A DNA stretch of 64,000 nucleotides. Source: Scytonema tolypothrichoides VB-61278 (GTDB lineage: Bacteria > Cyanobacteriota > Cyanobacteriia > Cyanobacteriales > Nostocaceae). Numbering within the stretch: position 1 is the stretch's first letter; each line of letters opens with the position of its first letter. Positions 1-64,000 of this stretch are shown here, piece after piece. The notes beneath the pieces were generated by a model, which saw only the letters and a list, made by a program, of their open reading frames with translations, was not told the DNA's origin and did no database searches. Position numbers and translations under genes: made by a program. The stretch is from the NCBI RefSeq assembly GCF_000828085.3, contig NZ_JXCA02000002.1:685070-749069 (forward strand). The letters run 5' to 3'.

Positions 1-148
1 CTAGTAGTCTGCCAAAGCAACTTTGATGGGTTAACAGCAGCAAGAAAAATCTCTTTCTCCCCCTGCTTCCCCAACTTCCCCTGCTCCCCCTACTTACCCT
101 AACCCGGCAATTTTGGGTTGGTCGAGTACTAGTCTGTCTGGTCAGTCT
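1..148. other. Intergenic spacer with pyrimidine-rich tract
   Basis: No gene is visible. Positions 52-110 are a run of CCCC-TGCT/TTCC/ACTT units, the polypyrimidine kind of low-complexity spacer common between genes in filamentous cyanobacteria. The same kind of sequence recurs, in frame, inside nirA and recJ in this window. Confidence 0.5.
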
Positions 149-406
149 TCAGGTGGATGTAGGTGGTGTCTCGGAGTAATTGGCGATCGCCGAAATATAA
201 ATCAAATGTCCCAATAGCACGACCATCCAACCTGCTGTTAACCAAGGAAGCCACTCCCAAGTAATCATATTCAAGTTATGGAAAAACCACAAACCGGAAT
301 TACACAGGGCAAATATCGCCACATGAATGGCAAAATTCATCCGGTCATCTAATTTGCGGTAAGCAGGGTCTTTGCGATCGGGTTTACGAGGCCAACGAGG
401 AGGCAT
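149..406 (-). CDS. 2TM domain-containing small membrane protein
   Basis: An 85-residue protein with a basic N-terminus rich in Pro, Arg and Lys. It has two predicted membrane spans at about residues 25-45 and 52-74, joined by a short loop with several Trp residues. Size and layout match the 2TM domain family, whose members are small inner-membrane proteins of unknown function, sometimes fused to histidine kinases. It stands alone, 121 bp downstream of moaC on the same strand, so co-transcription is possible but not shown. No catalytic motif is visible, and the family assignment rests on topology and the conserved aromatic loop. Confidence 0.6.
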   Translation of the reverse strand: MPPRWPRKPDRKDPAYRKLDDRMNFAIHVAIFALCNSGLWFFHNLNMITWEWLPWLTAGWMVVLLGHLIYISAIANYSETPPTST

Positions 407-527
407 AAGTTTTTGTTACAGATATTAACAAAAGTGCTTTCTCACTCATTTTATGATTTTTGGGAGCTAAGATGATGTCCACCCCACAAATCTCATCGTT
501 CTAAAATTAAACCATTCGGACAATACA

Positions 528-1034
528 TCAATCTGACTGGCAATAGTCTCCTGATTTCCCGCCAGTTTTGCTCACCAACCTAATCGATTCAATTTGAATC
601 GACTTTTCCAAGGCTTTCGCCATATCATATAAGGTAAGAGCTGCAACAGAAACGGCAGTTAAAGCTTCCATTTCGACTCCTGTTTCTCCTTTGGTCTTGA
701 CTGTTGCTTGAATTTGGTAACCAGGTAATTCTGGCTCAGGTGTCACTTGTACTTCGATTTTTTGCAATGGTAAAGGATGACATAAGGGAATCAAAGAAGC
801 CGTCTGTTTCGCCGCCATAATCCCAGCTAGTCTGGTGGTTCCTAACACATCCCCTTTTGGAGCATTCCCTGCTTGAATGGCGGCGAAGGTTTCTGGTAGC
901 ATCCTGACTCTGGCTGCGGCGACAGCTTGGCGAACGGTGGAAGCTTTTTCAGACACATCTACCATCTGAGCCTGACCCTGATTATCCAGATGGCTCAAGT
1001 TCTTGGAGAAAATTTCAAAATCTTCTTGCGTCAT
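528..1034 (-). CDS. moaC: Cyclic pyranopterin monophosphate synthase MoaC
   Basis: MoaC converts the MoaA product 3',8-cyclo-7,8-dihydro-GTP to cyclic pyranopterin monophosphate in molybdenum cofactor synthesis. The 168-residue length is typical. Family signatures are visible: an LCHPLPL segment at residues 84-90 and, at 121-142, the conserved region ending in YDMAKAL, where D137 and K140 correspond to the catalytic Asp and Lys of the E. coli enzyme by spacing. No other moa gene lies nearby. The likely local client is the molybdenum enzyme NarB, encoded 14 kb away. The tRNA-Arg gene begins 34 bp upstream on the opposite strand. Confidence 0.95.
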
Positions 1035-1068
1035 TTCAAAAAAGTGTGTTAGTATTAGATGTCGGTAA

Positions 1069-1142
1069 GGGCGTGTAGCTCAGTGGACTAGAGCACGTGG
1101 CTACGGACCACGGTGTCGGGGGTTCGAATCCCTCCTCGCCCG
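1069..1142 (+). tRNA. tRNA-Arg (anticodon ACG)
   Basis: A 74-nt cloverleaf. The acceptor stem is GGGCGTG paired with CTCGCCC plus discriminator G. The D stem is GCTC/GAGC, the anticodon stem CGTGG/CCACG encloses loop CTACGGA with ACG at the anticodon positions, and the T arm has loop TTCGAAT. The acceptor stem carries one T6:T67 mismatch. The 3' CCA is not encoded. A34 would be edited to inosine to read CGN codons. Confidence 0.96.
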
Positions 1143-1147
1143 TTATT

Positions 1148-1181
1148 AGAGAGACGCTAAATTTCGTGTCTCTCTTTGTTT
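1148..1181 (+). terminator. Hairpin terminator after tRNA-Arg
   Basis: AGAGAGAC at 1148-1155 is inverted at 1168-1175 (GTCTCTCT) and followed by TTGTTT. It lies 6 nt past the tRNA and 7 nt before the stop of the convergent MFS gene, so it probably ends the tRNA transcript and may serve both directions. Confidence 0.6.
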
Positions 1182-1187
1182 ATATGT

Positions 1188-2420
1188 TTACGTGTCTTTC
1201 AATGCATAAACATCTCGACCGCGCCCAAGAGCAAAGCGCACGGAACTAGGTAAATCTTTGCTGGAAAAAGTCATAAACACGAGAACGGCTAAGAATGTTA
1301 AACCAGCGCATAGACCAAACATATCTCTATAGCCAAGATATTCGGCAACATAACCAAGAATTGGACCTGCGATCGCAATCCCTACATCTAATCCCATCAA
1401 ACACATAGCAAATACCCGCCCCCGTTCATAAGGGTGCGCTCGATCCACCATCAAAACTGCAATCATGGGAATCAAAGTGCCAGAAGCAATGCCCTCAATA
1501 ATTCCTGCAAATAAGAAAGCAGCAGCACTGTTTGCTAGCCATAGAAGCGAGAGTGACAGTGTGTAAAAAACTAGACTGACAGTAATAAATAAACCACGAC
1601 CGAAGCGATCGCTCGCTTTTCCAGTGAACAGCCTGACGCCAAAACTAGCAACTGCAGCGGCTGTATAAAACAACCCTGGATTTAAATTCACCCCAGTTGA
1701 TTTCATGAACAACGGGACATAAACGTGTAAAGCACCAAAAGCCAAACCAACCAGCAACATAATAATAGCTGGAATTCTCACTCTCGGACTGAACAAAACT
1801 TGCCAAAAATGACTATTTTTGATAGAAACTTGCTGGTTTGTTATCAGTGGTGGATTGACGATTGTCAACAAACCCAAAAACGCCACAAAAGCTAATTCAG
1901 CAGCGATTACAAATAAAATTTGGTCACCGACTCCGGCTTGCAAATATCCGCCTAAAGCAGGTCCAATTGCTACTCCCAATGGATTAACCAAGCTCATGTA
2001 GCCAATGATTTCACCCCGCTTTTCTAAGGGAGCTATATCAGCCACCAACGCATTAAAACCAGTGGTAAAAGCAGCCATGCTAATACCATGAAAAGCACGC
2101 ACTAATATCAGCAGGGGAATTGATTTGACTGACAAGTAACCAAGCGGTGCGATGACAGCTACAAGCGTACCAATGAGCAACACAATTTTACGACCCCGCC
2201 AATCCGCCAAGCGTCCTAATAAAGGGCGAAATAACAACAGTCCGATGGCAAAACTACCCATCACAATCCCAGTTTGCAGCTTTGTTGCACCCACAGACTC
2301 AACATACAGTGGTAGCGTTGGCAGCAATGAAGCCATGCTGCACCAGAATAACAAACCTGCTGCAAATAAAATCAGCAGGTTGCTTTGCAATTGGATATTG
2401 ATTGTGCGAGACATATTCAC
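1188..2420 (-). CDS. MFS transporter, probable drug or sugar exporter
   Basis: A 410-residue major facilitator with about 12 membrane segments. The motif-A loop between helices 2 and 3 reads GRLADWRGRK (about residues 69-78), with an equivalent loop, TGKASDRFGRG, in the second half at about residue 268. These are the hallmarks of proton-driven exporters of the DHA1 type. The substrate cannot be read from sequence. The gene is convergent with tRNA-Arg and is followed upstream by a spacer of about 390 bp. It is full length, with Met1 or Met3 as possible starts. Confidence 0.8.
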   Translation of the reverse strand: MNMSRTINIQLQSNLLILFAAGLLFWCSMASLLPTLPLYVESVGATKLQTGIVMGSFAIGLLLFRPLLGRLADWRGRKIVLLIGTLVAVIAPLGYLSVKSIPLLILVRAFHGISMAAFTTGFNALVADIAPLEKRGEIIGYMSLVNPLGVAIGPALGGYLQAGVGDQILFVIAAELAFVAFLGLLTIVNPPLITNQQVSIKNSHFWQVLFSPRVRIPAIIMLLVGLAFGALHVYVPLFMKSTGVNLNPGLFYTAAAVASFGVRLFTGKASDRFGRGLFITVSLVFYTLSLSLLWLANSAAAFLFAGIIEGIASGTLIPMIAVLMVDRAHPYERGRVFAMCLMGLDVGIAIAGPILGYVAEYLGYRDMFGLCAGLTFLAVLVFMTFSSKDLPSSVRFALGRGRDVYALKDT

Positions 2421-2808
2421 AGCAGATGCTTATTAATTGTGTTTTTGTTTAATCTTTTACCAGCAAATACAATGAAATACAATCATGACTCGTTCTTCAA
2501 AAAGTATCAAGTTCAGTCATTTACGAATTGATCACCCTATGTCAAAAAAGTACTTAAATATTTGCTGTTGGGTTGTGTACGATGCAATCTTTGATTCTGA
2601 ACTCAAGTATAAGTGTAACATTTCTTATTGTCCTGGTGCTTGTAAACTTATTTCAGAAAGATTCTGAAAATACTACTTTTGGGCGTGTCCTTTTCAGCAA
2701 TTTTCAGCTAATGAGACCACGTTTGAGACAGGGTGTGAGGGTGTGGTGGGCAATACGCCCACCTGATAAACACCAAGAATAACTTGACACCTGTGCACCT
2801 GACGAAAT
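2421..2808. other. Intergenic spacer with GGTGGGC hairpin
   Basis: Short plus-strand ORFs here have no recognisable domain and no codon pattern like the neighbouring genes, so I do not call a gene. A hairpin, GGTGGGC (2745-2751) / GCCCACC (2757-2763), lies 46 bp beyond the end of the minus-strand epimerase gene. It resembles a dispersed GTGGGCA-TTGCCCAC cyanobacterial spacer repeat, traces of which recur near 8999 and 28727. It lacks a T-run. Confidence 0.45.
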
Positions 2809-3744
2809 CTAAAGAGACTGCAGAATCTCTTCATCCAGAGAAAAATCAACTTCTAGTTTATCTCGCCCAGAAGCAAGATAATCATTCTCAAAAGAGTCTT
2901 TGAGTCCAGAAATCAGGTCATACTCAGGCTGCCAGTTTAATTCTGTTTTCGCTTTATTCACCGAGGCAAAGAAGTGCTGCACCCGCAAAGGAAAAGCTTT
3001 GCGCTTACCGAAATCAAATTTTTTCGGTTCGTAATGGACAATTTTGATTTCATCGGGAGATTTGCCAGCTGCAACGATGCAGGCGCGGGCTAAACCATCA
3101 AAAGTGACGAAGCGATCGCCAGACACGTTGTAAATTTGTCTGAGTGCAACAGGATTGCCCAGAACTTTGGACATTGCTGTTGCTAAGTCTTTGACATGAC
3201 CGAATTGAGTGAAGTGCAAACCGTTCCCAGGAATAGGAATGGGACGGTTACGGACAATTCTGTCAAAAAACCAAGCTTCTAAATCGTTATAGTTAAGAGG
3301 ACCGTAAATGTAGGTGGGACGAATAGAGGTGAAGGGCAATCCCTGTTGTGTCAGATAAGCTTCCGTATCATATTTACCTAAGTGGCGACTTTTGGGATCG
3401 ATGGTATCCCCTTCTACATGAGGCATTTGGTCTGATTTGAGATAAACTCCAGCAGAACTCATGTACACAAAATGTTCTACGCGGTCTTGAAAAATTTCTG
3501 CTAATGGTTGAGTATCAGTAAGTTCTCGTCCGTTATTGTCAAAAATGGCATCAAAATTTACAGATGATAATTTTTCTTTTAACTGGGCAGCATCAGTGCG
3601 ATCGCCCCATATTTGTTCTACGCCCTCGACTGGTGCAGGACGATTCCCACGATTAAATAGTACAACTGAATGTCCTTGTTCTACCAATAATCTGGTTAAG
3701 TAAACACCAATGAACCGCGTGCCACCCATAACTAAAATTCGCAT
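2809..3744 (-). CDS. NAD(P)-dependent epimerase, CSP41-like atypical SDR
   Basis: The protein starts with MRILVMGGTRFIG, the Rossmann GxxGxxG nucleotide-binding motif. I chose this ATG (3744) because the upstream extension to 3831 adds 29 residues that look unlike the family. It contains the YMSSAGVY strand and the (S/R)PTYIYGP segment typical of extended SDR sugar-nucleotide epimerases. The pattern is closest to the cyanobacterial homologues of chloroplast CSP41 (NAD-dependent epimerase/dehydratase), about 310 residues long. The canonical YxxxK catalytic pair is not obvious, so true epimerase activity is uncertain; CSP41 proteins bind RNA in plastids. Confidence 0.75.
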   Translation of the reverse strand: MRILVMGGTRFIGVYLTRLLVEQGHSVVLFNRGNRPAPVEGVEQIWGDRTDAAQLKEKLSSVNFDAIFDNNGRELTDTQPLAEIFQDRVEHFVYMSSAGVYLKSDQMPHVEGDTIDPKSRHLGKYDTEAYLTQQGLPFTSIRPTYIYGPLNYNDLEAWFFDRIVRNRPIPIPGNGLHFTQFGHVKDLATAMSKVLGNPVALRQIYNVSGDRFVTFDGLARACIVAAGKSPDEIKIVHYEPKKFDFGKRKAFPLRVQHFFASVNKAKTELNWQPEYDLISGLKDSFENDYLASGRDKLEVDFSLDEEILQSL

Positions 3745-4127
3745 ACTAGTTCCCGATCTTAAGTTGCTTGATGAAGGGACTATTATCGTTTTACGGAATT
3801 CATTCATTCCAAATTCAAAAACCCTGAACATAAGGGCTTTTGATATTTTGTGAAATGGTATGCTTATTTCCGTCGCTTAGTACTAGAGACTGGTAAGTAA
3901 GGGTGAGGATCGCAAAAAAAAATCCGCGCCCTAAGACTCCATACCTAGTATTTTGTCCCCATATTGAGGTTATCAGTTTGCGGTATTCTGCAGGAACCTC
4001 CTAAAAAAGGATTACGTCTTTAGCTAGAAGTGGGGCGTTTCCGATTCCTTTGGGAATACTGTTTGGTGTAAAGCAACCTCTAACTCCCGCCTTGCGTGTT
4101 CTCTACCAACTACAGTTAGCTGTGCCC

Positions 4128-5264
4128 TTGAAATGTGCCCTCGTTCATGAATGGTTAACACCGAAAGCCACTGGTGGTTCAGAACTCGTTGTGCGAGAAA
4201 TTCTTAACCACGTCGATGCTGATTTATACGCCCTCATCGATTTTGAATCCAGTCACTCGGAAAGTTACTTATACCACCGGAAGATTGGCACAACGTTTCT
4301 TCAACACTTTCCTTTTGCCCGTAATGGTGTACAAAAATATTTGCCCTTGTTGCCACTAGCAATAGAACAGCTAGATTTACGAGCATATGATGTCATTTTA
4401 TCTTCATCCCACGCTGTAGCGAAAGGAGTTCTAACCACTTCTGAACAGTTACATATTTGCTACTGTCATAGCCCCATGCGCTATGCTTGGGACTTGACTT
4501 TCGATTATCTTCAACAGAGCAAGTTGGGAAGTGGTATACCTGGGTGGATGACGCGGTATTTACTGCATCGTCTTCGTCAGTGGGATGTGTTGAGTGCGAA
4601 TCGTGTTGATTACTTTATTGCTAACTCAAAACACACTGCGAGTCGTATTTGGCGTTGCTATCGAAGAGAAGCAACGGTCATTTACCCGCCAGTGAATATT
4701 GAGAGTCTTCCTTTCTTGCCTCAAAAAGAAGATTTTTATCTAACCGTTTCCCGGTTGGTGAGTTACAAACAAGTATCTTTGATAATCAGGGCTTTTAATA
4801 AATTGCAACTACCTTTAGTAGTAATTGGAACAGGACCAGAGATGAACAAAATCCGGAGGATAGCACAATCAAATATACAAATACTCGGGTGGCAACCCGA
4901 TGATGTGCTAAAAAAATATATGGCTAATGCCAAAGGTTTTGTCTATGCAGCTCATGAAGATTTTGGCATTGCTTTAGTGGAAGCGCAGGCTTGCGGCACT
5001 CCGGTGATTGCCTACGGTGCTGGTGGTGCTTTAGAAACCGTGCGAGATCTACGCGAACACGGCGAGCAAGGAACTGGTATCTTTTTTAAAGAGCAAACAG
5101 AGGAGGCATTAGTAGACGCAATAGAAAAATTTGAAGTTTCTTACGGAAAATTGAATCCTGAGTATGCGCGAGTGCACGCTGCTCAATTTTCCCCGCAAAT
5201 GTTTGCACAGCGCTATCTTGACTTTCTAAATAAGTGTATACAAACAAGACCATCACCTGATTGA
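4128..5264 (+). CDS. Family 4 glycosyltransferase
   Basis: A GT-B retaining glycosyltransferase of about 378 residues. The N-terminal domain opens with KCALVHEWLTPKATGGSE, carrying the glycine-rich acceptor-domain motif. The C-terminal half has the donor-binding EDFGIALVEAQACGTPV segment (about residues 276-292), the E-x7-E motif of GT4. An in-frame TTG at 4050 would give 404 residues, but homology begins at the TTG at 4128 (or the GTG at 4122), so the start is probably non-ATG. The neighbouring sugar transferase, gmd and fcl indicate extracellular polysaccharide assembly. The stop codon lies inside a terminator hairpin. Confidence 0.85.
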   Translation: MKCALVHEWLTPKATGGSELVVREILNHVDADLYALIDFESSHSESYLYHRKIGTTFLQHFPFARNGVQKYLPLLPLAIEQLDLRAYDVILSSSHAVAKGVLTTSEQLHICYCHSPMRYAWDLTFDYLQQSKLGSGIPGWMTRYLLHRLRQWDVLSANRVDYFIANSKHTASRIWRCYRREATVIYPPVNIESLPFLPQKEDFYLTVSRLVSYKQVSLIIRAFNKLQLPLVVIGTGPEMNKIRRIAQSNIQILGWQPDDVLKKYMANAKGFVYAAHEDFGIALVEAQACGTPVIAYGAGGALETVRDLREHGEQGTGIFFKEQTEEALVDAIEKFEVSYGKLNPEYARVHAAQFSPQMFAQRYLDFLNKCIQTRPSPD

Positions 5265-5276
5265 TGGTCTTGTTTT
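5244..5276 (+). terminator. Intrinsic terminator overlapping the glycosyltransferase 3' end
   Basis: ACAAGACCATCA (5244-5255), loop CCTGAT, TGATGGTCTTGT (5262-5273), then TTT. The 12-bp stem is perfect. The left arm encodes the last sense codons, and the TGA stop (5262-5264) is the first part of the right arm. Confidence 0.85.
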
Positions 5277-5360
5277 ACAGGCTTTTGGAAATTTGACCCC
5301 AGAAGCACCTCCTTTTAGCTTTAAGATTGGGACTATGTGTGGTGTGGATTGTTAAGGAGT

Positions 5361-6332
5361 ATGATGACTGCCCAGAGCTCACTCCTCTCCGGGAAGCGAT
5401 CGCGTAGTAAGCCCGGAACTGGGCGCTGTTTTTCCAGCAGCGTCCGCTCTTCTGAAGGACGGACACAACTAAATGCACCTCGGTTAACGTTGAGCGGAAG
5501 ATCGCCCTTTAGGGCACTGCGCTCTGCACAACCGCATAGAGCGTCTTTACGCTCAACTGCAACAAATGTGGCTGCCTTATTGCCCTGGAAACGGGCAGGT
5601 GTTGTTGAGACAAACACTTCAACAACATACAGAGGTTCACGGCTTTTCTTCAAACGCGGTCAACAGAAAAAGACACCAAAAGTTCAAACGAAAGGTCTGT
5701 CTTTTCAGGTTTTAAACGGAGAGTTTACCAAACGACTGTTCGATATTTTCTTTTCCCTGTCGGTACTAATTCTGTTCTCCCCTGTGTACTTAATATTGGC
5801 TTTGCTGATTGCTTTAAGTTCAGAAGGTCCAATTTTTTATATACAGGAACGGGTTGGGAAAAATTACAAACCTTTTAATTGTATTAAATTCCGAACAATG
5901 GTAACCAATGCCGACGAAATTCTCGTGCAAATGATGGAAACATCTCCTCATATGCGGCAAGAATTTGAGGCAAATTTTAAACTCAAGCACGACCCGCGAA
6001 TTACGAAAATAGGTCGTTTTTTGCGAATGACTAGCTTGGATGAATTTCCTCAGTTCTGGAATGTTTTAAAAGGAGACATGAGTGTCGTCGGTCCAAGACC
6101 TCTAGTCGCAGAAGAGTTACCTAAGTATGGTTGTCACATAGAGGAGATTTTAACTATCCAACCAGGAATTACTGGATTGTGGCAAGTCTCCGGACGTAAT
6201 GATATTCCCTATCCTCGACGGGTTCAAATAGACTTGCATTATGCCAAGTTCAGAAATTTTTGGTTAGATTTGTGGATAATTTTTAAAACCATTGGTGTTG
6301 TCATTATGCCCAAAGATAATGGAGCATATTAA
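5361..6332 (+). CDS. Undecaprenyl-phosphate sugar phosphotransferase (bacterial sugar transferase) with repeat-derived insert
   Basis: This enzyme transfers the first sugar-1-phosphate onto the lipid carrier to start exopolysaccharide synthesis. The core, from about residue 121, has KRLFDIFFS leading into a membrane hairpin, then KFRTMV, TSLDEFPQFWNVLKGDMS, VGPRP and PGITGLWQVSGR, the catalytic motifs of the WcaJ/ExoY family. It ends in the family's usual C-terminal segment. Start: ATG 5361 or 5364 after AAGGAG. Residues about 28-100 (5440-5660) are Arg/Ser/Ala-rich, unlike the family, and encoded by dispersed-repeat-like DNA. The catalytic domain is intact, so the gene is probably functional. 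Confidence 0.85.
   Translation: MMTAQSSLLSGKRSRSKPGTGRCFSSSVRSSEGRTQLNAPRLTLSGRSPFRALRSAQPHRASLRSTATNVAALLPWKRAGVVETNTSTTYRGSRLFFKRGQQKKTPKVQTKGLSFQVLNGEFTKRLFDIFFSLSVLILFSPVYLILALLIALSSEGPIFYIQERVGKNYKPFNCIKFRTMVTNADEILVQMMETSPHMRQEFEANFKLKHDPRITKIGRFLRMTSLDEFPQFWNVLKGDMSVVGPRPLVAEELPKYGCHIEEILTIQPGITGLWQVSGRNDIPYPRRVQIDLHYAKFRNFWLDLWIIFKTIGVVIMPKDNGAY
5440..5660. repeat. Repeat-like insert inside the sugar transferase gene
   Basis: The segment is rich in short palindromes: GCCCT-TT-AGGGC near 5510, and TGTTGTTGA (5600-5608) / TCAACAACA (5619-5627). It also has GC-rich wording shared with intergenic repeats of this window. It stays open in the gene's frame and, by chance, in an antisense frame, and it separates a family-like N-terminus from the catalytic core. 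Confidence 0.55.
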
Positions 6333-6923
6333 ACAATTCAAAACCAAAAGTATGACACTTTGTCTGGGGCACAGGCTAACGCTTTACGTACCAAGCTATC
6401 TCCTTTGGAGACGCTATGTATATGCCTATGACATCTTTTGTGTTTAAACTATCAAAATTGACAAGCTAATGCTCGGGAGCATTGTAGTCATTTTGTTATT
6501 GCAAATTAAATTCGCGACAATGATGTCGTAATGAAAAATTCGTAATTCGTAATTGAAGTGGTCATTATGAATTACGATTTTTTCCTGAGACACTGTTCTA
6601 TAGGGGCAATTTGACTGTTGAGTTGAGCCTCAATAGCCACTTCACTAAATTTTCTCTTATTTTAAGATATTTTTAAAATAAATCAGTGATATATAAATTT
6701 TGTGTAAAGATAACGAAAAATGACAGAATCAGGTAAAACAGTCTGTATAGGGTAAGAGAATCTAGCTGTCAACTAATGTCTCAGCAGATTTACGCATTTG
6801 TCCACGCATCTGCAAAATAGAACTTGTAAGTTTCCGGTTGGAAAATTGACTAAATACCTGTTAGGTTGTACCAGGGTCGCTTGTAGTATTCATCTATTCA
6901 GTAACGACAAGGGATAAGAAAGC
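6333..6923. other. Long spacer upstream of gmd
   Basis: No gene is seen in 591 bp. Positions 6350-6430 contain the dispersed-repeat wording TCTCCTTTGGAGACG, also found at 31445-31460. Around 6525-6585, copies of TTCGTAATTCGTAATT and an inverted GAATTACGATTTTTT form the AT-rich GTAATTC repeat typical of Nostocales spacers. The last 150 bp presumably hold the gmd promoter. No perfect NtcA site was found. Confidence 0.5.
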
Positions 6924-8003
6924 ATGACGCAAAAGAAGCGAGCGTTGATTACTGGTATTACCGGTCAAGATGGTTCATATCTGAGTGAGTTTTTGCTCAA
7001 GCAAGGATATGAAGTTCATGGTATAATACGTCGGACATCCACCTTCAACACTGACCGCATAGATCATATTTACGAAGACCCTCACAAAGAGGGAGTGCGG
7101 TTATTTCTACACTATGGCGACTTGACAGATGGTACCACATTGCGCCGCATTCTGGAAGAAGTTCAACCAGTAGAAATTTACAATCTGGGTGCTCAATCGC
7201 ATGTACGGGTAAGCTTTGATTCTCCTGAGTACACAGTGGATTCAGTCGGGATGGGAACGCTGCGTTTGTTAGAAGCAATTCGTGACTACCAGCATCGCAC
7301 AGGTATCCAAGTTCGGTTCTACCAAGCAGGTTCTTCGGAAATGTTTGGTTTGGTACAAGAAATCCCACAGAAGGAAACCACACCGTTTTATCCCCGTAGT
7401 CCTTACGCTTGTGCTAAGGTTTACGCTCATTGGCAAACAGTAAATTACCGTGAATCTTACGATATTTTTGCGTGTAATGGAATACTTTTTAACCATGAAT
7501 CACCAAGACGAGGTGAAACGTTTGTCACCCGCAAGATTACTATGGCAGTTGCCAGAATTTTTGCTGGCAAACAGAAAAAACTTTATATGGGTAATCTTGA
7601 TGCCAAGCGAGACTGGGGCTATGCCAAGGATTACGTCAAGGCAATGTGGTTGATGCTTCAGCAGGACCAGCCTGACGATTACGTGATTGCTACAGGTGAA
7701 ACTCATACAGTACGAGAGTTTCTCGAACTAGCGTTTGGTTATGTCAACCTTAACTGGGAAGACTATGTGGAGTTTGACAAGCGCTATCTCCGTCCAGCAG
7801 AGGTAGACTTGTTAGTTGGTGATTCTACTAAGGCACAGGAAAAGTTGGGTTGGAAGCTATCGGTAACATTTGAGCAACTAGTAGCTATTATGGTAGAAGC
7901 TGACCTTCAAGCATTGGGACTGACTTCACCAAATGGTAAGGTAGCAAAAGTCCTCAAGGATAATGCTATGATTCGGCAAGAATTGGGTGCGCTCCACTTG
8001 TGA
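6924..8003 (+). CDS. gmd: GDP-mannose 4,6-dehydratase
   Basis: It converts GDP-D-mannose to GDP-4-keto-6-deoxy-D-mannose, the first step to GDP-L-fucose. At 359 residues it is full length. The Rossmann motif [16 protein letters not shown] is at about residues 10-25, a QAGSSEMFG segment at 134-142, the YACAK catalytic Tyr/Lys pair follows, and [17 protein letters not shown] is the nucleotide-sugar-binding segment. It is followed 22 bp later by fcl, the next enzyme, so the two form an operon. The product is probably a precursor for the polysaccharide made by the upstream transferases. Confidence 0.96.
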
Positions 8004-8025
8004 TGTACACCGCGAGGAAAAAAAT

Positions 8026-8970
8026 ATGAACGCCTTAGAACTCAAGGACAAAAGGATTCTCGTGACTGGTGGAGCTGGTTTTTTGGGGCGTCAAGTCATA
8101 GACCAGCTGTGTAAGGCAGGAGCCACAGAAAATAAAATTACGGTACCGCGATCGCATGACTGCGATTTACGCATCCTAGAAAATTGCCAACGTGCAGTGG
8201 ATCAACAAGACATTGTTATCCACCTAGCAGCTCACGTCGGCGGTATCGGTCTCAACCGTGAGAAACCTGCTGAATTATTCTACGACAACTTGATGATGGG
8301 AACTCAGTTGATTCATGCATCCTATCAAGCCAGAGTAGAAAAATTTGTCTGCGTTGGTACAATCTGCGCTTATCCCAAATTTACCCCAGTCCCATTCAAA
8401 GAGGATGACCTGTGGGATGGGTACCCAGAAGAAACCAACGCTCCCTACGGGATAGCAAAAAAAGCCCTTCTTGTCCAACTGCAAGCTTACCGCCAGCAAT
8501 ACGACTTCAATGGTGTTTACCTGCTACCTGTGAATCTGTACGGACCAGAAGATAACTTTGATCCTAGAAGTTCTCACGTCATCCCAGCCCTGATTCGCAA
8601 AGTTTATGAAGCACAGATAAAGGGAGAACAGAAACTCCCAGTTTGGGGTGATGGTAGTCCTACCCGCGAGTTTCTCTATTCAGAAGACGCGGCGCGGGGT
8701 ATTGTGATGGGGACTCAATTTTACAATGACGCAGAACCCGTTAACTTGGGAACAGGTTATGAAATCTCCATCCGTGACTTAATCAATCTCATCTGTGAAT
8801 TGATGGAGTTTGACGGCGAAATTGTTTGGGAAACTGACAAACCCAATGGTCAACCGCGTCGCTGTTTAGATACAGAACGAGCTAAAAAAGCCTTTGGTTT
8901 CAGTGCTGAAGTAAACTTCAAGCAAGGGTTGAAGAATACGATTGAGTGGTGGCGTCAAAACGCTGCTTAA
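8026..8970 (+). CDS. fcl: GDP-L-fucose synthase
   Basis: This bifunctional epimerase/reductase completes GDP-L-fucose synthesis from the Gmd product. The chosen start is ATG 8026, preceded by GAGG at 8014-8017. An in-frame upstream ATG at 7987 would overlap gmd and add 13 residues outside the family. It has [12 protein letters not shown] (nucleotide binding), a [10 protein letters not shown] segment and the catalytic YGIAKKALL (Tyr and Lys). Length is about 314 residues, as expected. It is in an operon with gmd. Confidence 0.95.
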
Positions 8971-9047
8971 TCGTTGTCAAAATACTAATTAATTGTAGGG
9001 TGGGCATTGCTCACCTTATTTATTTGTTTTTGGAACTAGGTTTTCAG

Positions 9048-9626
9048 ATGAGAAAAACAGAGTTACGCAAATCGCTGCTCAAAACACGTCAATCATTATC
9101 CGTAACAGACTGGAAACATAAGAGTCAGCTTATCTGCCAAAACCTTTTAGACTCCCCGCAATTTAACCAAGCAAAAACAATACTCGCTTATTTTAGCTTT
9201 CGTCAAGAACCAGATCTAAGCCAATTATTTACAGATTCCTCTCATCGTTGGGGTTTCCCTCGCTGTGTTGGTCAGTCGCTTGACTGGCATATTTGGGCAC
9301 AGAAAGACACCGTAATAACCGGAGCTTATGGTATCACACAACCACCACCTGACGCACCAACTATAGCTCCTGCGGACGTTGATTTAATTCTCGTTCCTTG
9401 TGTTGCTTGCGACTATCAAGGATATCGCTTGGGCTATGGTGGGGGATATTATGACCGGATGCTGAGTTCTCCGGAATGGGCAAACAAGCCAACTATAGGT
9501 ATTGTGTTTGAATTTGGCTATTTACCTGAGATACCTGTTGATACTTGGGATCAACCGTTGCAAAGTGTATGCACAGAAATAGCCACTTATACCAATTCAA
9601 AATTCAAAATTCAAAATTCAAAATGA
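9048..9626 (+). CDS. 5-formyltetrahydrofolate cyclo-ligase
   Basis: This ATP-dependent enzyme converts 5-formyl-THF to 5,10-methenyl-THF, recovering folate. The start is ATG 9048 (MRKTELRKS); the open frame extends upstream to 8946, but that part overlaps fcl and looks non-coding. The family motifs are LILVPCVACDYQGYRLGYGGGYYDRML, with the glycine-rich phosphate-binding loop YGGGYYD at about residues 133-139. The last 11 residues (TNSKFKIQNSK) are encoded by tandem AATTCAAA-type units at 9594-9626, so the natural C-terminus has been extended by repeat DNA. Confidence 0.88.
   Translation: MRKTELRKSLLKTRQSLSVTDWKHKSQLICQNLLDSPQFNQAKTILAYFSFRQEPDLSQLFTDSSHRWGFPRCVGQSLDWHIWAQKDTVITGAYGITQPPPDAPTIAPADVDLILVPCVACDYQGYRLGYGGGYYDRMLSSPEWANKPTIGIVFEFGYLPEIPVDTWDQPLQSVCTEIATYTNSKFKIQNSK
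9594..9626. repeat. Tandem AATTCAAA repeat at a gene's 3' end
   Basis: About four imperfect units of AATTCAAA are read in frame as the last residues of the folate cyclo-ligase. The same repeat is a frequent spacer element in heterocystous cyanobacteria. Confidence 0.8.
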
Positions 9627-9697
9627 AGAAAGCCAGACAGAACAAGGGTTTGGGAATATGTATCTGTCGCATTCTTTTTTCAAATTGGTATTAGAAA

Positions 9698-10924
9698 TTA
9701 TTCTTTTGATATAGTCAAGTCGGGAGCGAGTTTCTTCAGTGCAGCACTTGCATGTAATCTCACTTGAGCATCTTCATCTGCCAACATCTGGGTTAATGCA
9801 AGTGTTGCTTGCTTTTTCCCTAACTGTCCTAAAGATAGGGCGATCGCACTTCTAACACTACCAATTTCAACTCCTGGATGCTTTTGTTGCAACATTTCCA
9901 GCAAAATTTCTGCTGCTTTGTCAGTTAACGTTGTATCACTAACTCGCCCTAAAACAGTAACAATTTCCTGCCATAGTGTCGGTAATTGCAATTGATGAAG
10001 TGCTTGTTGCAAATACTCCAAACCAGATAATGTCCCTACCCAACTTAAAGCGCGGATAACTTCTAGTTGCAACCGAATTGGTATATTAGGCGACACCAAA
10101 ACCGGAAATAATTGCTGTGCAGCAGCTTCACCACCCATTCTAGAAAGGGCAGCTACTGCGGCACAACAAACATCTTGGTTAACGTCATAAAGCCTGGGTT
10201 GCAATCTTGCTACCAAATTTAGTGCTTCACGTAAGTCAGGGCGAAAACCCAAACCAACAACTGCTTCTCGCCTCACTGGGGCAGCAACATCATTCAAAGC
10301 ATTGATAAGCACTGGTGGGACGCGGTGATCGTGAAAGCTACTCAGTGCTTCAATTGCCACAGCACGCACAGCAACTTGTGAATCTTGAACTACGCCTAAC
10401 AGAGGTGGGATTGTTTCTTTTTGCCGGATGTAAGAAAGCATTTGAGTTGCTAATAGCCGTGTCTGTTCCTCGGCTAAAAGTTCTGTCAGGGAAGCAATAG
10501 CAACTGAACCCATTTGCCCCAAGGCAGTGGCTGCTATCTTCATAAGTTCATCACTTTCATTAGTTTTTAGCAATTCCACCAGAGGTGGAATGGCATTTGG
10601 ATTTTTTAAATCCCCCAAAATGCGTGCTGCATAAGCACGCAACTCTTCCTCTGCGTCTTCATCTTTTAATATATCTATCAGGGGAGGGATGACAATAGTT
10701 CCTAAGCTGGTCATTAGCTTCGCAATTTCCCAGCGTTGCTGAAAATCCCCATTTTCTAGAACACAGAGTGCTAGTTCCAGCAGATGTTCTTGATTTTTCA
10801 GCATCTCTGGATGTTCTAAGTCCTGTTGTTGAGTCAACTGTTGTAAGCATTGAATCAGTGATGACCAATCAGACGCATTGTATGCCGCCTGCGCTTGTAC
10901 CAGAAGCTGATTGATGTTATTCAC
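9698..10924 (-). CDS. HEAT-repeat protein divergent from nirA
   Basis: A 408-residue alpha-solenoid protein if started at the GTG at 10924 (reading MNNINQLL); the open frame extends to ATG 10972. From about residue 80, successive HEAT/PBS-lyase-like repeats show the LRAYAARILGDLKNPNAIPPL pattern (A-x-x-L-G and P-L), continuing to the C-terminus. Such proteins are scaffolds, and some are bilin-lyase-like. It is transcribed away from nirA across the nitrate promoter. In other cyanobacteria the gene divergent from nirA (for example nirB-ntcB in Synechococcus) supports nitrite reductase, so a role in nitrite reductase maturation is inferred, not shown. Confidence 0.75.
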   Translation of the reverse strand: MNNINQLLVQAQAAYNASDWSSLIQCLQQLTQQQDLEHPEMLKNQEHLLELALCVLENGDFQQRWEIAKLMTSLGTIVIPPLIDILKDEDAEEELRAYAARILGDLKNPNAIPPLVELLKTNESDELMKIAATALGQMGSVAIASLTELLAEEQTRLLATQMLSYIRQKETIPPLLGVVQDSQVAVRAVAIEALSSFHDHRVPPVLINALNDVAAPVRREAVVGLGFRPDLREALNLVARLQPRLYDVNQDVCCAAVAALSRMGGEAAAQQLFPVLVSPNIPIRLQLEVIRALSWVGTLSGLEYLQQALHQLQLPTLWQEIVTVLGRVSDTTLTDKAAEILLEMLQQKHPGVEIGSVRSAIALSLGQLGKKQATLALTQMLADEDAQVRLHASAALKKLAPDLTISKE

Positions 10925-11073
10925 AATCTGAAAATTCCCAAATAGCCATGCCAAATTGATTTTACTCGGCACTCAAGTTCAGGGGCTGCTCAAGAAAGTG
11001 ATTCACAAGCAAACTTCATTGGCTCGAATGCGTCAGCCACAAGTAATGCCCTGCTCTTATGTGCTTATTTTTA

Positions 11074-11086
11074 TGCAATAAATGCA
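11074..11086 (+). promoter_or_regulatory. Candidate NtcB (LysR-type) operator, TGCA-N5-TGCA
   Basis: TGCA (11074-11077), ATAAA, TGCA (11083-11086), within the larger palindrome ATGCA-N5-TGCAT. This fits the T-N11-A rule of LysR regulators and is the TGCAN5TGCA motif known for NtcB-dependent nirA activation in Synechococcus. It lies 38 bp upstream of the NtcA box. Confidence 0.7.
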
Positions 11087-11124
11087 TCTAATTGATACAT
11101 TTTTGTCAAGTTATATAAAATTTC

Positions 11125-11166
11125 GTAACTAAATATACGATTTGAATCGTTTTACAACATTAAGGT
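11125..11166 (+). promoter_or_regulatory. NtcA-activated nirA promoter
   Basis: GTA (11125-11127), eight bases, TAC (11136-11138): a perfect GTAN8TAC NtcA site. Exactly 22 bp later is TAAGGT (11161-11166), matching the TAN3T -10 box of class II NtcA promoters. It lies about 225 bp before the nirA ATG, predicting a long leader and activation under nitrogen limitation. Confidence 0.88.
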
Positions 11167-11217
11167 AAGGAGAAAGAAACAATTACACAGTCTGCATCTG
11201 AACGGTGCACAGACAAT

Positions 11218-11349
11218 TTGTTTTTAGCAACCTTGTTTTTAGCAAGTATGTAAACACCAAAAAATACACTTTTTTCTACTTAGCTTATAGACCTCATAAA
11301 CCTGTAAAACCAGAATTTTATGAGATGACAAGTTGCTGCACCCGCAACT
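11218..11349 (+). promoter_or_regulatory. Structured nirA 5' leader
   Basis: Between the promoter and nirA lie a 15-bp direct repeat (TTGTTTTTAGCAA at 11218-11230 and 11233-11245), an 8-bp inverted repeat CTCATAAA/TTTATGAG (11293-11300, 11317-11324), and AGTTGC/GCAACT (11331-11336, 11344-11349). No riboswitch class was recognised. Confidence 0.5.
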
Positions 11350-11392
11350 ACTTCCAGAAGTTTTCTGTAATTAGCAATTAGCAATTGAGCTC

Positions 11393-12994
11393 ATGACAGA
11401 CCTAGCAACTACCACTACAACCAGCTTAAACAAGTTTGAGAAATTCAAAGCTCAAAAAGATGGTCTTGCCGTTAAGGAAGAAATAGAAAAATTTGCCTCT
11501 CTTGGCTGGGAAGCAATCGACGAAACCGACCGCGATCATCGGCTCAAGTGGGTAGGTGTCTTCTTTCGCCCAGTCACTCCGGGCAAGTTTATGATGCGGC
11601 TACGGTTACCTAATGGTATTCTCAGTTGCGAGCAAATGCGCGTGCTAGCTGAAGTGGTGCAGCGTTACGGTGATGATGGCAGCGCTGACATTACTACCAG
11701 ACAAAATATTCAACTGCGGGGCATCCGGATTGAAGATTTACCAGAAATCTTTGATAAATTTCGTGCAGTTGACTTAACGAGTGTGCAGTCAGGGATGGAT
11801 AACGTCCGCAATATTACAGGCGATCCAGTCGCTGGGTTAGATGCGGATGAGTTGTTTGACACCCGAGAGTTGGTGCAACAAATTCAAGACATGGTCACCA
11901 ACCGAGGTGAAGGCAATTCCGAGTTTAGCAACCTCCCACGGAAATTTAATATTGCGATCACTGGTGGACGGGATAATTCAGTTCACGCCGAAATTAACGA
12001 TTTAGCTTTCGTTCCCGCTTTTAAGGAAGTAGAGGAAGCAGGGGGAGAAATGACTCCCTCATCCCCGTCATCTCCCCAAAAAGTCTTTGGCTTCAATGTC
12101 CTTGTTGGTGGATTCTTTTCTGCCAAGCGTTGTGAGGCGGCTGTTCCCCTGAATGTTTGGGTGTCTCCAGAGGATGTCGTCGCTTTATGTAGAGCTGTTT
12201 TGGAAGTCTTTCGTGACCACGGCTTACGTGCAAATCGGCAAAAAGCCCGCTTGATGTGGTTAATTGATGAATGGGGTTTAGAAAAATTCCGCGCAGAAGT
12301 TGAAAAACGGTTTGGTAAGTCATTGCTGGGCGCAGCAGCACAAGATGAAATTGATTGGGAAAAACGCGACCACGTTGGGGTATATAAACAAAAACAACCA
12401 GGATTAAACTACGTAGGGTTGCACGTTCCCGTCGGTCGGTTGTTTGCCGAGGATATGTTTGAAATGGCACGTCTGGCGGAAGTTTACGGCAGCGGCGAAA
12501 TCCGTCTCACGGTTGAACAAAACTTGATGATCCCCAATATTCCTGATTCTCTGCTGGGAACTTTTTTAACGGAACCTGTACTGGAGAAGTTTAGTGTTAA
12601 CCCGACATTGCTGACGCGATCGCTCGTTTCTTGCACAGGCGCACAATTTTGCAACTTTGCCCTCATTGAAACAAAAAACCGCGCTTTAAAAACCATAAAA
12701 GCGTTGGAAGCAGAGGTAGAACTCACTCGTCCTGTGCGAATTCACTGGACAGGGTGCCCCAACTCCTGCGGACAACCGCAAGTCGCTGACATCGGCTTGA
12801 TGGGAACTAAAGCTCGTAAAAATGGTAAACCCGTAGAAGGGGTTGACATTTACATGGGTGGCAAAGTAGGTAAGGAGGCACAATTAGGAACTTGTGTCAC
12901 CAAAGGTATCCCTTGCGAAGACTTGCAGCCAGTCTTACGAGAACTACTGATTTCACATTTCGGCGCACGCTTACGAGAACCAGCTGCAGTTTGA
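11393..12994 (+). CDS. nirA: Ferredoxin-nitrite reductase
   Basis: It reduces nitrite to ammonium with six electrons from ferredoxin, using siroheme and a 4Fe-4S cluster. At 533 residues it has both nitrite/sulfite reductase half-domains and the cluster cysteines C414, C420, C455 and C459 (CTGAQFC and CPNSC). Residues about 213-229 (GGEMTPSSPSSPQK region, 12031-12078) are an in-frame, low-complexity insert resembling the CCCTCATCC spacer repeat of this genome; flanking sequence is normal. It is the first gene of the nirA-nrtP-narB cluster and is expressed from the NtcA/NtcB promoter upstream. No strong Shine-Dalgarno is visible. Confidence 0.97.
   Translation: MTDLATTTTTSLNKFEKFKAQKDGLAVKEEIEKFASLGWEAIDETDRDHRLKWVGVFFRPVTPGKFMMRLRLPNGILSCEQMRVLAEVVQRYGDDGSADITTRQNIQLRGIRIEDLPEIFDKFRAVDLTSVQSGMDNVRNITGDPVAGLDADELFDTRELVQQIQDMVTNRGEGNSEFSNLPRKFNIAITGGRDNSVHAEINDLAFVPAFKEVEEAGGEMTPSSPSSPQKVFGFNVLVGGFFSAKRCEAAVPLNVWVSPEDVVALCRAVLEVFRDHGLRANRQKARLMWLIDEWGLEKFRAEVEKRFGKSLLGAAAQDEIDWEKRDHVGVYKQKQPGLNYVGLHVPVGRLFAEDMFEMARLAEVYGSGEIRLTVEQNLMIPNIPDSLLGTFLTEPVLEKFSVNPTLLTRSLVSCTGAQFCNFALIETKNRALKTIKALEAEVELTRPVRIHWTGCPNSCGQPQVADIGLMGTKARKNGKPVEGVDIYMGGKVGKEAQLGTCVTKGIPCEDLQPVLRELLISHFGARLREPAAV
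12031..12078. repeat. In-frame spacer-type repeat within nirA
   Basis: A purine tract (GCAGGGGGAGAAA) is followed by CTCCCTCATCCCCGTCATC-type sequence. Its composition matches intergenic CCCC-rich tracts such as 52-110. It encodes Gly, Glu, Pro and Ser between two conserved segments of the enzyme. Confidence 0.55.
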
Positions 12995-13194
12995 AACTAA
13001 CTACGCTCGAATGTGCAAATTTTTTCTTAGCCTCGTCATTTCTTCTTGATCGTTAAGTGTTATAAATGACTAGGAACTAAGGACAGCCATCACGAAAACT
13101 TCACTAACTTACATATTTCTCAGCTTACGGCAATTGTCATATTGCCCCTGGGATTCCCCATGCAATTTTTCTGTTTTCTACTCGGTAAAGCTCA

Positions 13195-14709
13195 ATGCTC
13201 AAAGGATTGTTCTCATTTAACGGTCGTTATCGCATTCTGCACCAGACTTGGTTTGCCTTCTTTCTGACTTTTGTTTGTTGGTTTAACTTTGCTCCTTTTG
13301 CCACAACTATTGGCAAGGAGTTACATTTAGCACCAGAGCAAGTTAAAACTTTAGGCATTTGCAATCTTGCCTTAACAATTCCTGCACGAATCATTATTGG
13401 TATGCTTCTAGACCGTTTTGGTCCTAGAATCACTTACTCAATTCTGCTGATGTTTGCTGCTGTTCCCTGTTTTGCAACAGCGCTGTCGCAGAATTTTCAC
13501 CATCTTGTCATCAGTCGCTTGTTGATGGGAATTGTTGGTGCTGGGTTTGTCGTGGGTATTCGGATGGTGTCGGAATGGTTCCCACCAAAGGAGATTGGAA
13601 TAGCCCAAGGGATTTACGGCGGTTGGGGTAACTTTGGTGCTTTTGGGGCAGAGTTTGCTTTACCTACAATTGCAGTTGTTGCTAGCTTTATGACTGGTGG
13701 CGCTTCTAATTGGCGGTTTGCGATCGCCTTCACCGGTATCATCGCCGCTATCTATAGCGTCATTTATTACAACAGTGTCCAAGATACACCTGCCGGCAAA
13801 GTTTATAAAAAACCTAAGAAAAATGGTGCTTTAGAAGTAACTAGTGTTAAAAGCTTCTGGGCAATGATTCTTTCCAATTTCGGTTTGATTTTCGCCTTGG
13901 GTTTATTAGCTTGGCGTCTGGAACAAAAGAACATTCACTTTTTAACCCTAAGCCAAATGTATCTGGTTTGGTTAGTGTTAGCAGGATTATTTGCTTACCA
14001 AACATACAAAGCTTGGCAAGTTAACAAAGAACTTCTGATTGGCAAGAAAACCTACGCTCCCTCTCAACGCTATCAATTTAGTCAAGTCGCTTTACTCGAA
14101 TTCACTTACGTAACTAACTTTGGTTCTGAACTTGCGGCTGTTTCAATGCTACCTGCATTTTTTGAAAAAACTTTTGGTTTAGAGCATGTAGTAGCTGGAA
14201 TGATTGCTGCCACCTATCCTTTCTTAAACTTAGTTTCTCGTCCCAGTGGTGGTTTAATTTCTGATAAATTTGGCTCCCGTAAATGGACGATGACAATTAT
14301 CTCTGCTGGCATTGGTGTTAGCTATTTAATGGCACATTATATTAACAACAGTTGGGCACTTCCAGTTGCAATTGCTGTTACTATGTTAGCCGCTTACTTC
14401 GCTCAAGCTGGCTGCGGTGCAACCTATGGAATTGTACCTCTCATCAAAAAAGAAGCTACAGGACAAATTGCAGGGAATGTGGGAGCTTACGGTAATTTTG
14501 GCGGCGTTGTTTATCTGACAATTTTCAGCTTAACTGATGCACCAACACTCTTTACCACAATGGGTGTAGCTGCTCTGGTCTGCGCTTTTCTGTGTGCTTT
14601 CTTCCTAAAAGAACCAAAGGGTTCCTTTGCTACTGCTTATGAAGGTGAAGCACCAGAAACACAAACTCCAGTGAATCACCACAATTCTGGTATTCTAGCT
14701 GAGAAATAA
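13195..14709 (+). CDS. nrtP: Nitrate/nitrite permease NrtP (MFS)
   Basis: A 504-residue major facilitator of the nitrate-nitrite porter family with about 12 membrane segments. Visible signatures include the helix-5 nitrate signature region GGWGNFGAFGAEFALP and its counterpart GNVGAYGNFGGVVYL in helix 11, plus MLLDRFGPRITY in the motif-A loop. A hydrophilic central loop (about residues 200-300) is typical of cyanobacterial NrtP. It lies between nirA and narB, so this organism imports nitrate through NrtP rather than the NrtABCD ABC system in this locus. The 200-bp gap after nirA suggests co-transcription. Confidence 0.92.
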   Translation: MLKGLFSFNGRYRILHQTWFAFFLTFVCWFNFAPFATTIGKELHLAPEQVKTLGICNLALTIPARIIIGMLLDRFGPRITYSILLMFAAVPCFATALSQNFHHLVISRLLMGIVGAGFVVGIRMVSEWFPPKEIGIAQGIYGGWGNFGAFGAEFALPTIAVVASFMTGGASNWRFAIAFTGIIAAIYSVIYYNSVQDTPAGKVYKKPKKNGALEVTSVKSFWAMILSNFGLIFALGLLAWRLEQKNIHFLTLSQMYLVWLVLAGLFAYQTYKAWQVNKELLIGKKTYAPSQRYQFSQVALLEFTYVTNFGSELAAVSMLPAFFEKTFGLEHVVAGMIAATYPFLNLVSRPSGGLISDKFGSRKWTMTIISAGIGVSYLMAHYINNSWALPVAIAVTMLAAYFAQAGCGATYGIVPLIKKEATGQIAGNVGAYGNFGGVVYLTIFSLTDAPTLFTTMGVAALVCAFLCAFFLKEPKGSFATAYEGEAPETQTPVNHHNSGILAEK

Positions 14710-15167
14710 GATGAAAGAATTGATATCTTAGAAAAATCTGGCTTAAGAGTATTTAGAACCGCAGAGAAACGCAGATAAATTATCTGTGTTTCTCTGTTTC
14801 TATCTGTGGTTATGTTTTCCAAAAAATGTTTTCTGCAATTCATTTAATAAGTCAGAGAATTTGCATAAGAAACCTCTATAAACAAAATCACTATTAGAGA
14901 TAATTCTGTATCATTAATAACTTTTTTTATGTCTTCATTCAGATTTAATTTAGTAGAAATACTTTGACAAAATTGTACCGAAAAAAGGGAAACAAAATTA
15001 AGAAAACTTGAGTTACAAGAATCTCAGATTTTATCAATCAGTATTCGTCGGAGAATTTTCTAAGTGCTGTCAACTGAATAGAAAAAGTGTGAAAACACAG
15101 CAAATTGCTGGAATGTATCTTTTACAAACTAAACATTTAAACAATTTATCAACATGGTGCAATTGCC
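14710..15167. other. Spacer between nrtP and narB
   Basis: It holds a strong hairpin at 14762-14796 and otherwise AT-rich sequence. A degenerate NtcA-like word (GTA at 14908, AAC at 14919) lacks a convincing -10 box. Whether narB has its own promoter cannot be decided here. No gene was seen. Confidence 0.5.
14762..14796 (+). terminator. Long hairpin after nrtP
   Basis: CAGAGAAACGCAGATA (14762-14777), loop AAT, TATCTGTGTTTCTCTG (14781-14796): a 16-bp stem with one G-U pair, followed by TTTC. It could attenuate nirA-nrtP transcription before narB, or be a dispersed CGCAGAGA-type repeat. Confidence 0.55.
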
Positions 15168-17414
15168 ATGACTGAATGTACCAAAACTGTGTGTCCATAC
15201 TGTGGTGTTGGCTGTGGACTGGAAGTTTCTCCACCAGCACAACTAGGCAAAGCGACTCATCGAGATAGTCACGGAAATCCGATTTGGCGGGTGCGAGGCG
15301 ACAAAGCGCACCCATCTAGTCAGGGTATGATTTGTGTTAAAGGCGCAACGATCGCGGAGTCTTTAGATAAAAACAGACTGCACTACCCAATGGTACGAGA
15401 TTCCTTAGATCAGGAGTTTCGGCGCGTTAGCTGGGATGAAGCTTTTGATATCATCACCAAGCGCATTCAAGCTGTGCGCTTCACTCAAGGACCAGAAGCC
15501 ATATGTATGTATGGTTCCGGTCAGTTTCAAACTGAAGACTATTACACGGCTCAAAAACTCTTAAAAGGGTGTCTGGGGACTAATAATTTTGATGCTAACT
15601 CGCGCTTGTGTATGTCCAGTGCTGTCGCTGGTTACATTCAAAGCTTTGGTTCTGATGGTCCGCCGTGCTGCTATGAAGATTTGGAGTTAACCGACTGTGC
15701 GTTTTTAATTGGGACAAACACGGCTGAATGTCACCCAATCGTTTTCAACCGGCTGGAAAAATACCACAAAAAGAACCGCAAAGTCAAAATGATTGTGGTT
15801 GATCCCCGCCGCACACCAACCGCAGAAGCCGCTGATCTACATTTAGCTATTCGTCCTGGTACAGATATTGACTTGTTGAACGGTATCGCTCACTTGTTGA
15901 TGCGCTGGGGTGAGATTGATAGCGCGTTTATCGACGATTGCACCAGCAATTTTCCCGCATATGCTGAGGTGATTCGCCACTATCCTCCAGAAGTGGTGGC
16001 TCGTCAATGTGGAATCAGCATTGAAGATTTAGAAACAGCAGCACGCTACTGGAGTCAATCCAAGCGGGTGCTGTCCCTGTGGTCGATGGGTGTGAATCAA
16101 TCCTCGGAAGGGACGGCTAAGGTGAGAACTATTATTAATCTGCACCTGATGACTGGACAAATTGGCAAGCCAGGAGCAGGACCATTTTCACTCACGGGTC
16201 AACCGAACGCAATGGGAGGACGGGAAGCTGGAGGTTTGTCCCACTTGTTACCTGGTTATCGAGTGGTGAAAAATCCTCAGCACCGTGCGGAAGTTGAGGA
16301 ATTTTGGGGACTGAAGCCAGGACAGATTGCACCAACTCCTGGTATGACGGCTTGGGACATGATTGTTGGCTTGGAAAATGGTACTGTGGGGTTATTATGG
16401 GTTGCTGCGACTAATCCTGCTGTGAGTATGCCGGATTTGGAACGGACAAAAGCAGCGTTGTTGCGATCGCCCTTTACTATCTACCAAGACGCCTACTACC
16501 CAACAGAAACCGCCGCTTACGCTCACGTCTTACTCCCAGCTGCCCAATGGAGTGAGAAAACTGGCGTGATGACCAATTCCGAACGAATGGTCACCCTGGG
16601 TCCAGCATTCCGCAAACCGCCTGGTGAAGCGAAAGCAGATTGGGAAATTTTTGCAGAAGTTGGTCGCAGGCTAGGCTTTGTGGACAAGTTCTCCTTCGCT
16701 AACTCGGCTGAAGTCTATGCTGAGTTTGTCAAACTCACTGGCGATCGCCCCTGTGATATGACGGGTATTAGTCACGATCAATTACGGAAAAGTCCAATAC
16801 AATGGCCCCATTCTGAGCAGAGGGGCAGAGGGGCAGAGGGGCAGAGGGGCATAGAAGAAGTTGAATCTAAACTCTCCGGTGGTCTGTTGCAAGCCAAGCG
16901 TCTCTACACCAACCTCCGCTTCCACACCCCTGATGGACGCGCGCGCTTTGGGGCGTATCACTCGCGGGGATTGGCAGAACCACCAGACCCGAATTATCCT
17001 TTTGTCTTGACAACTGGGCGACTTTATGGTCATTGGCATACTCAAACTCGCACTGGTCGGATTGAAAAAACCCGACAAATGCATCCTGAACCGTTTATTG
17101 AGATTCATCCTCGTGATGCAGCACAGATAGGCGTTACAGATAACCAGTTGGTGGAAGTGCGATCGCGTCGAGGAAAAGCTAGGTTCCCGGCAAAAATTAC
17201 AAAGGCGATCGCCCCTGGTACAGTGTTTGTCCCCATGCACTGGGGTGCGCTTTGGGCAGATAATGCTGAAGCTAACGCCCTGACTCATCCAGAATCTTGT
17301 CCCGACTCACTGCAACCAGAATTAAAGGCCTGTGCAGTTCAGCTAGTGCCGATTAATGTTGATATTGCGTTGCGTAACTTTCAAAAAACACGAGCCGAAA
17401 CCCTTATAAATTAG
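15168..17414 (+). CDS. narB: Ferredoxin-nitrate reductase
   Basis: A molybdenum bis-MGD enzyme reducing nitrate to nitrite with ferredoxin electrons in the cytoplasm. The 748 residues comprise an N-terminal 4Fe-4S domain (C9, C12, C16 and C56), the molybdopterin oxidoreductase domain with the Mo-ligand candidate C148 (SRLCMSS), and a C-terminal dinucleotide-binding domain ([17 protein letters not shown]). Residues about 548-562 are an in-frame insert made by four GAGGGGCA units. It completes the nitrate pathway with nrtP and nirA, needs MoaC-derived cofactor and probably NarM. It is 458 bp from nrtP, so a separate promoter is possible. Confidence 0.96.
16820..16851. repeat. Four GAGGGGCA octamers inside narB
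   Basis: Exact tandem units occupy 16820-16827, 16828-16835, 16836-16843 and 16844-16851. The 32-nt array is kept open in frame and codes for a Gln/Arg/Gly/Glu stretch between the catalytic and C-terminal domains. GGGGCAGA repeats are a common intergenic tract in such genomes. Confidence 0.9.
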
Positions 17415-18062
17415 AGACTTTTGAATTTTCAGTGTTTCTTCGATTCGTAGCGGGTGGTGCGCCGTCCGTGAGGTGCTTTGATGAAACACTTTTTCAAACC
17501 CTCATATTTCAAGGCTTTTAGAAAATTCCGAAAAAAGTGTTTCTTTCATTTTTCACTGGCGCTTGCGATACGCCACGAGAAGCCTGCGCTTTGCGCAATC
17601 GCTAGAACACCCATTCAGTATTCATAATTGTGACTAAAAAACCCGGTTTCTTCTAGTTGAGGTCACGAAATTTCGGTCTTCCCGGTAACAGAAACCGGGT
17701 TTTTGGGATTAGTGAATCGGTGTTCTAGTTGGGTGCTTACATCTTGCGCCGGAAAAATGAAATGTTCTTTCAGCACTAAGTATCAAGCCGGAAGTGCCTT
17801 ATTTACAACAAATCTCTGCACAATCAAATGTATCTTTCTTTCGGCACTTTGTAGTAAAACGTGGTTTACACGTATAGGTGCAAGATATCAATTGATCAAT
17901 AGTATATTACGCATTGAAAGAATCATTATCAACTGTCACCCGGAAAATGGTAAGCTGCTAAAGATATACCACAGTATGTTTGGCTATAAGAACAATTAGT
18001 CAATAGTTAATAGTGTTTAAAATTCTTGACTATTGTTTATTGATGCTCTCTTAGCTTTAGCT
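17415..18062. other. Spacer between narB and the psiE-like gene
   Basis: It contains GC-rich repeat wording at 17560-17605 and a 15-bp inverted repeat at 17637-17704. An open frame at 17703-17999 has no recognisable domain and begins inside the repeat, so it is not called. Nothing else was recognised. Confidence 0.5.
17637..17704. repeat. Inverted-repeat element AAAAACCCGGTTTCT
   Basis: AAAAACCCGGTTTCT (17637-17651) and its perfect complement AGAAACCGGGTTTTT (17690-17704) enclose 38 bp. The element ends in a T-run, so it may also terminate narB. A partial relative (AACCCCGTTTCTTCTAG) is at about 19216-19232. Confidence 0.75.
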
Positions 18063-18656
18063 ATGCAAAAGAAAAAAGTGCCCTCTAAACACAAAGGACA
18101 AATCGACAAAACATCCTTTTTCCATCCTCTAGATTTATCTTGGTGGTTTTTCTTTTTTCTTTTTGCTGTTGACTTTTTACTTCAAAGGGCGGTGCAGCAG
18201 ATGCAAAAGCTATTCAAGCAAATTGCAGAAAGCCTCAAAGATGACAGCTTTATACACTCTATTGAAAAAATAGAGGTGGTAGTATCCAAGTTACTATCTC
18301 TTTTTATGGTGATAGTGATTATTGCGTCAATTTTTGACCTGGGAGTTTTTCTGGTTCAAGAATTATTTACTACACCTCACGGTAAATTTAACGCAATCTT
18401 ATTTGAAATATTTGGTTTATTCCTCAATATCTTAATTGCTTTGGAAATCTTGGAAAATCTCACAGGTTATCTGAAAAAACACGTCTTGCAAGTAGAATTA
18501 GTTATTGTGACTTCTTTAATTGCTATTGCTCGTAAAATTATTATTTTGGACTTAAGAAAAGTAACAGGAATTGATATTATCGGTTTAGGAATTGCGATTC
18601 TTGCCTTATCCATCAGTTATTTAATAATTAGGTTTAGTAATAAACAAAAGATTTAA
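18063..18656 (+). CDS. PsiE-family (phosphate-starvation-inducible E) membrane protein
   Basis: About 197 residues with a basic N-terminus, an amphipathic coiled stretch, then three or four membrane segments in the C-terminal two thirds. The segment from ALEILENLTGYLKKH to the final LSISYLIIR matches the PsiE family, whose function is unknown. I start at ATG 18063; a TTG at 18033 would add 10 residues. The stop is 16 bp before narM, so the two form a likely transcription unit, though a link to nitrate metabolism is not evident. Confidence 0.7.
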   Translation: MQKKKVPSKHKGQIDKTSFFHPLDLSWWFFFFLFAVDFLLQRAVQQMQKLFKQIAESLKDDSFIHSIEKIEVVVSKLLSLFMVIVIIASIFDLGVFLVQELFTTPHGKFNAILFEIFGLFLNILIALEILENLTGYLKKHVLQVELVIVTSLIAIARKIIILDLRKVTGIDIIGLGIAILALSISYLIIRFSNKQKI

Positions 18657-18672
18657 AGCAGGTTAGAATATT

Positions 18673-19122
18673 ATGGTATTTTTTGAGTTTGAAGCAGATT
18701 TTGTTGATTCCCTGCGTTGTATTCCTATGCAGGTACGCCAAAAACTTGATACTTCTGGCATCAAGTTGAAGTTATCTGATTGGAATCATTTAACGAAGGA
18801 TGAGCGTGAAGTTTTGGTCGAATTACCTTGCTCTACAGAATCTGAAATTCAAACATACAAGGAATATCTCGAAAACCTGATTTTACAACGCACTGGGACA
18901 CCAGCGGCTGAGTTACCAATTGAACCGCATCCTGCCTGGTTGGATACTAACAATATACCAATAAACCTTCAAGATAAAGCCAGAGAGTTTGGTGTCACGC
19001 TTTCACCTCAACAGTGGGTAGAATTAACTCCATTACAACGTTTTTCTCTAATTAAACTGAGTCGTCCCGGACATGAGAATCAAAACTTTCCCAAAGCTTT
19101 GAAGGAATTTCATTTACTTTGA
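18673..19122 (+). CDS. narM: Nitrate reductase-associated protein NarM
   Basis: A 149-residue soluble protein. The conserved N-terminus FEFEADFVDSLRCIPMQVR and the C-terminal LTPLQRFSLIKLSRPGHE are diagnostic of the nitrate reductase-associated family. Genetic work in cyanobacteria shows narM is needed for active nitrate reductase; its biochemical role is unknown, with insertion of cofactor or maturation of NarB proposed. It lies 1.3 kb downstream of narB on the same strand, after the psiE-like gene. Confidence 0.88.
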   Translation: MVFFEFEADFVDSLRCIPMQVRQKLDTSGIKLKLSDWNHLTKDEREVLVELPCSTESEIQTYKEYLENLILQRTGTPAAELPIEPHPAWLDTNNIPINLQDKAREFGVTLSPQQWVELTPLQRFSLIKLSRPGHENQNFPKALKEFHLL

Positions 19123-19548
19123 TGAGCCATTCTTTAGAAGTGAAGAGTGAAGAGTGAAGAGAAAAGAAGCTTTTTTCGCTTTTTACTTTCTTTGGTGATA
19201 ACAAGACGGTGAGGAAACCCCGTTTCTTCTAGAACGGGCTACGATACGCGCGGAACTAGTGATAGTTACACGCGCTAGGCGATGAGTTAGTAGTCATTAG
19301 TAATCTACCTGAGAAATTCTGAAAATTTGAGGAGACATTAATTTTTATTAAATGTCGTATTTGTACAGCAATTTCTACTAGACCACTGCAAAAATCGATT
19401 TCTAGTGCAAGCGCCGTAAAGGTTTGATAGCCATTTTTGGAGAGGTCTACTGTAAAAAATCATATCCTTTAACAAAGATTTTATAATGTGACATATAACA
19501 CAAGCAAACATAAATTATTATTGACTAATGATTAATGACTAATGACTA
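19123..19548. other. Repeat-rich spacer
   Basis: Three GTGAAGA heptamers lie at 19140-19160, a partial CCCGGTTTC-type element near 19216, and TAATGAC heptamers at about 19522-19555 run into the next gene's start codon. No gene was seen. Confidence 0.6.
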
Positions 19549-19555
19549 ATGACTA
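19522..19555. repeat. TAATGAC heptamer array spanning a start codon
   Basis: About four to five imperfect 7-bp units (TGACTAA/TGATTAA) are present; the last one supplies ATGACTA, the start codon and second codon of the DJ-1/PfpI gene. Confidence 0.85.
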
Positions 19556-20145
19556 AAAAAATTTTGATGCTCGTAGGAGACTATGTGGAAGACTACGAGG
19601 TAATGGTTCCGTTCCAAGCTTTGCAGATGGTAGGACATACTGTTCATGCAGTTTGTCCGGACAAAAAAGCTGGAGAAAAAGTTAGGACTGCTGTGCACGA
19701 TTTTGAAGGTGACCAAACTTACAGTGAAAAACCTGGTCACAACTTCACTCTCAATGCTTCTTTTGTGCAGGTAAAGGCAGAAAACTATGATGCGTTGGTC
19801 ATTCCTGGAGGACGTGCACCCGAATATATCCGCCTCAATAAGCAGGTGCTAGAAATTACCCGCCACTTCGCCCAAGCAAACAAGCCGATTGCTGCTATTT
19901 GCCACGGCTTACAGTTATTGGCTGCTGCTGATGTCCTACAAGGCAAGAACTGCACTGCTTACCCTGCTTGTAGCACAGAGGTGTGGCGTGCTGGTGGTAC
20001 CTACGTGGATGTCCCAGCTGATGAAGTTGTTGTTGATGGTAATTTAGTTACAGCACCAGCATGGCCTGCTCATCCCCGTTGGTTGGCAGAATTCCTCAAG
20101 ATACTGGGTACAAAAATTGAACATCTGGAAATGGCTGCTGTTTAG
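19549..20145 (+). CDS. DJ-1/PfpI family protein (glyoxalase III/deglycase-like)
   Basis: A 198-residue class I glutamine amidotransferase-like protein. The nucleophile elbow is [10 protein letters not shown] with C118. [13 protein letters not shown] near the N-terminus and [10 protein letters not shown] (about residues 87-96) supply the conserved acidic and oxyanion regions. Relatives include the plant DJ-1D glyoxalases and PfpI-type proteins that detoxify dicarbonyls or act as chaperones; the substrate here is inferred. The start ATG is in a heptamer repeat and there is no clear Shine-Dalgarno. An alternative ATG at 19567 would cut into the first strand. Confidence 0.85.
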
Positions 20146-20174
20146 GCGTGTGGTCAATAGGGAATTGAATAGGG

Positions 20175-20375
20175 ATGATTGCAACGGATATCCTATCCAA
20201 TCTTCCAAAAGATATGGTTCAACAAGTGAGTAACGCAGTTCCACTTAAAAGACTCGGGGAAGCAGCAGAAGTCGCAAATGCAGTTATTTGGTTATGTTCT
20301 GATACTGCGTCCTATATTATAGGGCACAACTTAGTCATTGATGGCGGTTTTACTGTCCGCAAGAAAGGAGCATAA
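20175..20375 (+). pseudogene. C-terminal remnant of a short-chain dehydrogenase
   Basis: The 66-codon frame reads as the last quarter of an SDR oxidoreductase: PLKRLGEAAEVANAVIWLCSD followed by the C-terminal IIGHNLVIDGGFTV. The Rossmann nucleotide-binding region and YxxxK are absent, and 29 bp upstream is the end of the DJ-1 gene. This looks like a deletion remnant. Expression as a stand-alone peptide is unlikely to give an enzyme. Confidence 0.85.
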
Positions 20376-20628
20376 TTCTTTTAAAAAAGGGAAGTCAGGC
20401 AAATAGGCTTTTGATGATGGCAGAGAATTTAGAGATAGTGCCGGGTGTTAACCGTTAACTGTCAACAGTCATACTGAACAAGACAATGTTTATTTTGATT
20501 TTTTTAATTTCTCATTGATAAGCAGTGACTGAAGCTATAGTGGATTTAGCAATTTTGCTGTTGTGGCTAGGGTTAAGTCCTACTGCCCAATTTTTTTCAG
20601 AAATACTTTAGAAACACCCTGCAACTCA

Positions 20629-22029
20629 ATGACAGGTAAAAATGCAAGACAGAATGCAATTCTGCGGCAAGTGTCTGGTATTGGAACTTCTTTAGGATCG
20701 GAACCTCGCTACTCGCTGCTTCCCAGTCAAGAGGTAGTCATTGGACGTGATCCCAGCTGCCAAGTTGTGTTAGATGCCATGTTATACCGCATGGTATCTC
20801 GTCGCCATGCAGCTGTTCGTCCTCTAGCTTCGTCTCCAGATGGGGAATCTAGTTGGTTAATCTGTGATTTAGCTAGTGCCAATGGCACCTACTTGAACGG
20901 ACAACGGTTGCAGGGTTGTCAGCAATTGATGAACGGAGATAGCATTACCCTGGGTCACGATGGTCCAGAATTTGTTTTTGAGTGTGAACACAACCAGCAA
21001 AAAGCCACTGCGGTCGCCCCACCAGCAGCTACACCACTTCCCCCAGCAAATAGTTACCCAACACCAACCTCGGCGTATTATCGACCTCCCTCAAAACCAC
21101 CAGATGCGCTTAGCTTCACTCAGCTGTTTCCGATTATTTCTACTGGCAAAGATTTAACTCGTAAAGCTTACTTGATACCGGGAGTTCTCACAGTCGTCTT
21201 CGTGGTACTTATGTTTGCCACAGTAGGTCAACCACAAGCCAATCAACTCATAGTCGCAATTTATATAGCCTCTGCTGCTTACTATTTTATTTACCAGTTG
21301 TGTGGTAAACCAAAGCCTTGGTGGGTGCTGTGTGCATCGGCATTGACAACGGCAGTGATTTTACGGACTCCCGTTTTGGATTTGTTTATCTTTGTGTTTC
21401 GCGGTCTGTTGCCTGGTAGTTTGCCCTCAGAACAGGAGTCCATTACTTTAACAGAGTTGCTGGTGCGGATGTTTTTTGGCGCTGGCTTGATGGAGGAATT
21501 ACTCAAGGCAATACCTATACTATTGGCATTTCTAATTGCTAGGGCAGTCCCGTCACCGTGGCGGGAACGCATCGGTATCACCGAACCTCTTGATGGTATT
21601 CTGCTGGGAACAGCTTCTGCTGTGGGCTTTACCCTGTTGGAAACTTTGGGACAATATGTGCCAACTATTACTCAAAATATCTCCGCACAATCGGGTTTAG
21701 AAAGTGGTCAGCTTGTGGGATTGCAACTGCTGATTCCACGAATTCTTGGTTCTGTTGCCGGACACATGGCTTACAGTGGCTATTTCGGCTACTTTATCGG
21801 TTTGGCTGTACTTAAACCCTCTAAAAGTTGGCAAATTTTGCTAGTTGGTTATCTGACAGCAGCCGGACTACATGCTTTGTGGAATACAACGGGAGTTTTT
21901 AACGGTTTGCTGTTGGTGATTGTTGGGGTTTTGTCTTATGCCTTTCTGATGGCAGCTATTCTTAAAGCAAGGGTGCTTTCACCAACGCGATCGCAAAACT
22001 TTGCTACTCGTTTTCTTGGACCTAAGTAA
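20629..22029 (+). CDS. FHA domain-PrsW glutamic-type intramembrane protease
   Basis: 466 residues from ATG 20629 (MTGKNARQN); the frame opens at 20563 but the first residues look non-coding. Residues about 25-120 are an FHA domain (VIGRDPSCQVVL, SRRHAAV, SANGTYLNG), which binds phosphothreonine. After a Pro-rich linker come about eight membrane segments with PrsW motifs: MEELLKA (E289, E290, K293), a TLLETLGQY helix (E338), HMAYSGYFGY and HALWNT. PrsW relatives cleave membrane proteins such as anti-sigma factors; the substrate here is unknown. The FHA fusion suggests recruitment to phosphorylated partners. Confidence 0.85.
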   Translation: MTGKNARQNAILRQVSGIGTSLGSEPRYSLLPSQEVVIGRDPSCQVVLDAMLYRMVSRRHAAVRPLASSPDGESSWLICDLASANGTYLNGQRLQGCQQLMNGDSITLGHDGPEFVFECEHNQQKATAVAPPAATPLPPANSYPTPTSAYYRPPSKPPDALSFTQLFPIISTGKDLTRKAYLIPGVLTVVFVVLMFATVGQPQANQLIVAIYIASAAYYFIYQLCGKPKPWWVLCASALTTAVILRTPVLDLFIFVFRGLLPGSLPSEQESITLTELLVRMFFGAGLMEELLKAIPILLAFLIARAVPSPWRERIGITEPLDGILLGTASAVGFTLLETLGQYVPTITQNISAQSGLESGQLVGLQLLIPRILGSVAGHMAYSGYFGYFIGLAVLKPSKSWQILLVGYLTAAGLHALWNTTGVFNGLLLVIVGVLSYAFLMAAILKARVLSPTRSQNFATRFLGPK

Positions 22030-22301
22030 TGAGTGCAACAAGATGATCACAGAGATCGCGGATGATTGATTTATAGTTAACTCTTCCTCTATAAGCGGCT
22101 ACTGCTGCTGCACTCAACTTGCTTCTTGTATCTCTAGATAGATGTGCTTGGCTTGGAACAAGTTATGAACACATTCCGTCAGACATTTTGTGTCTCAATG
22201 AGAAATACCCTGCATTCTTAGATAAACAACAAAATTATCGCTTGTAGGCAAAGCAAGTTCTCCTCGCCAGTTGGATTAAAGCAGCAAACAGGGAACAAAT
22301 C

Positions 22302-22949
22302 TTAAACTTCTTCTTCAATATTTTTGAGTTCATCAAGCGCATGGCAAGCAACTGCTAAACTCACTTTTGCCTTTTCAATTTCAGATAAGTTTGTCCACTC
22401 ACGATTGCCTACGTTATCTACAACTGACTTTACATTTTTCTGTTCACCGCTTCTCATTGCGTAAGCGAAAGGACGCGCCATAACCAAAAGATCATCTGTT
22501 TCCCAATTAGGTAATACAGATTTGACACAACTTACCAGTTGCTCGCCCTTAGATTGCCCGGAATGGAAAATTTCAGCCGCTTTCTGGGCAATTTCCGTGA
22601 TCCAATCTTGAGGGACACTGGCGGCGAAGCCTGCTTGTAAATTTTTTTGAAGATTTGCCAAGACTGTCGATTTTGTATTACATTTGTAATGCTGGGAATT
22701 CAAATTGTTGTACCAAAGCGTATCCAAGGAGTTGTAGAAAGCTTGGGAACGTTCTGCCAGTTCTTCATCAAGGACATCCTCTAACTGGAACTGTTGTTCT
22801 AGTTGTGCAAAATAGTTTTCTGATTCTTCATCTGCGGGATTCCAAGGATATGTTGCATCTTCGGGTTCAAGCAGTGCTTCTAAAAGCTCGAAATTAACTT
22901 GAGAGTGTAGGGAAGGAGAAGTTTTTGAACCGTTAATTTTCTTAGCCAT
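22302..22949 (-). CDS. Hypothetical acidic protein
   Basis: I do not recognise this 215-residue soluble protein. The N-terminal third is acidic (residues 25-70, many Glu/Asp), the middle contains a helical LQAGFAASVPQDWITEIAQKAAEIF stretch, and the C-terminus is helical and ends in Glu-rich sequence. There is no signal peptide or membrane span. It lies between two FHA-containing protease genes, on the strand of the CHAT and PP2C genes, 147 bp downstream of the CHAT stop. Confidence 0.6.
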   Translation of the reverse strand: MAKKINGSKTSPSLHSQVNFELLEALLEPEDATYPWNPADEESENYFAQLEQQFQLEDVLDEELAERSQAFYNSLDTLWYNNLNSQHYKCNTKSTVLANLQKNLQAGFAASVPQDWITEIAQKAAEIFHSGQSKGEQLVSCVKSVLPNWETDDLLVMARPFAYAMRSGEQKNVKSVVDNVGNREWTNLSEIEKAKVSLAVACHALDELKNIEEEV

Positions 22950-23096
22950 TTGTCGCTCGCTCCGGGTTAATTATTTAGTGTACATACACAGCTACAACTG
23001 CCAAAATCTCATTTCCGCAAAAAGAACGCCGTTCTACCGAAAAGTACTAGTTTATTTAGCTATATTTGAATGGTAGAAAATCAGTGTTCCCAATTC

Positions 23097-24686
23097 TTAC
23101 CCTGGGCAGTTATCAACGATGAACTCCCAAGGTTGACTTTTGGTACTACCAAACTTTAACTGCATGCCAGATTGTAACGGCACTTCCTGACGATGGATTT
23201 GTTGCCAACAATTAGATCGAAAAACCCAGGTTGTCCCGTAGGTGGACAAATCTTGCAGGTAATAGGTTCGCACTGCTGTTGCTCCTGTCAGACTATTTCG
23301 ACATAATATCTCAGCATGGCGTTTTGAAACCGAAGGTTCTGGAATGACAATATCATTGTCTCCGGTGCGCCCGATGCGGGTGATTCCTGGTCGCAATAAC
23401 GAAGTTTTCCCTCCAGGGGAGAGCGATCGCAAACAAGCATTGGAAACCAAAGAAGCTATTCCTGGAATAGAAGTTTCGGGGAGTTCTGTGATCCCCTCTT
23501 CAAAATTTTTTATGAGTTCTCCATCGTAACCTGGATGGAGATAGAGAATCGGCAATGTCCAAGCGGGCTGATTGAACCTGTAAACTATTAATAGCTGTTG
23601 CCTTGCTTCTGCCACGGCTTCATCAATTGGCAGTCGCTTTCGCAAAGCAGCAGCAAAAGCTTGAATAAAAGTCTGGCTTTCTTGGGATGCTATTTCATCA
23701 CGCATCGCCAAAACTGCAGGCAAACCTTGACGTATCAGTACTTCTGCTAAACTACTGTGGGACACAGCCTGGTGATTAGCAGCTGCAGGTTGTGCTCCCC
23801 AACAAGCATTGAAAACTGCCAGTTTCACACCTGTACTCGTCAATACTTGGGCTAATTCCATTCCATTGAGGGTCATACCCGGTCGCAAAAATAACAAACC
23901 TCCGTCTGGTCCTTGCAGACCGTGACCGGCGTAAAACAAAACGTTGTATGCCCTGGTTTCTAGCTGTTGAATTAACTCCTGTGGGGTTGGTTGCAGGAGT
24001 GTACTTACCATACAGGGTGCATAGCCATTGTAATTGCTACCCACAACAGACCCATTGGAGAGTATTTCTTCTAGGCTAGCGGCTTCTTTTTTAAGTTCTA
24101 GATGCTTTTCATCTTCACCCAAAACCAACAGTATATTTAACGCTTGTTCTGAGCGTAAATAGGGTAGAGGTTCGACTTCACTCGTGGTACGACTAAAGAG
24201 TATGTGTTGCGACAGAGAAATGGCAGATTGACCTGGTTCGCGCTGCATAATTTCCCAAGGCAGGGCAATCAGATTCGGGTCACGAATTTCCAGGCGCACG
24301 CGTAAACGCGTATGCTGACCCATAGCAATTCCACGACTGCGTTCAAAGCAATTAAGAATTGCTCCCTCAAAGACCCAACCCCACAAGCTTATTCCCAAAT
24401 ATTGCATCAAACGAGCAGTGTAACTAGTGGGTTGAGTGGAAGTTGGGGTAACAAAATCCAGAGGGAGAGGATTTGCCTCTTGGGAGGTTGCTCCTGGGGA
24501 AATATCCAAGCGGCTGTGACCGGCAAACATTTGCTGCCACTCAACCCATGCTTGAGTTAGATGTGGAGGCCATACACAATCACGCAGAACGTAGCCACTG
24601 GGATAGGGAGCATTCACCACCCAAATGGCGAAACTGTCATTGCCGGTATTGATCAGACGGGCGATCGCCAGGTTAAGGGATGGCAT
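23097..24686 (-). CDS. CHAT domain caspase-like protease with C-terminal FHA domain
   Basis: 529 residues. The CHAT peptidase domain (about residues 130-400) has the catalytic pair H255 (FYAGHG) and C295 (FNACWG) typical of caspase-fold clan CD peptidases. Residues about 430-525 are an FHA domain (ITRIGRTGDNDIVI, SVSKRHAEI, STYGTTWV). The N-terminal 120 residues are a conserved lead-in often seen in cyanobacterial CHAT proteins. No membrane span. Such proteins are proposed regulators of stress or cell death. Neighbours are a PrsW-FHA protease and a PP2C phosphatase. Confidence 0.85.
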   Translation of the reverse strand: MPSLNLAIARLINTGNDSFAIWVVNAPYPSGYVLRDCVWPPHLTQAWVEWQQMFAGHSRLDISPGATSQEANPLPLDFVTPTSTQPTSYTARLMQYLGISLWGWVFEGAILNCFERSRGIAMGQHTRLRVRLEIRDPNLIALPWEIMQREPGQSAISLSQHILFSRTTSEVEPLPYLRSEQALNILLVLGEDEKHLELKKEAASLEEILSNGSVVGSNYNGYAPCMVSTLLQPTPQELIQQLETRAYNVLFYAGHGLQGPDGGLLFLRPGMTLNGMELAQVLTSTGVKLAVFNACWGAQPAAANHQAVSHSSLAEVLIRQGLPAVLAMRDEIASQESQTFIQAFAAALRKRLPIDEAVAEARQQLLIVYRFNQPAWTLPILYLHPGYDGELIKNFEEGITELPETSIPGIASLVSNACLRSLSPGGKTSLLRPGITRIGRTGDNDIVIPEPSVSKRHAEILCRNSLTGATAVRTYYLQDLSTYGTTWVFRSNCWQQIHRQEVPLQSGMQLKFGSTKSQPWEFIVDNCPG

Positions 24687-24914
24687 GGATTCGTTAGTCT
24701 TGGTTAATCTATAGAATCAAATAATTTCAAATAACAATTTTAAAAGGCAAAAATTTTGACCTTTCCAGTTTTTGATTTAAAGTTATATCATCTATACTAT
24801 TTCAGGCTTCTACCAGTTTATCGAGTTTTTGACCAAGTGCTGCTGTTCGGCTAACAGGTGTCACCTACTTTAACCAGTTATCTGTTATCAGTTCTTGTTG
24901 ACTATTTTGAGATC

Positions 24915-27410
24915 TCATTGCTCACGCACAGACGCCAGATGCTCTACTTGGGGAGCCAGTGCGTTGCTGCGCCAGCGCCGGGGTGAGGCAGCGCGGTCTT
25001 GGGGGTTTCGCCCATGAGCGACTGCCGAAAGGGTTTCCCGACTTGAGGCGTCTGGCGTTGGGGTTCCCAAGGACGGTGCACCTGGCACCAGACCCCAAGA
25101 CCGCACTGGGGACTCAGTTGCTGATTCTCCAAGAGGGGGGGTAAAAGTATCTTTTAAGGGCTGACATAATCTCACCACTTCGCTTTGAGCTTTGGGAATC
25201 TTTAATGACTTGAATTTAGAGAATGAAATTTTGACTTCATCTCCTGGGTTGAGTAAAGGTTTTTTGGCTGTGGCAGAAGTTGGTTGTGAGTTTGATGGAC
25301 TTGCTTGCCCGATAATAGAGCAGACTCGCAGATAGATACTTGTGTCTTTCTCTGTTTTTTGTGTCTTGAGAATTTGCAAAACACTACCTTTTGGGGCGAT
25401 CGCACCTTTTGGGGGCGAGGTCGTTGTTATGAATTCTATTTCGCTGTTAGTTTGAAAAATCACTCCTGCTGCATTCACACTATCTTTGCTCGAATTACCC
25501 GAACTGTCCTGAGAACCACTTGTGATCGGTGGTAGCGGCATAGATGGTAGTTTCTCCGGACTTATTCTTGGTGAGGAGTTGATCGGGAGCGATCCAGTAC
25601 GCCACAGGTATGCCAACAAACTGCTAACAACAAATAGTAGGGAAATAACAATCATCTGTAGCGGTAATTTTATACTTTTGACGGGCTTGCTTGTTGGCAT
25701 GACCTGAGTTTTCTGATTTTTACCCAGAGGTGATGCAACTTGTGGAGTTTTTATCTGAGTGTTAGAAGGTTTTGGTAATGTAGAGAGGTTAGCAAGGGTG
25801 GTGTTAAGGGTTGATTTTGGCTCTGAGTATTTAACTTGGCAGTGTACTAGCGCTATGGTGACATTATCGTGTCCATTTTGAATATTCGCGATTTCCACTA
25901 ATTTATCTGTGACTTTTGCTATGTCAAAATTTTCAGTAATAATGGGTAAAATTTCTGTTTCCCAGTATTGCTCTACGCGGTCAAAGTCACTCAAACCGTC
26001 AGAACACAGCAGAAAAACGCAATCTTCGTCGAGAACAAATCGTTGTGACGTCGGATGCAATAAATGACTGGCACTCATGCCTAATGCCTGCACCAAAGAC
26101 CCTGATGCTCCCTGTTGGACTGCATCTCGGTATGTGGCATAGCCTAAGCGTACCTCACGAGAAGCAACATCGTCATCTAGAGTCACTTGATAGCAACCAG
26201 AACGTGTAATCCAATAAGCACGGCTATCACCAACGTGGGCAATGTACATTTGATGAGCAATGGGCAATGCCATCACTAGGGTTGTGCCCATGCGTTGACG
26301 TCCTTGCCGATGTTCGTCGTCGTTGCGCTGGCTGATGATGTCATTTGCAGCAGCGGTTGCCCCTTCTAACTGCGCAAGTAGAATAGATGAGTCTATATCC
26401 TCAGAAGGCAATTTCGTCAGCTCATGCAGGTGCTGTTGAATCGTTTCAATTGCTAAAAGTGATGCAACATTGCCTCCCTCGTGTCCACCAATGCCATCAC
26501 AGACAATAGCTAAAGCTGTCTGTGATGGAGGTTTGCTGACAATACTGCCAGCAGGAGGGTAACAAGCATCTTCATTACGTTGGCGACAAGGTCCTGTGTC
26601 AGTCTTGGTGACTATTTTGATAATAGGTGTTTGGGTTTGCCCTAATTGTGTTAACCCTCTGTCTATAATGGCAACGAGTTGCTCACCAGAGTGTATTTCT
26701 CCGGCAATCAGAGAACGACACATTTCACCCAAAAATTCGGCGATCGCCCCTTTGGCTTGTGGCTGTAACTGCTGCCAAAATTCCCCAAGTTGGGGTAAAC
26801 CAGGGGAAGTTTGATTGTCTTGACGCAATTCTAATAAGCGTACTAACGACCCTTCTACCCTGATTAACTCTGGGTTAAGTAAGCTAGAGGCTACGCCTTC
26901 ACTCGCCAGAGGTTGCCACAGATGAGCTATCTGCCACAGCAAATTCAGTTGGCGTATTGATGTTGCGTTATGCCAAGCTGTGTTTAACTCCCAAGCAATC
27001 TGCACTTCCAACGGTTCTGTACTGTCTAGCACAGAAAGCGGAGGTTTTTCTAAAAGTAATATTTCTTTGTCAGATGTGTCGCTAGTCATCGGCAGCATTC
27101 CATACACTTGCGGTACGTGCAAGCGGTAGGGAAATAGCCGCAAGTAAGGTTTTATTGCCTGTACATGTTCTCCATTTGGCGTTTGGGGTAACAAACCGGG
27201 CTTGGTATCCAAAAGAAGCGCCTTGCTGATAACCAAATAGCGATCGGCTAATAATTCTCCGGCATTAGCCAAACTTTCCCCATCTGCCACAGCCCAGAGG
27301 AATCGTTTAGGCAGGGGTGTGGAGCATCTTAGGCAAAATTTGTGTGTAAGCGGGTTTTGAGCTTGACAAAGTTCATTTGGGCAGTAGAGCGTTGCCGCGT
27401 CATTTTCCAT
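24915..27410 (-). CDS. Zinc-ribbon PP2C-type protein phosphatase with transmembrane segment
   Basis: 831 residues. An N-terminal zinc ribbon (Cys at 10, 15, 27 and 30) precedes a degenerate kinase-like or linker region (about 50-260). A PP2C phosphatase follows at about 265-525 with metal-binding motifs RNEDACY, VCDGIGGHEGG, HVGDSRAYW, LCSDGLSDFD and HDNVTIALV. One membrane span lies at about 582-604, then a Ser/Pro-rich extracytoplasmic domain. PP2C enzymes reverse Ser/Thr phosphorylation. The last 70 or so residues (from about 25130 down) are encoded by dispersed-repeat DNA and differ from the rest in composition, so the original C-terminus was probably shorter. Confidence 0.9.
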   Translation of the reverse strand: MENDAATLYCPNELCQAQNPLTHKFCLRCSTPLPKRFLWAVADGESLANAGELLADRYLVISKALLLDTKPGLLPQTPNGEHVQAIKPYLRLFPYRLHVPQVYGMLPMTSDTSDKEILLLEKPPLSVLDSTEPLEVQIAWELNTAWHNATSIRQLNLLWQIAHLWQPLASEGVASSLLNPELIRVEGSLVRLLELRQDNQTSPGLPQLGEFWQQLQPQAKGAIAEFLGEMCRSLIAGEIHSGEQLVAIIDRGLTQLGQTQTPIIKIVTKTDTGPCRQRNEDACYPPAGSIVSKPPSQTALAIVCDGIGGHEGGNVASLLAIETIQQHLHELTKLPSEDIDSSILLAQLEGATAAANDIISQRNDDEHRQGRQRMGTTLVMALPIAHQMYIAHVGDSRAYWITRSGCYQVTLDDDVASREVRLGYATYRDAVQQGASGSLVQALGMSASHLLHPTSQRFVLDEDCVFLLCSDGLSDFDRVEQYWETEILPIITENFDIAKVTDKLVEIANIQNGHDNVTIALVHCQVKYSEPKSTLNTTLANLSTLPKPSNTQIKTPQVASPLGKNQKTQVMPTSKPVKSIKLPLQMIVISLLFVVSSLLAYLWRTGSLPINSSPRISPEKLPSMPLPPITSGSQDSSGNSSKDSVNAAGVIFQTNSEIEFITTTSPPKGAIAPKGSVLQILKTQKTEKDTSIYLRVCSIIGQASPSNSQPTSATAKKPLLNPGDEVKISFSKFKSLKIPKAQSEVVRLCQPLKDTFTPPLGESATESPVRSWGLVPGAPSLGTPTPDASSRETLSAVAHGRNPQDRAASPRRWRSNALAPQVEHLASVREQ
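24930..25135. repeat. Dispersed repeat forming the PP2C gene's 3' end
   Basis: It contains the 68-bp unit at 24982-25049, which matches 47749-47816 in inverted orientation with about seven differences, plus TTGGGGAGCCAGT (24948-24960), also at 44584-44596. It is read in frame as the phosphatase C-terminus. Confidence 0.85.
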
Positions 27411-28288
27411 AGTCTTCGTACCGATCAGCAGATTGGCATTTTTTTCAACAGCATTGGCAGCGGCACTGTTGACCGCTCATATCTGATATATCCAATTTTG
27501 GATCACGATTTTAACTTGCGAACGAAACTTAAGATGATAAAACCTTTCAAAAATTTGCTTAATGATAAAAATAGATATTTTTCAGTTGGTACACAATGCA
27601 ACCCACTTGACTGATTCACAGACACTTTAACTAGATCAGGCATCAAGTCATTTCTATTGTTGTATTTATCAACATACAGCATTCCCAAATTGGTTGCGAG
27701 CGCCAAAACCAACCATAAAGGTTATTCTGAGCGAGAATTTTCTGGTTCACAAACAATTCCAGCAATTGCTGTTGCAGACTGAAAACCACTCTCCGATGAG
27801 AAATGTTGGTCATGTGAGTAAGGTCTCAGTCTCAGTAGGATGATTGCACCTCTGTCTTAAAAGAACAGATCTTGGCACAAGAGCGTACTTCACCAAAATT
27901 TCATACCTTTACCCATATCACTTTGTGAAACCTTCATCACCTCCCCTCTTCCGGATTTTTTTTATAGAAAACTGTATTTTCAACCACAAGTTTTTTTCTT
28001 TGCTTTTTTTTAATGATGTATCTCAAGGTAGGTGTCAAGTGTTAAGTAACTTTATTTTACACTTTACACCCTTCGCAAATGAAATTATTCCATCAGAAAG
28101 AGGAGATAAGTGAGCTTTTTCCCTAATTTATATGTAGGTGGTAATCAATTAACTTTAGTTAAGACTAAGAGCACCAGAGGCTCTTGTTAGTTCCTATTGT
28201 GTCTTCACAATGACTTTTCTTCTGGGTTATTGATCACATCACCATTGCCAATAACAATTCCACACACTTAAGAATTGGTGAAATCCGA
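27411..28288. other. Long AT-rich spacer
   Basis: 878 bp without a convincing gene. Open frames at 27503-27712 (minus) and 27844-28113 (plus) have no domain and unusual composition. It must hold the divergent promoters of the PP2C gene and the 89-residue gene. No RNA family was recognised. Confidence 0.45.
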
Positions 28289-28558
28289 ATGGAAGATAAC
28301 AAAGAAAAAGAAATTCATCGTGCAGTGAACCCTGGTGACGTCATTTCTGAAGAACCACAAACAGTGGAAGAAAAGGCACAACAACTTGCCGTTGATTCTC
28401 CAGATATCACGGGTGACCACATTAAAGTTCCGACTTATTTTGTCGTTAAAGAGCCAGATGGTGAAGAAAAGGCTCTCCATCACGTGAAAGATGCAGAAGA
28501 AATCTCTGATGTGATTCGCCAAGCACGAGTAGACGAAGAAGGAAATAGAGTTTGGTGA
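28289..28558 (+). CDS. Small conserved hypothetical protein
   Basis: 89 residues, highly charged and acidic, no Cys, no membrane span. The second half has an alternating pattern (ITGDHIKVPTYFVVKEPDGEEKALHHVKDAEEISDVI) that suggests a small alpha-beta fold. I do not recognise a named family. ATG 28289 gives a plausible coding frame; the overlapping antisense frame (28268-28522) is Phe-rich and looks like a shadow. It is isolated from other genes. Confidence 0.6.
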   Translation: MEDNKEKEIHRAVNPGDVISEEPQTVEEKAQQLAVDSPDITGDHIKVPTYFVVKEPDGEEKALHHVKDAEEISDVIRQARVDEEGNRVW

Positions 28559-29111
28559 TAGATATTAAACGGTCAGCAGTCAGCAATTAGCTTTCTGGTA
28601 GTTTTCTGCTGCCGTTTTTTATTAAGAAAATATATGAATATTATTAAGTTGAATGGTTAGAAATCGTCTTGTCTTTGTTTCTTTGTTTCTTTTTTTCTGA
28701 GTTGGTGAGTTCTATTTTCAAGTCAGGGTGGACATTGCAATGCCCAACCTACACAATGTGTCTATTTCCGGAAACCCAACAGCTATGAAAACATCGTGTT
28801 AACCTCGTTTTCATAGCTGTGGAATCAATTCACTCAATTGTTGAGTTCACAAAATTTAACTTACGGACACTAAGCTATTTAAACAAGAATGCAATGAGTC
28901 ATGAGCAATGAGCCTATGGCTCTTGCGACTATCGCGTAGGCATGGAGGAAATACGCGCCTACGCGCCTGATCGCGGGAAACCCTCCTGAGGCTTATGCTT
29001 ACTCATGACTAAAACGCTGAGCAAGGGTAAATTGAGAAAAACGGTATACAGCAGACTAGCTTACAATTTTGGAAGTTTGTTCTTACTGAGTACTCATTTT
29101 TCACTTTTACA
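28559..29111. other. Spacer with 14-bp inverted repeat
   Basis: It contains ACAGCTATGAAAAC (28779-28792) and its complement (28807-28820), and a GC-rich dispersed repeat at about 28915-28995. There is no gene. Confidence 0.5.
28779..28820. repeat. 14-bp perfect inverted repeat
   Basis: ACAGCTATGAAAAC / GTTTTCATAGCTGT flank a 14-nt loop. There is no T-run, and no gene ends within 200 bp, so a small RNA, a mobile-repeat end or a protein site are equally possible. Confidence 0.65.
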
Positions 29112-29486
29112 TCACACGCCATTACTTTCTGTATTTTCCTCAGATGCAACTTGGGGTAGCCCCATGCTGTAATTAGTGACGCGTGCGGAAAGATTGTAGC
29201 TGACTTCGCCTTTTTGCAAGAGCGATCGCAGAAAATGCTCCAAGTCTGAGCCAATGCGGCGTAAATTATAATCTATCAGGTCTGCCCCACTAGATGCTTC
29301 TACCAGTTCATCAAACTTGCGATAAACCTTTTGCAGAGCATCTTCATTCCAGTTGAACTCGTTGTCTGGGTCAACATCTAAGGTTAAAACCTGACTACTG
29401 GGAACGAGTTCTCCGTCCTGGTCTATTTCGCCGGCAAAAATCCTTATGTGCCGGGTTGTGGACTTAAGCAGCATCGGGTTATCCAT
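29112..29486 (-). CDS. ndhM: NAD(P)H-quinone oxidoreductase subunit M
   Basis: A 124-residue subunit of the cyanobacterial NDH-1 complex specific to oxygenic phototrophs, peripheral on the cytoplasmic side of thylakoids, used in cyclic electron flow and respiration. The conserved block [16 protein letters not shown], then [25 protein letters not shown] and the [22 protein letters not shown] core, identify it clearly. Met1 or Met5 may be the start. It is 53 bp downstream of leuD on the same strand. Confidence 0.95.
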
Positions 29487-29539
29487 TGGCGGTTTTATTT
29501 AGGGGTTAATCGCGCTCTCAATCATTGTAGACGGAATTC

Positions 29540-30085
29540 TTAGCGAGAAGAAATCATGCCTGTCTGACGAGCATAAGCAAAAATACCTCCTGCGTCAATC
29601 ACGGGTCCCACTTCTCCTAAAGATTTGAGGTTGTATATCTGACCAAGAGTATGGTTAATCAATTGATTGCTTTCAAAATCTATTGATACTTCATGACCAG
29701 TCTCAAATTTGTCACATAATCTTTCTTGTGATTCCCAAGGATAAAGTTCCCCTGTAGCAGCACAATTACGGAAAAAGATGCGGGCATAAGACTCGGCAAT
29801 CACTGCTTTGACGCCGCTTGCACCCAAAGCTATGGGGGCATGTTCGCGTGAGGAACCACAGCCAAAGTTTTCCCCTGCCACAATGATGGGGTAAGTTGTT
29901 TTCATTTCGCCTGGAGGGATAAATTTGCCGTAACGGTCCGGTAAACCAGCTAAAGCATAACTTCCAAGCTTTTCGTATTCATCTGGTTTGGAAGGAACTA
30001 AGGTGAGATATTCGGCGGGAATAATTTGGTCTGTGTCTATATTGTCGTCCAGAACAAAAATTTTACCCCTAATTACTTTGGTCAT
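29540..30085 (-). CDS. leuD: 3-isopropylmalate dehydratase small subunit
   Basis: With LeuC it isomerises 2-isopropylmalate to 3-isopropylmalate in leucine synthesis. The 181-residue swivel domain has [14 protein letters not shown] near the N-terminus and the signature [14 protein letters not shown]. leuC is not in this window, as is usual for unlinked cyanobacterial leu genes. Related homoaconitase-like small subunits share these motifs, so the substrate is assigned by expectation. Confidence 0.9.
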
Positions 30086-30558
30086 TTCGGTTTCCTGCGT
30101 TTTTAAATGAATAAATTGTACATTTAGTAATTTTACGGAATTATGGTACAGCAGCCTCTGGCTATCATTATATAGTAAATAATCAGCGGATTCACTTACG
30201 TGTTAATACCTGTTTTACAGTAACAAGTCAAACTCTTATTGACTTCCAGATAAAGTTGATGTAAAAAGCTTTAAAAAGCTTGAACAAGTTCTTACAGAAA
30301 CTTTATTGCATGGAATCCTAAAAACTGAATAATAGTTATGGTTTACTTGAACCATAGCGATTGCAAAAAACTGACAAACCAGAGAGTGAAAATCAAACCT
30401 GAAGATAAATTAGGAGAGTAAAATGCAATGACATTGTTTCTTGACAAACAAGCATTGTTAATTCCGACACTTTGAAAGTCAAAAAAGTATAAAGAATTCT
30501 TGCTTGAAAAATAGCGGTTCACCCAAATTACCTCTCAGTACAAGGAAGTCTAAAAGCC
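30086..30558. other. Spacer upstream of the Asr1734-like gene
   Basis: It contains the inverted repeat TATGGTT (30337-30343) / AACCATA (30350-30356). No perfect GTAN8TAC box was found. It should carry the divergent promoters of leuD and the 92-residue gene. Confidence 0.4.
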
Positions 30559-30837
30559 ATGAACTTTGAAGCATTACCACGGCAAGTAAATAGTGTCGAT
30601 GTAGGTGTTTATGAGTGCGAAATCCATCTGAAATTCAGGTTGATAGAAGAAAAAAGTCTGTTGAGCGATCGCGACCAACTTTTGCAGGTTCTGCTAGACG
30701 CTTTAACCGAGGGTTCAGACGACTTTTTAGAAACCTTACAAGCAAATGTCAAGGCTCAAGAAGTTTCTGAGTTCAAAGCATCACCGCAAATGAGACGCCA
30801 ACTAATGCGCTTACGCAACTCTGCTGAAGCTAGTTAG
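30559..30837 (+). CDS. Asr1734/Npun_R1517-like small protein, candidate heterocyst regulator
   Basis: 92 residues, soluble. The N-terminus MNFEALPRQVNSVDVGVYECEIHLKFRL and the C-terminal SPQMRRQLMRLRN resemble, from memory, the small family named for Npun_R1517 and Asr1734, members of which influence heterocyst differentiation. I could not align them, so the assignment is moderate. A long, gene-free upstream region (473 bp) would fit developmental control. The protein has a predicted beta strand followed by two helices. Confidence 0.55.
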   Translation: MNFEALPRQVNSVDVGVYECEIHLKFRLIEEKSLLSDRDQLLQVLLDALTEGSDDFLETLQANVKAQEVSEFKASPQMRRQLMRLRNSAEAS

Positions 30838-31772
30838 TACTTAAGTTTGTGTCACCCTACTAATGGCAGATTGTGCATTAAATTTTCTCATTTACTGATT
30901 GTTCTAATAATGACTTGGCTTGCTTAACCATCCCCCACTAACCATAGCGCTGGGGCTTATAGTAGCCCTCACCCTTAGCACTACGGAAACAATGGGTGCC
31001 TACTCTAATTTTGTATTCATGCTTTGCTTCTATAACGGGGTTGTGGTTAGTAAAAATTAGATTTCAGTTTCATTCCTCTATCTGCATTATTTCTCCAAGA
31101 ATCAAAGGAGTTTAAAGAAAACTTAACTTTTATCCTCTAAAAAAAGGAAAATAAGCAAAAACAGCGAAACCCTAACAAATCAGTGTTGTTAGGAGATTTT
31201 GCTTTTTCTCAATGAGTTAAGTAAGACCTGTTATACTTAAACTCAAACGTGTTATAATTAATTGACTTTGGTATAAGTGGGAAAAATTCGGCGTTAAAGT
31301 TGTCATAGATCAAGATCGTTCAGTTAAAGATTGTTTTTGGAGATTTCAGATGTGTCTTGAGATTGCCCTATAGCTCTTGTCACGCTTCACGGTGAGGCAG
31401 GGCGCTGCGATCCAGCAGTAGCCCTCGTGCCGGCAAGGAGCGTATCTCCTTTGGAGACGGCTATCGGATATCTCATGCACAAACGCTGCTTTGTAAATCC
31501 CAAAAGGACACGCTGCGATTACGTCAGTCGCACTCGACGAGGGAGACTCCAAGGGCGCGCTCACTCAGACGCAACGTCAAGACAATAGCTTTATTTGTGC
31601 TTTATAAACAACGGCAGGAGCGCTCACTGCTTAATGGGTAGATGTAGCGACTGAAGCGATTTGAGTCACTGTGCTAGAATTTAAGATATAAGTCGCTCTA
31701 CCCCAAAAATTGGGATGTAACAAGCAAAATTTTCTTAGGCTCTGCGACTGTTCAAAGCGCAAAGCCTCAAAA
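30838..31772. other. Long spacer with several inverted repeats
   Basis: No gene in 935 bp. Hairpins: CCTAACAA (31171-31178) / TTGTTAGG (31186-31193), flanked by AGCAAAA and TTTTGCT, and GGGTAGA..AGCGACT (31636-31652) / AGTCGCTCTACCC (31691-31703). The 31370-31570 block is GC-rich dispersed repeat with TCTCCTTTGGAGACG wording. A short antisense frame there (31346-31564) is rejected. Confidence 0.5.
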
Positions 31773-32468
31773 TTACTTGGCAAGACCGTGTTCTAAAGCA
31801 AAACGAACTAACTCTGTACGGCTATTAGTACCAGTTTTACTGAACAAACGGCTAACATACTTTTCTACATTTCGGACACTCGTTTCGAGACGGCGAGCAA
31901 TTTCTTTATTCATCAACCCCTCAGCGACTAAGTTTAAAACACTTTGTTCTCTGGGCGTTAAATCAATAGTAAAAGGTGCTGGAGATTGAGCGATCGCATT
32001 TCTTTGAGTTAACAAAGCTTTTATTTGGGCAATCTGATTAGCCAACTCGGTAATATCTGGCGTATCACCTTCTTCTGTTGGAGTTGGAGTTCTGGCGATG
32101 CGGCGTTCCAGTAAATTTTCCACAATTGCTACAAGTTCATCTGGATCAAAGGGCTTGGGTAGATAGGCGTCAACACCAGCTTGATAACCTTGGATGCGAT
32201 CAGTCGTCATACCCTTAGCAGTGAGAAATATCACTGGTAGCGTTCGGAAGCGAGGATCGTCCCGCAGTTGTTTGAGGAACTGGTAACCATCCACCTGAGG
32301 CATCATAATATCAGAAATGACTAAGTCTGGTGTATTTTGCTGCATCATCTCCCAGCCCTGTCGGGCGTTACTGGCAACTTGAACGCTAAAACCGCTCTCT
32401 TGCAAATAGTCTTTTACGGCTTCACGCAATCCTGGTTCATCATCTACCAGTAACAATTGTGCTGCCAT
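31773..32468 (-). CDS. rre1: NarL/FixJ response regulator, Rre1/Ycf29-like
   Basis: 231 residues. A receiver domain (1-125) has the phosphoacceptor D53 (LVISDIMMPQVDG), D9/D10 and K in YLPKPFDP. A LuxR-type helix-turn-helix at about 165-231 (LTPREQSVLNLVAEGLMNKEIARRL) binds DNA. The sequence closely follows the cyanobacterial Rre1 type, homologous to plastid Ycf29, which controls stress-induced genes with histidine kinases such as Hik34/Hik2. No kinase is adjacent, as usual for this regulator. The symbol is from memory of the family and is moderately sure. Confidence 0.8.
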   Translation of the reverse strand: MAAQLLLVDDEPGLREAVKDYLQESGFSVQVASNARQGWEMMQQNTPDLVISDIMMPQVDGYQFLKQLRDDPRFRTLPVIFLTAKGMTTDRIQGYQAGVDAYLPKPFDPDELVAIVENLLERRIARTPTPTEEGDTPDITELANQIAQIKALLTQRNAIAQSPAPFTIDLTPREQSVLNLVAEGLMNKEIARRLETSVRNVEKYVSRLFSKTGTNSRTELVRFALEHGLAK

Positions 32469-32570
32469 TTACCGTTTCCTTTGCGTTACTTTCCTCCAAT
32501 TTAGCGAACTTGAGTGACACTGGGCTACTGGGAAGATGGAGAGATTTCCTTTCAAGAAACACGCTTAAGA

Positions 32571-32590
32571 GGGAACAGGGAACAGGGAAC
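32571..32590. repeat. Short GGGAACA heptamer array
   Basis: Two full GGGAACA units and a partial third; the same heptamer forms the longer array at 40697-40766. Confidence 0.85.
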
Positions 32591-32649
32591 GCTTAACTTG
32601 GTAGTTGAAATGCTGCTGAAAGCCCACGAATAGGATTTGGGGGGAATGG

Positions 32650-33390
32650 TTACTTTAGAGATAGCTTTTTTGCTGTTGCTAACGCTATTAATGAAATGCC
32701 AAGAGGGAAAGAAACTTTAGACTCAAATCCCAGTAAATTTTCTAAGATTGTTGTCTTTACTGACTCGCTTTCTAGTTCGGCTACTGGGTAAGGTTTGCGT
32801 AACCAGCGACTATAAAATAAGGCTATGGGAATAAGACTGGCTCCGAAATAACGACATTTACTGACATTGAAGTAAACAGATAATTTTTCGATTAATTCTT
32901 TGCGATGATAGCGGCGATAATGAGCAAGCATTTCATCGTGATAACCAAAGAGCCATTGTAAAGCTGGTACAGAAATACCTATTAATCCATCTGGTTTTAG
33001 TATATCTGAAAACTTTTTTATCACTGCCTGGTCATCTTCAATATGTTCTAAAACATCATTAGAAATGATAATATCGTATTTTTCTGGTGCTGTGTAGTCT
33101 TCAATAGTCGTGTGATAAAGGTTGAGATTTTTTATATTATTCTCTAGTTTTAAGTTTTGTGAAAGTCTGATAGCTTCAATGTCTACATCCAAAGCGTCTA
33201 CTTGCCAAGTTGAGTTTTGGGATAGCAAAATATTCATTTCTCCAGAACCGCATCCCGCATTTAATACCCGCATTTTTGATGTTTGAGGTAACCAGTTCAT
33301 TAAAATTTTGTACTTGGTTAAAGAATAGCGATCGCTAGAACGGGCTAAATAATCAGCCAGCTTGTAATTTCTATCTTCTGACGGTTTCAT
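32650..33390 (-). CDS. Class I SAM-dependent methyltransferase
   Basis: About 246 residues from Met at 33390 (MKPSEDRNYK); the frame extends to 33411. Motif I is LNAGCGSGEM (SAM binding), followed by the acidic loop LDVDIE and a motif-IV-like IISNDVLEHIEDD. The C-terminal part is hydrophobic at the end. Substrate unknown, likely a glycan or lipid intermediate given its place as third gene of an overlapping set with a deacetylase and a glycosyltransferase. Confidence 0.85.
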   Translation of the reverse strand: MKPSEDRNYKLADYLARSSDRYSLTKYKILMNWLPQTSKMRVLNAGCGSGEMNILLSQNSTWQVDALDVDIEAIRLSQNLKLENNIKNLNLYHTTIEDYTAPEKYDIIISNDVLEHIEDDQAVIKKFSDILKPDGLIGISVPALQWLFGYHDEMLAHYRRYHRKELIEKLSVYFNVSKCRYFGASLIPIALFYSRWLRKPYPVAELESESVKTTILENLLGFESKVSFPLGISLIALATAKKLSLK

Positions 33391-34144
33391 AAAACTCCGA
33401 AAAGTAAACAAATTCCCCTTGAGTTTGCAGCCAAATTAAATATTTTTCCAAACGCCCAACCATTTCTTTCCCGGAGTATTTAGTGATATAATTAGGTAGA
33501 TTAAACTGGGTAATATCAGTAAATTCCCACGGATGAAAATAGAGGCTTATATAATGGTCATTTTTCAGAGTCAGTTGAGAAGCTAATTTGATGAACGATA
33601 AGGGAAAATTCTTAAAGCTTAACCAAAATAAGGGAAATCTGAGTAATGGTGTAACTGAAACTGGAATATTAACTAAGTTGTTTGAGTAATAGGCTGTTCT
33701 AGTTTTTAAAAAATTATTGTATCTTCCTGGGATGTAAGTAGGATTCATTGATGAGTTATATTTGTATCCTGCTTTTACTATCTCTATATCGTCTACTTTT
33801 TTCAGTCTAGGCATCCTGAAACCAAGAACTTTCTGGCTGGTTATTTCTTCCAAGGTTTGCCGTGACTTTTTTAAATCTTCTAATCTAAAATTGCAATGGT
33901 CGAAACCATGAGAAGCAATTTCATGTTTTTGGGAAATTTCTTGGATCAGCGCTTTGTAATAGATAGCAAATCTAGCTGTGACAAAAAACGTGGCTTTTAT
34001 GTTCAATCTTGTCAAAATTTGAATAATTTCTTTAAATCCTTTGTAAGAAACTTCAAATTGAACTCTTTCTTCAACTTTTTCACCGTATTCTTCTGGAATA
34101 TCAAATTCTTCTAAATCGAAACTTAATAAAATCAGACTAGTCAT
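33371..34144 (-). CDS. Polysaccharide deacetylase family protein
   Basis: A NodB-fold hydrolase of 257 residues. SFDLEEFD near the N-terminus supplies the metal-binding Asp pair, TFFVTARFA follows, and EIASHGFDHCNF provides the His-x-x-x-His-like zinc site (about residues 76-87). Later, FHPWEF carries a catalytic-type His. The enzyme would remove N-acetyl groups from a sugar chain. No signal peptide, suggesting action on a cytoplasmic lipid-linked precursor. Its start overlaps the upstream glycosyltransferase by 8 bp and its end overlaps the methyltransferase by 20 bp, so translation is probably coupled. Confidence 0.85.
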   Translation of the reverse strand: MTSLILLSFDLEEFDIPEEYGEKVEERVQFEVSYKGFKEIIQILTRLNIKATFFVTARFAIYYKALIQEISQKHEIASHGFDHCNFRLEDLKKSRQTLEEITSQKVLGFRMPRLKKVDDIEIVKAGYKYNSSMNPTYIPGRYNNFLKTRTAYYSNNLVNIPVSVTPLLRFPLFWLSFKNFPLSFIKLASQLTLKNDHYISLYFHPWEFTDITQFNLPNYITKYSGKEMVGRLEKYLIWLQTQGEFVYFSEFYETVRR

Positions 34145-34877
34145 ATTTTTTTAATATCAAATCACGGTAGACTATTTGCAATAAATGAAATAGCATTTCT
34201 ATTGAATGCTTGAATAAATTGACTTTTGATTTTTTCTGTAAATGTTTCTTAGAAACGACAACTGGAATTTCGCTAATAGTATATTTTTTCTTTTTGGCTA
34301 AATATAGCAACTCTACATCAAAGGCAAATCCAGGGATTATTTGAGTTTTAAATAAATCTTTAGCTGCATATTTGTCAAATCCTTTGATTCCGGCTTGCAT
34401 ATCGGTAAATTTCAAATTTAAAAAACTTCTCGATATGAAATTAAATATTCGACCAGCCAGGATTCTCAGAAAATTAAACCCGTTGTTTTTTTCTGGGGTG
34501 AGATTTCTACAGCCAATGACAATATCAAAATCTGCTAGTTTTGCTACCATCAAATCAAGATGGTCTAAAGAGTAAGCTAAATCTCCATCTAAAAAGCAAA
34601 TATAATCGCCATCTGCATATAACACTCCGGTTTTGACCGCATATCCTTTGCCACGATTAGCTTCATAAGAAAGTAATGAAATCTGCTTATTTTTAAATAG
34701 TTTGATTTGACTTTCTAAGATTTCTCTAGTTCTATCAGTTGAGCCATCGTCAACAAAAATAAAATTGTACCAAGGTTTATTGACAGCAAATTTCATAACT
34801 GAAGAAAAGGTAGACAATATACATTGTGCCTCGTTATAAACGGGCACAATTATGGAAACTGTGTTCATTATTCTCAA
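34137..34877 (-). CDS. Family 2 glycosyltransferase, dolichyl/undecaprenyl-phosphate sugar synthase type
   Basis: 246 residues with the GT-A fold: VSIIVPVYNE, FVDDGSTDRT and the metal-binding FLDGDLA (DxD). A QAGIKGFDKYAAKDLF segment is typical of the ALG5/dolichyl-phosphate glucose synthase branch. No C-terminal membrane anchor. It probably makes polyprenyl-phosphate sugar donors for an extracytoplasmic GT-C enzyme, for which the 454-residue membrane protein at 35903-37267 is a candidate partner. Confidence 0.85.
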   Translation of the reverse strand: MRIMNTVSIIVPVYNEAQCILSTFSSVMKFAVNKPWYNFIFVDDGSTDRTREILESQIKLFKNKQISLLSYEANRGKGYAVKTGVLYADGDYICFLDGDLAYSLDHLDLMVAKLADFDIVIGCRNLTPEKNNGFNFLRILAGRIFNFISRSFLNLKFTDMQAGIKGFDKYAAKDLFKTQIIPGFAFDVELLYLAKKKKYTISEIPVVVSKKHLQKKSKVNLFKHSIEMLFHLLQIVYRDLILKKYD

Positions 34878-35195
34878 GCACTCCTCACACTATTAAATAC
34901 ATCCAACTCAGCTGTCGGGCATTTAAATTACACTTTTTGTGCGCTCGATTCCTGACGCTAGGGTTTACCCTGAGCGTAGTCGAAGGGCATTCTAGCGGGA
35001 AAAAAATCAACAGCTGACTAACACATAACCATATCTATGTATGGTTATGCGGCTAGAGGATATATTTATTCCTACTCAGCATACCAAGCTTATTTCGATT
35101 AGTTAATAGGTTAAAAAATCAGATTTTGGAAAAAGTGTCGTGACGATGACAAAATACTCATTTTTTGGATGTGCGACTCATAAAAAACTCAGAAA
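34878..35195. other. Spacer with CATAACCATA hairpin
   Basis: CATAACCATA (35024-35033) / TATGGTTATG (35040-35049) form a 10-bp stem with loop TCTATG, possibly terminating the 225-residue methyltransferase gene. An AGCGTAGTCGAAGGGC dispersed-repeat word lies near 34972. No gene. Confidence 0.5.
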
Positions 35196-35873
35196 TCAGG
35201 ATTCATGCTGGCTTAAAGAATTCTTATTCGACTTACAACCAAGCAAAAGAATATCACTGTAAGGACGACGTGAAGGTATAGGCACGACAGTTGGATCTAA
35301 CCCAGCATTACGAATAGCTTGGATCGACTCTTCGCAGTCCATAAAAAATATACCAGCACCTTTAGTAGGACCAAGCTTAGTCATGAGCCATTCTTGGGCA
35401 TAGGTTATAGTATATTTCCACTGGGGACGATGGCTGTGGGTTTTCCAAATCAGCACACCGTTTGGTTCCAAAGCACAAGCAATACTTGTCAGAATTGCAC
35501 GTTGGATGTCAGGGGGAATCAGGTACATAACATCGGCAATAGTGACAGCGTGGAAGGAAGTACCTGGCAAAACAGCGGCGTCACCAACTTTAAATTGAAT
35601 GTTACCTCTGTTGCCAACAGTACCTTGTGCAGCGGCAATTTTTTTCGCGTCAATGTCAATGCCAAGTACCTGTCGCTGGGGACTGGTGATGGCTAGTAAG
35701 TTAGTCAGTAAACCGTGACCACAGCCTACATCAAGAATTCTACCCTCCTTTGGTACGTAAGACTCTAACTGATATAAATTACTCAAAAGCAGGCGAGTGC
35801 GGACAAAAAGGCGATCGCTCAATGGGAGTGGATCATACAGTGCTACTAGTGTGCGCAAAATATTGTCAGTCAC
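35196..35873 (-). CDS. Class I SAM-dependent methyltransferase (UbiE-like fold)
   Basis: 225 residues with motif I LDVGCGHGLL (about residues 47-56), acidic LGIDIDAKK, and post-motif ADVMYLIPP. The substrate cannot be inferred. The stop of the membrane protein gene is 29 bp upstream on the same strand, so these two are probably co-transcribed in the glycan locus. Full length, with no oddities. Confidence 0.85.
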   Translation of the reverse strand: MTDNILRTLVALYDPLPLSDRLFVRTRLLLSNLYQLESYVPKEGRILDVGCGHGLLTNLLAITSPQRQVLGIDIDAKKIAAAQGTVGNRGNIQFKVGDAAVLPGTSFHAVTIADVMYLIPPDIQRAILTSIACALEPNGVLIWKTHSHRPQWKYTITYAQEWLMTKLGPTKGAGIFFMDCEESIQAIRNAGLDPTVVPIPSRRPYSDILLLGCKSNKNSLSQHES

Positions 35874-35902
35874 GGCAAGATTCCTTGCTTGTAGTGATGT
35901 GC

Positions 35903-37267
35903 TTAATGCTTAATAAGTTCCATAAACCAACCTGGTGGATTAATAGGAATTGTTACCTTAGTTCCCGTTGGTGCTTCAACAAACTGCCTTGAATAGTTCT
36001 TGAAGTTTAAGTCAGCAAATGTAGGATAACGCCAGTCTACTACAATACCAGCAAGCATAATCACTAGAGCAATTTTAGCGGTTAACTGTACCTGACGTGG
36101 TCTTGTTGCACCCAATAGCCAAGTTAATATTGTCACAAAAGCAAGCATAGGTATAAACCAGTATCTAACACCAGTTCCAGGACGCCACAGAAGCCACCAC
36201 TGAGGTACAGTTTCGCTGACTACTGGAGACAAAAGCGACATACCAAAAACTCCAGCTGCAAAGATAGAGAAAAGTCGAAGTTCTAAAGGGGCTTTCAGAA
36301 GGCAGTAAAAAAATGCGGCGCTTCCAGCGACAGCGATTAAAATTGCTATTATGCTATACCCAAAAGAAATAGAGCTGATCAATTTACTCCCTTTTTGTCC
36401 AAGCAAAGCAGCTAAGAAAACTTGACTCGCAAGAATTTTGGTAAATAGTTCTGGTGTTGCCCCTAAAGGAGTATGAACGCGGCTAGAATGTCCAGTTAGT
36501 AAAATAGCTATGCCCTGAACCACAGCACCTGCAGTTAAACCTAAAAGTAAAATCAATGACCATCTCTTACGACGGAACCACCAAATGATTGCAGCAATAG
36601 GTGCCAGCAAAACTGAGAAAGGTCCACTTAATCCTGACAATAGGATGACTGCGATGTCAAAAATTTGCCATACTAGAAGGCAGCTGGGTGTTGCTAACAC
36701 GACCATGCAGGCTAGTATTGCCAAGTGCCAGTGTGAATTAGTGATGTTGGCATGAGTTTCAAAAGAGTTGGGTAAAGCTAAATACAGAAGTCCCAAAAAC
36801 AACCTAGTCTGAAGGTTTGGCATTAACTGCGAGAAGCGCACCGAAGCGATAAGACTAACTGGCAGAATCTGAATAACAATTGCAGTTAAATTAAAGATGA
36901 ACGGTGCCCATAGCAGTGGGAAAAATTGCACAAAAGCAGCCGTCAGCCTGGAAATAGTTTGGAAGTAGCCACCCTTAGGCAAAACTAGGGATTGGATTAT
37001 TCCGAGGTTGTAAGCCTCAGCATACCAACACTTGCCATCTTCAGCCCAAAATTGTGCATTGAAAATTGCATCTGGTCTTTTGGAAATCAGAATAGCAAAA
37101 GCAGTTATAAAGATCAAAACTTGAAGACGCCAGCCAGCATGCAGCTTCATTTGTTGTTTGTCGATTCGTTGTACTAGACTGTTCGAGATTTTACCATTTG
37201 GGTTAAGTATTATATGTAGCAGTCCTAAATCCAACCCCTGAGAGTCAAGTGAGTCACCTTTGTTCAC
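35903..37267 (-). CDS. Polytopic membrane protein, possible GT-C glycosyltransferase
   Basis: 454 residues with about ten hydrophobic segments. The first loop after the initial membrane helix contains FWAEDGKCWY, an acidic loop of the type used by GT-C enzymes. The remainder has short loops and a soluble C-terminal stretch. An internal Met at 37147 could be the start, as the first 40 residues look less hydrophobic than the family. Not a named family to me. Location beside GT2 and methyltransferase genes suggests a role in sugar transfer or polymer export. Confidence 0.6.
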   Translation of the reverse strand: MNKGDSLDSQGLDLGLLHIILNPNGKISNSLVQRIDKQQMKLHAGWRLQVLIFITAFAILISKRPDAIFNAQFWAEDGKCWYAEAYNLGIIQSLVLPKGGYFQTISRLTAAFVQFFPLLWAPFIFNLTAIVIQILPVSLIASVRFSQLMPNLQTRLFLGLLYLALPNSFETHANITNSHWHLAILACMVVLATPSCLLVWQIFDIAVILLSGLSGPFSVLLAPIAAIIWWFRRKRWSLILLLGLTAGAVVQGIAILLTGHSSRVHTPLGATPELFTKILASQVFLAALLGQKGSKLISSISFGYSIIAILIAVAGSAAFFYCLLKAPLELRLFSIFAAGVFGMSLLSPVVSETVPQWWLLWRPGTGVRYWFIPMLAFVTILTWLLGATRPRQVQLTAKIALVIMLAGIVVDWRYPTFADLNFKNYSRQFVEAPTGTKVTIPINPPGWFMELIKH

Positions 37268-37408
37268 CCTCTCCGTTAAAACTTAACAGTGTTGAGGGTA
37301 CTACTTCAGATTTAACTTATGTCAATCCCTGCCTTACGTTTAAAGTTTCGCACTCCTGACTAGTCTAGATTATACTCAACATGCAAATTACAGAATAATC
37401 AGCACCGC

Positions 37409-37966
37409 CTAAAAATCAAGTAACTTGCTGACATCTAAACTTATATATTCCTCACGTAAATATGAAAAAATAGATTGCACATCTTTTAACTCTTCGTCAC
37501 TCATTTTGTATATATGAATCTCTTTACCCCAATGTGATAACTCAAGAATGATTGACTTTTCAGTGTTTTCTTTTAAAGTCAAGTCAAAAGCTTTTCCCAG
37601 AGATAAACCAAACCACTTTACTCGTCCATACTCGTCAAAAGGCTTGATTAGTAACTCGTCAACTATCGTTGGTGAAAGTTCACTAACTAAGCGAACAGGA
37701 GTATGAGTAGGATGGTCTATTTTCTGCAATAATATTCCCTTTGAACATATTTTTTGCTCAGCATCCTGTAATACTTTTGCTTCTTCTCGCCAGCAGCTTA
37801 ACTCAAAAAAATTACATGTTGGCGCAAAAAGATGAATTAGCTCTTGATAATGAGCTGTATGTATCGGAACCATTACACCAGATATCGGCTCGTGATACAT
37901 TCGTATCTCTATATGAGCTTTATACATATAGCAGGAGCTTTTACTAAGAACCTTGAGCGGGTGCAT
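37409..37966 (-). CDS. Hypothetical protein
   Basis: 185 residues from the first ATG; Met14 or Met23 are alternative starts. Soluble, mixed alpha-beta character, with motifs I cannot place (FELSCWREEAKVL, ILELSHWGKEIHIYK). No signal peptide. It sits within the glycan locus between a GT2 gene and the membrane protein gene, 51 bp downstream of no gene and 141 bp before the next one. Base composition is slightly more AT-rich than its neighbours. Confidence 0.5.
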   Translation of the reverse strand: MHPLKVLSKSSCYMYKAHIEIRMYHEPISGVMVPIHTAHYQELIHLFAPTCNFFELSCWREEAKVLQDAEQKICSKGILLQKIDHPTHTPVRLVSELSPTIVDELLIKPFDEYGRVKWFGLSLGKAFDLTLKENTEKSIILELSHWGKEIHIYKMSDEELKDVQSIFSYLREEYISLDVSKLLDF

Positions 37967-38016
37967 GAACTACTCAATTCATAATCTCATAATCTAATAT
38001 CCAAAATCTAAAATCC

Positions 38017-38982
38017 CTACAACGACTCAATTATCTTGGCATTCTCCGGCAACTTCGCTTCCCTTTGCCCAGCTGCACGTGCGCGAGCTGTGTACAATCC
38101 AATAGGAGTACTCACTAAATCTACAAGGCTAGCTTTTCCTGCTAAAGCCTTCATGCTGTCTTTTGGTAGTTCCTTCAATAACCACCGTCCCAATAGATAA
38201 AAGCATTCGCTGAGTGTGATATCCCGCATTAAATCCACACCGTGAAGTTCATGCAAATAGCGATTTGAGCGTCCGTAGCGCCGCCATTGACTTTCTAGTT
38301 CCTTGAGTGTGGCGCGGTGGCGGTGCTTGACAACTGCATTGGGGGCAAATTCCAAACGTCCAATTTTTTCTTGCAAAATTCGCCAACACATATCAGCATC
38401 ACCACCACTGGTTAGGTAGGGACGAAACAAACCTACTTGTTCCAAAGCTTGGCGTCGAATTGCTAAATTTGCTGTTTGACCGTAGGGACAGAAGGGATGA
38501 GCAAGAGTGTGCTTTTGTGACAGGGTTTCTTGGCGGTCTGCGTGCTGTTCTAACAGGGTTTTTCCTGGTAGCGCCACAATCTCACCGGCGACAAGGACGA
38601 TATCTTGGTTGACAAAAGGAGCAATTAATGCGTGTAACCATTCTGGTTCTGGACGACAATCTGCATCGGTAAAAGCAAGTATCTCACCAGTTGCGGCACG
38701 AATGCCAACGTTACGGGCGGCGTAGGAACTTTGGATGTGGTTCTCGCTTTTGGGACGAATTGTGATTTGGCTATTTTCACTAGCTTGTTGAAGTAAGGCA
38801 AAAGTGCGATCGCCACTGTTATTATCTACCAGCAAATACTCTACCTGGTGTTTTGGGTAAGTTTGAGCCGATAGACAACACAGCAACTCTGGTAAATCTG
38901 CTTCACCGTTATAAACAGGTATAACCACCGATACTTTTGGCAAGAAGGTATCAGTGGTTCTTTCAACTGGTTCATGGTTCAT
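38017..38982 (-). CDS. Family 2 glycosyltransferase
   Basis: 321 residues, GT-A fold. VSVVIPVYNGEADLPELL at the N-terminus, VDNNSGDRT, then FTDADCRPEPEWL with the DxD metal site (about residues 108-112), and a C-terminal GGDADMCWRILQ segment containing the catalytic ED/W-like motif. No clear membrane anchor. It probably adds a sugar to an extracellular polysaccharide or glycolipid. Start ATG fits the family; an extra in-frame upstream region is absent. Confidence 0.85.
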   Translation of the reverse strand: MNHEPVERTTDTFLPKVSVVIPVYNGEADLPELLCCLSAQTYPKHQVEYLLVDNNSGDRTFALLQQASENSQITIRPKSENHIQSSYAARNVGIRAATGEILAFTDADCRPEPEWLHALIAPFVNQDIVLVAGEIVALPGKTLLEQHADRQETLSQKHTLAHPFCPYGQTANLAIRRQALEQVGLFRPYLTSGGDADMCWRILQEKIGRLEFAPNAVVKHRHRATLKELESQWRRYGRSNRYLHELHGVDLMRDITLSECFYLLGRWLLKELPKDSMKALAGKASLVDLVSTPIGLYTARARAAGQREAKLPENAKIIESL

Positions 38983-39106
38983 GGTTTTGAGATTTTGGAT
39001 TCATAATTGAGGACTGTGGGTTATTTTATTAACAGCTAAGCACTCACTACTACTTACCAACTAGTCCTTTATCCAATATTTCCAATCCAAAATCACCTAA
39101 CTTTAG

Positions 39107-40453
39107 CTAAAGTTTTAGATCTACCGCGCGATTACTCATTGGTTGTTGCTGCAACGGTCGATTTTGTTGCGTAGGTTGAGCAAACTTGTTACTAGATAGA
39201 GCTGCTAGCGCACGCGCGTATTGAGGATCACTCTGAGTTCCGATCAAATTTGGATTTGCTGCGAGTTGACGCTGTTGTGCCTCTGTTAGTTCTAACTTGA
39301 TATCTGGCGCAATTCCCTTGTGGTTGATATCTGTGCCCTTGGGAGTGTAATAATGGGCTATGGTAATAGCTACGCCAGAACCATCTGCGAGTTCATGAAC
39401 CGATTGTACTAGGGCTTTGCCAAAGGTTTGAGTGCCAACAACTACCGCTCGGTTATTATCCTTGAGTGCGCCTGTGAGGATTTCGCTAGCACTGGCTGAA
39501 TTGCCATCCACTAGTATCGCTAGAGGGCGTTTTGTCATGGCAGTATGATTTGCCTTCATTTCGTCACTGCCTCCCACACGATCCACTGTCTTGACAATTG
39601 CACCGTTATCCATCCACATCCGGGCAATTTCAATACTTGCCTGCAATAAACCGCCTGGGTTTCCACGTAGATCCAAGACAAAGGCATCGACTTGCTTGCC
39701 ATTTAAATCGCGGATGGCTCGTCGCATCTGAGTTGAAGCATGGGCACTGAACTCGCGCAGGCGGATATAGCCAATGCGGCGATCACCTTCTTGCTTTAAA
39801 GTGTAACGCACTGTCGGCACTTCAATACTTGCCCGTGTCAAATTCACATCAAAAGCACTCTGTCCATCTCTTGCTAACCGCAAAGTCAACTTACTCCCTG
39901 CTTTGCCACGAATGAGCTTTGAGGCATCTTCCACTTTCATTTGGCTTGTGGGTTTGCCGTCAATTGCCACAATTTGGTCCCCAGCTTTTATACCTGCTTT
40001 GAGTGCAGGGGAATTTTCTATGGCTTCGATAACGGTCAGTCTCTTGGTTTGCTCGTTCAATTCCATCCGAATGCCAATTCCAGAGACTTCCCCAGATGTT
40101 TGGTTGGTTAAAGCTTCATACTGTTGGGGATCCATAAATCGAGTGTAAGGATCACCCAACTTTTCTAATGCTTGACGGACGGCAGTGTATGCTTCTTCAC
40201 GGTTCGTATAGTCTTTGCTCAGCAGAGTTTGTCTCACTGCTACCCAATTTTGTTTATTAAATGAGCCATCAACATATTCGCGATTTACTAATTGCCAGAC
40301 GTTATCGACTACTGCTTTTGGACTATCTTGCAGAGCTGCACGCACAGAACGACACCAAACTGGACCAAAAGCGGACAACGTAGCGGTTGAGGCGATTGCT
40401 CCGCTAATAAAAGCTACTTGGAGCGGCGAGTAACGTTTCGCAGATCGATTCAT
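39107..40453 (-). CDS. C-terminal processing protease (S41, PDZ), secreted
   Basis: 448 residues. An N-terminal membrane or signal segment (about 12-30) is followed by the S41 pre-domain, a PDZ domain (about 120-195, GIGIRMELNE to LRLARDGQ) and the protease core. The catalytic Ser is in VDGNSASASEILTG and the Lys in GTQTFGKALVQ. It acts in the periplasm or thylakoid lumen. Cyanobacteria have CtpA, CtpB and CtpC paralogues. This is most like CtpB in my judgement, but the symbol is withheld; CtpA is the D1-processing enzyme. Confidence 0.9.
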   Translation of the reverse strand: MNRSAKRYSPLQVAFISGAIASTATLSAFGPVWCRSVRAALQDSPKAVVDNVWQLVNREYVDGSFNKQNWVAVRQTLLSKDYTNREEAYTAVRQALEKLGDPYTRFMDPQQYEALTNQTSGEVSGIGIRMELNEQTKRLTVIEAIENSPALKAGIKAGDQIVAIDGKPTSQMKVEDASKLIRGKAGSKLTLRLARDGQSAFDVNLTRASIEVPTVRYTLKQEGDRRIGYIRLREFSAHASTQMRRAIRDLNGKQVDAFVLDLRGNPGGLLQASIEIARMWMDNGAIVKTVDRVGGSDEMKANHTAMTKRPLAILVDGNSASASEILTGALKDNNRAVVVGTQTFGKALVQSVHELADGSGVAITIAHYYTPKGTDINHKGIAPDIKLELTEAQQRQLAANPNLIGTQSDPQYARALAALSSNKFAQPTQQNRPLQQQPMSNRAVDLKL

Positions 40454-40906
40454 GTATCTTGACTGGAATAATTGTATTGTTGACAGTGTAGCAATCTGAC
40501 TTTGCAGGGATTTATAAGTTTTTCTTCCTAATTATGCTTTGTTCATCACTTTTCCTTGATGTTTTTTGAGAAAACTGCATATTGTTCAAACAGCTTCTTT
40601 ACTTTAGCTTACTTCTCCCGTCAGCTAAGTGCCACCATATGATAGTTTCATCAGCAGTGCTATCCAATCCGGCAATATTGCTTAAAATAGCTTATGGGGA
40701 ACAGGGAACAGGGAACAGGGAACAGGGAACAGGGAACAGTGAACAGTGAACAGTGAACAGTGAAGATAAACTCTACGTAGCTGAGCAAAAATTTTTGGAG
40801 GAGTTTTATAGTACACCTCATCATTCATACAGCAGTCAACTCTTCTTATGGAAATGTTTAGTTCGCTGCTTCAAGTGGAGTTGCTTATTATACAATAAAC
40901 CTTCGA
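40454..40906. other. Spacer with heptamer array
   Basis: Contains the heptamer array at 40697-40766; the rest is AT-rich without a recognisable gene or RNA. Confidence 0.6.
40697..40766. repeat. Heptanucleotide tandem array (GGGAACA/GTGAACA)
   Basis: Six exact GGGAACA units (40697-40738), three GTGAACA (40739-40759) and a final GTGAAGA (40760-40766). Such short tandemly repeated repetitive sequences typify heterocystous cyanobacteria and may vary in number between strains. Confidence 0.95.
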
Positions 40907-41623
40907 TTGAGTACCGTTGACAAACCTAAAGTGACAAACAACCAATCTAATTCAGTGTCAGAGCGATTCCACAGAAGGCGGCAATTTTTACAAAAACTCG
41001 CTTTGGGATTGTGTCTCGTATTGCTTAGCTGGGTAGTTTTTAACACTGTAACCATTATTTCTGCATCTTCTAGACAAGTAGATGCCTTTTTTGTACTCGG
41101 TGGCAGTATTCGTCGGGAAATTTATGTCGCCGAGTTAGCACAACAATATCCGCAAACTCCGATATTAATTTCTCGGGGTTCTCCGGATCCGTGCATAATG
41201 CTTGTTTTTCAACGCCTAGCGCCCCAGAGACTGCAAAACGTTTGGTTGGAAAAGTGTGCGGATTCTACGTTTGATAATTTTTACTATTCCATTCCCATCC
41301 TGCGTCGTTGGGGAGTCCACAAGGTGAAGCTGATTAGTTCTCAAACACACTTCCCGCGTGCAAAATGGATGGCACAAATTCTTTTTGGTGTTCATGGTAT
41401 TTGGGTAGAAACAGACATTGTTCCAGAACAAGGTGTGCCAGGTAATCGAGAATCTTGGTCGAAAACAGGACTAGATGTGACGCGTAGCTTGTTATGGGCG
41501 GGGTTAAGTCGGATAATTCAACCGCAATGTTCTAGTGTGATGAAACTAGTAGACGTAAGTATGGACTTTTGGCGACTTCGGGGTTTTAAATGTGAACGCC
41601 AGCAAGACTTAAACATTCATTAA
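40907..41623 (+). CDS. YdcF-family (DUF218) membrane-anchored protein
   Basis: 238 residues. A single N-terminal membrane segment (about 31-52) precedes a DUF218 domain: VDAFFVLGGSIRREIYVAELAQ, ILISRGSPDPC and the ISSQTHFPRAKWM signature. YdcF proteins (including SanA/ElyC) act in envelope or peptidoglycan-linked processes of unclear chemistry. The start is uncertain: TTG 40907, or GTG 40931, since no ATG precedes the helix. Confidence 0.8.
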   Translation: MSTVDKPKVTNNQSNSVSERFHRRRQFLQKLALGLCLVLLSWVVFNTVTIISASSRQVDAFFVLGGSIRREIYVAELAQQYPQTPILISRGSPDPCIMLVFQRLAPQRLQNVWLEKCADSTFDNFYYSIPILRRWGVHKVKLISSQTHFPRAKWMAQILFGVHGIWVETDIVPEQGVPGNRESWSKTGLDVTRSLLWAGLSRIIQPQCSSVMKLVDVSMDFWRLRGFKCERQQDLNIH

Positions 41624-42129
41624 CACATTTTTAACCAAAATGATAGAAAAATTAAGGCAGATGCCATTGTAGATCGAGTAATTTGGAAGCAATTGTTCTA
41701 CACAGAACTACGGGTATAAAGGTGTAGGAGTCTAGGGGTGTAGGGATGTAGGGGAAAAGAGGGATTTTTTCGGTACACACCCTAATGCCTTTGAGGCTGC
41801 GACTTCGGCATGAGTTCAGTGCTTCGACAGGCGAAGTAACCATCGAACGCTGAGTGATCACCTTGGCGTTGCCCATACCCCCTTACGCCCTTAATTCGCT
41901 GTCCCCACTAATCACATCTGTTACACCCTTACAACAAAGCCACCGGGGCATTGACCAAACACAAACTCAACAGCAACAGGAAGTAAACAGCATTCTTTGC
42001 GTTTAGGGTGTGTTGATCAACTCTAAAAGTATTAATAAATCTGGCTTCTAGTTAAGTTGAGCAACTATGTATAACTTTTACGCAGCAGTAAGACAACTTA
42101 TCTAAAAAATGCCTTCATTGGAGGAGAAA
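41624..42129. other. Spacer with GTGTAGG-type repeats
   Basis: Imperfect GGTGTAG/GATGTAG units lie at 41710-41755, with a GC-rich dispersed repeat around 41790-41875. No gene is supported; the antisense frame 41652-41876 is repeat-derived. Confidence 0.5.
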
Positions 42130-43932
42130 ATGAAATTTATCAAATTGCTAGTACTTAGCGTTGCTGTCATTTTTTTTGCATGGATGAGTCCACTGCAAGC
42201 TAGTCCAATAGCTCAATTGCCAACTCCTATACCTTCAGTTCAAGAACGTGAAACAACATCTTTGAAAAATTCACAGGATGTCCTGACCGTTGCAACTTTC
42301 AATGTTGAGAATTTAGATCCTAGGGATCAACGTTTCAATAATATTGCCAAAATTATTGTCAATAATTTGAATGCACCTGATGTCATCAGTTTAGTTGAAG
42401 TTCAAGATAACAATGGTCCAACGAATGATGACGTTGTGAATGCAAATCAGACATACCAAGAACTTATTGCTGCTATCGAAAATATCAGTGGTCCAACATA
42501 CAACTTTGTTGATATTGCGCCCATCGATGATCAAGATGGTGGAGAACCTGGAGGCAATATCCGTGTCGGTTTCTTGTTTCGACCGAATCGAATTACCCTC
42601 GTTAAACTGCCCAAAAAAGGTGGCCCATTAGATGCTGTGGCTATTCGTCAAAGTTCAAATAGTCCTGATTTGTCTTTGAATCCAGGTCGTATTGACCCTA
42701 CGAATAATGCTTTTGATGACAGCCGTAAGCCACTTGCAGCAGAGTTTTTATTTAATGACCAAAAACTGTTCATCGTTGCTAATCACTTTGTTTCCAAGCG
42801 TGGAGGTTCTCCAGACGACGCTAAACGCGAGAAGCAAGCTCAAGTTGTTAATCAATTTGTAACGCAACTATTACAGGTTGACCCTGATACCAACGTGATT
42901 GTAATGGGTGATCTCAACGATTTACCCGATTCGCCAACTCTGAAGACTTTGAAGGGAAATATTCTTGAGAATCTGACAGAAGGTTTACCTTTGAGCGATC
43001 GCTATACTTTTAATTTCCGTGGCAATTTTCAATTAATTGACCACTTGTTAGTGAGTAAAAATCTTTCCGTTGTTACTCAGCCTAAAATTGACATTGTGCA
43101 TGTTAACGTTGGCTTCAGTAGGTCAGTCAGCGACCACGATCCTATTATTGCAGCCTTTACACTGCCTGCAAACCAGACCAATTCTTCTACAATTCGTTCC
43201 GTTATCCAACTGACTGCTACTGGTCGTTCAATAACTCTATTGCCCCAGTTATCCAACTCAGCTCTGATTGAAGAACTAGCTAAAGAGTATACACCCAGAA
43301 AAGCGTTGAACTATGATCGAGCCAGAGACGAAATGTTTGGTATTATTGATAATAAAGCTGGTTTGGTTACAGACATTTATGCCAGTTATCAAATTCGTTT
43401 AACTGGCAATGGTGATCCTAGTCAGGAAGCTGACAGACTAGGACTGAATACTGAACATGTTTGGCCACAGAGTAAAGGTGCTAACAGTGGTAATGCTCGA
43501 AGTGACCTTCATCATCTGTTTCCTGCCCGAGAAAATATTAATAGCGATCGAGGCAATAAACCTTTTGACGATATAGCCGATACAAATACTGAGAAATGGT
43601 ATCGAAATGATACTATTCTATCGGCAATTCCTAGTGGTGCAATTGATGAGTTCAGCGAATCAGGATCTTCTAGATTTGAGCCTAGAGAGAAAGTTAAAGG
43701 AGATATTGCCAGGGCAATGTTTTATTTCTACACTATCTATCGTGACCGAGCAGACGCAGAAGACCCTAATTACTTTCAAAAGCAGCGTCAAACTTTGTGT
43801 AAATGGAACCAGCAAGACCCCCCGGATATTGCGGAGATTGATCGCAATCGTGCGATCGCCGAATTTCAGGGAAATGAGAATCCATTCGTGCTAGATATCA
43901 CATTAGCAGAACGGGCGTACTGTAATCCTTAA
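42130..43932 (+). CDS. Secreted fusion of EEP-type nuclease and endonuclease I
   Basis: 600 residues from ATG 42130, which follows GGAGG (42120-42124) at 5 nt; an upstream ATG (42109) is less likely. A signal peptide (about 1-25, hydrophobic, ending in an Ala/Ser-rich site) leads to an endonuclease/exonuclease/phosphatase domain (about 45-345) with LTVATFNVENLD, VMGDLNDLPDS and a C-terminal SDHDPI motif. After a linker comes an endonuclease I domain (about 380-590) with NTEHVWPQS (H443 as general base) and DLHHLFPAREN, a beta-beta-alpha-metal fold. Extracellular DNA/RNA degradation, perhaps for nutrient scavenging, is inferred. Confidence 0.9.
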   Translation: MKFIKLLVLSVAVIFFAWMSPLQASPIAQLPTPIPSVQERETTSLKNSQDVLTVATFNVENLDPRDQRFNNIAKIIVNNLNAPDVISLVEVQDNNGPTNDDVVNANQTYQELIAAIENISGPTYNFVDIAPIDDQDGGEPGGNIRVGFLFRPNRITLVKLPKKGGPLDAVAIRQSSNSPDLSLNPGRIDPTNNAFDDSRKPLAAEFLFNDQKLFIVANHFVSKRGGSPDDAKREKQAQVVNQFVTQLLQVDPDTNVIVMGDLNDLPDSPTLKTLKGNILENLTEGLPLSDRYTFNFRGNFQLIDHLLVSKNLSVVTQPKIDIVHVNVGFSRSVSDHDPIIAAFTLPANQTNSSTIRSVIQLTATGRSITLLPQLSNSALIEELAKEYTPRKALNYDRARDEMFGIIDNKAGLVTDIYASYQIRLTGNGDPSQEADRLGLNTEHVWPQSKGANSGNARSDLHHLFPARENINSDRGNKPFDDIADTNTEKWYRNDTILSAIPSGAIDEFSESGSSRFEPREKVKGDIARAMFYFYTIYRDRADAEDPNYFQKQRQTLCKWNQQDPPDIAEIDRNRAIAEFQGNENPFVLDITLAERAYCNP

Positions 43933-44112
43933 AACCCACATTCCGCACCTTGAACTGTCACATATCTTGCGATCGTAGTAAGCTAAGGTTTATGCATGTC
44001 ACAAATGTTATGAGATGTTTGGCTCATGGGCAGACCAAAAATTTGTCACTATCTTAAGGCTGTTTGATATGCGATCTGCAAAGCAGCGCAGCAGCGTTTG
44101 CGCAGCGCCCCC

Positions 44113-46569
44113 TTAGGGGCTAGCTATCGCCTCAATTATAGATAACGGTACTTCCGCAAAATACTGTCGCTGAAATTGTTCTTCCCGAACAGCAGCTAAA
44201 AATTTTTCTACAGCAGCCTCTGCTTGAGTTGTTTCTATGGTATGCTGCTGATTAAAAACCAACATACGGTCTTGACGTGAGATTGTGAAACCCAAATATC
44301 TCAAACCTCTTAACCCAAAAAGTAAAGTTTGGTCATTGATACCCAGCTTTTCCAATAACTGAATACGGGTCACAGGTTGATTTGTGCGGCTGAGATATTT
44401 AGCAATTCCTACAAGAGTAAACCAGATTTGTTCTGGTGGTTTGGGATTTGGTTTTGACCAAGCTAGTGCTAGGGGTTGTTGGTTGTGAAGCGATCGCCTC
44501 AAATGCACACGTAAATCATCCCAACTTGTCGGACACTCTTTGAGGAGGAGGGGAGGAGTCGGGAGTCGGGAGGAGGCAGTGCGTTGGGGAGCCAGTACTG
44601 CAGGAGGGTTTCCCTCCGTAGGTATCTGGCGTTCGGGTTTCCCGACTTGAAGCAACTGCCGTTCGGGAGTCGGGATATTCCGCCAATCTATAATAAGTGT
44701 TTGAGATGACGATGCTAATGCTGAGTTCACCCGGGAACGTACAGCTATAAGTCGGATTTCATAGCGTTTTTTGAAAGTGTTGTAGTCCAGTTCAGCTATA
44801 CAATCACACCTTCCTAGTGGTAATTCATCTTTATAATGTCCCCACCAGACCCCAGGAAAAGGATTTCTTGTCGAATCATCCCGAATATCAAACTCCGCTT
44901 TTATGTACTGTACCTTTTTCCCCTGCGAATCTTGCTGATTGCGATGCCAAGTATTTTCAAACCAGCAGTTTTGAATCAAAAGTTTCGGAACTGGGTTTCC
45001 CATTCCACAAGGTTCTAGCAGTTTCAATTCCAGAAATAAATCTTTCCCCAAATCTGCTACTGCCACAGCTAAGTCAGCCTGCACAGTTGGTGTTAGAGTT
45101 ACTCCTCCCAGAGATTGACGTAACCTCTGGTTAATTGCTTGTGTAAATAAAGGTATATTCTCTACTGGAAGACTTAACCCTGCTGCATAAGGATGTCCAC
45201 CAAATCGATGCAACAAATGTGCTTGGTCTTTTACTAATTGATATAAATCAACCGAATTGACAGAACGCGCTGAACCCCGCGCGAGAAGAGGAGGGGGGGA
45301 AGGGGGAGATGAGGAAGTATTTAGAAATTCTTCTCCTTGTCCTCCTTGTCCTATCTCCCCAGTTACCTCTGTACTCAACAAAATTGTCGGGCGTCCTGTG
45401 TCCTGTGCGACTTGTCCAGCGACTAACCCTAAGACGCCGACAGCCCATTGGGGGTCTTCCAAAACGATGACGCTGGTGGTTGATAAGTCCATTTTGGAGA
45501 GTTTTTGCGCGACTTGCCCAGCAACATCTTTCTGCAAAGACTTGCGACGACTGTTCGCTAATTCTGTGACTTCTGCGAGTTCATTCACACGCTTTTGGTC
45601 GCGACTTGTGAGTAATTCCACGCAAAAAGAAGCATCACCTTGAATGCGACTGACAGCGTTAATTCGGGGACCTAAACCAAAGGAGATATCTGTGGGGCGA
45701 TCGCCACTTTTCTGGCATAATTCCAACAGTCGCCCGACACCCGGACGCCGTCTCTTATCTGGTGTTTTCTTAAAATCCTCTTGTAGTCGCCCAATTCCCA
45801 ACTGTGCCAAATAGCGACAGTCTCCACTCAACTGCACCAAGTCAGCAATAAGTCCAACCGCGACTAAATCCAACAAATCCTCTAACGGTTGTTGCGGGAC
45901 ATTTGGCAGAGTTTGATAAAAAGCCTCCACCAACTTGTAAGCCACCGCCACCCCAGAAAGATGAGACAGTTGATGTGTTTCTGGCAAATAGCGAGGATTA
46001 ATAATTGCCGTTACAGGGGGACGTTCCGGAGGTAAGGTGTGATGGTCTGTCACTATAACATCTACACCCAGGTGTTTGGCATAAATAATTTCACTAATAT
46101 TTGTACTGCCAGTATCGCAAGTCACAATCAACTGAAAGCCTTGTCTTGCAAGCTTATCAATTCCTTGGCAGTTCAATCCGTGGGATTCGGTTAAGCGATT
46201 AGGAATGTAATAAATTAGCTGCGTATTTTGGGCCAAAAATTGTCCCAAACCATCCCACAGAACAGCAGTAGATGTAATACCATCAGCATCAAAATCTCCC
46301 CAAATAGCAACTTTTTCCCCAGCATCTCGTGCTTGTTGCAACCGTTCCACCGCCAGATGCATTTCTTGCCCAAACTCAAACGGACTCGCAGCTTCATAAG
46401 CTTGTGAGTTGACAAAAGCGTCTAATTGTGGTTTTTCTCTGATTCCTCGTTGCCATAACAACTGCGCTGCAAAATACCCACCCGATGCAGGTGCATATTG
46501 CTTCACCGCTTGGATAAACGATTCTGGCGGTTGTTCAGTTGTTGCAAGAATCCACTGTTGTTCTGACAT
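44113..46569 (-). CDS. recJ: Single-stranded-DNA-specific exonuclease RecJ with two repeat-derived inserts
   Basis: 818 residues, longer than the usual 700-760. DHH phosphoesterase motifs are intact: WGDFDADGITS, VTDHHTLPPE, and a HRFGGHPYAAG motif of DHHA1, plus the OB-like region. It degrades ssDNA 5' to 3' in recombinational and mismatch repair. Two in-frame inserts interrupt it: about residues 399-440 (45250-45371, Gly/Pro/Ser-rich) and 630-676 (44540-44680), both encoded by dispersed repeats and both at loop-like positions outside catalytic motifs. The gene is probably functional. Confidence 0.92.
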   Translation of the reverse strand: MSEQQWILATTEQPPESFIQAVKQYAPASGGYFAAQLLWQRGIREKPQLDAFVNSQAYEAASPFEFGQEMHLAVERLQQARDAGEKVAIWGDFDADGITSTAVLWDGLGQFLAQNTQLIYYIPNRLTESHGLNCQGIDKLARQGFQLIVTCDTGSTNISEIIYAKHLGVDVIVTDHHTLPPERPPVTAIINPRYLPETHQLSHLSGVAVAYKLVEAFYQTLPNVPQQPLEDLLDLVAVGLIADLVQLSGDCRYLAQLGIGRLQEDFKKTPDKRRRPGVGRLLELCQKSGDRPTDISFGLGPRINAVSRIQGDASFCVELLTSRDQKRVNELAEVTELANSRRKSLQKDVAGQVAQKLSKMDLSTTSVIVLEDPQWAVGVLGLVAGQVAQDTGRPTILLSTEVTGEIGQGGQGEEFLNTSSSPPSPPPLLARGSARSVNSVDLYQLVKDQAHLLHRFGGHPYAAGLSLPVENIPLFTQAINQRLRQSLGGVTLTPTVQADLAVAVADLGKDLFLELKLLEPCGMGNPVPKLLIQNCWFENTWHRNQQDSQGKKVQYIKAEFDIRDDSTRNPFPGVWWGHYKDELPLGRCDCIAELDYNTFKKRYEIRLIAVRSRVNSALASSSQTLIIDWRNIPTPERQLLQVGKPERQIPTEGNPPAVLAPQRTASSRLPTPPLLLKECPTSWDDLRVHLRRSLHNQQPLALAWSKPNPKPPEQIWFTLVGIAKYLSRTNQPVTRIQLLEKLGINDQTLLFGLRGLRYLGFTISRQDRMLVFNQQHTIETTQAEAAVEKFLAAVREEQFQRQYFAEVPLSIIEAIASP
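44545..44690. repeat. Dispersed repeat inside recJ
   Basis: It carries TTGGGGAGCCAGT (44584-44596, also at 24948-24960) and GGTTTCCCGACTTGAAG (44636-44652), shared with the 68-bp unit copies at 25033-25049 and, inverted, 47749-47766. A second low-complexity insert in the gene is at 45250-45371. Confidence 0.85.
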
Positions 46570-46748
46570 TTGAATTCTCCCCGCCTTGAAAAACGGGGAT
46601 TATAGACTGTTGTTGCTTTGTGCGGCTCAAAGCCACACTCCTAACTGATAACTGATAACCCTTCGGGTATGACCTCCGGTCACGCTTCGCGCTCCGCAGT
46701 CGCCGTGAGAGCGGAAAGCCGTCATTCGCGCTGTCTCACTGATAACTG

Positions 46749-47387
46749 TTAAACTGGTGCTTCTTGCTCCGAGATCTGAGGTTCACTCACTAAAGTATTC
46801 AACACGACTTCACTTGCAACACCATCCGACTTACGAGGACGCATAGTAGGACGAGAACGTCTGTAACCTGCCCTTTCAGCCTTTTGGTGTTCGTAATCAA
46901 TTAGTCTGCCATAGTAATCATGCTTGCTTAAATTCATCGACAAGAAAACATGCTGGCGAACATTCCCAAAACCCTTACGGTTGAAAAACTTCACAGCGGG
47001 ACTATTTGCCGGATCTGTATCCACCAACATGAACCGTGCTCCATCTTCAATCATACGTGCTATGACCCTATCAACGAGCTTGTCTCCTACGCCGCGACGC
47101 TGAAATTTAGGACTCACTCCTAACCACAGAATGTATCCATAAGTCCAACTTGCTTTAGTAATAATAGTTCCTAAAATGAATCCTGCTAATTGTTCATCAA
47201 CTTCTGCAACCAGACAGTATTCTGGATCAGTGTTATAAAGTCCTATAACTTCCCACTCATCCCAGCAACGATATAAATAGGGATATGAATCGCTGGTAAA
47301 TAACTCTTCACCCAAGTGATAAACAGGGGCTATGTCATCTATTCGTATTTCGCGGACAAAAACCGCATCATTTTCATCAAAATGCAT
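46749..47387 (-). CDS. GNAT family N-acetyltransferase (RimI-like)
   Basis: 212 residues with the acetyl-CoA-binding signature VSPKFQRRGVGDKLVDRV (Arg-Arg-Gly-x-Gly). The NATs domain spans about 12-165. A C-terminal 45-residue basic then acidic tail is unlike the core and may be disordered. Substrate unknown; RimI-type enzymes acetylate protein N-termini. It lies 29 bp downstream of the PD-(D/E)XK gene, same strand. Confidence 0.85.
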   Translation of the reverse strand: MHFDENDAVFVREIRIDDIAPVYHLGEELFTSDSYPYLYRCWDEWEVIGLYNTDPEYCLVAEVDEQLAGFILGTIITKASWTYGYILWLGVSPKFQRRGVGDKLVDRVIARMIEDGARFMLVDTDPANSPAVKFFNRKGFGNVRQHVFLSMNLSKHDYYGRLIDYEHQKAERAGYRRSRPTMRPRKSDGVASEVVLNTLVSEPQISEQEAPV

Positions 47388-47416
47388 AAAATAATAATCA
47401 AAAAGTTATCTGTCAT

Positions 47417-48460
47417 TTACAGACTGACTTCTTGAATGTTAGCTATATTCAGTAGGTTCGTCTCTAATATTGTAGAATTTGTAGGAGATATCTGCCCAGG
47501 AGTAGCGAGTGAGTTAATGTCTTGGGCATGGCTTTGGCGATTGCAGCGTGTTGTATACTGACAGTACTCACAGGCTTTGCTACCTTCTGGTTCTTGGGGA
47601 AATAGTTCTCCCTGGTAGTAATGTTCCATCCAATAGTTTAAGCGACTTAAAAGCTGGTTAAGTTTTTTTGCTGTTTGTTGGTGTCGCCTGGTGTTGTAAC
47701 TAAATTTAACACTTTGCGGTGAGGGGGTCGCAGTCTTGGACGCCACTTCCTTCAAGTCGGGAAACCCTTTCGGCAGTTCCTCATGGGGGAAACCCCCAAG
47801 ACCGGACTGCCTCACCAACGGAGTGGCGCAGCTTCCCGTCGATTGCGTTCGCGCAGCGTCTCCGTTAGCGTAGCGTGCCCGCAGGGCATAGGAGTTACCC
47901 CCGAACCCGGAGGGTTTACCTTCTGACTGGACAAACCAGTAAGTCATAGAAATATTTTCTGGCAGATAATTGCTTGTTTCTGCTAAAACATACAGGTAAA
48001 GACGTGTTTGCCAGTTTTGTTCCAACTTGCGTTTATTGGGCGGTTTGGGATAAGTTTTCCAGTCAAGAATTTGTGCCTGCTGGTTATCTGCAATCAATAA
48101 ATCATAAATAACCGTGAGCAAATAATCTTGAACTTGCAGAGTACGGTAGTGTTCGCTTTCACGAAAAGTTTGGCTATTGGAACTAGAGTTTAAAATTTCT
48201 GGTGCTGCATTCGCGAAAGCAGACATCCAGCTTTGCAGTTGGGCATCCTCTTGTAGAAAAGTATCAATGGGTAAACCCATTTCTCGCTGCTGCATCAGCA
48301 AGTGAAAGCGGCTTCCTAAAGTTTGCCGTTCTTCATGTTCCGGATCTAAGGGAGAATGGAGTTGTTCTAGGTACGTGTGTTGAAATTGACGGGGACAACG
48401 TTCTAGCAGGTTGAGTTGTCCTTGCGAAAGTCGCAAGAGTTGAGTTTGAGTTGATTGCAT
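47417..48460 (-). CDS. PD-(D/E)XK nuclease with predicted 4Fe-4S cluster and repeat insert
   Basis: 347 residues of the RecB/AddB/Cas4-like nuclease family. The active site includes ILDWKTY (D and K) near residue 137. An N-terminal C22 (LERCPRQF) plus C297, C300 and C306 (CxxCx5C near the C-terminus) match the iron-sulfur staple of AddB-type nucleases. Residues about 177-250 (47711-47930) are an in-frame insertion read from dispersed repeats, lying between the catalytic and the C-terminal cluster parts. Function probably in DNA repair; no helicase neighbour. It is close to recJ, also on the minus strand. Confidence 0.8.
   Translation of the reverse strand: MQSTQTQLLRLSQGQLNLLERCPRQFQHTYLEQLHSPLDPEHEERQTLGSRFHLLMQQREMGLPIDTFLQEDAQLQSWMSAFANAAPEILNSSSNSQTFRESEHYRTLQVQDYLLTVIYDLLIADNQQAQILDWKTYPKPPNKRKLEQNWQTRLYLYVLAETSNYLPENISMTYWFVQSEGKPSGFGGNSYALRARYANGDAARTQSTGSCATPLVRQSGLGGFPHEELPKGFPDLKEVASKTATPSPQSVKFSYNTRRHQQTAKKLNQLLSRLNYWMEHYYQGELFPQEPEGSKACEYCQYTTRCNRQSHAQDINSLATPGQISPTNSTILETNLLNIANIQEVSL
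47711..47930. repeat. Dispersed repeat inside the PD-(D/E)XK gene
   Basis: Includes the 68-bp unit at 47749-47816, the inverted partner of 24982-25049, and adjoining GC-rich wording (GCGTTCGCGCAGCG type). The gene remains open through it. Confidence 0.88.
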
Positions 48461-48639
48461 AGTTCTATTTTAGAGCCGATCGCAACTAGGGGTGTATGGG
48501 TGTAGGGGAATAAGATTACTCGTCGGTTTCGGCAATCTTGAAGGGGGGGGAGAGGGAAAGACCCCTAGTTGTTGATTTCACAACTCAAATACAAGCGCCA
48601 TATGAGAGAAAATTGAACTTAGCTTAAATGTGATACCGT

Positions 48640-49812
48640 ATGGAATCTCTTATCTCTCGGATGCAGGCGGTGCAGTCGCCTATTATTCCAGTTGTCGCGG
48701 AATTGATTAAAAGCTGTCCTGGTACAATCTCTTTGGGACAGGGTGTTGTTTCCTATAGTCCACCAGCCGAAGCGATAGAACTTTTGCCCAAATTCCTTGC
48801 TGAACCTACTAATCATTTATACAAAGCTGTTGAGGGAATTCCCCCTTTACAAACTGCACTAGCTGCAAAACTACAAGCTTTTAACGGTATTGAAATTAAT
48901 CAAGAGAACTGCATCGTTGTGACTGCAGGTAGCAATATGGCGTTTATGAACGCTGTTCTGGCTATCACTTCGGTGGGAGATGAAATTATTCTCAATACGC
49001 CTTACTATTTCAATCATGAAATGGCGATCGCCATCGCGGGTTGTCGTCCGGTACTTGTGAAGTGCGATGAAAATTACCAACTGCGTCTTGATGCGATCGC
49101 CTCCGCTATCACTCCCAAAACACGCGCAGTCGTCACAATTTCCCCTAATAATCCTACAGGAGCTGTGTATTCAGAACAAGCTTTGCAACAAGTCAATCAA
49201 ATTTGTCGCAATCATGGTATTTACCACATCAGCGATGAAGCTTATGAATACTTTACTTACAACGGAGTGAAACATATTTCTCCGGGTGCATTCGCCGGAA
49301 GTAGCAAGTACACAATTTCTCTTTATAGTCTTTCCAAGGCTTATGGTTTTGCAAGCTGGCGTATTGGTTACATGGTTATCCCCAAGCACCTGCTTGTCCC
49401 CGTCAAAAAAGTTCAAGATACGATTCTGATTTGTCCGCCTGTGATTTCCCAGTATGCAGCTTTGGGGGCGTTGCAGGCGAAAGAGGAATATTTGAAGGAT
49501 CATATTGGGGCGATCGCCCAAGTCAGACAAATCGTACTTGATTCCCTCAACAGCTTACAAGATGTGTGTACCATTGCTCCTGCTGATGGTGCTTTCTATT
49601 TTTTCCTGAAAGTTCATACTCAATTGGATAGCTTTGAACTCGTCGAACGACTCATCCGCGAACATCAAGTTGCAGTCATTCCTGGTACAACCTTTGGGAT
49701 GGATGATGGATGCTATCTCCGCCTCGCTTACGGTGCACTACAAAAAGAAACCGCAAAAGAAGGAATTGAGCGCTTGGTGAGGGGTTTGCAAAAAATATGC
49801 AAGGTGCATTAA
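48640..49812 (+). CDS. PLP-dependent class I aminotransferase
   Basis: 390 residues, fold type I. The Schiff-base lysine is K233 in SLSKAYGFASWR; upstream are SPNNPTG and the DEAYEYF Asp that holds the pyridine nitrogen; the substrate carboxylate Arg lies near LRLAYGA at the C-terminus. It belongs to the aspartate/aromatic-like aminotransferase group; donor and acceptor are not decided by sequence. Stands alone, divergent from the nuclease gene. No truncation. Confidence 0.88.
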   Translation: MESLISRMQAVQSPIIPVVAELIKSCPGTISLGQGVVSYSPPAEAIELLPKFLAEPTNHLYKAVEGIPPLQTALAAKLQAFNGIEINQENCIVVTAGSNMAFMNAVLAITSVGDEIILNTPYYFNHEMAIAIAGCRPVLVKCDENYQLRLDAIASAITPKTRAVVTISPNNPTGAVYSEQALQQVNQICRNHGIYHISDEAYEYFTYNGVKHISPGAFAGSSKYTISLYSLSKAYGFASWRIGYMVIPKHLLVPVKKVQDTILICPPVISQYAALGALQAKEEYLKDHIGAIAQVRQIVLDSLNSLQDVCTIAPADGAFYFFLKVHTQLDSFELVERLIREHQVAVIPGTTFGMDDGCYLRLAYGALQKETAKEGIERLVRGLQKICKVH

Positions 49813-49937
49813 CGCAGTGCGACACACTACCTTTAAACTATAAATCAGTCAAAAAATAAGACTTATCCACCATACTTGTCTTTGGTGGAAAATTTCCATT
49901 CTGTAACTTTCAAAATTAAAAACACAAAATTGACGGT

Positions 49938-50381
49938 ATGCCAATTGTTAATAATTTAATAGAAATTAAAACTAACCAAGGAATCAACATTCATAATATT
50001 ACGTCACAGATTCAAGAATTGATAGAATCAACATCGATTAAAAATGGTCAAGCATTAATTTTTTCTCGCCACACAACCACAGCATTAGCTATTAACGAAT
50101 ATGAAGAAAGATTGTTAGAAGATGTCAAAGTTTATTTGCAAAAACTAGCACCAGAATCAGACCACTACTTACATAATGACCTACACTTAAGAGAAAATAT
50201 TCCTGCTGATGAACCAATGAATGCTCATTCTCACTTAATGGCAATGACTTTAAGTACGAGTGAAGTGATTCCAATTGTGGATGGAAAATTAGCTTTGGGA
50301 ACTTATCAATCTGTTTTATTTTTTGAGTTAGATGGACCACGCAAGAGGACTGTATTTTGTCAAGTTTCTGGCGAATCGTGA
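49938..50381 (+). CDS. YjbQ family secondary thiamine-phosphate synthase
   Basis: 147 residues, full length. Motifs of the UPF0047/YjbQ family: FSRHTTTALAINEYEERLLED (His cluster), HYLHNDLHLRENIPADEPMNAHSHLMAM and the ELDGPRKRTVF C-terminus. Family members form trimers; low thiamine-phosphate synthase activity is reported for some, so the true function is unsettled. It lies 125 bp downstream of the aminotransferase gene, likely with its own promoter. Confidence 0.88.
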   Translation: MPIVNNLIEIKTNQGINIHNITSQIQELIESTSIKNGQALIFSRHTTTALAINEYEERLLEDVKVYLQKLAPESDHYLHNDLHLRENIPADEPMNAHSHLMAMTLSTSEVIPIVDGKLALGTYQSVLFFELDGPRKRTVFCQVSGES

Positions 50382-50433
50382 GTGATGAGTTAGGAGTTCA
50401 AGCTCAATTCAAACAGTAAACAGTTATCAGTTC

Positions 50434-50571
50434 AGGACTTACGCAAAAGTATGAAAAAATAAACCGCAAAGGACGCAAAGAGGAGGACACCTCCGTGCGG
50501 GGGTTCCCCCCGTTGAGGAGAGTGTCCGTCACGAAGTTAAGAGGGTTTAAAAGAGTTTTTGCGTAAGTCCT
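50434..50571. mobile_element. 138-bp MITE-like element with 15-bp terminal inverted repeats
   Basis: AGGACTTACGCAAAA (50434-50448) and TTTTGCGTAAGTCCT (50557-50571) are perfect inverted ends. The interior has the GC-rich dispersed-repeat wording (ACCTCCG, GGGGGTTCC). CAGTTATCAGT flanks both sides (50421-50431 and 50573-50583), which could be a target duplication or part of the surrounding repeat. No transposase. Confidence 0.7.
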
Positions 50572-50632
50572 ACAGTTATCAGTGATCAGTTACCAGTTAC
50601 CAAGGAAGCGCGGTATCAATTATCAGTTATCA

Positions 50633-50720
50633 CTGTTCATTGTAGTTCCTAAAAGGAACCGCTCCACTGTGTACTGTGTACTGTGTACTGTTCATTGTAG
50701 TTCCTAAAAGGAACCGCTCC
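50633..50720. repeat. 33-bp direct repeat with internal hairpin
   Basis: Two identical 33-bp copies (50633-50665 and 50688-50720), each including GTTCCT-AAA-AGGAAC, separated by GTGTACT-type heptamers. Confidence 0.9.
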
Positions 50721-50902
50721 GCTCCACTGTGTACTGTTCACTGGTCACTGTTTACTGTTCACTGATAACTGTTGAGAATTTTTTTCAAAAATTTCACTAT
50801 GTAAGTAAGTAGAATAGAGACTGAATATCCTAGCAGAATTGGCTCCTATATATAGATTAGAACTTAACGCATTCTACAAATAGGTTTTGTAGATGCAAGG
50901 AG

Positions 50903-51610
50903 ATGATGATGCTTGAGTCTTTTTCTACAGGGTTAATATTATTATTGATTGTTATTCTGCCCGCTATGGCAATTGGATACGCAATTTCCTACCGCACAAT
51001 CGGGCATCAAGCAGCTCAAAGGCGTTTGGGTCGAACTGCTTTGTTGATACTGCTTGCTTTCTTCGTTGGCTTCGGGATTAATTCACTCGGCAAATATGGG
51101 TCGATAAGCTTTAGTTTTCTATTTGCAGCTTTTGTGGTTTTATGGCTCTTAAGCTGGAACTGGCGAAAGAGAAAGGCTGGTGCTTTACTAGTTGATGTCG
51201 GAGGGTTTTCACGAAGCAAGTTAATGCTTTGGGTTGGTGTATTAGAAGCACTGATCGCAGTCTTCTACACTTGGTCGGCGATTAATAAAATCTCAACAGG
51301 GCTTGAGAGTGACAGCAATCTGGTGGAAGTTATAGACCAACCGGTTTTTCTTTGGTCGGTAGCCATCTGTTTTCTCTCAATGGGATTGAGTAGATTAGAG
51401 TTTCGAGAAAACGGCATCTGCTATATGCTTTCAATAGTGAAGTGGGAGAAGCTGACATCCTACAGGTGGAACCCAGAGAAACCTAACATCATGACGATTG
51501 AGTTCAAACAACCGCCACTTCTGCTATTAACAGGATTGTGGAGTTTGCGGATTCCATTAGCACATCGAGATACAGTGGAGCAGATTCTGGCTGAGCATGT
51601 AAACAATTAA
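50903..51610 (+). CDS. DUF5673-like membrane protein
   Basis: 235 residues with about five hydrophobic segments, the first at 5-28 and two pairs at 42-80 and 100-130, then a soluble C-terminal stretch with WEKLTSYRW. It resembles DUF5673-type conserved hypotheticals. Start chosen among ATG 50903/50906/50909 after AAGGAG at about 50897. Sixty bases separate it from the giant kinase gene, same strand, so co-transcription is possible. Function unknown. Confidence 0.6.
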   Translation: MMMLESFSTGLILLLIVILPAMAIGYAISYRTIGHQAAQRRLGRTALLILLAFFVGFGINSLGKYGSISFSFLFAAFVVLWLLSWNWRKRKAGALLVDVGGFSRSKLMLWVGVLEALIAVFYTWSAINKISTGLESDSNLVEVIDQPVFLWSVAICFLSMGLSRLEFRENGICYMLSIVKWEKLTSYRWNPEKPNIMTIEFKQPPLLLLTGLWSLRIPLAHRDTVEQILAEHVNN

Positions 51611-51699
51611 TGATATTCCTGAAACTGAACACGAATATAACTTAAGATAGATGCCTAGACAGCAGTTTATTGGCATTTAACCTCACAAGCACGATAAAT

Positions 51700-54600
51700 A
51701 TGAGTATCACCATTAGCGGTTACACCCTCATCGAAGTCATTTATGACGGTGCCACTACGTGTGTTTATCGTGCTTTGAGGGAAACAGAGCAAACTTCGGT
51801 GATTATAAAAACTCTTAAAACAGAGTATCCCACTATAGAACAACTTACCCGATTAAGGCACGAATATAAAATACTCCAAGCTTTAGAGATAGAAGGAATT
51901 ATTAAACCCTTAGCTTTGGAAAGCTATCAAAATGGTCTGGCGCTCATTTTGTCAGATTTTGGGGGAGAACCCCTGAAAAATTTTATTAATGCTCATAATT
52001 TCAATTTCAGCTTAAATTTAAGCAAATTTCTGCAAATTGCAATTCAATTATCTTCAACGCTGGCTCAGCTACATCAAAACAATATTATTCATAAAGATAT
52101 TAAACCCCATAATATCCTTATAAATCCGAAAACAGGTCAAGTTGAAATTATAGACTTTAGCATTTCATCGCGTTTATCTAGTGAAAATCAGACAGCCAAT
52201 GACCCCAATTTGCTTGAAGGCACCCTTGCGTACATGTCACCAGAACAAACTGGGAGGATGAATCGCTTAATTGACTACCGAAGTGATTTCTATTCCTTAG
52301 GTGTCACCTTCTATGAAATGCTGACAGGACAGTTACCTTTTCAAGCTGCTGATCCTTTGGAATTGGTTCATTGTCATATTGCTAGAACAGCAGTGCCACC
52401 AAAAGAACTCAATCCAGAGATTCCACAAGCGGTTTCTGATATAGTGATGAAATTATTGGCAAAAACTGCTGAAGAAAGATATCAACATGCTTTGGGATTA
52501 AAAGCGGACTTAGAAGAGTGTCTAATCAAATTGCAAGCTACTGGAAAGGTTGAAGATTTCATTGTCGGTCAACTTGATTTATATAGTCAATTTATCATTC
52601 CACAAAAGCTTTATGGTCGCGAAAAAGAAGTAGCTACCCTAATGGATGCCTTTGAGCGAGTCAGTCTTGGGGCAACCGAAATGATGTTAGTGAGTGGTTA
52701 CTCAGGTATTGGTAAATCTTCCTTAGTCAATGAAATTCATAAACCCATCGTCCGCCAACGCGGTTACTTTATTTCTGGTAAGTTTGACCAATTTAAGCGA
52801 AATATTCCTTATGCTTCCTTGATTCAAGCATTTCAGGAATTAATCAGGCAGTTACTAACAGAAAGTGCTGACAAGATAGCCGTTTGGAAAGCAAAACTTT
52901 TAGAAGCTTTCGGTTCTAACGGTCAAGTGATTATTGATGTTATTCCCGAAGTTGAAAGGATTGTTGGTGTTCAGCCAAATGTTCCTCAATTGGGACCAAC
53001 TGAATCCCAAAACCGATTTAATCGATTGTTTCAACAATTCATTCATGTATTTACCAAACCCGAACATCCATTGGTTCTTTTCTTGGATGACTTACAGTGG
53101 GCAGATTTAGCTTCCTTGAAGTTGATTCAGTTGCTTGCTTGTGACCCAAATAGTCAATATTTGTTAATGATTGGAGCGTATCGGGATAACGAAGTGAGTC
53201 CAACTCATCCGTTGATGTTGACTCTAAAAGAAATTCAACAAAAGGGTGCAGTTGTTAACAATATTGTGCTCCAGCCTTTGCTGCTCACTCATGTTAATCA
53301 ATTAATCAGTGATACCTTCCGCAGTGACACGTTAAAGACAATATCGCTGGCTGAGTTAGTTTTTAAAAAAACTCAGGGTAATCCTTTCTTCTTAACTCAG
53401 TTACTCAAATCCCTATATAACGAAAAGCTGTTGTTCTTTAATTTCACCCCCCTAATCCCACGCCAGGTGCTACAAGTCGGCACAGCCCCCCGTTGTGGCG
53501 ACTGGCATGGGACACAGGGGGGTTGGCAGTGGGATATTCAACTACTAAAAGACATTGATATCACTGATAATGTCGTTGAATTGATGATTAATCAGATTCA
53601 TAAATTGTCACTAAATACACAGAATATTTTAAAGTTAGCTGCCTGTATTGGAGATAAATTTACCTTAGATGTTTTGGGTATTGTGAATCAAAAATCTTTG
53701 CCTGAAACAGCAACAGATTTGTGGGAATCTTTGCAGAAGGGTCTAGTTTTACCTTTAGACCAATCTTATAAAATTCCTTTAGTTATTAGTAGTCAGCAAA
53801 ATGAACAACTCACAAATGACCTAGACGAGCAATCGTCTTCCTCCAGGGTAGAACAACTGACAATTGCCTACAAGTTTCTACATGACCGAGTCCAGCAAGC
53901 AGCTTATGCTCTCATTCCAGATTCGCAAAAAAAAGAAACTCATCTCAAAATTGGTCAATTATTATTACAAAATACTACGCCGGAAGAACGAAAAGAAAAT
54001 ATCTTTGCTTTAGTTAACCAACTAAATTATGGTACCGACTTACTTACTTTAGAGTCGGAAAAATATGAGCTGGCTGAACTTAATCTTATAGCAGGGCAGA
54101 AAGCGAAAGCAGCAGCGGCGTATGAGTCTGCTATGCGCTATATAAAGGTGGGTTTGGAATTATTGGCAGTAAATAGCTGGCAGAATCAGTATGAGCTAAC
54201 ATTGGCACTTTATGAGTCAGGGGTAGAAACAGCTTACCTGAACGGCGATTTTGAGCAGATGGAGAAATGGGCAACGCTTGTCTTGCAGCAGGCAAAAACT
54301 CCTATTGACAAAATGAAAGTCTATGAGGTGAAAATCCAAGCCTGCATGGCGCAAGTGAAACAACTTGAAGCAATCAAGATTGGATTACAAGCGCTGGAAC
54401 TACTGGGGTTCAGTTTCCCAGAGTCGCCTAGCGCCTCAGATATCGAGGAAACACTGACTCAAACAGCAAGAAATTTGAGCGGGAGAAATATCGAAGACCT
54501 GATTAACCTACCATTAATGACGGAGGTTGATAAACTAGCCGCTGTACGGATGTTAGCATACCTGGGTTCTCCGACTTATCAAGCTGGACCTGCGTTGTTA

Positions 54601-57600
54601 CCGTTAATTGCCTGCGAACAGCTGAATTTGTCAATGAAATATGGAAATTCACCCTTCTCAGCTTATAGTTATGTTCTTTACAGTATCATGATAAACGGGT
54701 TATTTCAGGACATTGAGTCGGCTTATCAATTTGGCAAGTTGGCTTTAAGTCTTGTAGAAAAATTCAATGCTGTAGAACTGAAGACAAGTGTCTTTTTCGT
54801 AGCAGGTTCATCTGCGTTTCATGGAAAAGTTCATGCTCAAGAAACATTGCCACTTTTGCAGGATTCATACTCTAGTGGATTAGAGAACGGACATTTTGAA
54901 TATGGTGGCTATGCTGCTATGCAAAAATGCTACTATTCATATCTCATCGGTCAAGATCTGGCAAAAGTTGAACGAGAAATGGCAGCAACCAGTAATGTTC
55001 TTGCTCAACTTAAGCAAGAGAACGCCTTGAGTTGGAATCAAATATTTCAGCAGTCAGTTCTTAATTTGCTAAAATCTTTTGAAAAACCGTGCTGTTTATT
55101 GGGTGAAGCCTACAACGAGGAGAAATCTTTGCCATTGCTTAAAGAAGCAAATGACAGAACTGGACTTCACTACTTCTATTCAAACAAACTGATACTCTGT
55201 TATTTATTTGGAGAACTCGATCAAGTACTGGAAAATGCAGTTCAAGCGGAACAGTATTTGGATGGGGTAAAAGGATTTTTGATTGTGCCAGTGTTTCATT
55301 TTTATGATTCTTTAGCACAACTCGCGATTTATCCATCAGTACCACACTCGCAACAAGAACACCTCTTGAGTAGAGTGACAAAGAACCAGGAAAAGATGCG
55401 AAAATGGGCAGATCATGCTCCAATGAATTTTCAGCATAAGTATGACTTGGTAGAGGCAGAAAAAGCACGGGTATTCGGTCAATATTGGCAAGCAACAGAA
55501 TATTATGAGCGAGCCATTGCTGGAGCAAAGGAGCAGGGATATATTCAGGAAGAGGCGATCGCCAATGAACTAGCAGCAAAGTTTTATTTTGAGCATAGTA
55601 GAGAAAAGGTGGCTCAAACTTATCTCACTGATGCTTACTATGGATATATTCGCTGGGGAGCAACTGCAAAAGTCGGAAATTTGGCAGCAAGATATCCTCA
55701 CATTTTCGCCCAGACACTGAACCGACAAACTAAAGGTCTAGAGATGAATCGGACAATTAGTTTTACGACTACAGCTACTCCCCGAGTTCTGGATTTAGCC
55801 GCAGTCATGAAAGCATCTGTTGCTCTTTCTGGCGAAATCGTTTTGGACAAGTTGCTGGCTAAGTTGATGCGAATTGTTCTCGAAAATGCTGGTGCAGAAA
55901 CAGCATTTTTGATTTTAGAAACAGCAGGACAGTTACTGATAGAAGCTTCAGGAGGTGTCGGGCAAGATGAGATAACTGTTCAGCGATCAACACCTGTAGA
56001 ATTAACTCAGGACTTACCAATATCTGTCATCAATTATGTGCGTCGTACTCAGGGGCATGTTTTACTCAATGATGCTAGCTCTGAGCCAGTCTTTGCAACA
56101 GATACTTATATAATCAATCATAAACCAAAATCTATTTTATGTACATCAATTGTCAATCAAGGTAAACTGATTGGCATTCTTTATTTAGAAAATAACTTGA
56201 CAATTGGTGCATTTACACCAGAGCGATTGGAAGTTTTACAACTTTTATCCTCTCAATCAGCAATTTCGATTGAGAATGCACGTCTTTACAATGATTTAGA
56301 AGAATATAATCGGACATTGGCAGCGAAAGTCGCAGAGCGCACGCTGGAATTACAAGAGAAAAATTTGCAACTCCAACAGGAAATCAAAGAACGCCAGCGA
56401 GCAGAAGAAGCAGCCAAAACTGCTAACCGTGCTAAGAGTGAATTCTTGGCTAACATGAGTCATGAACTTCGTACCCCGCTCAATGGTATTTTAGGTTACA
56501 CTCAAATTTTTAAGAAAGATAAAGCTTTAACTGCTCAACAAAAGAATGGTATTGACATTATTCATCAGTGTGGTGAACACCTACTGACACTGATAAACGA
56601 TATTTTAGACCTATCCAAAATTGAAGCACGGAAAATGGAACTTTATCCAAAAGAATTTCATCTTCCGGAATTTCTTGAGAGTGTTGCTGAGATTTGCCGC
56701 ATCCGTGCCGAACAAAAGAGAATTTCGTTAATTTACAAAACGCTTTCTCCCTTACCAAGACTGATTCGAGCAGATGAAAAACGGTTGCGTCAAATTTTGA
56801 TTAATTTACTTAGCAATGCGGTTAAATTTACAGAAAAAGGTAGTATAACTTTCACAGTGGGCTATCAGGAGGATAAACTTCGTTTTCAAGTAGAAGATAC
56901 AGGAATTGGCATCGCATCTGAGCAATTAGAAGAAATATTTTTGCCATTCCAACAAGTGGGTGAGGAGAGTCGTAAGACTGAAGGAACAGGATTGGGATTG
57001 GCAATTAGCCGTCAATTAGTTCAGATGATGGGTGGCGAACTAAAGGTGAAGAGCACTTTAGGTAAAGGTAGTGTTTTTTGGTTCGATTTGAATTTGCCTG
57101 AAGTTTTCCAACAAAGTGATGTTAAAAGCGAAGAGAAAGGTAATATCATTGGTTTGCTCGGGCCTGTGCGGAAAGTTTTGGTGGTAGATGATAAATGGTC
57201 TAATCGCTCTGTTTTAGTGAATCTACTACAGCCATTGGGGTTTGAAGTCACAGAAGCAACAAATGGTTTAGACGCTCTTGAGAAAGTGCGTGAATTGAAA
57301 CCAGATGTGATTTTGATGGACTTAGTCATGAGTGTGATGGACGGCTTTGAAGCCACCCGTCGCCTCAGGATGTTACCAAACTTCAAGGAAGTGATCATCA
57401 TTGCCGTCTCAGCGAGCGTTTTTGAGTGGGATCAAAAGCAAAGTCGAGAAGTTGGTTGCGATGATTTTCTGCCCAAACCAATCCAAAAAACGGATCTTTT
57501 AGAAAAATTACAGGTGCATTTAGGGTTGGAATGGATTTATGAACAACCCGAAAATTCAGTCAGGGCGCAAAGCATTGCACCTGCGCAGACTCAAGACTCA

Positions 57601-57798
57601 CTTGTCGTCGCTCCACCAGCAGAAGAACTTGCTGTCTTGCTTGATTTGGCGATGAGGGGGGACTTGAGAGGGATTGCACAACGAGCTGCCAAACTAGAGG
57701 AATTGGATGAACAATGGGTACCGTTTGCTACTCATTTACGTCAACTAGTTAAAGGTTTTAAAGGGAAACAAATCTTGGAGTTTATCACAAAATTTTAA
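51700..57798 (+). CDS. Multidomain Ser/Thr kinase-AAA ATPase-GAF-histidine kinase-receiver
   Basis: 2032 residues from ATG 51700; the frame extends to a TTG at 51670 but homology begins at MSITISGYT. Domains in order: Ser/Thr kinase (about 1-265, catalytic HKDIKPHN with D133); AAA ATPase (about 290-560, Walker A GYSGIGKSS with K339); a long helical TPR-like region; GAF (about 1370-1510); histidine kinase (H1588 in SHELRTPLNG, then NLLSNAVKFT, VEDTGIGI, GTGLGLA); receiver (about 1815-1945, D1874). Cyanobacteria use such hybrids in nitrogen and stress signalling. Residues about 583-608 are an in-frame repeat insert. Confidence 0.9.
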   Translation: MSITISGYTLIEVIYDGATTCVYRALRETEQTSVIIKTLKTEYPTIEQLTRLRHEYKILQALEIEGIIKPLALESYQNGLALILSDFGGEPLKNFINAHNFNFSLNLSKFLQIAIQLSSTLAQLHQNNIIHKDIKPHNILINPKTGQVEIIDFSISSRLSSENQTANDPNLLEGTLAYMSPEQTGRMNRLIDYRSDFYSLGVTFYEMLTGQLPFQAADPLELVHCHIARTAVPPKELNPEIPQAVSDIVMKLLAKTAEERYQHALGLKADLEECLIKLQATGKVEDFIVGQLDLYSQFIIPQKLYGREKEVATLMDAFERVSLGATEMMLVSGYSGIGKSSLVNEIHKPIVRQRGYFISGKFDQFKRNIPYASLIQAFQELIRQLLTESADKIAVWKAKLLEAFGSNGQVIIDVIPEVERIVGVQPNVPQLGPTESQNRFNRLFQQFIHVFTKPEHPLVLFLDDLQWADLASLKLIQLLACDPNSQYLLMIGAYRDNEVSPTHPLMLTLKEIQQKGAVVNNIVLQPLLLTHVNQLISDTFRSDTLKTISLAELVFKKTQGNPFFLTQLLKSLYNEKLLFFNFTPLIPRQVLQVGTAPRCGDWHGTQGGWQWDIQLLKDIDITDNVVELMINQIHKLSLNTQNILKLAACIGDKFTLDVLGIVNQKSLPETATDLWESLQKGLVLPLDQSYKIPLVISSQQNEQLTNDLDEQSSSSRVEQLTIAYKFLHDRVQQAAYALIPDSQKKETHLKIGQLLLQNTTPEERKENIFALVNQLNYGTDLLTLESEKYELAELNLIAGQKAKAAAAYESAMRYIKVGLELLAVNSWQNQYELTLALYESGVETAYLNGDFEQMEKWATLVLQQAKTPIDKMKVYEVKIQACMAQVKQLEAIKIGLQALELLGFSFPESPSASDIEETLTQTARNLSGRNIEDLINLPLMTEVDKLAAVRMLAYLGSPTYQAGPALLPLIACEQLNLSMKYGNSPFSAYSYVLYSIMINGLFQDIESAYQFGKLALSLVEKFNAVELKTSVFFVAGSSAFHGKVHAQETLPLLQDSYSSGLENGHFEYGGYAAMQKCYYSYLIGQDLAKVEREMAATSNVLAQLKQENALSWNQIFQQSVLNLLKSFEKPCCLLGEAYNEEKSLPLLKEANDRTGLHYFYSNKLILCYLFGELDQVLENAVQAEQYLDGVKGFLIVPVFHFYDSLAQLAIYPSVPHSQQEHLLSRVTKNQEKMRKWADHAPMNFQHKYDLVEAEKARVFGQYWQATEYYERAIAGAKEQGYIQEEAIANELAAKFYFEHSREKVAQTYLTDAYYGYIRWGATAKVGNLAARYPHIFAQTLNRQTKGLEMNRTISFTTTATPRVLDLAAVMKASVALSGEIVLDKLLAKLMRIVLENAGAETAFLILETAGQLLIEASGGVGQDEITVQRSTPVELTQDLPISVINYVRRTQGHVLLNDASSEPVFATDTYIINHKPKSILCTSIVNQGKLIGILYLENNLTIGAFTPERLEVLQLLSSQSAISIENARLYNDLEEYNRTLAAKVAERTLELQEKNLQLQQEIKERQRAEEAAKTANRAKSEFLANMSHELRTPLNGILGYTQIFKKDKALTAQQKNGIDIIHQCGEHLLTLINDILDLSKIEARKMELYPKEFHLPEFLESVAEICRIRAEQKRISLIYKTLSPLPRLIRADEKRLRQILINLLSNAVKFTEKGSITFTVGYQEDKLRFQVEDTGIGIASEQLEEIFLPFQQVGEESRKTEGTGLGLAISRQLVQMMGGELKVKSTLGKGSVFWFDLNLPEVFQQSDVKSEEKGNIIGLLGPVRKVLVVDDKWSNRSVLVNLLQPLGFEVTEATNGLDALEKVRELKPDVILMDLVMSVMDGFEATRRLRMLPNFKEVIIIAVSASVFEWDQKQSREVGCDDFLPKPIQKTDLLEKLQVHLGLEWIYEQPENSVRAQSIAPAQTQDSLVVAPPAEELAVLLDLAMRGDLRGIAQRAAKLEELDEQWVPFATHLRQLVKGFKGKQILEFITKF
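53448..53522. repeat. In-frame repeat insert in the giant kinase
   Basis: CCCCCC-TAATCCCACG, then CGCCAGGTGCTACAAGTCGG and a CCCCCCGTTGTGGCG stretch, wording of dispersed repeats. It encodes Pro/Arg/Gly-rich sequence between LLFFNF and GGWQWDI, which are adjacent in typical family members. Confidence 0.65.
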
Positions 57799-57817
57799 TA
57801 AATTCATAAGAGGTTTT

Positions 57818-59842
57818 ATGAATATTGACCCTACTAAAAAAGGTGTCATCTTAATTGTCGATGACACTCCCACTAATTTAGAAGTGTTGTTCGATTTTTT
57901 AGGCGACTCGGGATTTACAGTTTTGGTTGCTGAAGATGGTGAGAGTGCGATTGCAAGAGCAGAATATGCCCCACCAGACCTCATCCTGTTAGACATACTC
58001 ATGCCAGGAATGGACGGGTTTGAAACCTGCAGGCGTTTGAAAGCTAATGAATTCACAAAAGACATTCCCATCATTTTCATGACTGCACTTTCCGAAACAG
58101 TGGATAAGGTCAAAGGCTTAAGTCTTGGTGCAGTCGATTACATCACCAAACCGCTTCAGCACGAAGAAGTTTTAGCCCGGGTCGAACTTCATCTGAGGTT
58201 GCGGAACCTAACTAAAACACTCCAAGAGCAAAATCAGCAAATCCGCGAACAAGCTGCTTTGCTTGATATCACCACAGATGCAATTGTTGTTCAAGACTTG
58301 GACAACCGAATCCGTTTTTGGAACAAAGGGGCTGAAGATTTATACGGATGGAAGACAACAGAAGCAATTGGTAAAAATGTCAATCAGCTTTTGTACCCAG
58401 CAGAAACTCTATGTCAACTGCAAAACCTCCAAGAAAGTTTAGCTCTTAGTGGCTCATGGCACGGTGAGTTACATCAAGTGACTAGAGAAGGCAAGGAAAT
58501 TATTGTTGCTAGCCGGTGGACTTTGATGGGCGAGGAAGATGGGCAACCGAAATCGATTCTTACAGTCAACACTGACATTACAGAGAAAAAACAACTCGAA
58601 GCACAGTTTCTTCGTGCCCAGCGACTGGAAAGTATTGGCACACTTGCTAGCGGCATTGCCCATGACCTGAACAATATTCTGACTCCAATTCTGACGGCAG
58701 CACAACTGTTACAGCTAAAACTCCCAAATATTGATGAGCGGAGTCAGCAAATGTTTAGCACAATAGAAACTAACACTAAACGTGGGGCGGCTTTGGTCAA
58801 GCAAGTACTACAGTTTGCACGTGGAGTCGAAAGCAAGAAGCGCACGATTGTGCAAGTGAACCACCTGTTCTCAGAAATAAAGCAGATTGTTCAAGAAACA
58901 TTTCCCAAATCTATTGAATTTTGCACGAATATAAAGTCAGACCTTTGGGCGATCGTTGGCGATGCGACACACTTGCATCAGGTGCTGATGAACCTGGTTG
59001 TTAACGCTCGCGATGCTATGCTCGATGGCGGGACTTTGAAGATTTCTGCCGAAAATGTGTTTATAGACGAACACTATGCCCGGATGAATCTTGAGGCAAC
59101 TGTCGGTTCCTACATCATGATAACTGTTGCCGATACGGGAATTGGTATGTCGCCAGAAGTCGTGGATAGAATATTCGAGCCGTTTTTCACCACTAAAGAG
59201 TTTGGCAAAGGTACAGGGCTAGGTCTTTCAACTGTCAGGGGCATCATCACAAGCCACGGTGGTTTTGTGAACGTATCCAGCAACGTTGGCAAAGGAACTG
59301 AATTTAAAGTGTTCTTGCCAGCAGTAGAAGTAACAGCAACACCGCTTGCAGAAAATCTCGAACTGCCAAAAGGCAACGGAGAATTGGTTTTAGTTGTGGA
59401 TGACGAAGGTCCAATTTTAGAAACTACCAAAATCTCGTTAGAAAGTTACAATTACCAAGTCTTAACAGCCAGCGATGGAATTGAGGCGCTCGCGTTGTAT
59501 GCTCAGTACAAAGATGACATTAGCGTTGTGTTGGTGGATATGATGATGCCATCGATGGACGGTGCACTGACCATTCGCGCATTACAAAAAATGAATCCCT
59601 ATGTCTTGATTATTGGTGTCAGCGGTTTGGTAGCCGGCGACAAACTGATGGAGACTGCACGAGTCAAAGCATTTCTTTCTAAGCCCTATACGACAAAGGA
59701 ATTATTGCAAACTTTACACAGTGTTCTTTTTCAGGATGTGAGAAACACTAAGAGTGCAAAAAATTGGGAAAGATGGGACACAGTGAGAACAAAATCTATC
59801 ATTTGTTACTCGGAAAGTACCTCAAATAACGATCTTTTTTAG
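57818..59842 (+). CDS. Hybrid histidine kinase, receiver-PAS-kinase-receiver
   Basis: 674 residues. Receiver 1 (about 10-125, D59 in LLDILMPGMDG), PAS (about 145-255, WNKGAEDLYGW), dimerisation region with H282 (IAHDLNNIL), HATPase (NLVVNARDAM, VADTGIGM, GTGLGLS) and receiver 2 (about 530-645, D574 in LVDMMMPSMDG). It starts 19 bp after the giant kinase stop, so they are an operon and probably share a phosphorelay. The last 25 residues lack conserved features. Confidence 0.9.
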   Translation: MNIDPTKKGVILIVDDTPTNLEVLFDFLGDSGFTVLVAEDGESAIARAEYAPPDLILLDILMPGMDGFETCRRLKANEFTKDIPIIFMTALSETVDKVKGLSLGAVDYITKPLQHEEVLARVELHLRLRNLTKTLQEQNQQIREQAALLDITTDAIVVQDLDNRIRFWNKGAEDLYGWKTTEAIGKNVNQLLYPAETLCQLQNLQESLALSGSWHGELHQVTREGKEIIVASRWTLMGEEDGQPKSILTVNTDITEKKQLEAQFLRAQRLESIGTLASGIAHDLNNILTPILTAAQLLQLKLPNIDERSQQMFSTIETNTKRGAALVKQVLQFARGVESKKRTIVQVNHLFSEIKQIVQETFPKSIEFCTNIKSDLWAIVGDATHLHQVLMNLVVNARDAMLDGGTLKISAENVFIDEHYARMNLEATVGSYIMITVADTGIGMSPEVVDRIFEPFFTTKEFGKGTGLGLSTVRGIITSHGGFVNVSSNVGKGTEFKVFLPAVEVTATPLAENLELPKGNGELVLVVDDEGPILETTKISLESYNYQVLTASDGIEALALYAQYKDDISVVLVDMMMPSMDGALTIRALQKMNPYVLIIGVSGLVAGDKLMETARVKAFLSKPYTTKELLQTLHSVLFQDVRNTKSAKNWERWDTVRTKSIICYSESTSNNDLF

Positions 59843-60321
59843 GAAAGTATGTTGACCTGATATCTTGTACTTGCAAGATAAATGACTCAGTATTAAGAAT
59901 GGCATTCGTTAGATTTCAACAAAAGTCAAAAATTAGTCCTGTAAGTTGAGAAGAATACAGAACGCAGAACTTAGCAGCTAAGAATCACCCCGCTTACTTA
60001 AGAAACTGATATATTTTTTGTATCAGTTATTTTGTGCTATCAAGTCAAAGTGGAGGTTAGTAGCTGTATCAAACTGTAGTGAGTAGCATTTCTTGGGTTT
60101 CCATGAGGTACGATATTGCACAGTAAAAATTTTGTCCAATAACCGTAAAGTTACTGAATAAATAAAATTTTAACTATTACAAAACAAGTCATCAGGAACT
60201 GCTTGTCACAGCAGTGTTTTAATAATTGCATGTACAAATATTTGACTAACACTTTGTGTGAAAGTGAAATCACAACACACAACAGGGGAATTATCTAAGA
60301 TAACAAACCGAAATAACTACT
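59843..60321. other. Spacer with two hairpins
   Basis: TATCTTG (59861-59867) / CAAGATA (59874-59880), and AACTGATA (60004-60011) / TATCAGTT (60021-60028) followed by ATTTTG, a plausible terminator of the kinase operon. Otherwise AT-rich, without a gene. Confidence 0.55.
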
Positions 60322-61761
60322 ATGGAAAGAATTGGTTATCTTCAGCTTGCAACAGCAAACGAGGCATCAACAACAAATGAGCATACTCCTCCTGTGCAGT
60401 TTGATTTTAATCTTTTTGCTGAGTTGAATTGGAGAAAACTGTCGAGTCATGCAACAATACATCTTTTATCAGTAGCACTGACTTTGGTAGTCTTGAGTAT
60501 AGGGGAGCGTGCGATTGCAATCCAGCAAGTAGGAAGTACCGGCTCTCAAGTTTCAGAGATTCAAAGATGTCTAAGCAAGTTGGGCTATTATAAGGGTCCT
60601 GTGACAGGCAAGTTTGCTTCCTTAACCCGGGATGCCGTCATTCGGTTCCAGCGAGCAAATGGACTACCAACTGTTGGATTTGTTGGTGCAAGAACTCAAC
60701 AATTGTTGCAATCTCAATGTCAAAGTAGAAGACCTGGTGGAAGTGTCAGTAGTGGTCTGCAACCAGGTAGCAGCGGTCAAGCTGTTATCAGATTACAACA
60801 GGATTTGCAGCGTTTAGGTTATTTTAATGGTCCGATAACAGGTAACTTTGGTCCAGAAACTCAGCAAGCAGTCATCAGATTCCAGGAATCACGTGGAATA
60901 CGTGCTGATGGTATTGTCGGTGCGAGAACAGAAGAAGCAATACGTGTTGTTCTTGGCAGAAATAATTCTTCAGTTGGTGTTGGTGGAGATAGATTACCCA
61001 ATGATTTGAATTTGGGAGACTCTGGTACTCAGGTAACACAACTGCAACAAGATTTGCAACAGTTGGGCTACTTTAAGCTGAATCCAACTGGTTATTTTGG
61101 TCCAACAACCCAGGAAGCTGTAGCACGTTTTCAGCAAGATTATGGAATTGTACCCAATGGTGTCGGCGACTCACAAACCTTGGCAGCAATAACGACAGTT
61201 TTAGAAAGGCAAAGTTATGAACAAAATTCTGGACAAAGTTATGCACAAAGTTATGGACAAAATTCTGGACAAAATTCTGGACAAAGTTATGAACAAAGTT
61301 ATAGTTGCAATACAGCAACGGGAGATATTTGTCAAGGTGAGAGAAGTCAGCGAGTGACAGTCGTACAACAGCGTTTGCAGAATTTGGGATTTTTTAGAAG
61401 TGAAGCTACTGGTTATTACGGTTCAGCAACTAGAGATGCTGTCGTTCAATTTCAGCGATACTATAGGTTACAAACAACAGGATCTGTCAATTTTCAAACT
61501 TGGCAAGCATTGGGGTTGAGCAACAACCCTAACAACTCTACAGGATTGAATCCTAGAGAGAATCGCTATGTTGTGGTCATCCCGATTTCTAAGAACGACA
61601 CTTTAGATGAAGTGCGTCAGTATATTCCGGAAGCTTTCCGCGCTGAATCTAAACTAGGACCGTATGTCAATGCTGGACAATTTAGAGAACGCTCACAAGC
61701 GGAAGATTTATCTAAGTGGTTACGCTCACGTGGGTTAGATGCACGGGTAGAATACTTTTAA
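60322..61761 (+). CDS. Peptidoglycan-binding protein with SPOR-like C-terminus
   Basis: 479 residues. A cytoplasmic stretch and one membrane segment (about 46-66) precede four PG_binding_1 units, each with V-x-x-LQ-x-x-L-x-x-LGY-(Y/F) and G-x-(F/Y)-G-x-x-T-x-x-AV-x-x-FQ, at about 75-130, 148-210, 232-290 and 340-395. A Gln/Ser/Tyr-rich low-complexity linker (about 296-332) comes from a 12-bp repeat. The final 65 residues resemble a SPOR domain, which binds denuded glycan. It probably anchors in the membrane and recognises the cell wall. Confidence 0.85.
   Translation: MERIGYLQLATANEASTTNEHTPPVQFDFNLFAELNWRKLSSHATIHLLSVALTLVVLSIGERAIAIQQVGSTGSQVSEIQRCLSKLGYYKGPVTGKFASLTRDAVIRFQRANGLPTVGFVGARTQQLLQSQCQSRRPGGSVSSGLQPGSSGQAVIRLQQDLQRLGYFNGPITGNFGPETQQAVIRFQESRGIRADGIVGARTEEAIRVVLGRNNSSVGVGGDRLPNDLNLGDSGTQVTQLQQDLQQLGYFKLNPTGYFGPTTQEAVARFQQDYGIVPNGVGDSQTLAAITTVLERQSYEQNSGQSYAQSYGQNSGQNSGQSYEQSYSCNTATGDICQGERSQRVTVVQQRLQNLGFFRSEATGYYGSATRDAVVQFQRYYRLQTTGSVNFQTWQALGLSNNPNNSTGLNPRENRYVVVIPISKNDTLDEVRQYIPEAFRAESKLGPYVNAGQFRERSQAEDLSKWLRSRGLDARVEYF
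61211..61306. repeat. 12-bp tandem repeat coding a Gln-Ser-Tyr linker
   Basis: About eight imperfect units of the AATTCTGGACAA / AGTTATGAACAA type, four residues per unit, so copy changes keep the frame. They lie between peptidoglycan-binding units 3 and 4. Confidence 0.9.
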
Positions 61762-61780
61762 AAGTCAAGAGCTATGAGCT

Positions 61781-61817
61781 AAGAGTGAGGAGTTATAAGT
61801 TATAACTCCTCACTCTT
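61781..61817. terminator. Near-perfect 37-bp palindrome after the peptidoglycan-binding gene
   Basis: An 18-bp arm (61781-61798) and its exact complement (61800-61817) are separated by one G. It lies between two co-oriented genes, 20 bp after the stop and 46 bp before mtnP. It can form a strong hairpin, but no T-run follows directly. Confidence 0.6.
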
Positions 61818-61862
61818 GAGTGTGTAACTTGATTTTTCAGTTCTTTTGGAAATCTAAAAATA

Positions 61863-62735
61863 ATGGCAGAAACTCGTATTGGAATTATTGGTGGCAGTGG
61901 TTTATACAAAATGGATGCCCTCAAAAATATCGAAGAGGTGCAAGTCCAGACACCTTTTGGATCACCATCTGATGCTTTGATACTAGGGACTTTAGAGGAA
62001 ACACGAGTCGCTTTTTTAGCGCGTCATGGTCGCAATCATACGCTGTTGCCTTCCGAGTTGCCATTTCGCGCCAATATTTATGCAATGAAGCAACTGGGTG
62101 TGGAGTATCTGATTTCTGCTTCCGCTGTAGGTTCTTTGAAAGAAGAAGTCAAACCACTGGATATGGTGGTTCCCGATCAATTTATTGATAGAACGAAAAA
62201 TCGGGTTTCAACGTTTTTCGGTGAGGGAATTGTTGCTCATATCGCTTTTGGTGACCCGATTTGTAAAAATTTGGCTGGCGTTGTTGCAGAGGCGATCACC
62301 TCCCTCAACTTACCAGATGTCACTGTACATCGTGGTGGTACCTATGTATGTATGGAGGGACCAGCATTTTCCACAAAAGCGGAATCAAATCTTTATCGCA
62401 GTTGGGGTGCAAAGATCATTGGGATGACCAATTTGCCAGAGGCGAAGTTAGCACGGGAAGCCGAGATTGCCTATGCAACGCTCGCTTTGGTGACTGATTA
62501 CGATTGTTGGCATCCAGATCACGATAGCGTGACAGTGGACATGGTCATTGCTAATTTACAGCGAAATGCAGTCAACGCTCAAAAAGTGATTCAAGAAACA
62601 GTGCGGCGTTTGAGCGAAAATCCACCCTCAAGTGATGCACATTCAGCGCTAAAGTATGCGATTTTGACAAACCTAGATAAGGCACCCGCAGCAACTAAAG
62701 AGAAGTTGGCGTTGTTGTTAAAAAAGTATATCTAG
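61863..62735 (+). CDS. mtnP: S-methyl-5'-thioadenosine phosphorylase
   Basis: 290 residues. Phosphorolysis of methylthioadenosine to adenine and methylthioribose-1-phosphate, in methionine salvage. Motifs: [10 protein letters not shown] at the N-terminus, FLARHGRNH (phosphate site), [16 protein letters not shown] and [15 protein letters not shown], then TDYDCWH. The last stretch differs little from the family. A strong terminator follows at 62766-62795. It is an isolated gene, probably with its own promoter downstream of the palindrome. Confidence 0.95.
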
Positions 62736-63177
62736 AAACGAGAGTATGAGATAAACAGCAAAACTGCGCGTATGCCTGTGGCATGCTGCGCTTTTGCGTA
62801 GCGCTCATCTATAGTGTCTGATTGATCTTCAATTTTAGTGTTTTAACAGATACTGTCATGCTGTGTTTTTTAAGCAAATACCGTTGTAAGCGGAAAGCTT
62901 TTCTAAGCAACCTTTTCGTCAATTTACGTCTCATAGCAGATATCGGTTAATGCCCAATGGCAGAATTTTCCATTGAAACCAGGTGTTACTATTTTTTCAG
63001 TGAAGGTAGAACAAAGTGCATCAGTTACCAATCATCTACAGTTATCAAAAAAACCTGTCTGCCATCACAAAATAAAGCTGACGTGTATCACAGCTAAGTT
63101 ATATTCCCAAGATATAGGGGATAATATAACTATGAGGAGAAAACGGAAGCAACTTGTATCAGAAAGGGGAAAATATT
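62736..63177. other. Spacer before the pentapeptide gene
   Basis: Contains the mtnP terminator and AT-rich sequence with the promoter of the next gene. An open frame at 62973-63233 overlaps that gene's start and has no domain, so it is rejected. Confidence 0.5.
62766..62795 (+). terminator. Intrinsic terminator after mtnP
   Basis: GCGCGTATGCC (62766-62776), loop TGT, GGCATGCTGCGC (62780-62791) then TTTT. The stem has about 11 pairs with one bulged T. The sequence also resembles GC-rich dispersed repeats. Confidence 0.8.
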
Positions 63178-63633
63178 ATGAAATCCAAACTTATAGCACT
63201 TTTCACCTTGGTGACTCCCCTAGTCTTAGCTAGTTCAGTGAATGCAGCGAATCCGCAGCACGTAAAGAAGCTACTTTCTACTGGGGAATGTGCAGGGTGT
63301 GATCTATCGAAGGCAAACCTCAGTGGTGCACACTTAATTGGTGCTGACTTGAGAGATGCGAATCTCCAAGGAGCAAACTTGACAAAGGCGAATCTTGAAG
63401 GTGCTGATCTGACAGGTGCTAATTTAGCAGGCGCTAACATGACGTCAGCTTTCGCGACGAATGTTGATTTCAAGAAAGCCAATCTTAATAAAGTGAATTT
63501 CACTCGTGCTACGATTCACGACTCTAATGTGTATGGGGCATTGATGAATGACCTCAATATTACCAACGCCGAAATATCTAATACAGGTATAGGTATCGGT
63601 GGTGAAGACGCACAAATTCCTGATTGGAAATAA
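63178..63633 (+). CDS. Secreted pentapeptide-repeat protein
   Basis: 152 residues from ATG 63178 (AGAAAGGGGA precedes it); an earlier ATG at 63154 is less likely. A signal peptide (about 1-23) ending in SSVNAA, then a CAGCDLSKANL start and about 15 pentapeptides of the A(D/N)LxxA pattern forming a right-handed beta helix. Two Cys residues near the helix start could form a disulphide. Function unknown; periplasmic or lumenal location is inferred. Such proteins are abundant in filamentous cyanobacteria. Confidence 0.88.
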   Translation: MKSKLIALFTLVTPLVLASSVNAANPQHVKKLLSTGECAGCDLSKANLSGAHLIGADLRDANLQGANLTKANLEGADLTGANLAGANMTSAFATNVDFKKANLNKVNFTRATIHDSNVYGALMNDLNITNAEISNTGIGIGGEDAQIPDWK

Positions 63634-64000
63634 AGCTTACCATAGGCTCGATTGTGGGAAGTAGAGAATGGGGTTTCCAACGCTCGTTACCAGCCTCAGC
63701 CTGGTAACGATAACACAAAGGCTCGTCTGTTGTTGAGAATGGTGAGCCAGCGTGGTCTTGAGGAACCAGGCGCTAACAGCCGGTCTCCTGAGTTGTAGAC
63801 GCCGAAGGCGGCTTCCCGTTCGACGAAGTCGTTCCCGAAGGGTAGGGTAGCGTCTGGCGTAGTTTCCCCCATGAGCGACTGGCGTAAGCGCAAGCGCACG
63901 CCAAAGGCGAACGCGAAGCGTCTCTGAAGGAGATACCCGGAGGTTGCACTCATGTGAGCTAAACCTACTTCCCGAAAGAAACCCCGAAAGAAACATGTTT
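63634..64000. repeat. Dispersed-repeat mosaic at the right end
   Basis: It opens with the hairpin TCGTTACCAG (63684-63693) / CTGGTAACGA (63701-63710), then GC-rich repeat wording to about 63960. GTTTCCCCCATGAGCGACTG (63862-63881) differs by one base from the unit within 24982-25049, and GCGTCTGGCG is shared as well. Open frames across it are artefacts. Confidence 0.8.

Follow-up and report, generated by a model that had tools for sequence, protein, structure and literature searches.

The window analysed here is a stretch of 64,000 nucleotides from the cyanobacterium Scytonema tolypothrichoides VB-61278, and three genes on its minus strand carry hairpin repeats in frame. A PP2C-like open reading frame (ORF) of 831 residues (24915-27410) and a PD-(D/E)XK nuclease ORF of 347 residues (47417-48460) were assigned with Pfam, and a recJ-like gene locates between them (44113-46569). 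The initial annotation pointed to a 68-bp repeat in the first two genes. We found that positions 24982-25049 and the reverse complement of 47749-47816 are identical at 61 of 68 positions, just as it had estimated, and the ORF list places each copy inside a single ORF. The two genes indeed read opposite strands of the repeat: the PP2C-like gene reads against the strand of the covariance model described below, and the nuclease gene reads the model strand. The 68-bp stretch itself, however, cannot be kept as the repeat unit. It consists of one 40-base inner hairpin plus part of a surrounding hairpin layer, and the true inserts exceed it: the nuclease gene holds 195 bp, the PP2C-like gene a 177-bp segment.

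The resemblance is not a chance match, because an 88-bp query hits 41 places in the 7.89-Mb genome of this strain (E <= 0.001), and the 23-base core with up to two mismatches has 16 matches in the same genome and 12, 12, 7, 4, 6 and 5 in six congeners, against none for the core read backwards in the same search. Copies are thus dispersed well beyond the two sites first noticed, and none of the homologues examined carries the same residues at these positions.

In the PP2C-like gene, the insert segment covers 24933..25109 (177 bp) and gives a net gain of 168 bp, or 56 codons, over the orthologues L041 and L043. Its borders were placed by eye from alignments, since no exact junction exists at this site. 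Three concentric layers, all on the plus strand, lie within it. The arm-pair scan revealed an outer layer of 132 bp (24955..25086; arms GCCAGTGC / GCACCTGGC) and a middle layer of 86 bp (24971..25056; arms GCCAGCGC / GCGTCTGGC), and the inner unit, a 40-base bulged hairpin (24987..25026; arms GGCAGCGC / GCGACTGCC), was found by both the covariance model and the scan. The element core encodes residues 790-810. Despite the insert, the stop codon of L041 and L043 is kept in frame, and the insert is absent from all seven relatives aligned.

The nuclease gene carries an insert of 195 bp, or 65 codons, at 47721..47915, with GT directly before it and GT at its end. It is absent from all 109 orthologous loci tested, a number pooled from two sets in which some genomes are counted twice, and extra sequence at the site does not exceed 14 bases in any of them. 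The insert-free junction was found exactly, with eight bases on each side, in three of six relatives searched. Two layers are nested on the minus strand. The inner unit, a 40-base bulged hairpin (47772..47811; arms GGCAGTCC / GGAACTGCC), was recovered by model match and scan, and its core corresponds to residues 216-235. The outer layer of 86 bp (47742..47827; arms GCCACTCC / GGAAGTGGC) was paired by eye; it has C-G at a pair that is G-C in 22 of 22 rows of the model alignment, and by eye this position still pairs. The arm-pair scans missed this layer because they demand CAG/CTG and the pair is flipped to C-G.

The remainder of the nuclease insert (47829..47915) holds further repeat-like sequence, whose translation partly matches another ORF of the same genome. 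We notice that it is a different repeat module: part of the translation has an 85% match in a 626-aa open frame (G000:C3:609358-609459, in L253). The predicted structure of the nuclease is too poor to use (mean pLDDT 36). A defence-family search matched the nuclease to Cas4-type families only (best E 3.5e-8) and gave no match for the PP2C-like protein.

A third in-frame copy, missed by the initial annotation, was observed in the recJ-like gene. Its 90-bp insert (44573..44662, plus strand; 30 codons) is in frame and absent in the relatives examined, and the insert-free junction was found exactly, with ten bases on each side, in one of four relatives (L237). The outer layer of 86 bp (44575..44660; arms GGCAGTGC / GCAACTGCC), found by the arm-pair scan, encloses a 40-base inner unit (44591..44630; arms GCCAGTAC / GTATCTGGC), found by model match and scan; both lie on the plus strand.

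The unit of this family is a hairpin of 40-41 bases with one bulged base in the 3' arm (SSCAG-YVC ... GBR-N-CTGSS), plus short ends. Setting the 41 genomic places side by side, we find that the inner palindromes vary between copies. Two types can be told apart. Type 1 starts with GAG, ends with CGT and measures 44-45 bp at exact empty sites, and type 2 carries an extra small 3' hairpin (GAACCCCGAAGGGG), measures 57 bp and inserts at the dinucleotide GT. The covariance model has at least 149 matches in the genome of this strain, a lower bound because 150 of 2631 candidates were scored with it. No Rfam family matched at its gathering score between 24500 and 48600 of the window.

Covariation was examined in 41 distinct contexts that were picked through the inner 23-base core alone, without any demand for pairing, because the model rows came from a pairing-demanding scan and are partly circular; pairing counts from that alignment (A1) and model (R1) were kept out of the evidence. 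In these contexts, whose rows are related copies, 286 of 328 outer-stem cells pair, whereas 2000 shuffles average 241.8 and never exceed 258, and the changes are two-sided. When the partner is slid by one or two bases, 75 to 100 cells pair (fewer cells are available wherever the shift runs past the end of the stretch). The usual arms are absent from four rows (L079, L098, L108 and L164). At L115, L116 and L123, other sequence has been inserted just before the 3' arm, and the arm GCGACTGGC lies behind it. Folded as single-stranded DNA, the 57-base unit is 4.8 SD better than its shuffles, the recJ nest 3.5 and the nuclease nest 3.1. The PP2C nest is 2.0 SD better, and 4 of 200 shuffles fold as well.

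Nesting is a recurrent property of the family. An arm-pair scan of 101 sources (the window and 100 loci of the same genome, mostly chosen by family matches) returned 51 hairpins that are 40 bases long and 27 that are 41 bases long, together with 19 arm pairs spanning 86 bases, and one shuffle of these sources gave no arm pairs of 40 or 41 bases. The 40/41-base count describes the family rather than proving it independently, because the sources were chosen by family matches. The nesting offset, in contrast, was not built in: 13 of 34 nested pairs share a left offset of 16 bases and a right offset of 30, so elements often sit at one place in another element. A nested layer adds 46 bp, and solo units measure 44, 45 or 57 bp, so that lengths vary. 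The PP2C nest, with its 132, 86 and 40 bases, is the sole chain of three with offsets of about 16/30 in the 101 sources.

At a threshold of E <= 1e-5, the model hits 22 of 24 genomes within the same family, compared with 1 of 16 taken from elsewhere in the order. Six plasmid records match, two from Nostoc and one each from Fischerella, Brasilonema, Halotia and Stanieria, and no match was found in phage records. The Stanieria plasmid match falls outside the subgroup of the present strain and lies inside a gene annotated as IS605 OrfB.

Comparison with congeners revealed exact empty sites. At L076, L077 and L078, insertions of 57 bp locate at GT, and GT remains on both sides. The insert at L140 fits the same rule by eye, and the empty site at L082 is less clear and lacks GT. 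An insertion of 45 bp lies at an exact empty site at L176, one of 45 bp was found in a NACHT gene, and one of 44 bp lies between heptamer repeats at L085. For the GAG...CGT type, the exact empty sites have no common target word. Apart from L085, the two borders of an exact empty site have 0 to 3 bases in common, with two to three at some borders. Neither the flanks of 127 model matches nor the exact empty sites show a target duplication of fixed length. The TCATTGG-like heptamer array around the L085 site differs in length between species (L341, L343-L345 and L366). A long target duplication was considered at L085 and rejected, because its repeats are part of an array that occurs without the element too.

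Absence is probably the original state at the empty sites. L352 and L354 carry the element at L078, whereas L338, L339 and L347 do not, and this split among relatives indicates that it is older than some species splits. Some lineages may also have lost copies, because at the L076 site the first part of an element is retained in L353 and L356, and L352 and L354 have the L078 element in common.

Of 127 matches, 111 copies were tabulated against ORFs, leaving out one overlapping match on the opposite strand (L144) and the 15 lowest-scoring; L088 lies outside the 100 loci behind the 127 matches. ORFs of at least 100 aa contain 34 of the 111 copies, and 77% of control positions. ORFs of at least 300 aa contain 14 copies, in 13 ORFs, compared with 52% of control positions from the same loci or 58% from the window. 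With this depletion in long ORFs, the genic copies look like in-frame survivors. They were recognised through open frames, and frame-breaking insertions thus fall outside the count. According to Pfam, the 13 large ORFs encode the PP2C-like protein, the PD-(D/E)XK nuclease, RecJ, Omp85, three tnpB products, a NACHT/HEAT protein, a polyketide synthase, a hydantoinase, a hybrid histidine kinase with two elements, L199 (a sub-threshold FAD-oxidoreductase match) and L140 (no Pfam match).

Leaving aside the three tnpB genes, we compared the other ten loci with relatives, using translations for the hybrid histidine kinase, and each of the ten has one or more relatives without the element. At eight genic loci, the translated relatives have an uninterrupted frame through the site, with L219 as the exception; for L233 no frame was obtained. 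Many of the sites are variable linkers or tails, and 15 to 65 codons are added where measured. In the large ORFs, elements lie in both orientations and in five of the six phases.

The initial annotation also proposed that the sequence avoids stop codons in at least one frame of each strand. A copy has on average 4.02 of 6 frames open, compared with 2.44 for random 59-mers of the window and 3.77 (3.45-3.98 in 30 rounds) for dinucleotide shuffles. The open frames are thus mostly a matter of composition, and what stands of the proposal is a small excess over the shuffles. We rejected stop avoidance as an adaptation, given how small this excess is. The three frames of the strand opposite to the model are open in 99, 95 and 102 of 111 copies, and those of the model strand in 66, 48 and 36.

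The gene at L199 shows absent, single and nested states of one insertion. L208 and L209 lack the element, the present strain has one, and L211, from congener G003, carries this element too, with two additional units nested within. All four genes have an open frame, of 709, 709, 736 and 757 residues from stop to stop, respectively, and the net additions are 78 bp in the present strain and 144 bp in L211. If absence is the older state, the series is a stepwise nested growth of a protein segment. In the orthologue L219, from congener G005, the linker contains other low-complexity sequence and is not crossed by one frame.

We also observed elements in frame in tnpB/IS605 OrfB genes or fragments at L137, L145, L160, L171 and L367, the last being the Stanieria plasmid. 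Genes for tnpB make up 3 of the 13 large ORFs with elements. We found 52 tnpB domains; of the 149 model matches, 4 are no more than 500 bp away from such a domain, where 0.98 would be expected. Among six tnpB genes that score identically (381-aa frames), one has a model match within 2 kb among the matches listed. tnpB was therefore rejected as the source of the elements, and the link is read as tolerated insertion.

The best overall explanation of the observed dispersal, covarying structure, exact empty sites, nesting and open frames, and one we consider quite probable, is that these are nested copies of a tiny non-autonomous mobile hairpin, the genic ones being in-frame survivors. The 68-bp repeat would then be a fragment of such nested copies. 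Units would insert at many places, one preferred place being inside an existing unit, and repeated insertion there would build the concentric nests. Most copies lie outside long genes, and those in genes would be the ones that kept the frame, many of them in variable linkers or tails. An enzyme acting in trans may recognise the folded single strand, either DNA or RNA. The added residues are probably translated and tolerated rather than useful. The opposite view, that the element is kept in genes as a coding module for a useful peptide, could appeal to its in-frame position in conserved genes and to the genic site common to two species (L199 and L211). It appears very unlikely, as the orientations and phases leave no common peptide, long ORFs are depleted of copies and most orthologues examined lack the element. 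A classical MITE, with terminal inverted repeats, a fixed target duplication and a DDE transposase, is improbable too. The arms are inverted and direct repeats of 6-12 bases lie beside 6 of 127 matches, but re-paired flanks alone give about 3 such cases per set, the L085 array occurs without the element too, the other exact empty sites share 0 to 3 bases, and duplications at the exact empty sites are variable or missing.

Two further proposals concern the mechanism only. In REP/REPIN-type mobility, which is compatible with the mobile hairpin, a Y1 (HUH) tyrosine transposase cuts the folded strand beside a short guide. The bulged imperfect hairpin and the lack of a long target duplication would suit it, the genome has eight Y1 genes, GTAG REPs are reported from Anabaena and Nostoc (PMC3733652), and the RAYT-containing genome of Nostoc punctiforme has been analysed (PMC3116915). 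We nevertheless regard it as rather doubtful here, as the GTAG end is absent and no model match flanks any of the eight Y1 loci within about 1.5 kb on each side. Template switching around hairpins during replication would need no dedicated enzyme and fits the compensated arms, the nests and the two to three bases common to some borders; the recurrent unit length and nesting place suggest instead a defined recognition step, which makes it unlikely. More tentatively, the mobile hairpin could possibly form a class of its own, an ultra-short element whose bulged hairpin carries its own insertion site, so that each copy takes the next. A recombinase or reverse transcriptase would act on the folded strand, with GT as the target of one subtype and no fixed target duplication, and in genes the element might act as a ratchet that lengthens linkers stepwise while the frame stays open.

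Among known systems, the small dispersed repeats of Nostoc are the closest kind, likened here by description rather than by sequence. SDR1-8 of Nostoc punctiforme and relatives, described by Elhai and co-workers in 2008, are reportedly very short and dispersed, with compensatory changes in their stems, and two of the families reportedly nest in their own copies. They are also said to be largely restricted to one cyanobacterial group and often to lie among heptamer repeats. The present family is alike in the compensatory changes of its common hairpin (286 of 328 cells paired, against a shuffled maximum of 258), in nesting in its own copies (the 16/30 offsets, and L199 compared with L211), in its distribution (22 of 24 genomes within the family, 1 of 16 outside, with the Stanieria plasmid match as an exception) and in the heptamer context at L085. 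The SDR unit, however, is reportedly 21-27 nt, in contrast to 44, 45 or 57 bp at the exact empty sites here, and because of this misfit we do not class the family as SDR, a separation made by description rather than by sequence comparison. In addition, SDR5 inserts precisely in HIP1, according to a paper that cites the SDR work (PMC4390886), whereas the present units insert at GT, in themselves or elsewhere.

DDE-type MITEs differ from the present family, which has no target duplication of fixed length. Copies of the Rickettsia palindromic elements (RPEs) lie largely in coding sequence. The initial annotation had likened the 68-bp repeat to them, and this holds for the presence of palindromic repeats in frame in unrelated genes, as in Rickettsia (PMC3733652). 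It does not extend to mostly genic copies: the lineage is another, 14 of 111 copies lie in long ORFs against 52-58% of control positions, and the units nest, the two being compared by description rather than by sequence. In several bacteria, REPs are also found within ORFs, among them the repair genes uvrA and recB, where they encode 20 to 82 residues, and the cyanobacterial REP families GTAG-12, -15 and -16 exist (PMC3733652). The published intragenic REPs may include cyanobacterial cases (PMC3733652). GTAG/CGTC REPs resemble our family as small hairpins with complementary stem changes, some of them inside ORFs (PMC3733652). The present unit differs in being larger, in having no GTAG/CGTC end but mostly GTGA or GGGA before the stem, and in having no Y1 gene beside a copy (8 Y1 loci). 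In our comparison, the family thus seems to work like a mixture of SDRs and in-frame RPE/REP repeats.

Among the titles and abstract openings listed in our literature searches, which covered few subscription papers, none concerns in-frame small repeats in cyanobacterial genes, and in-frame REPs in other bacteria are already published (PMC3733652). What is new here are the exact insertion sites and the absent, single and nested series inside one gene. Together, they document, for free-living cyanobacteria, how protein sequence can arise from hairpin repeats. The recurrent place of self-insertion and the GT target offer a concrete handle on the machinery that moves such tiny elements, and our findings extend a pattern previously described for Rickettsia and for REPs.
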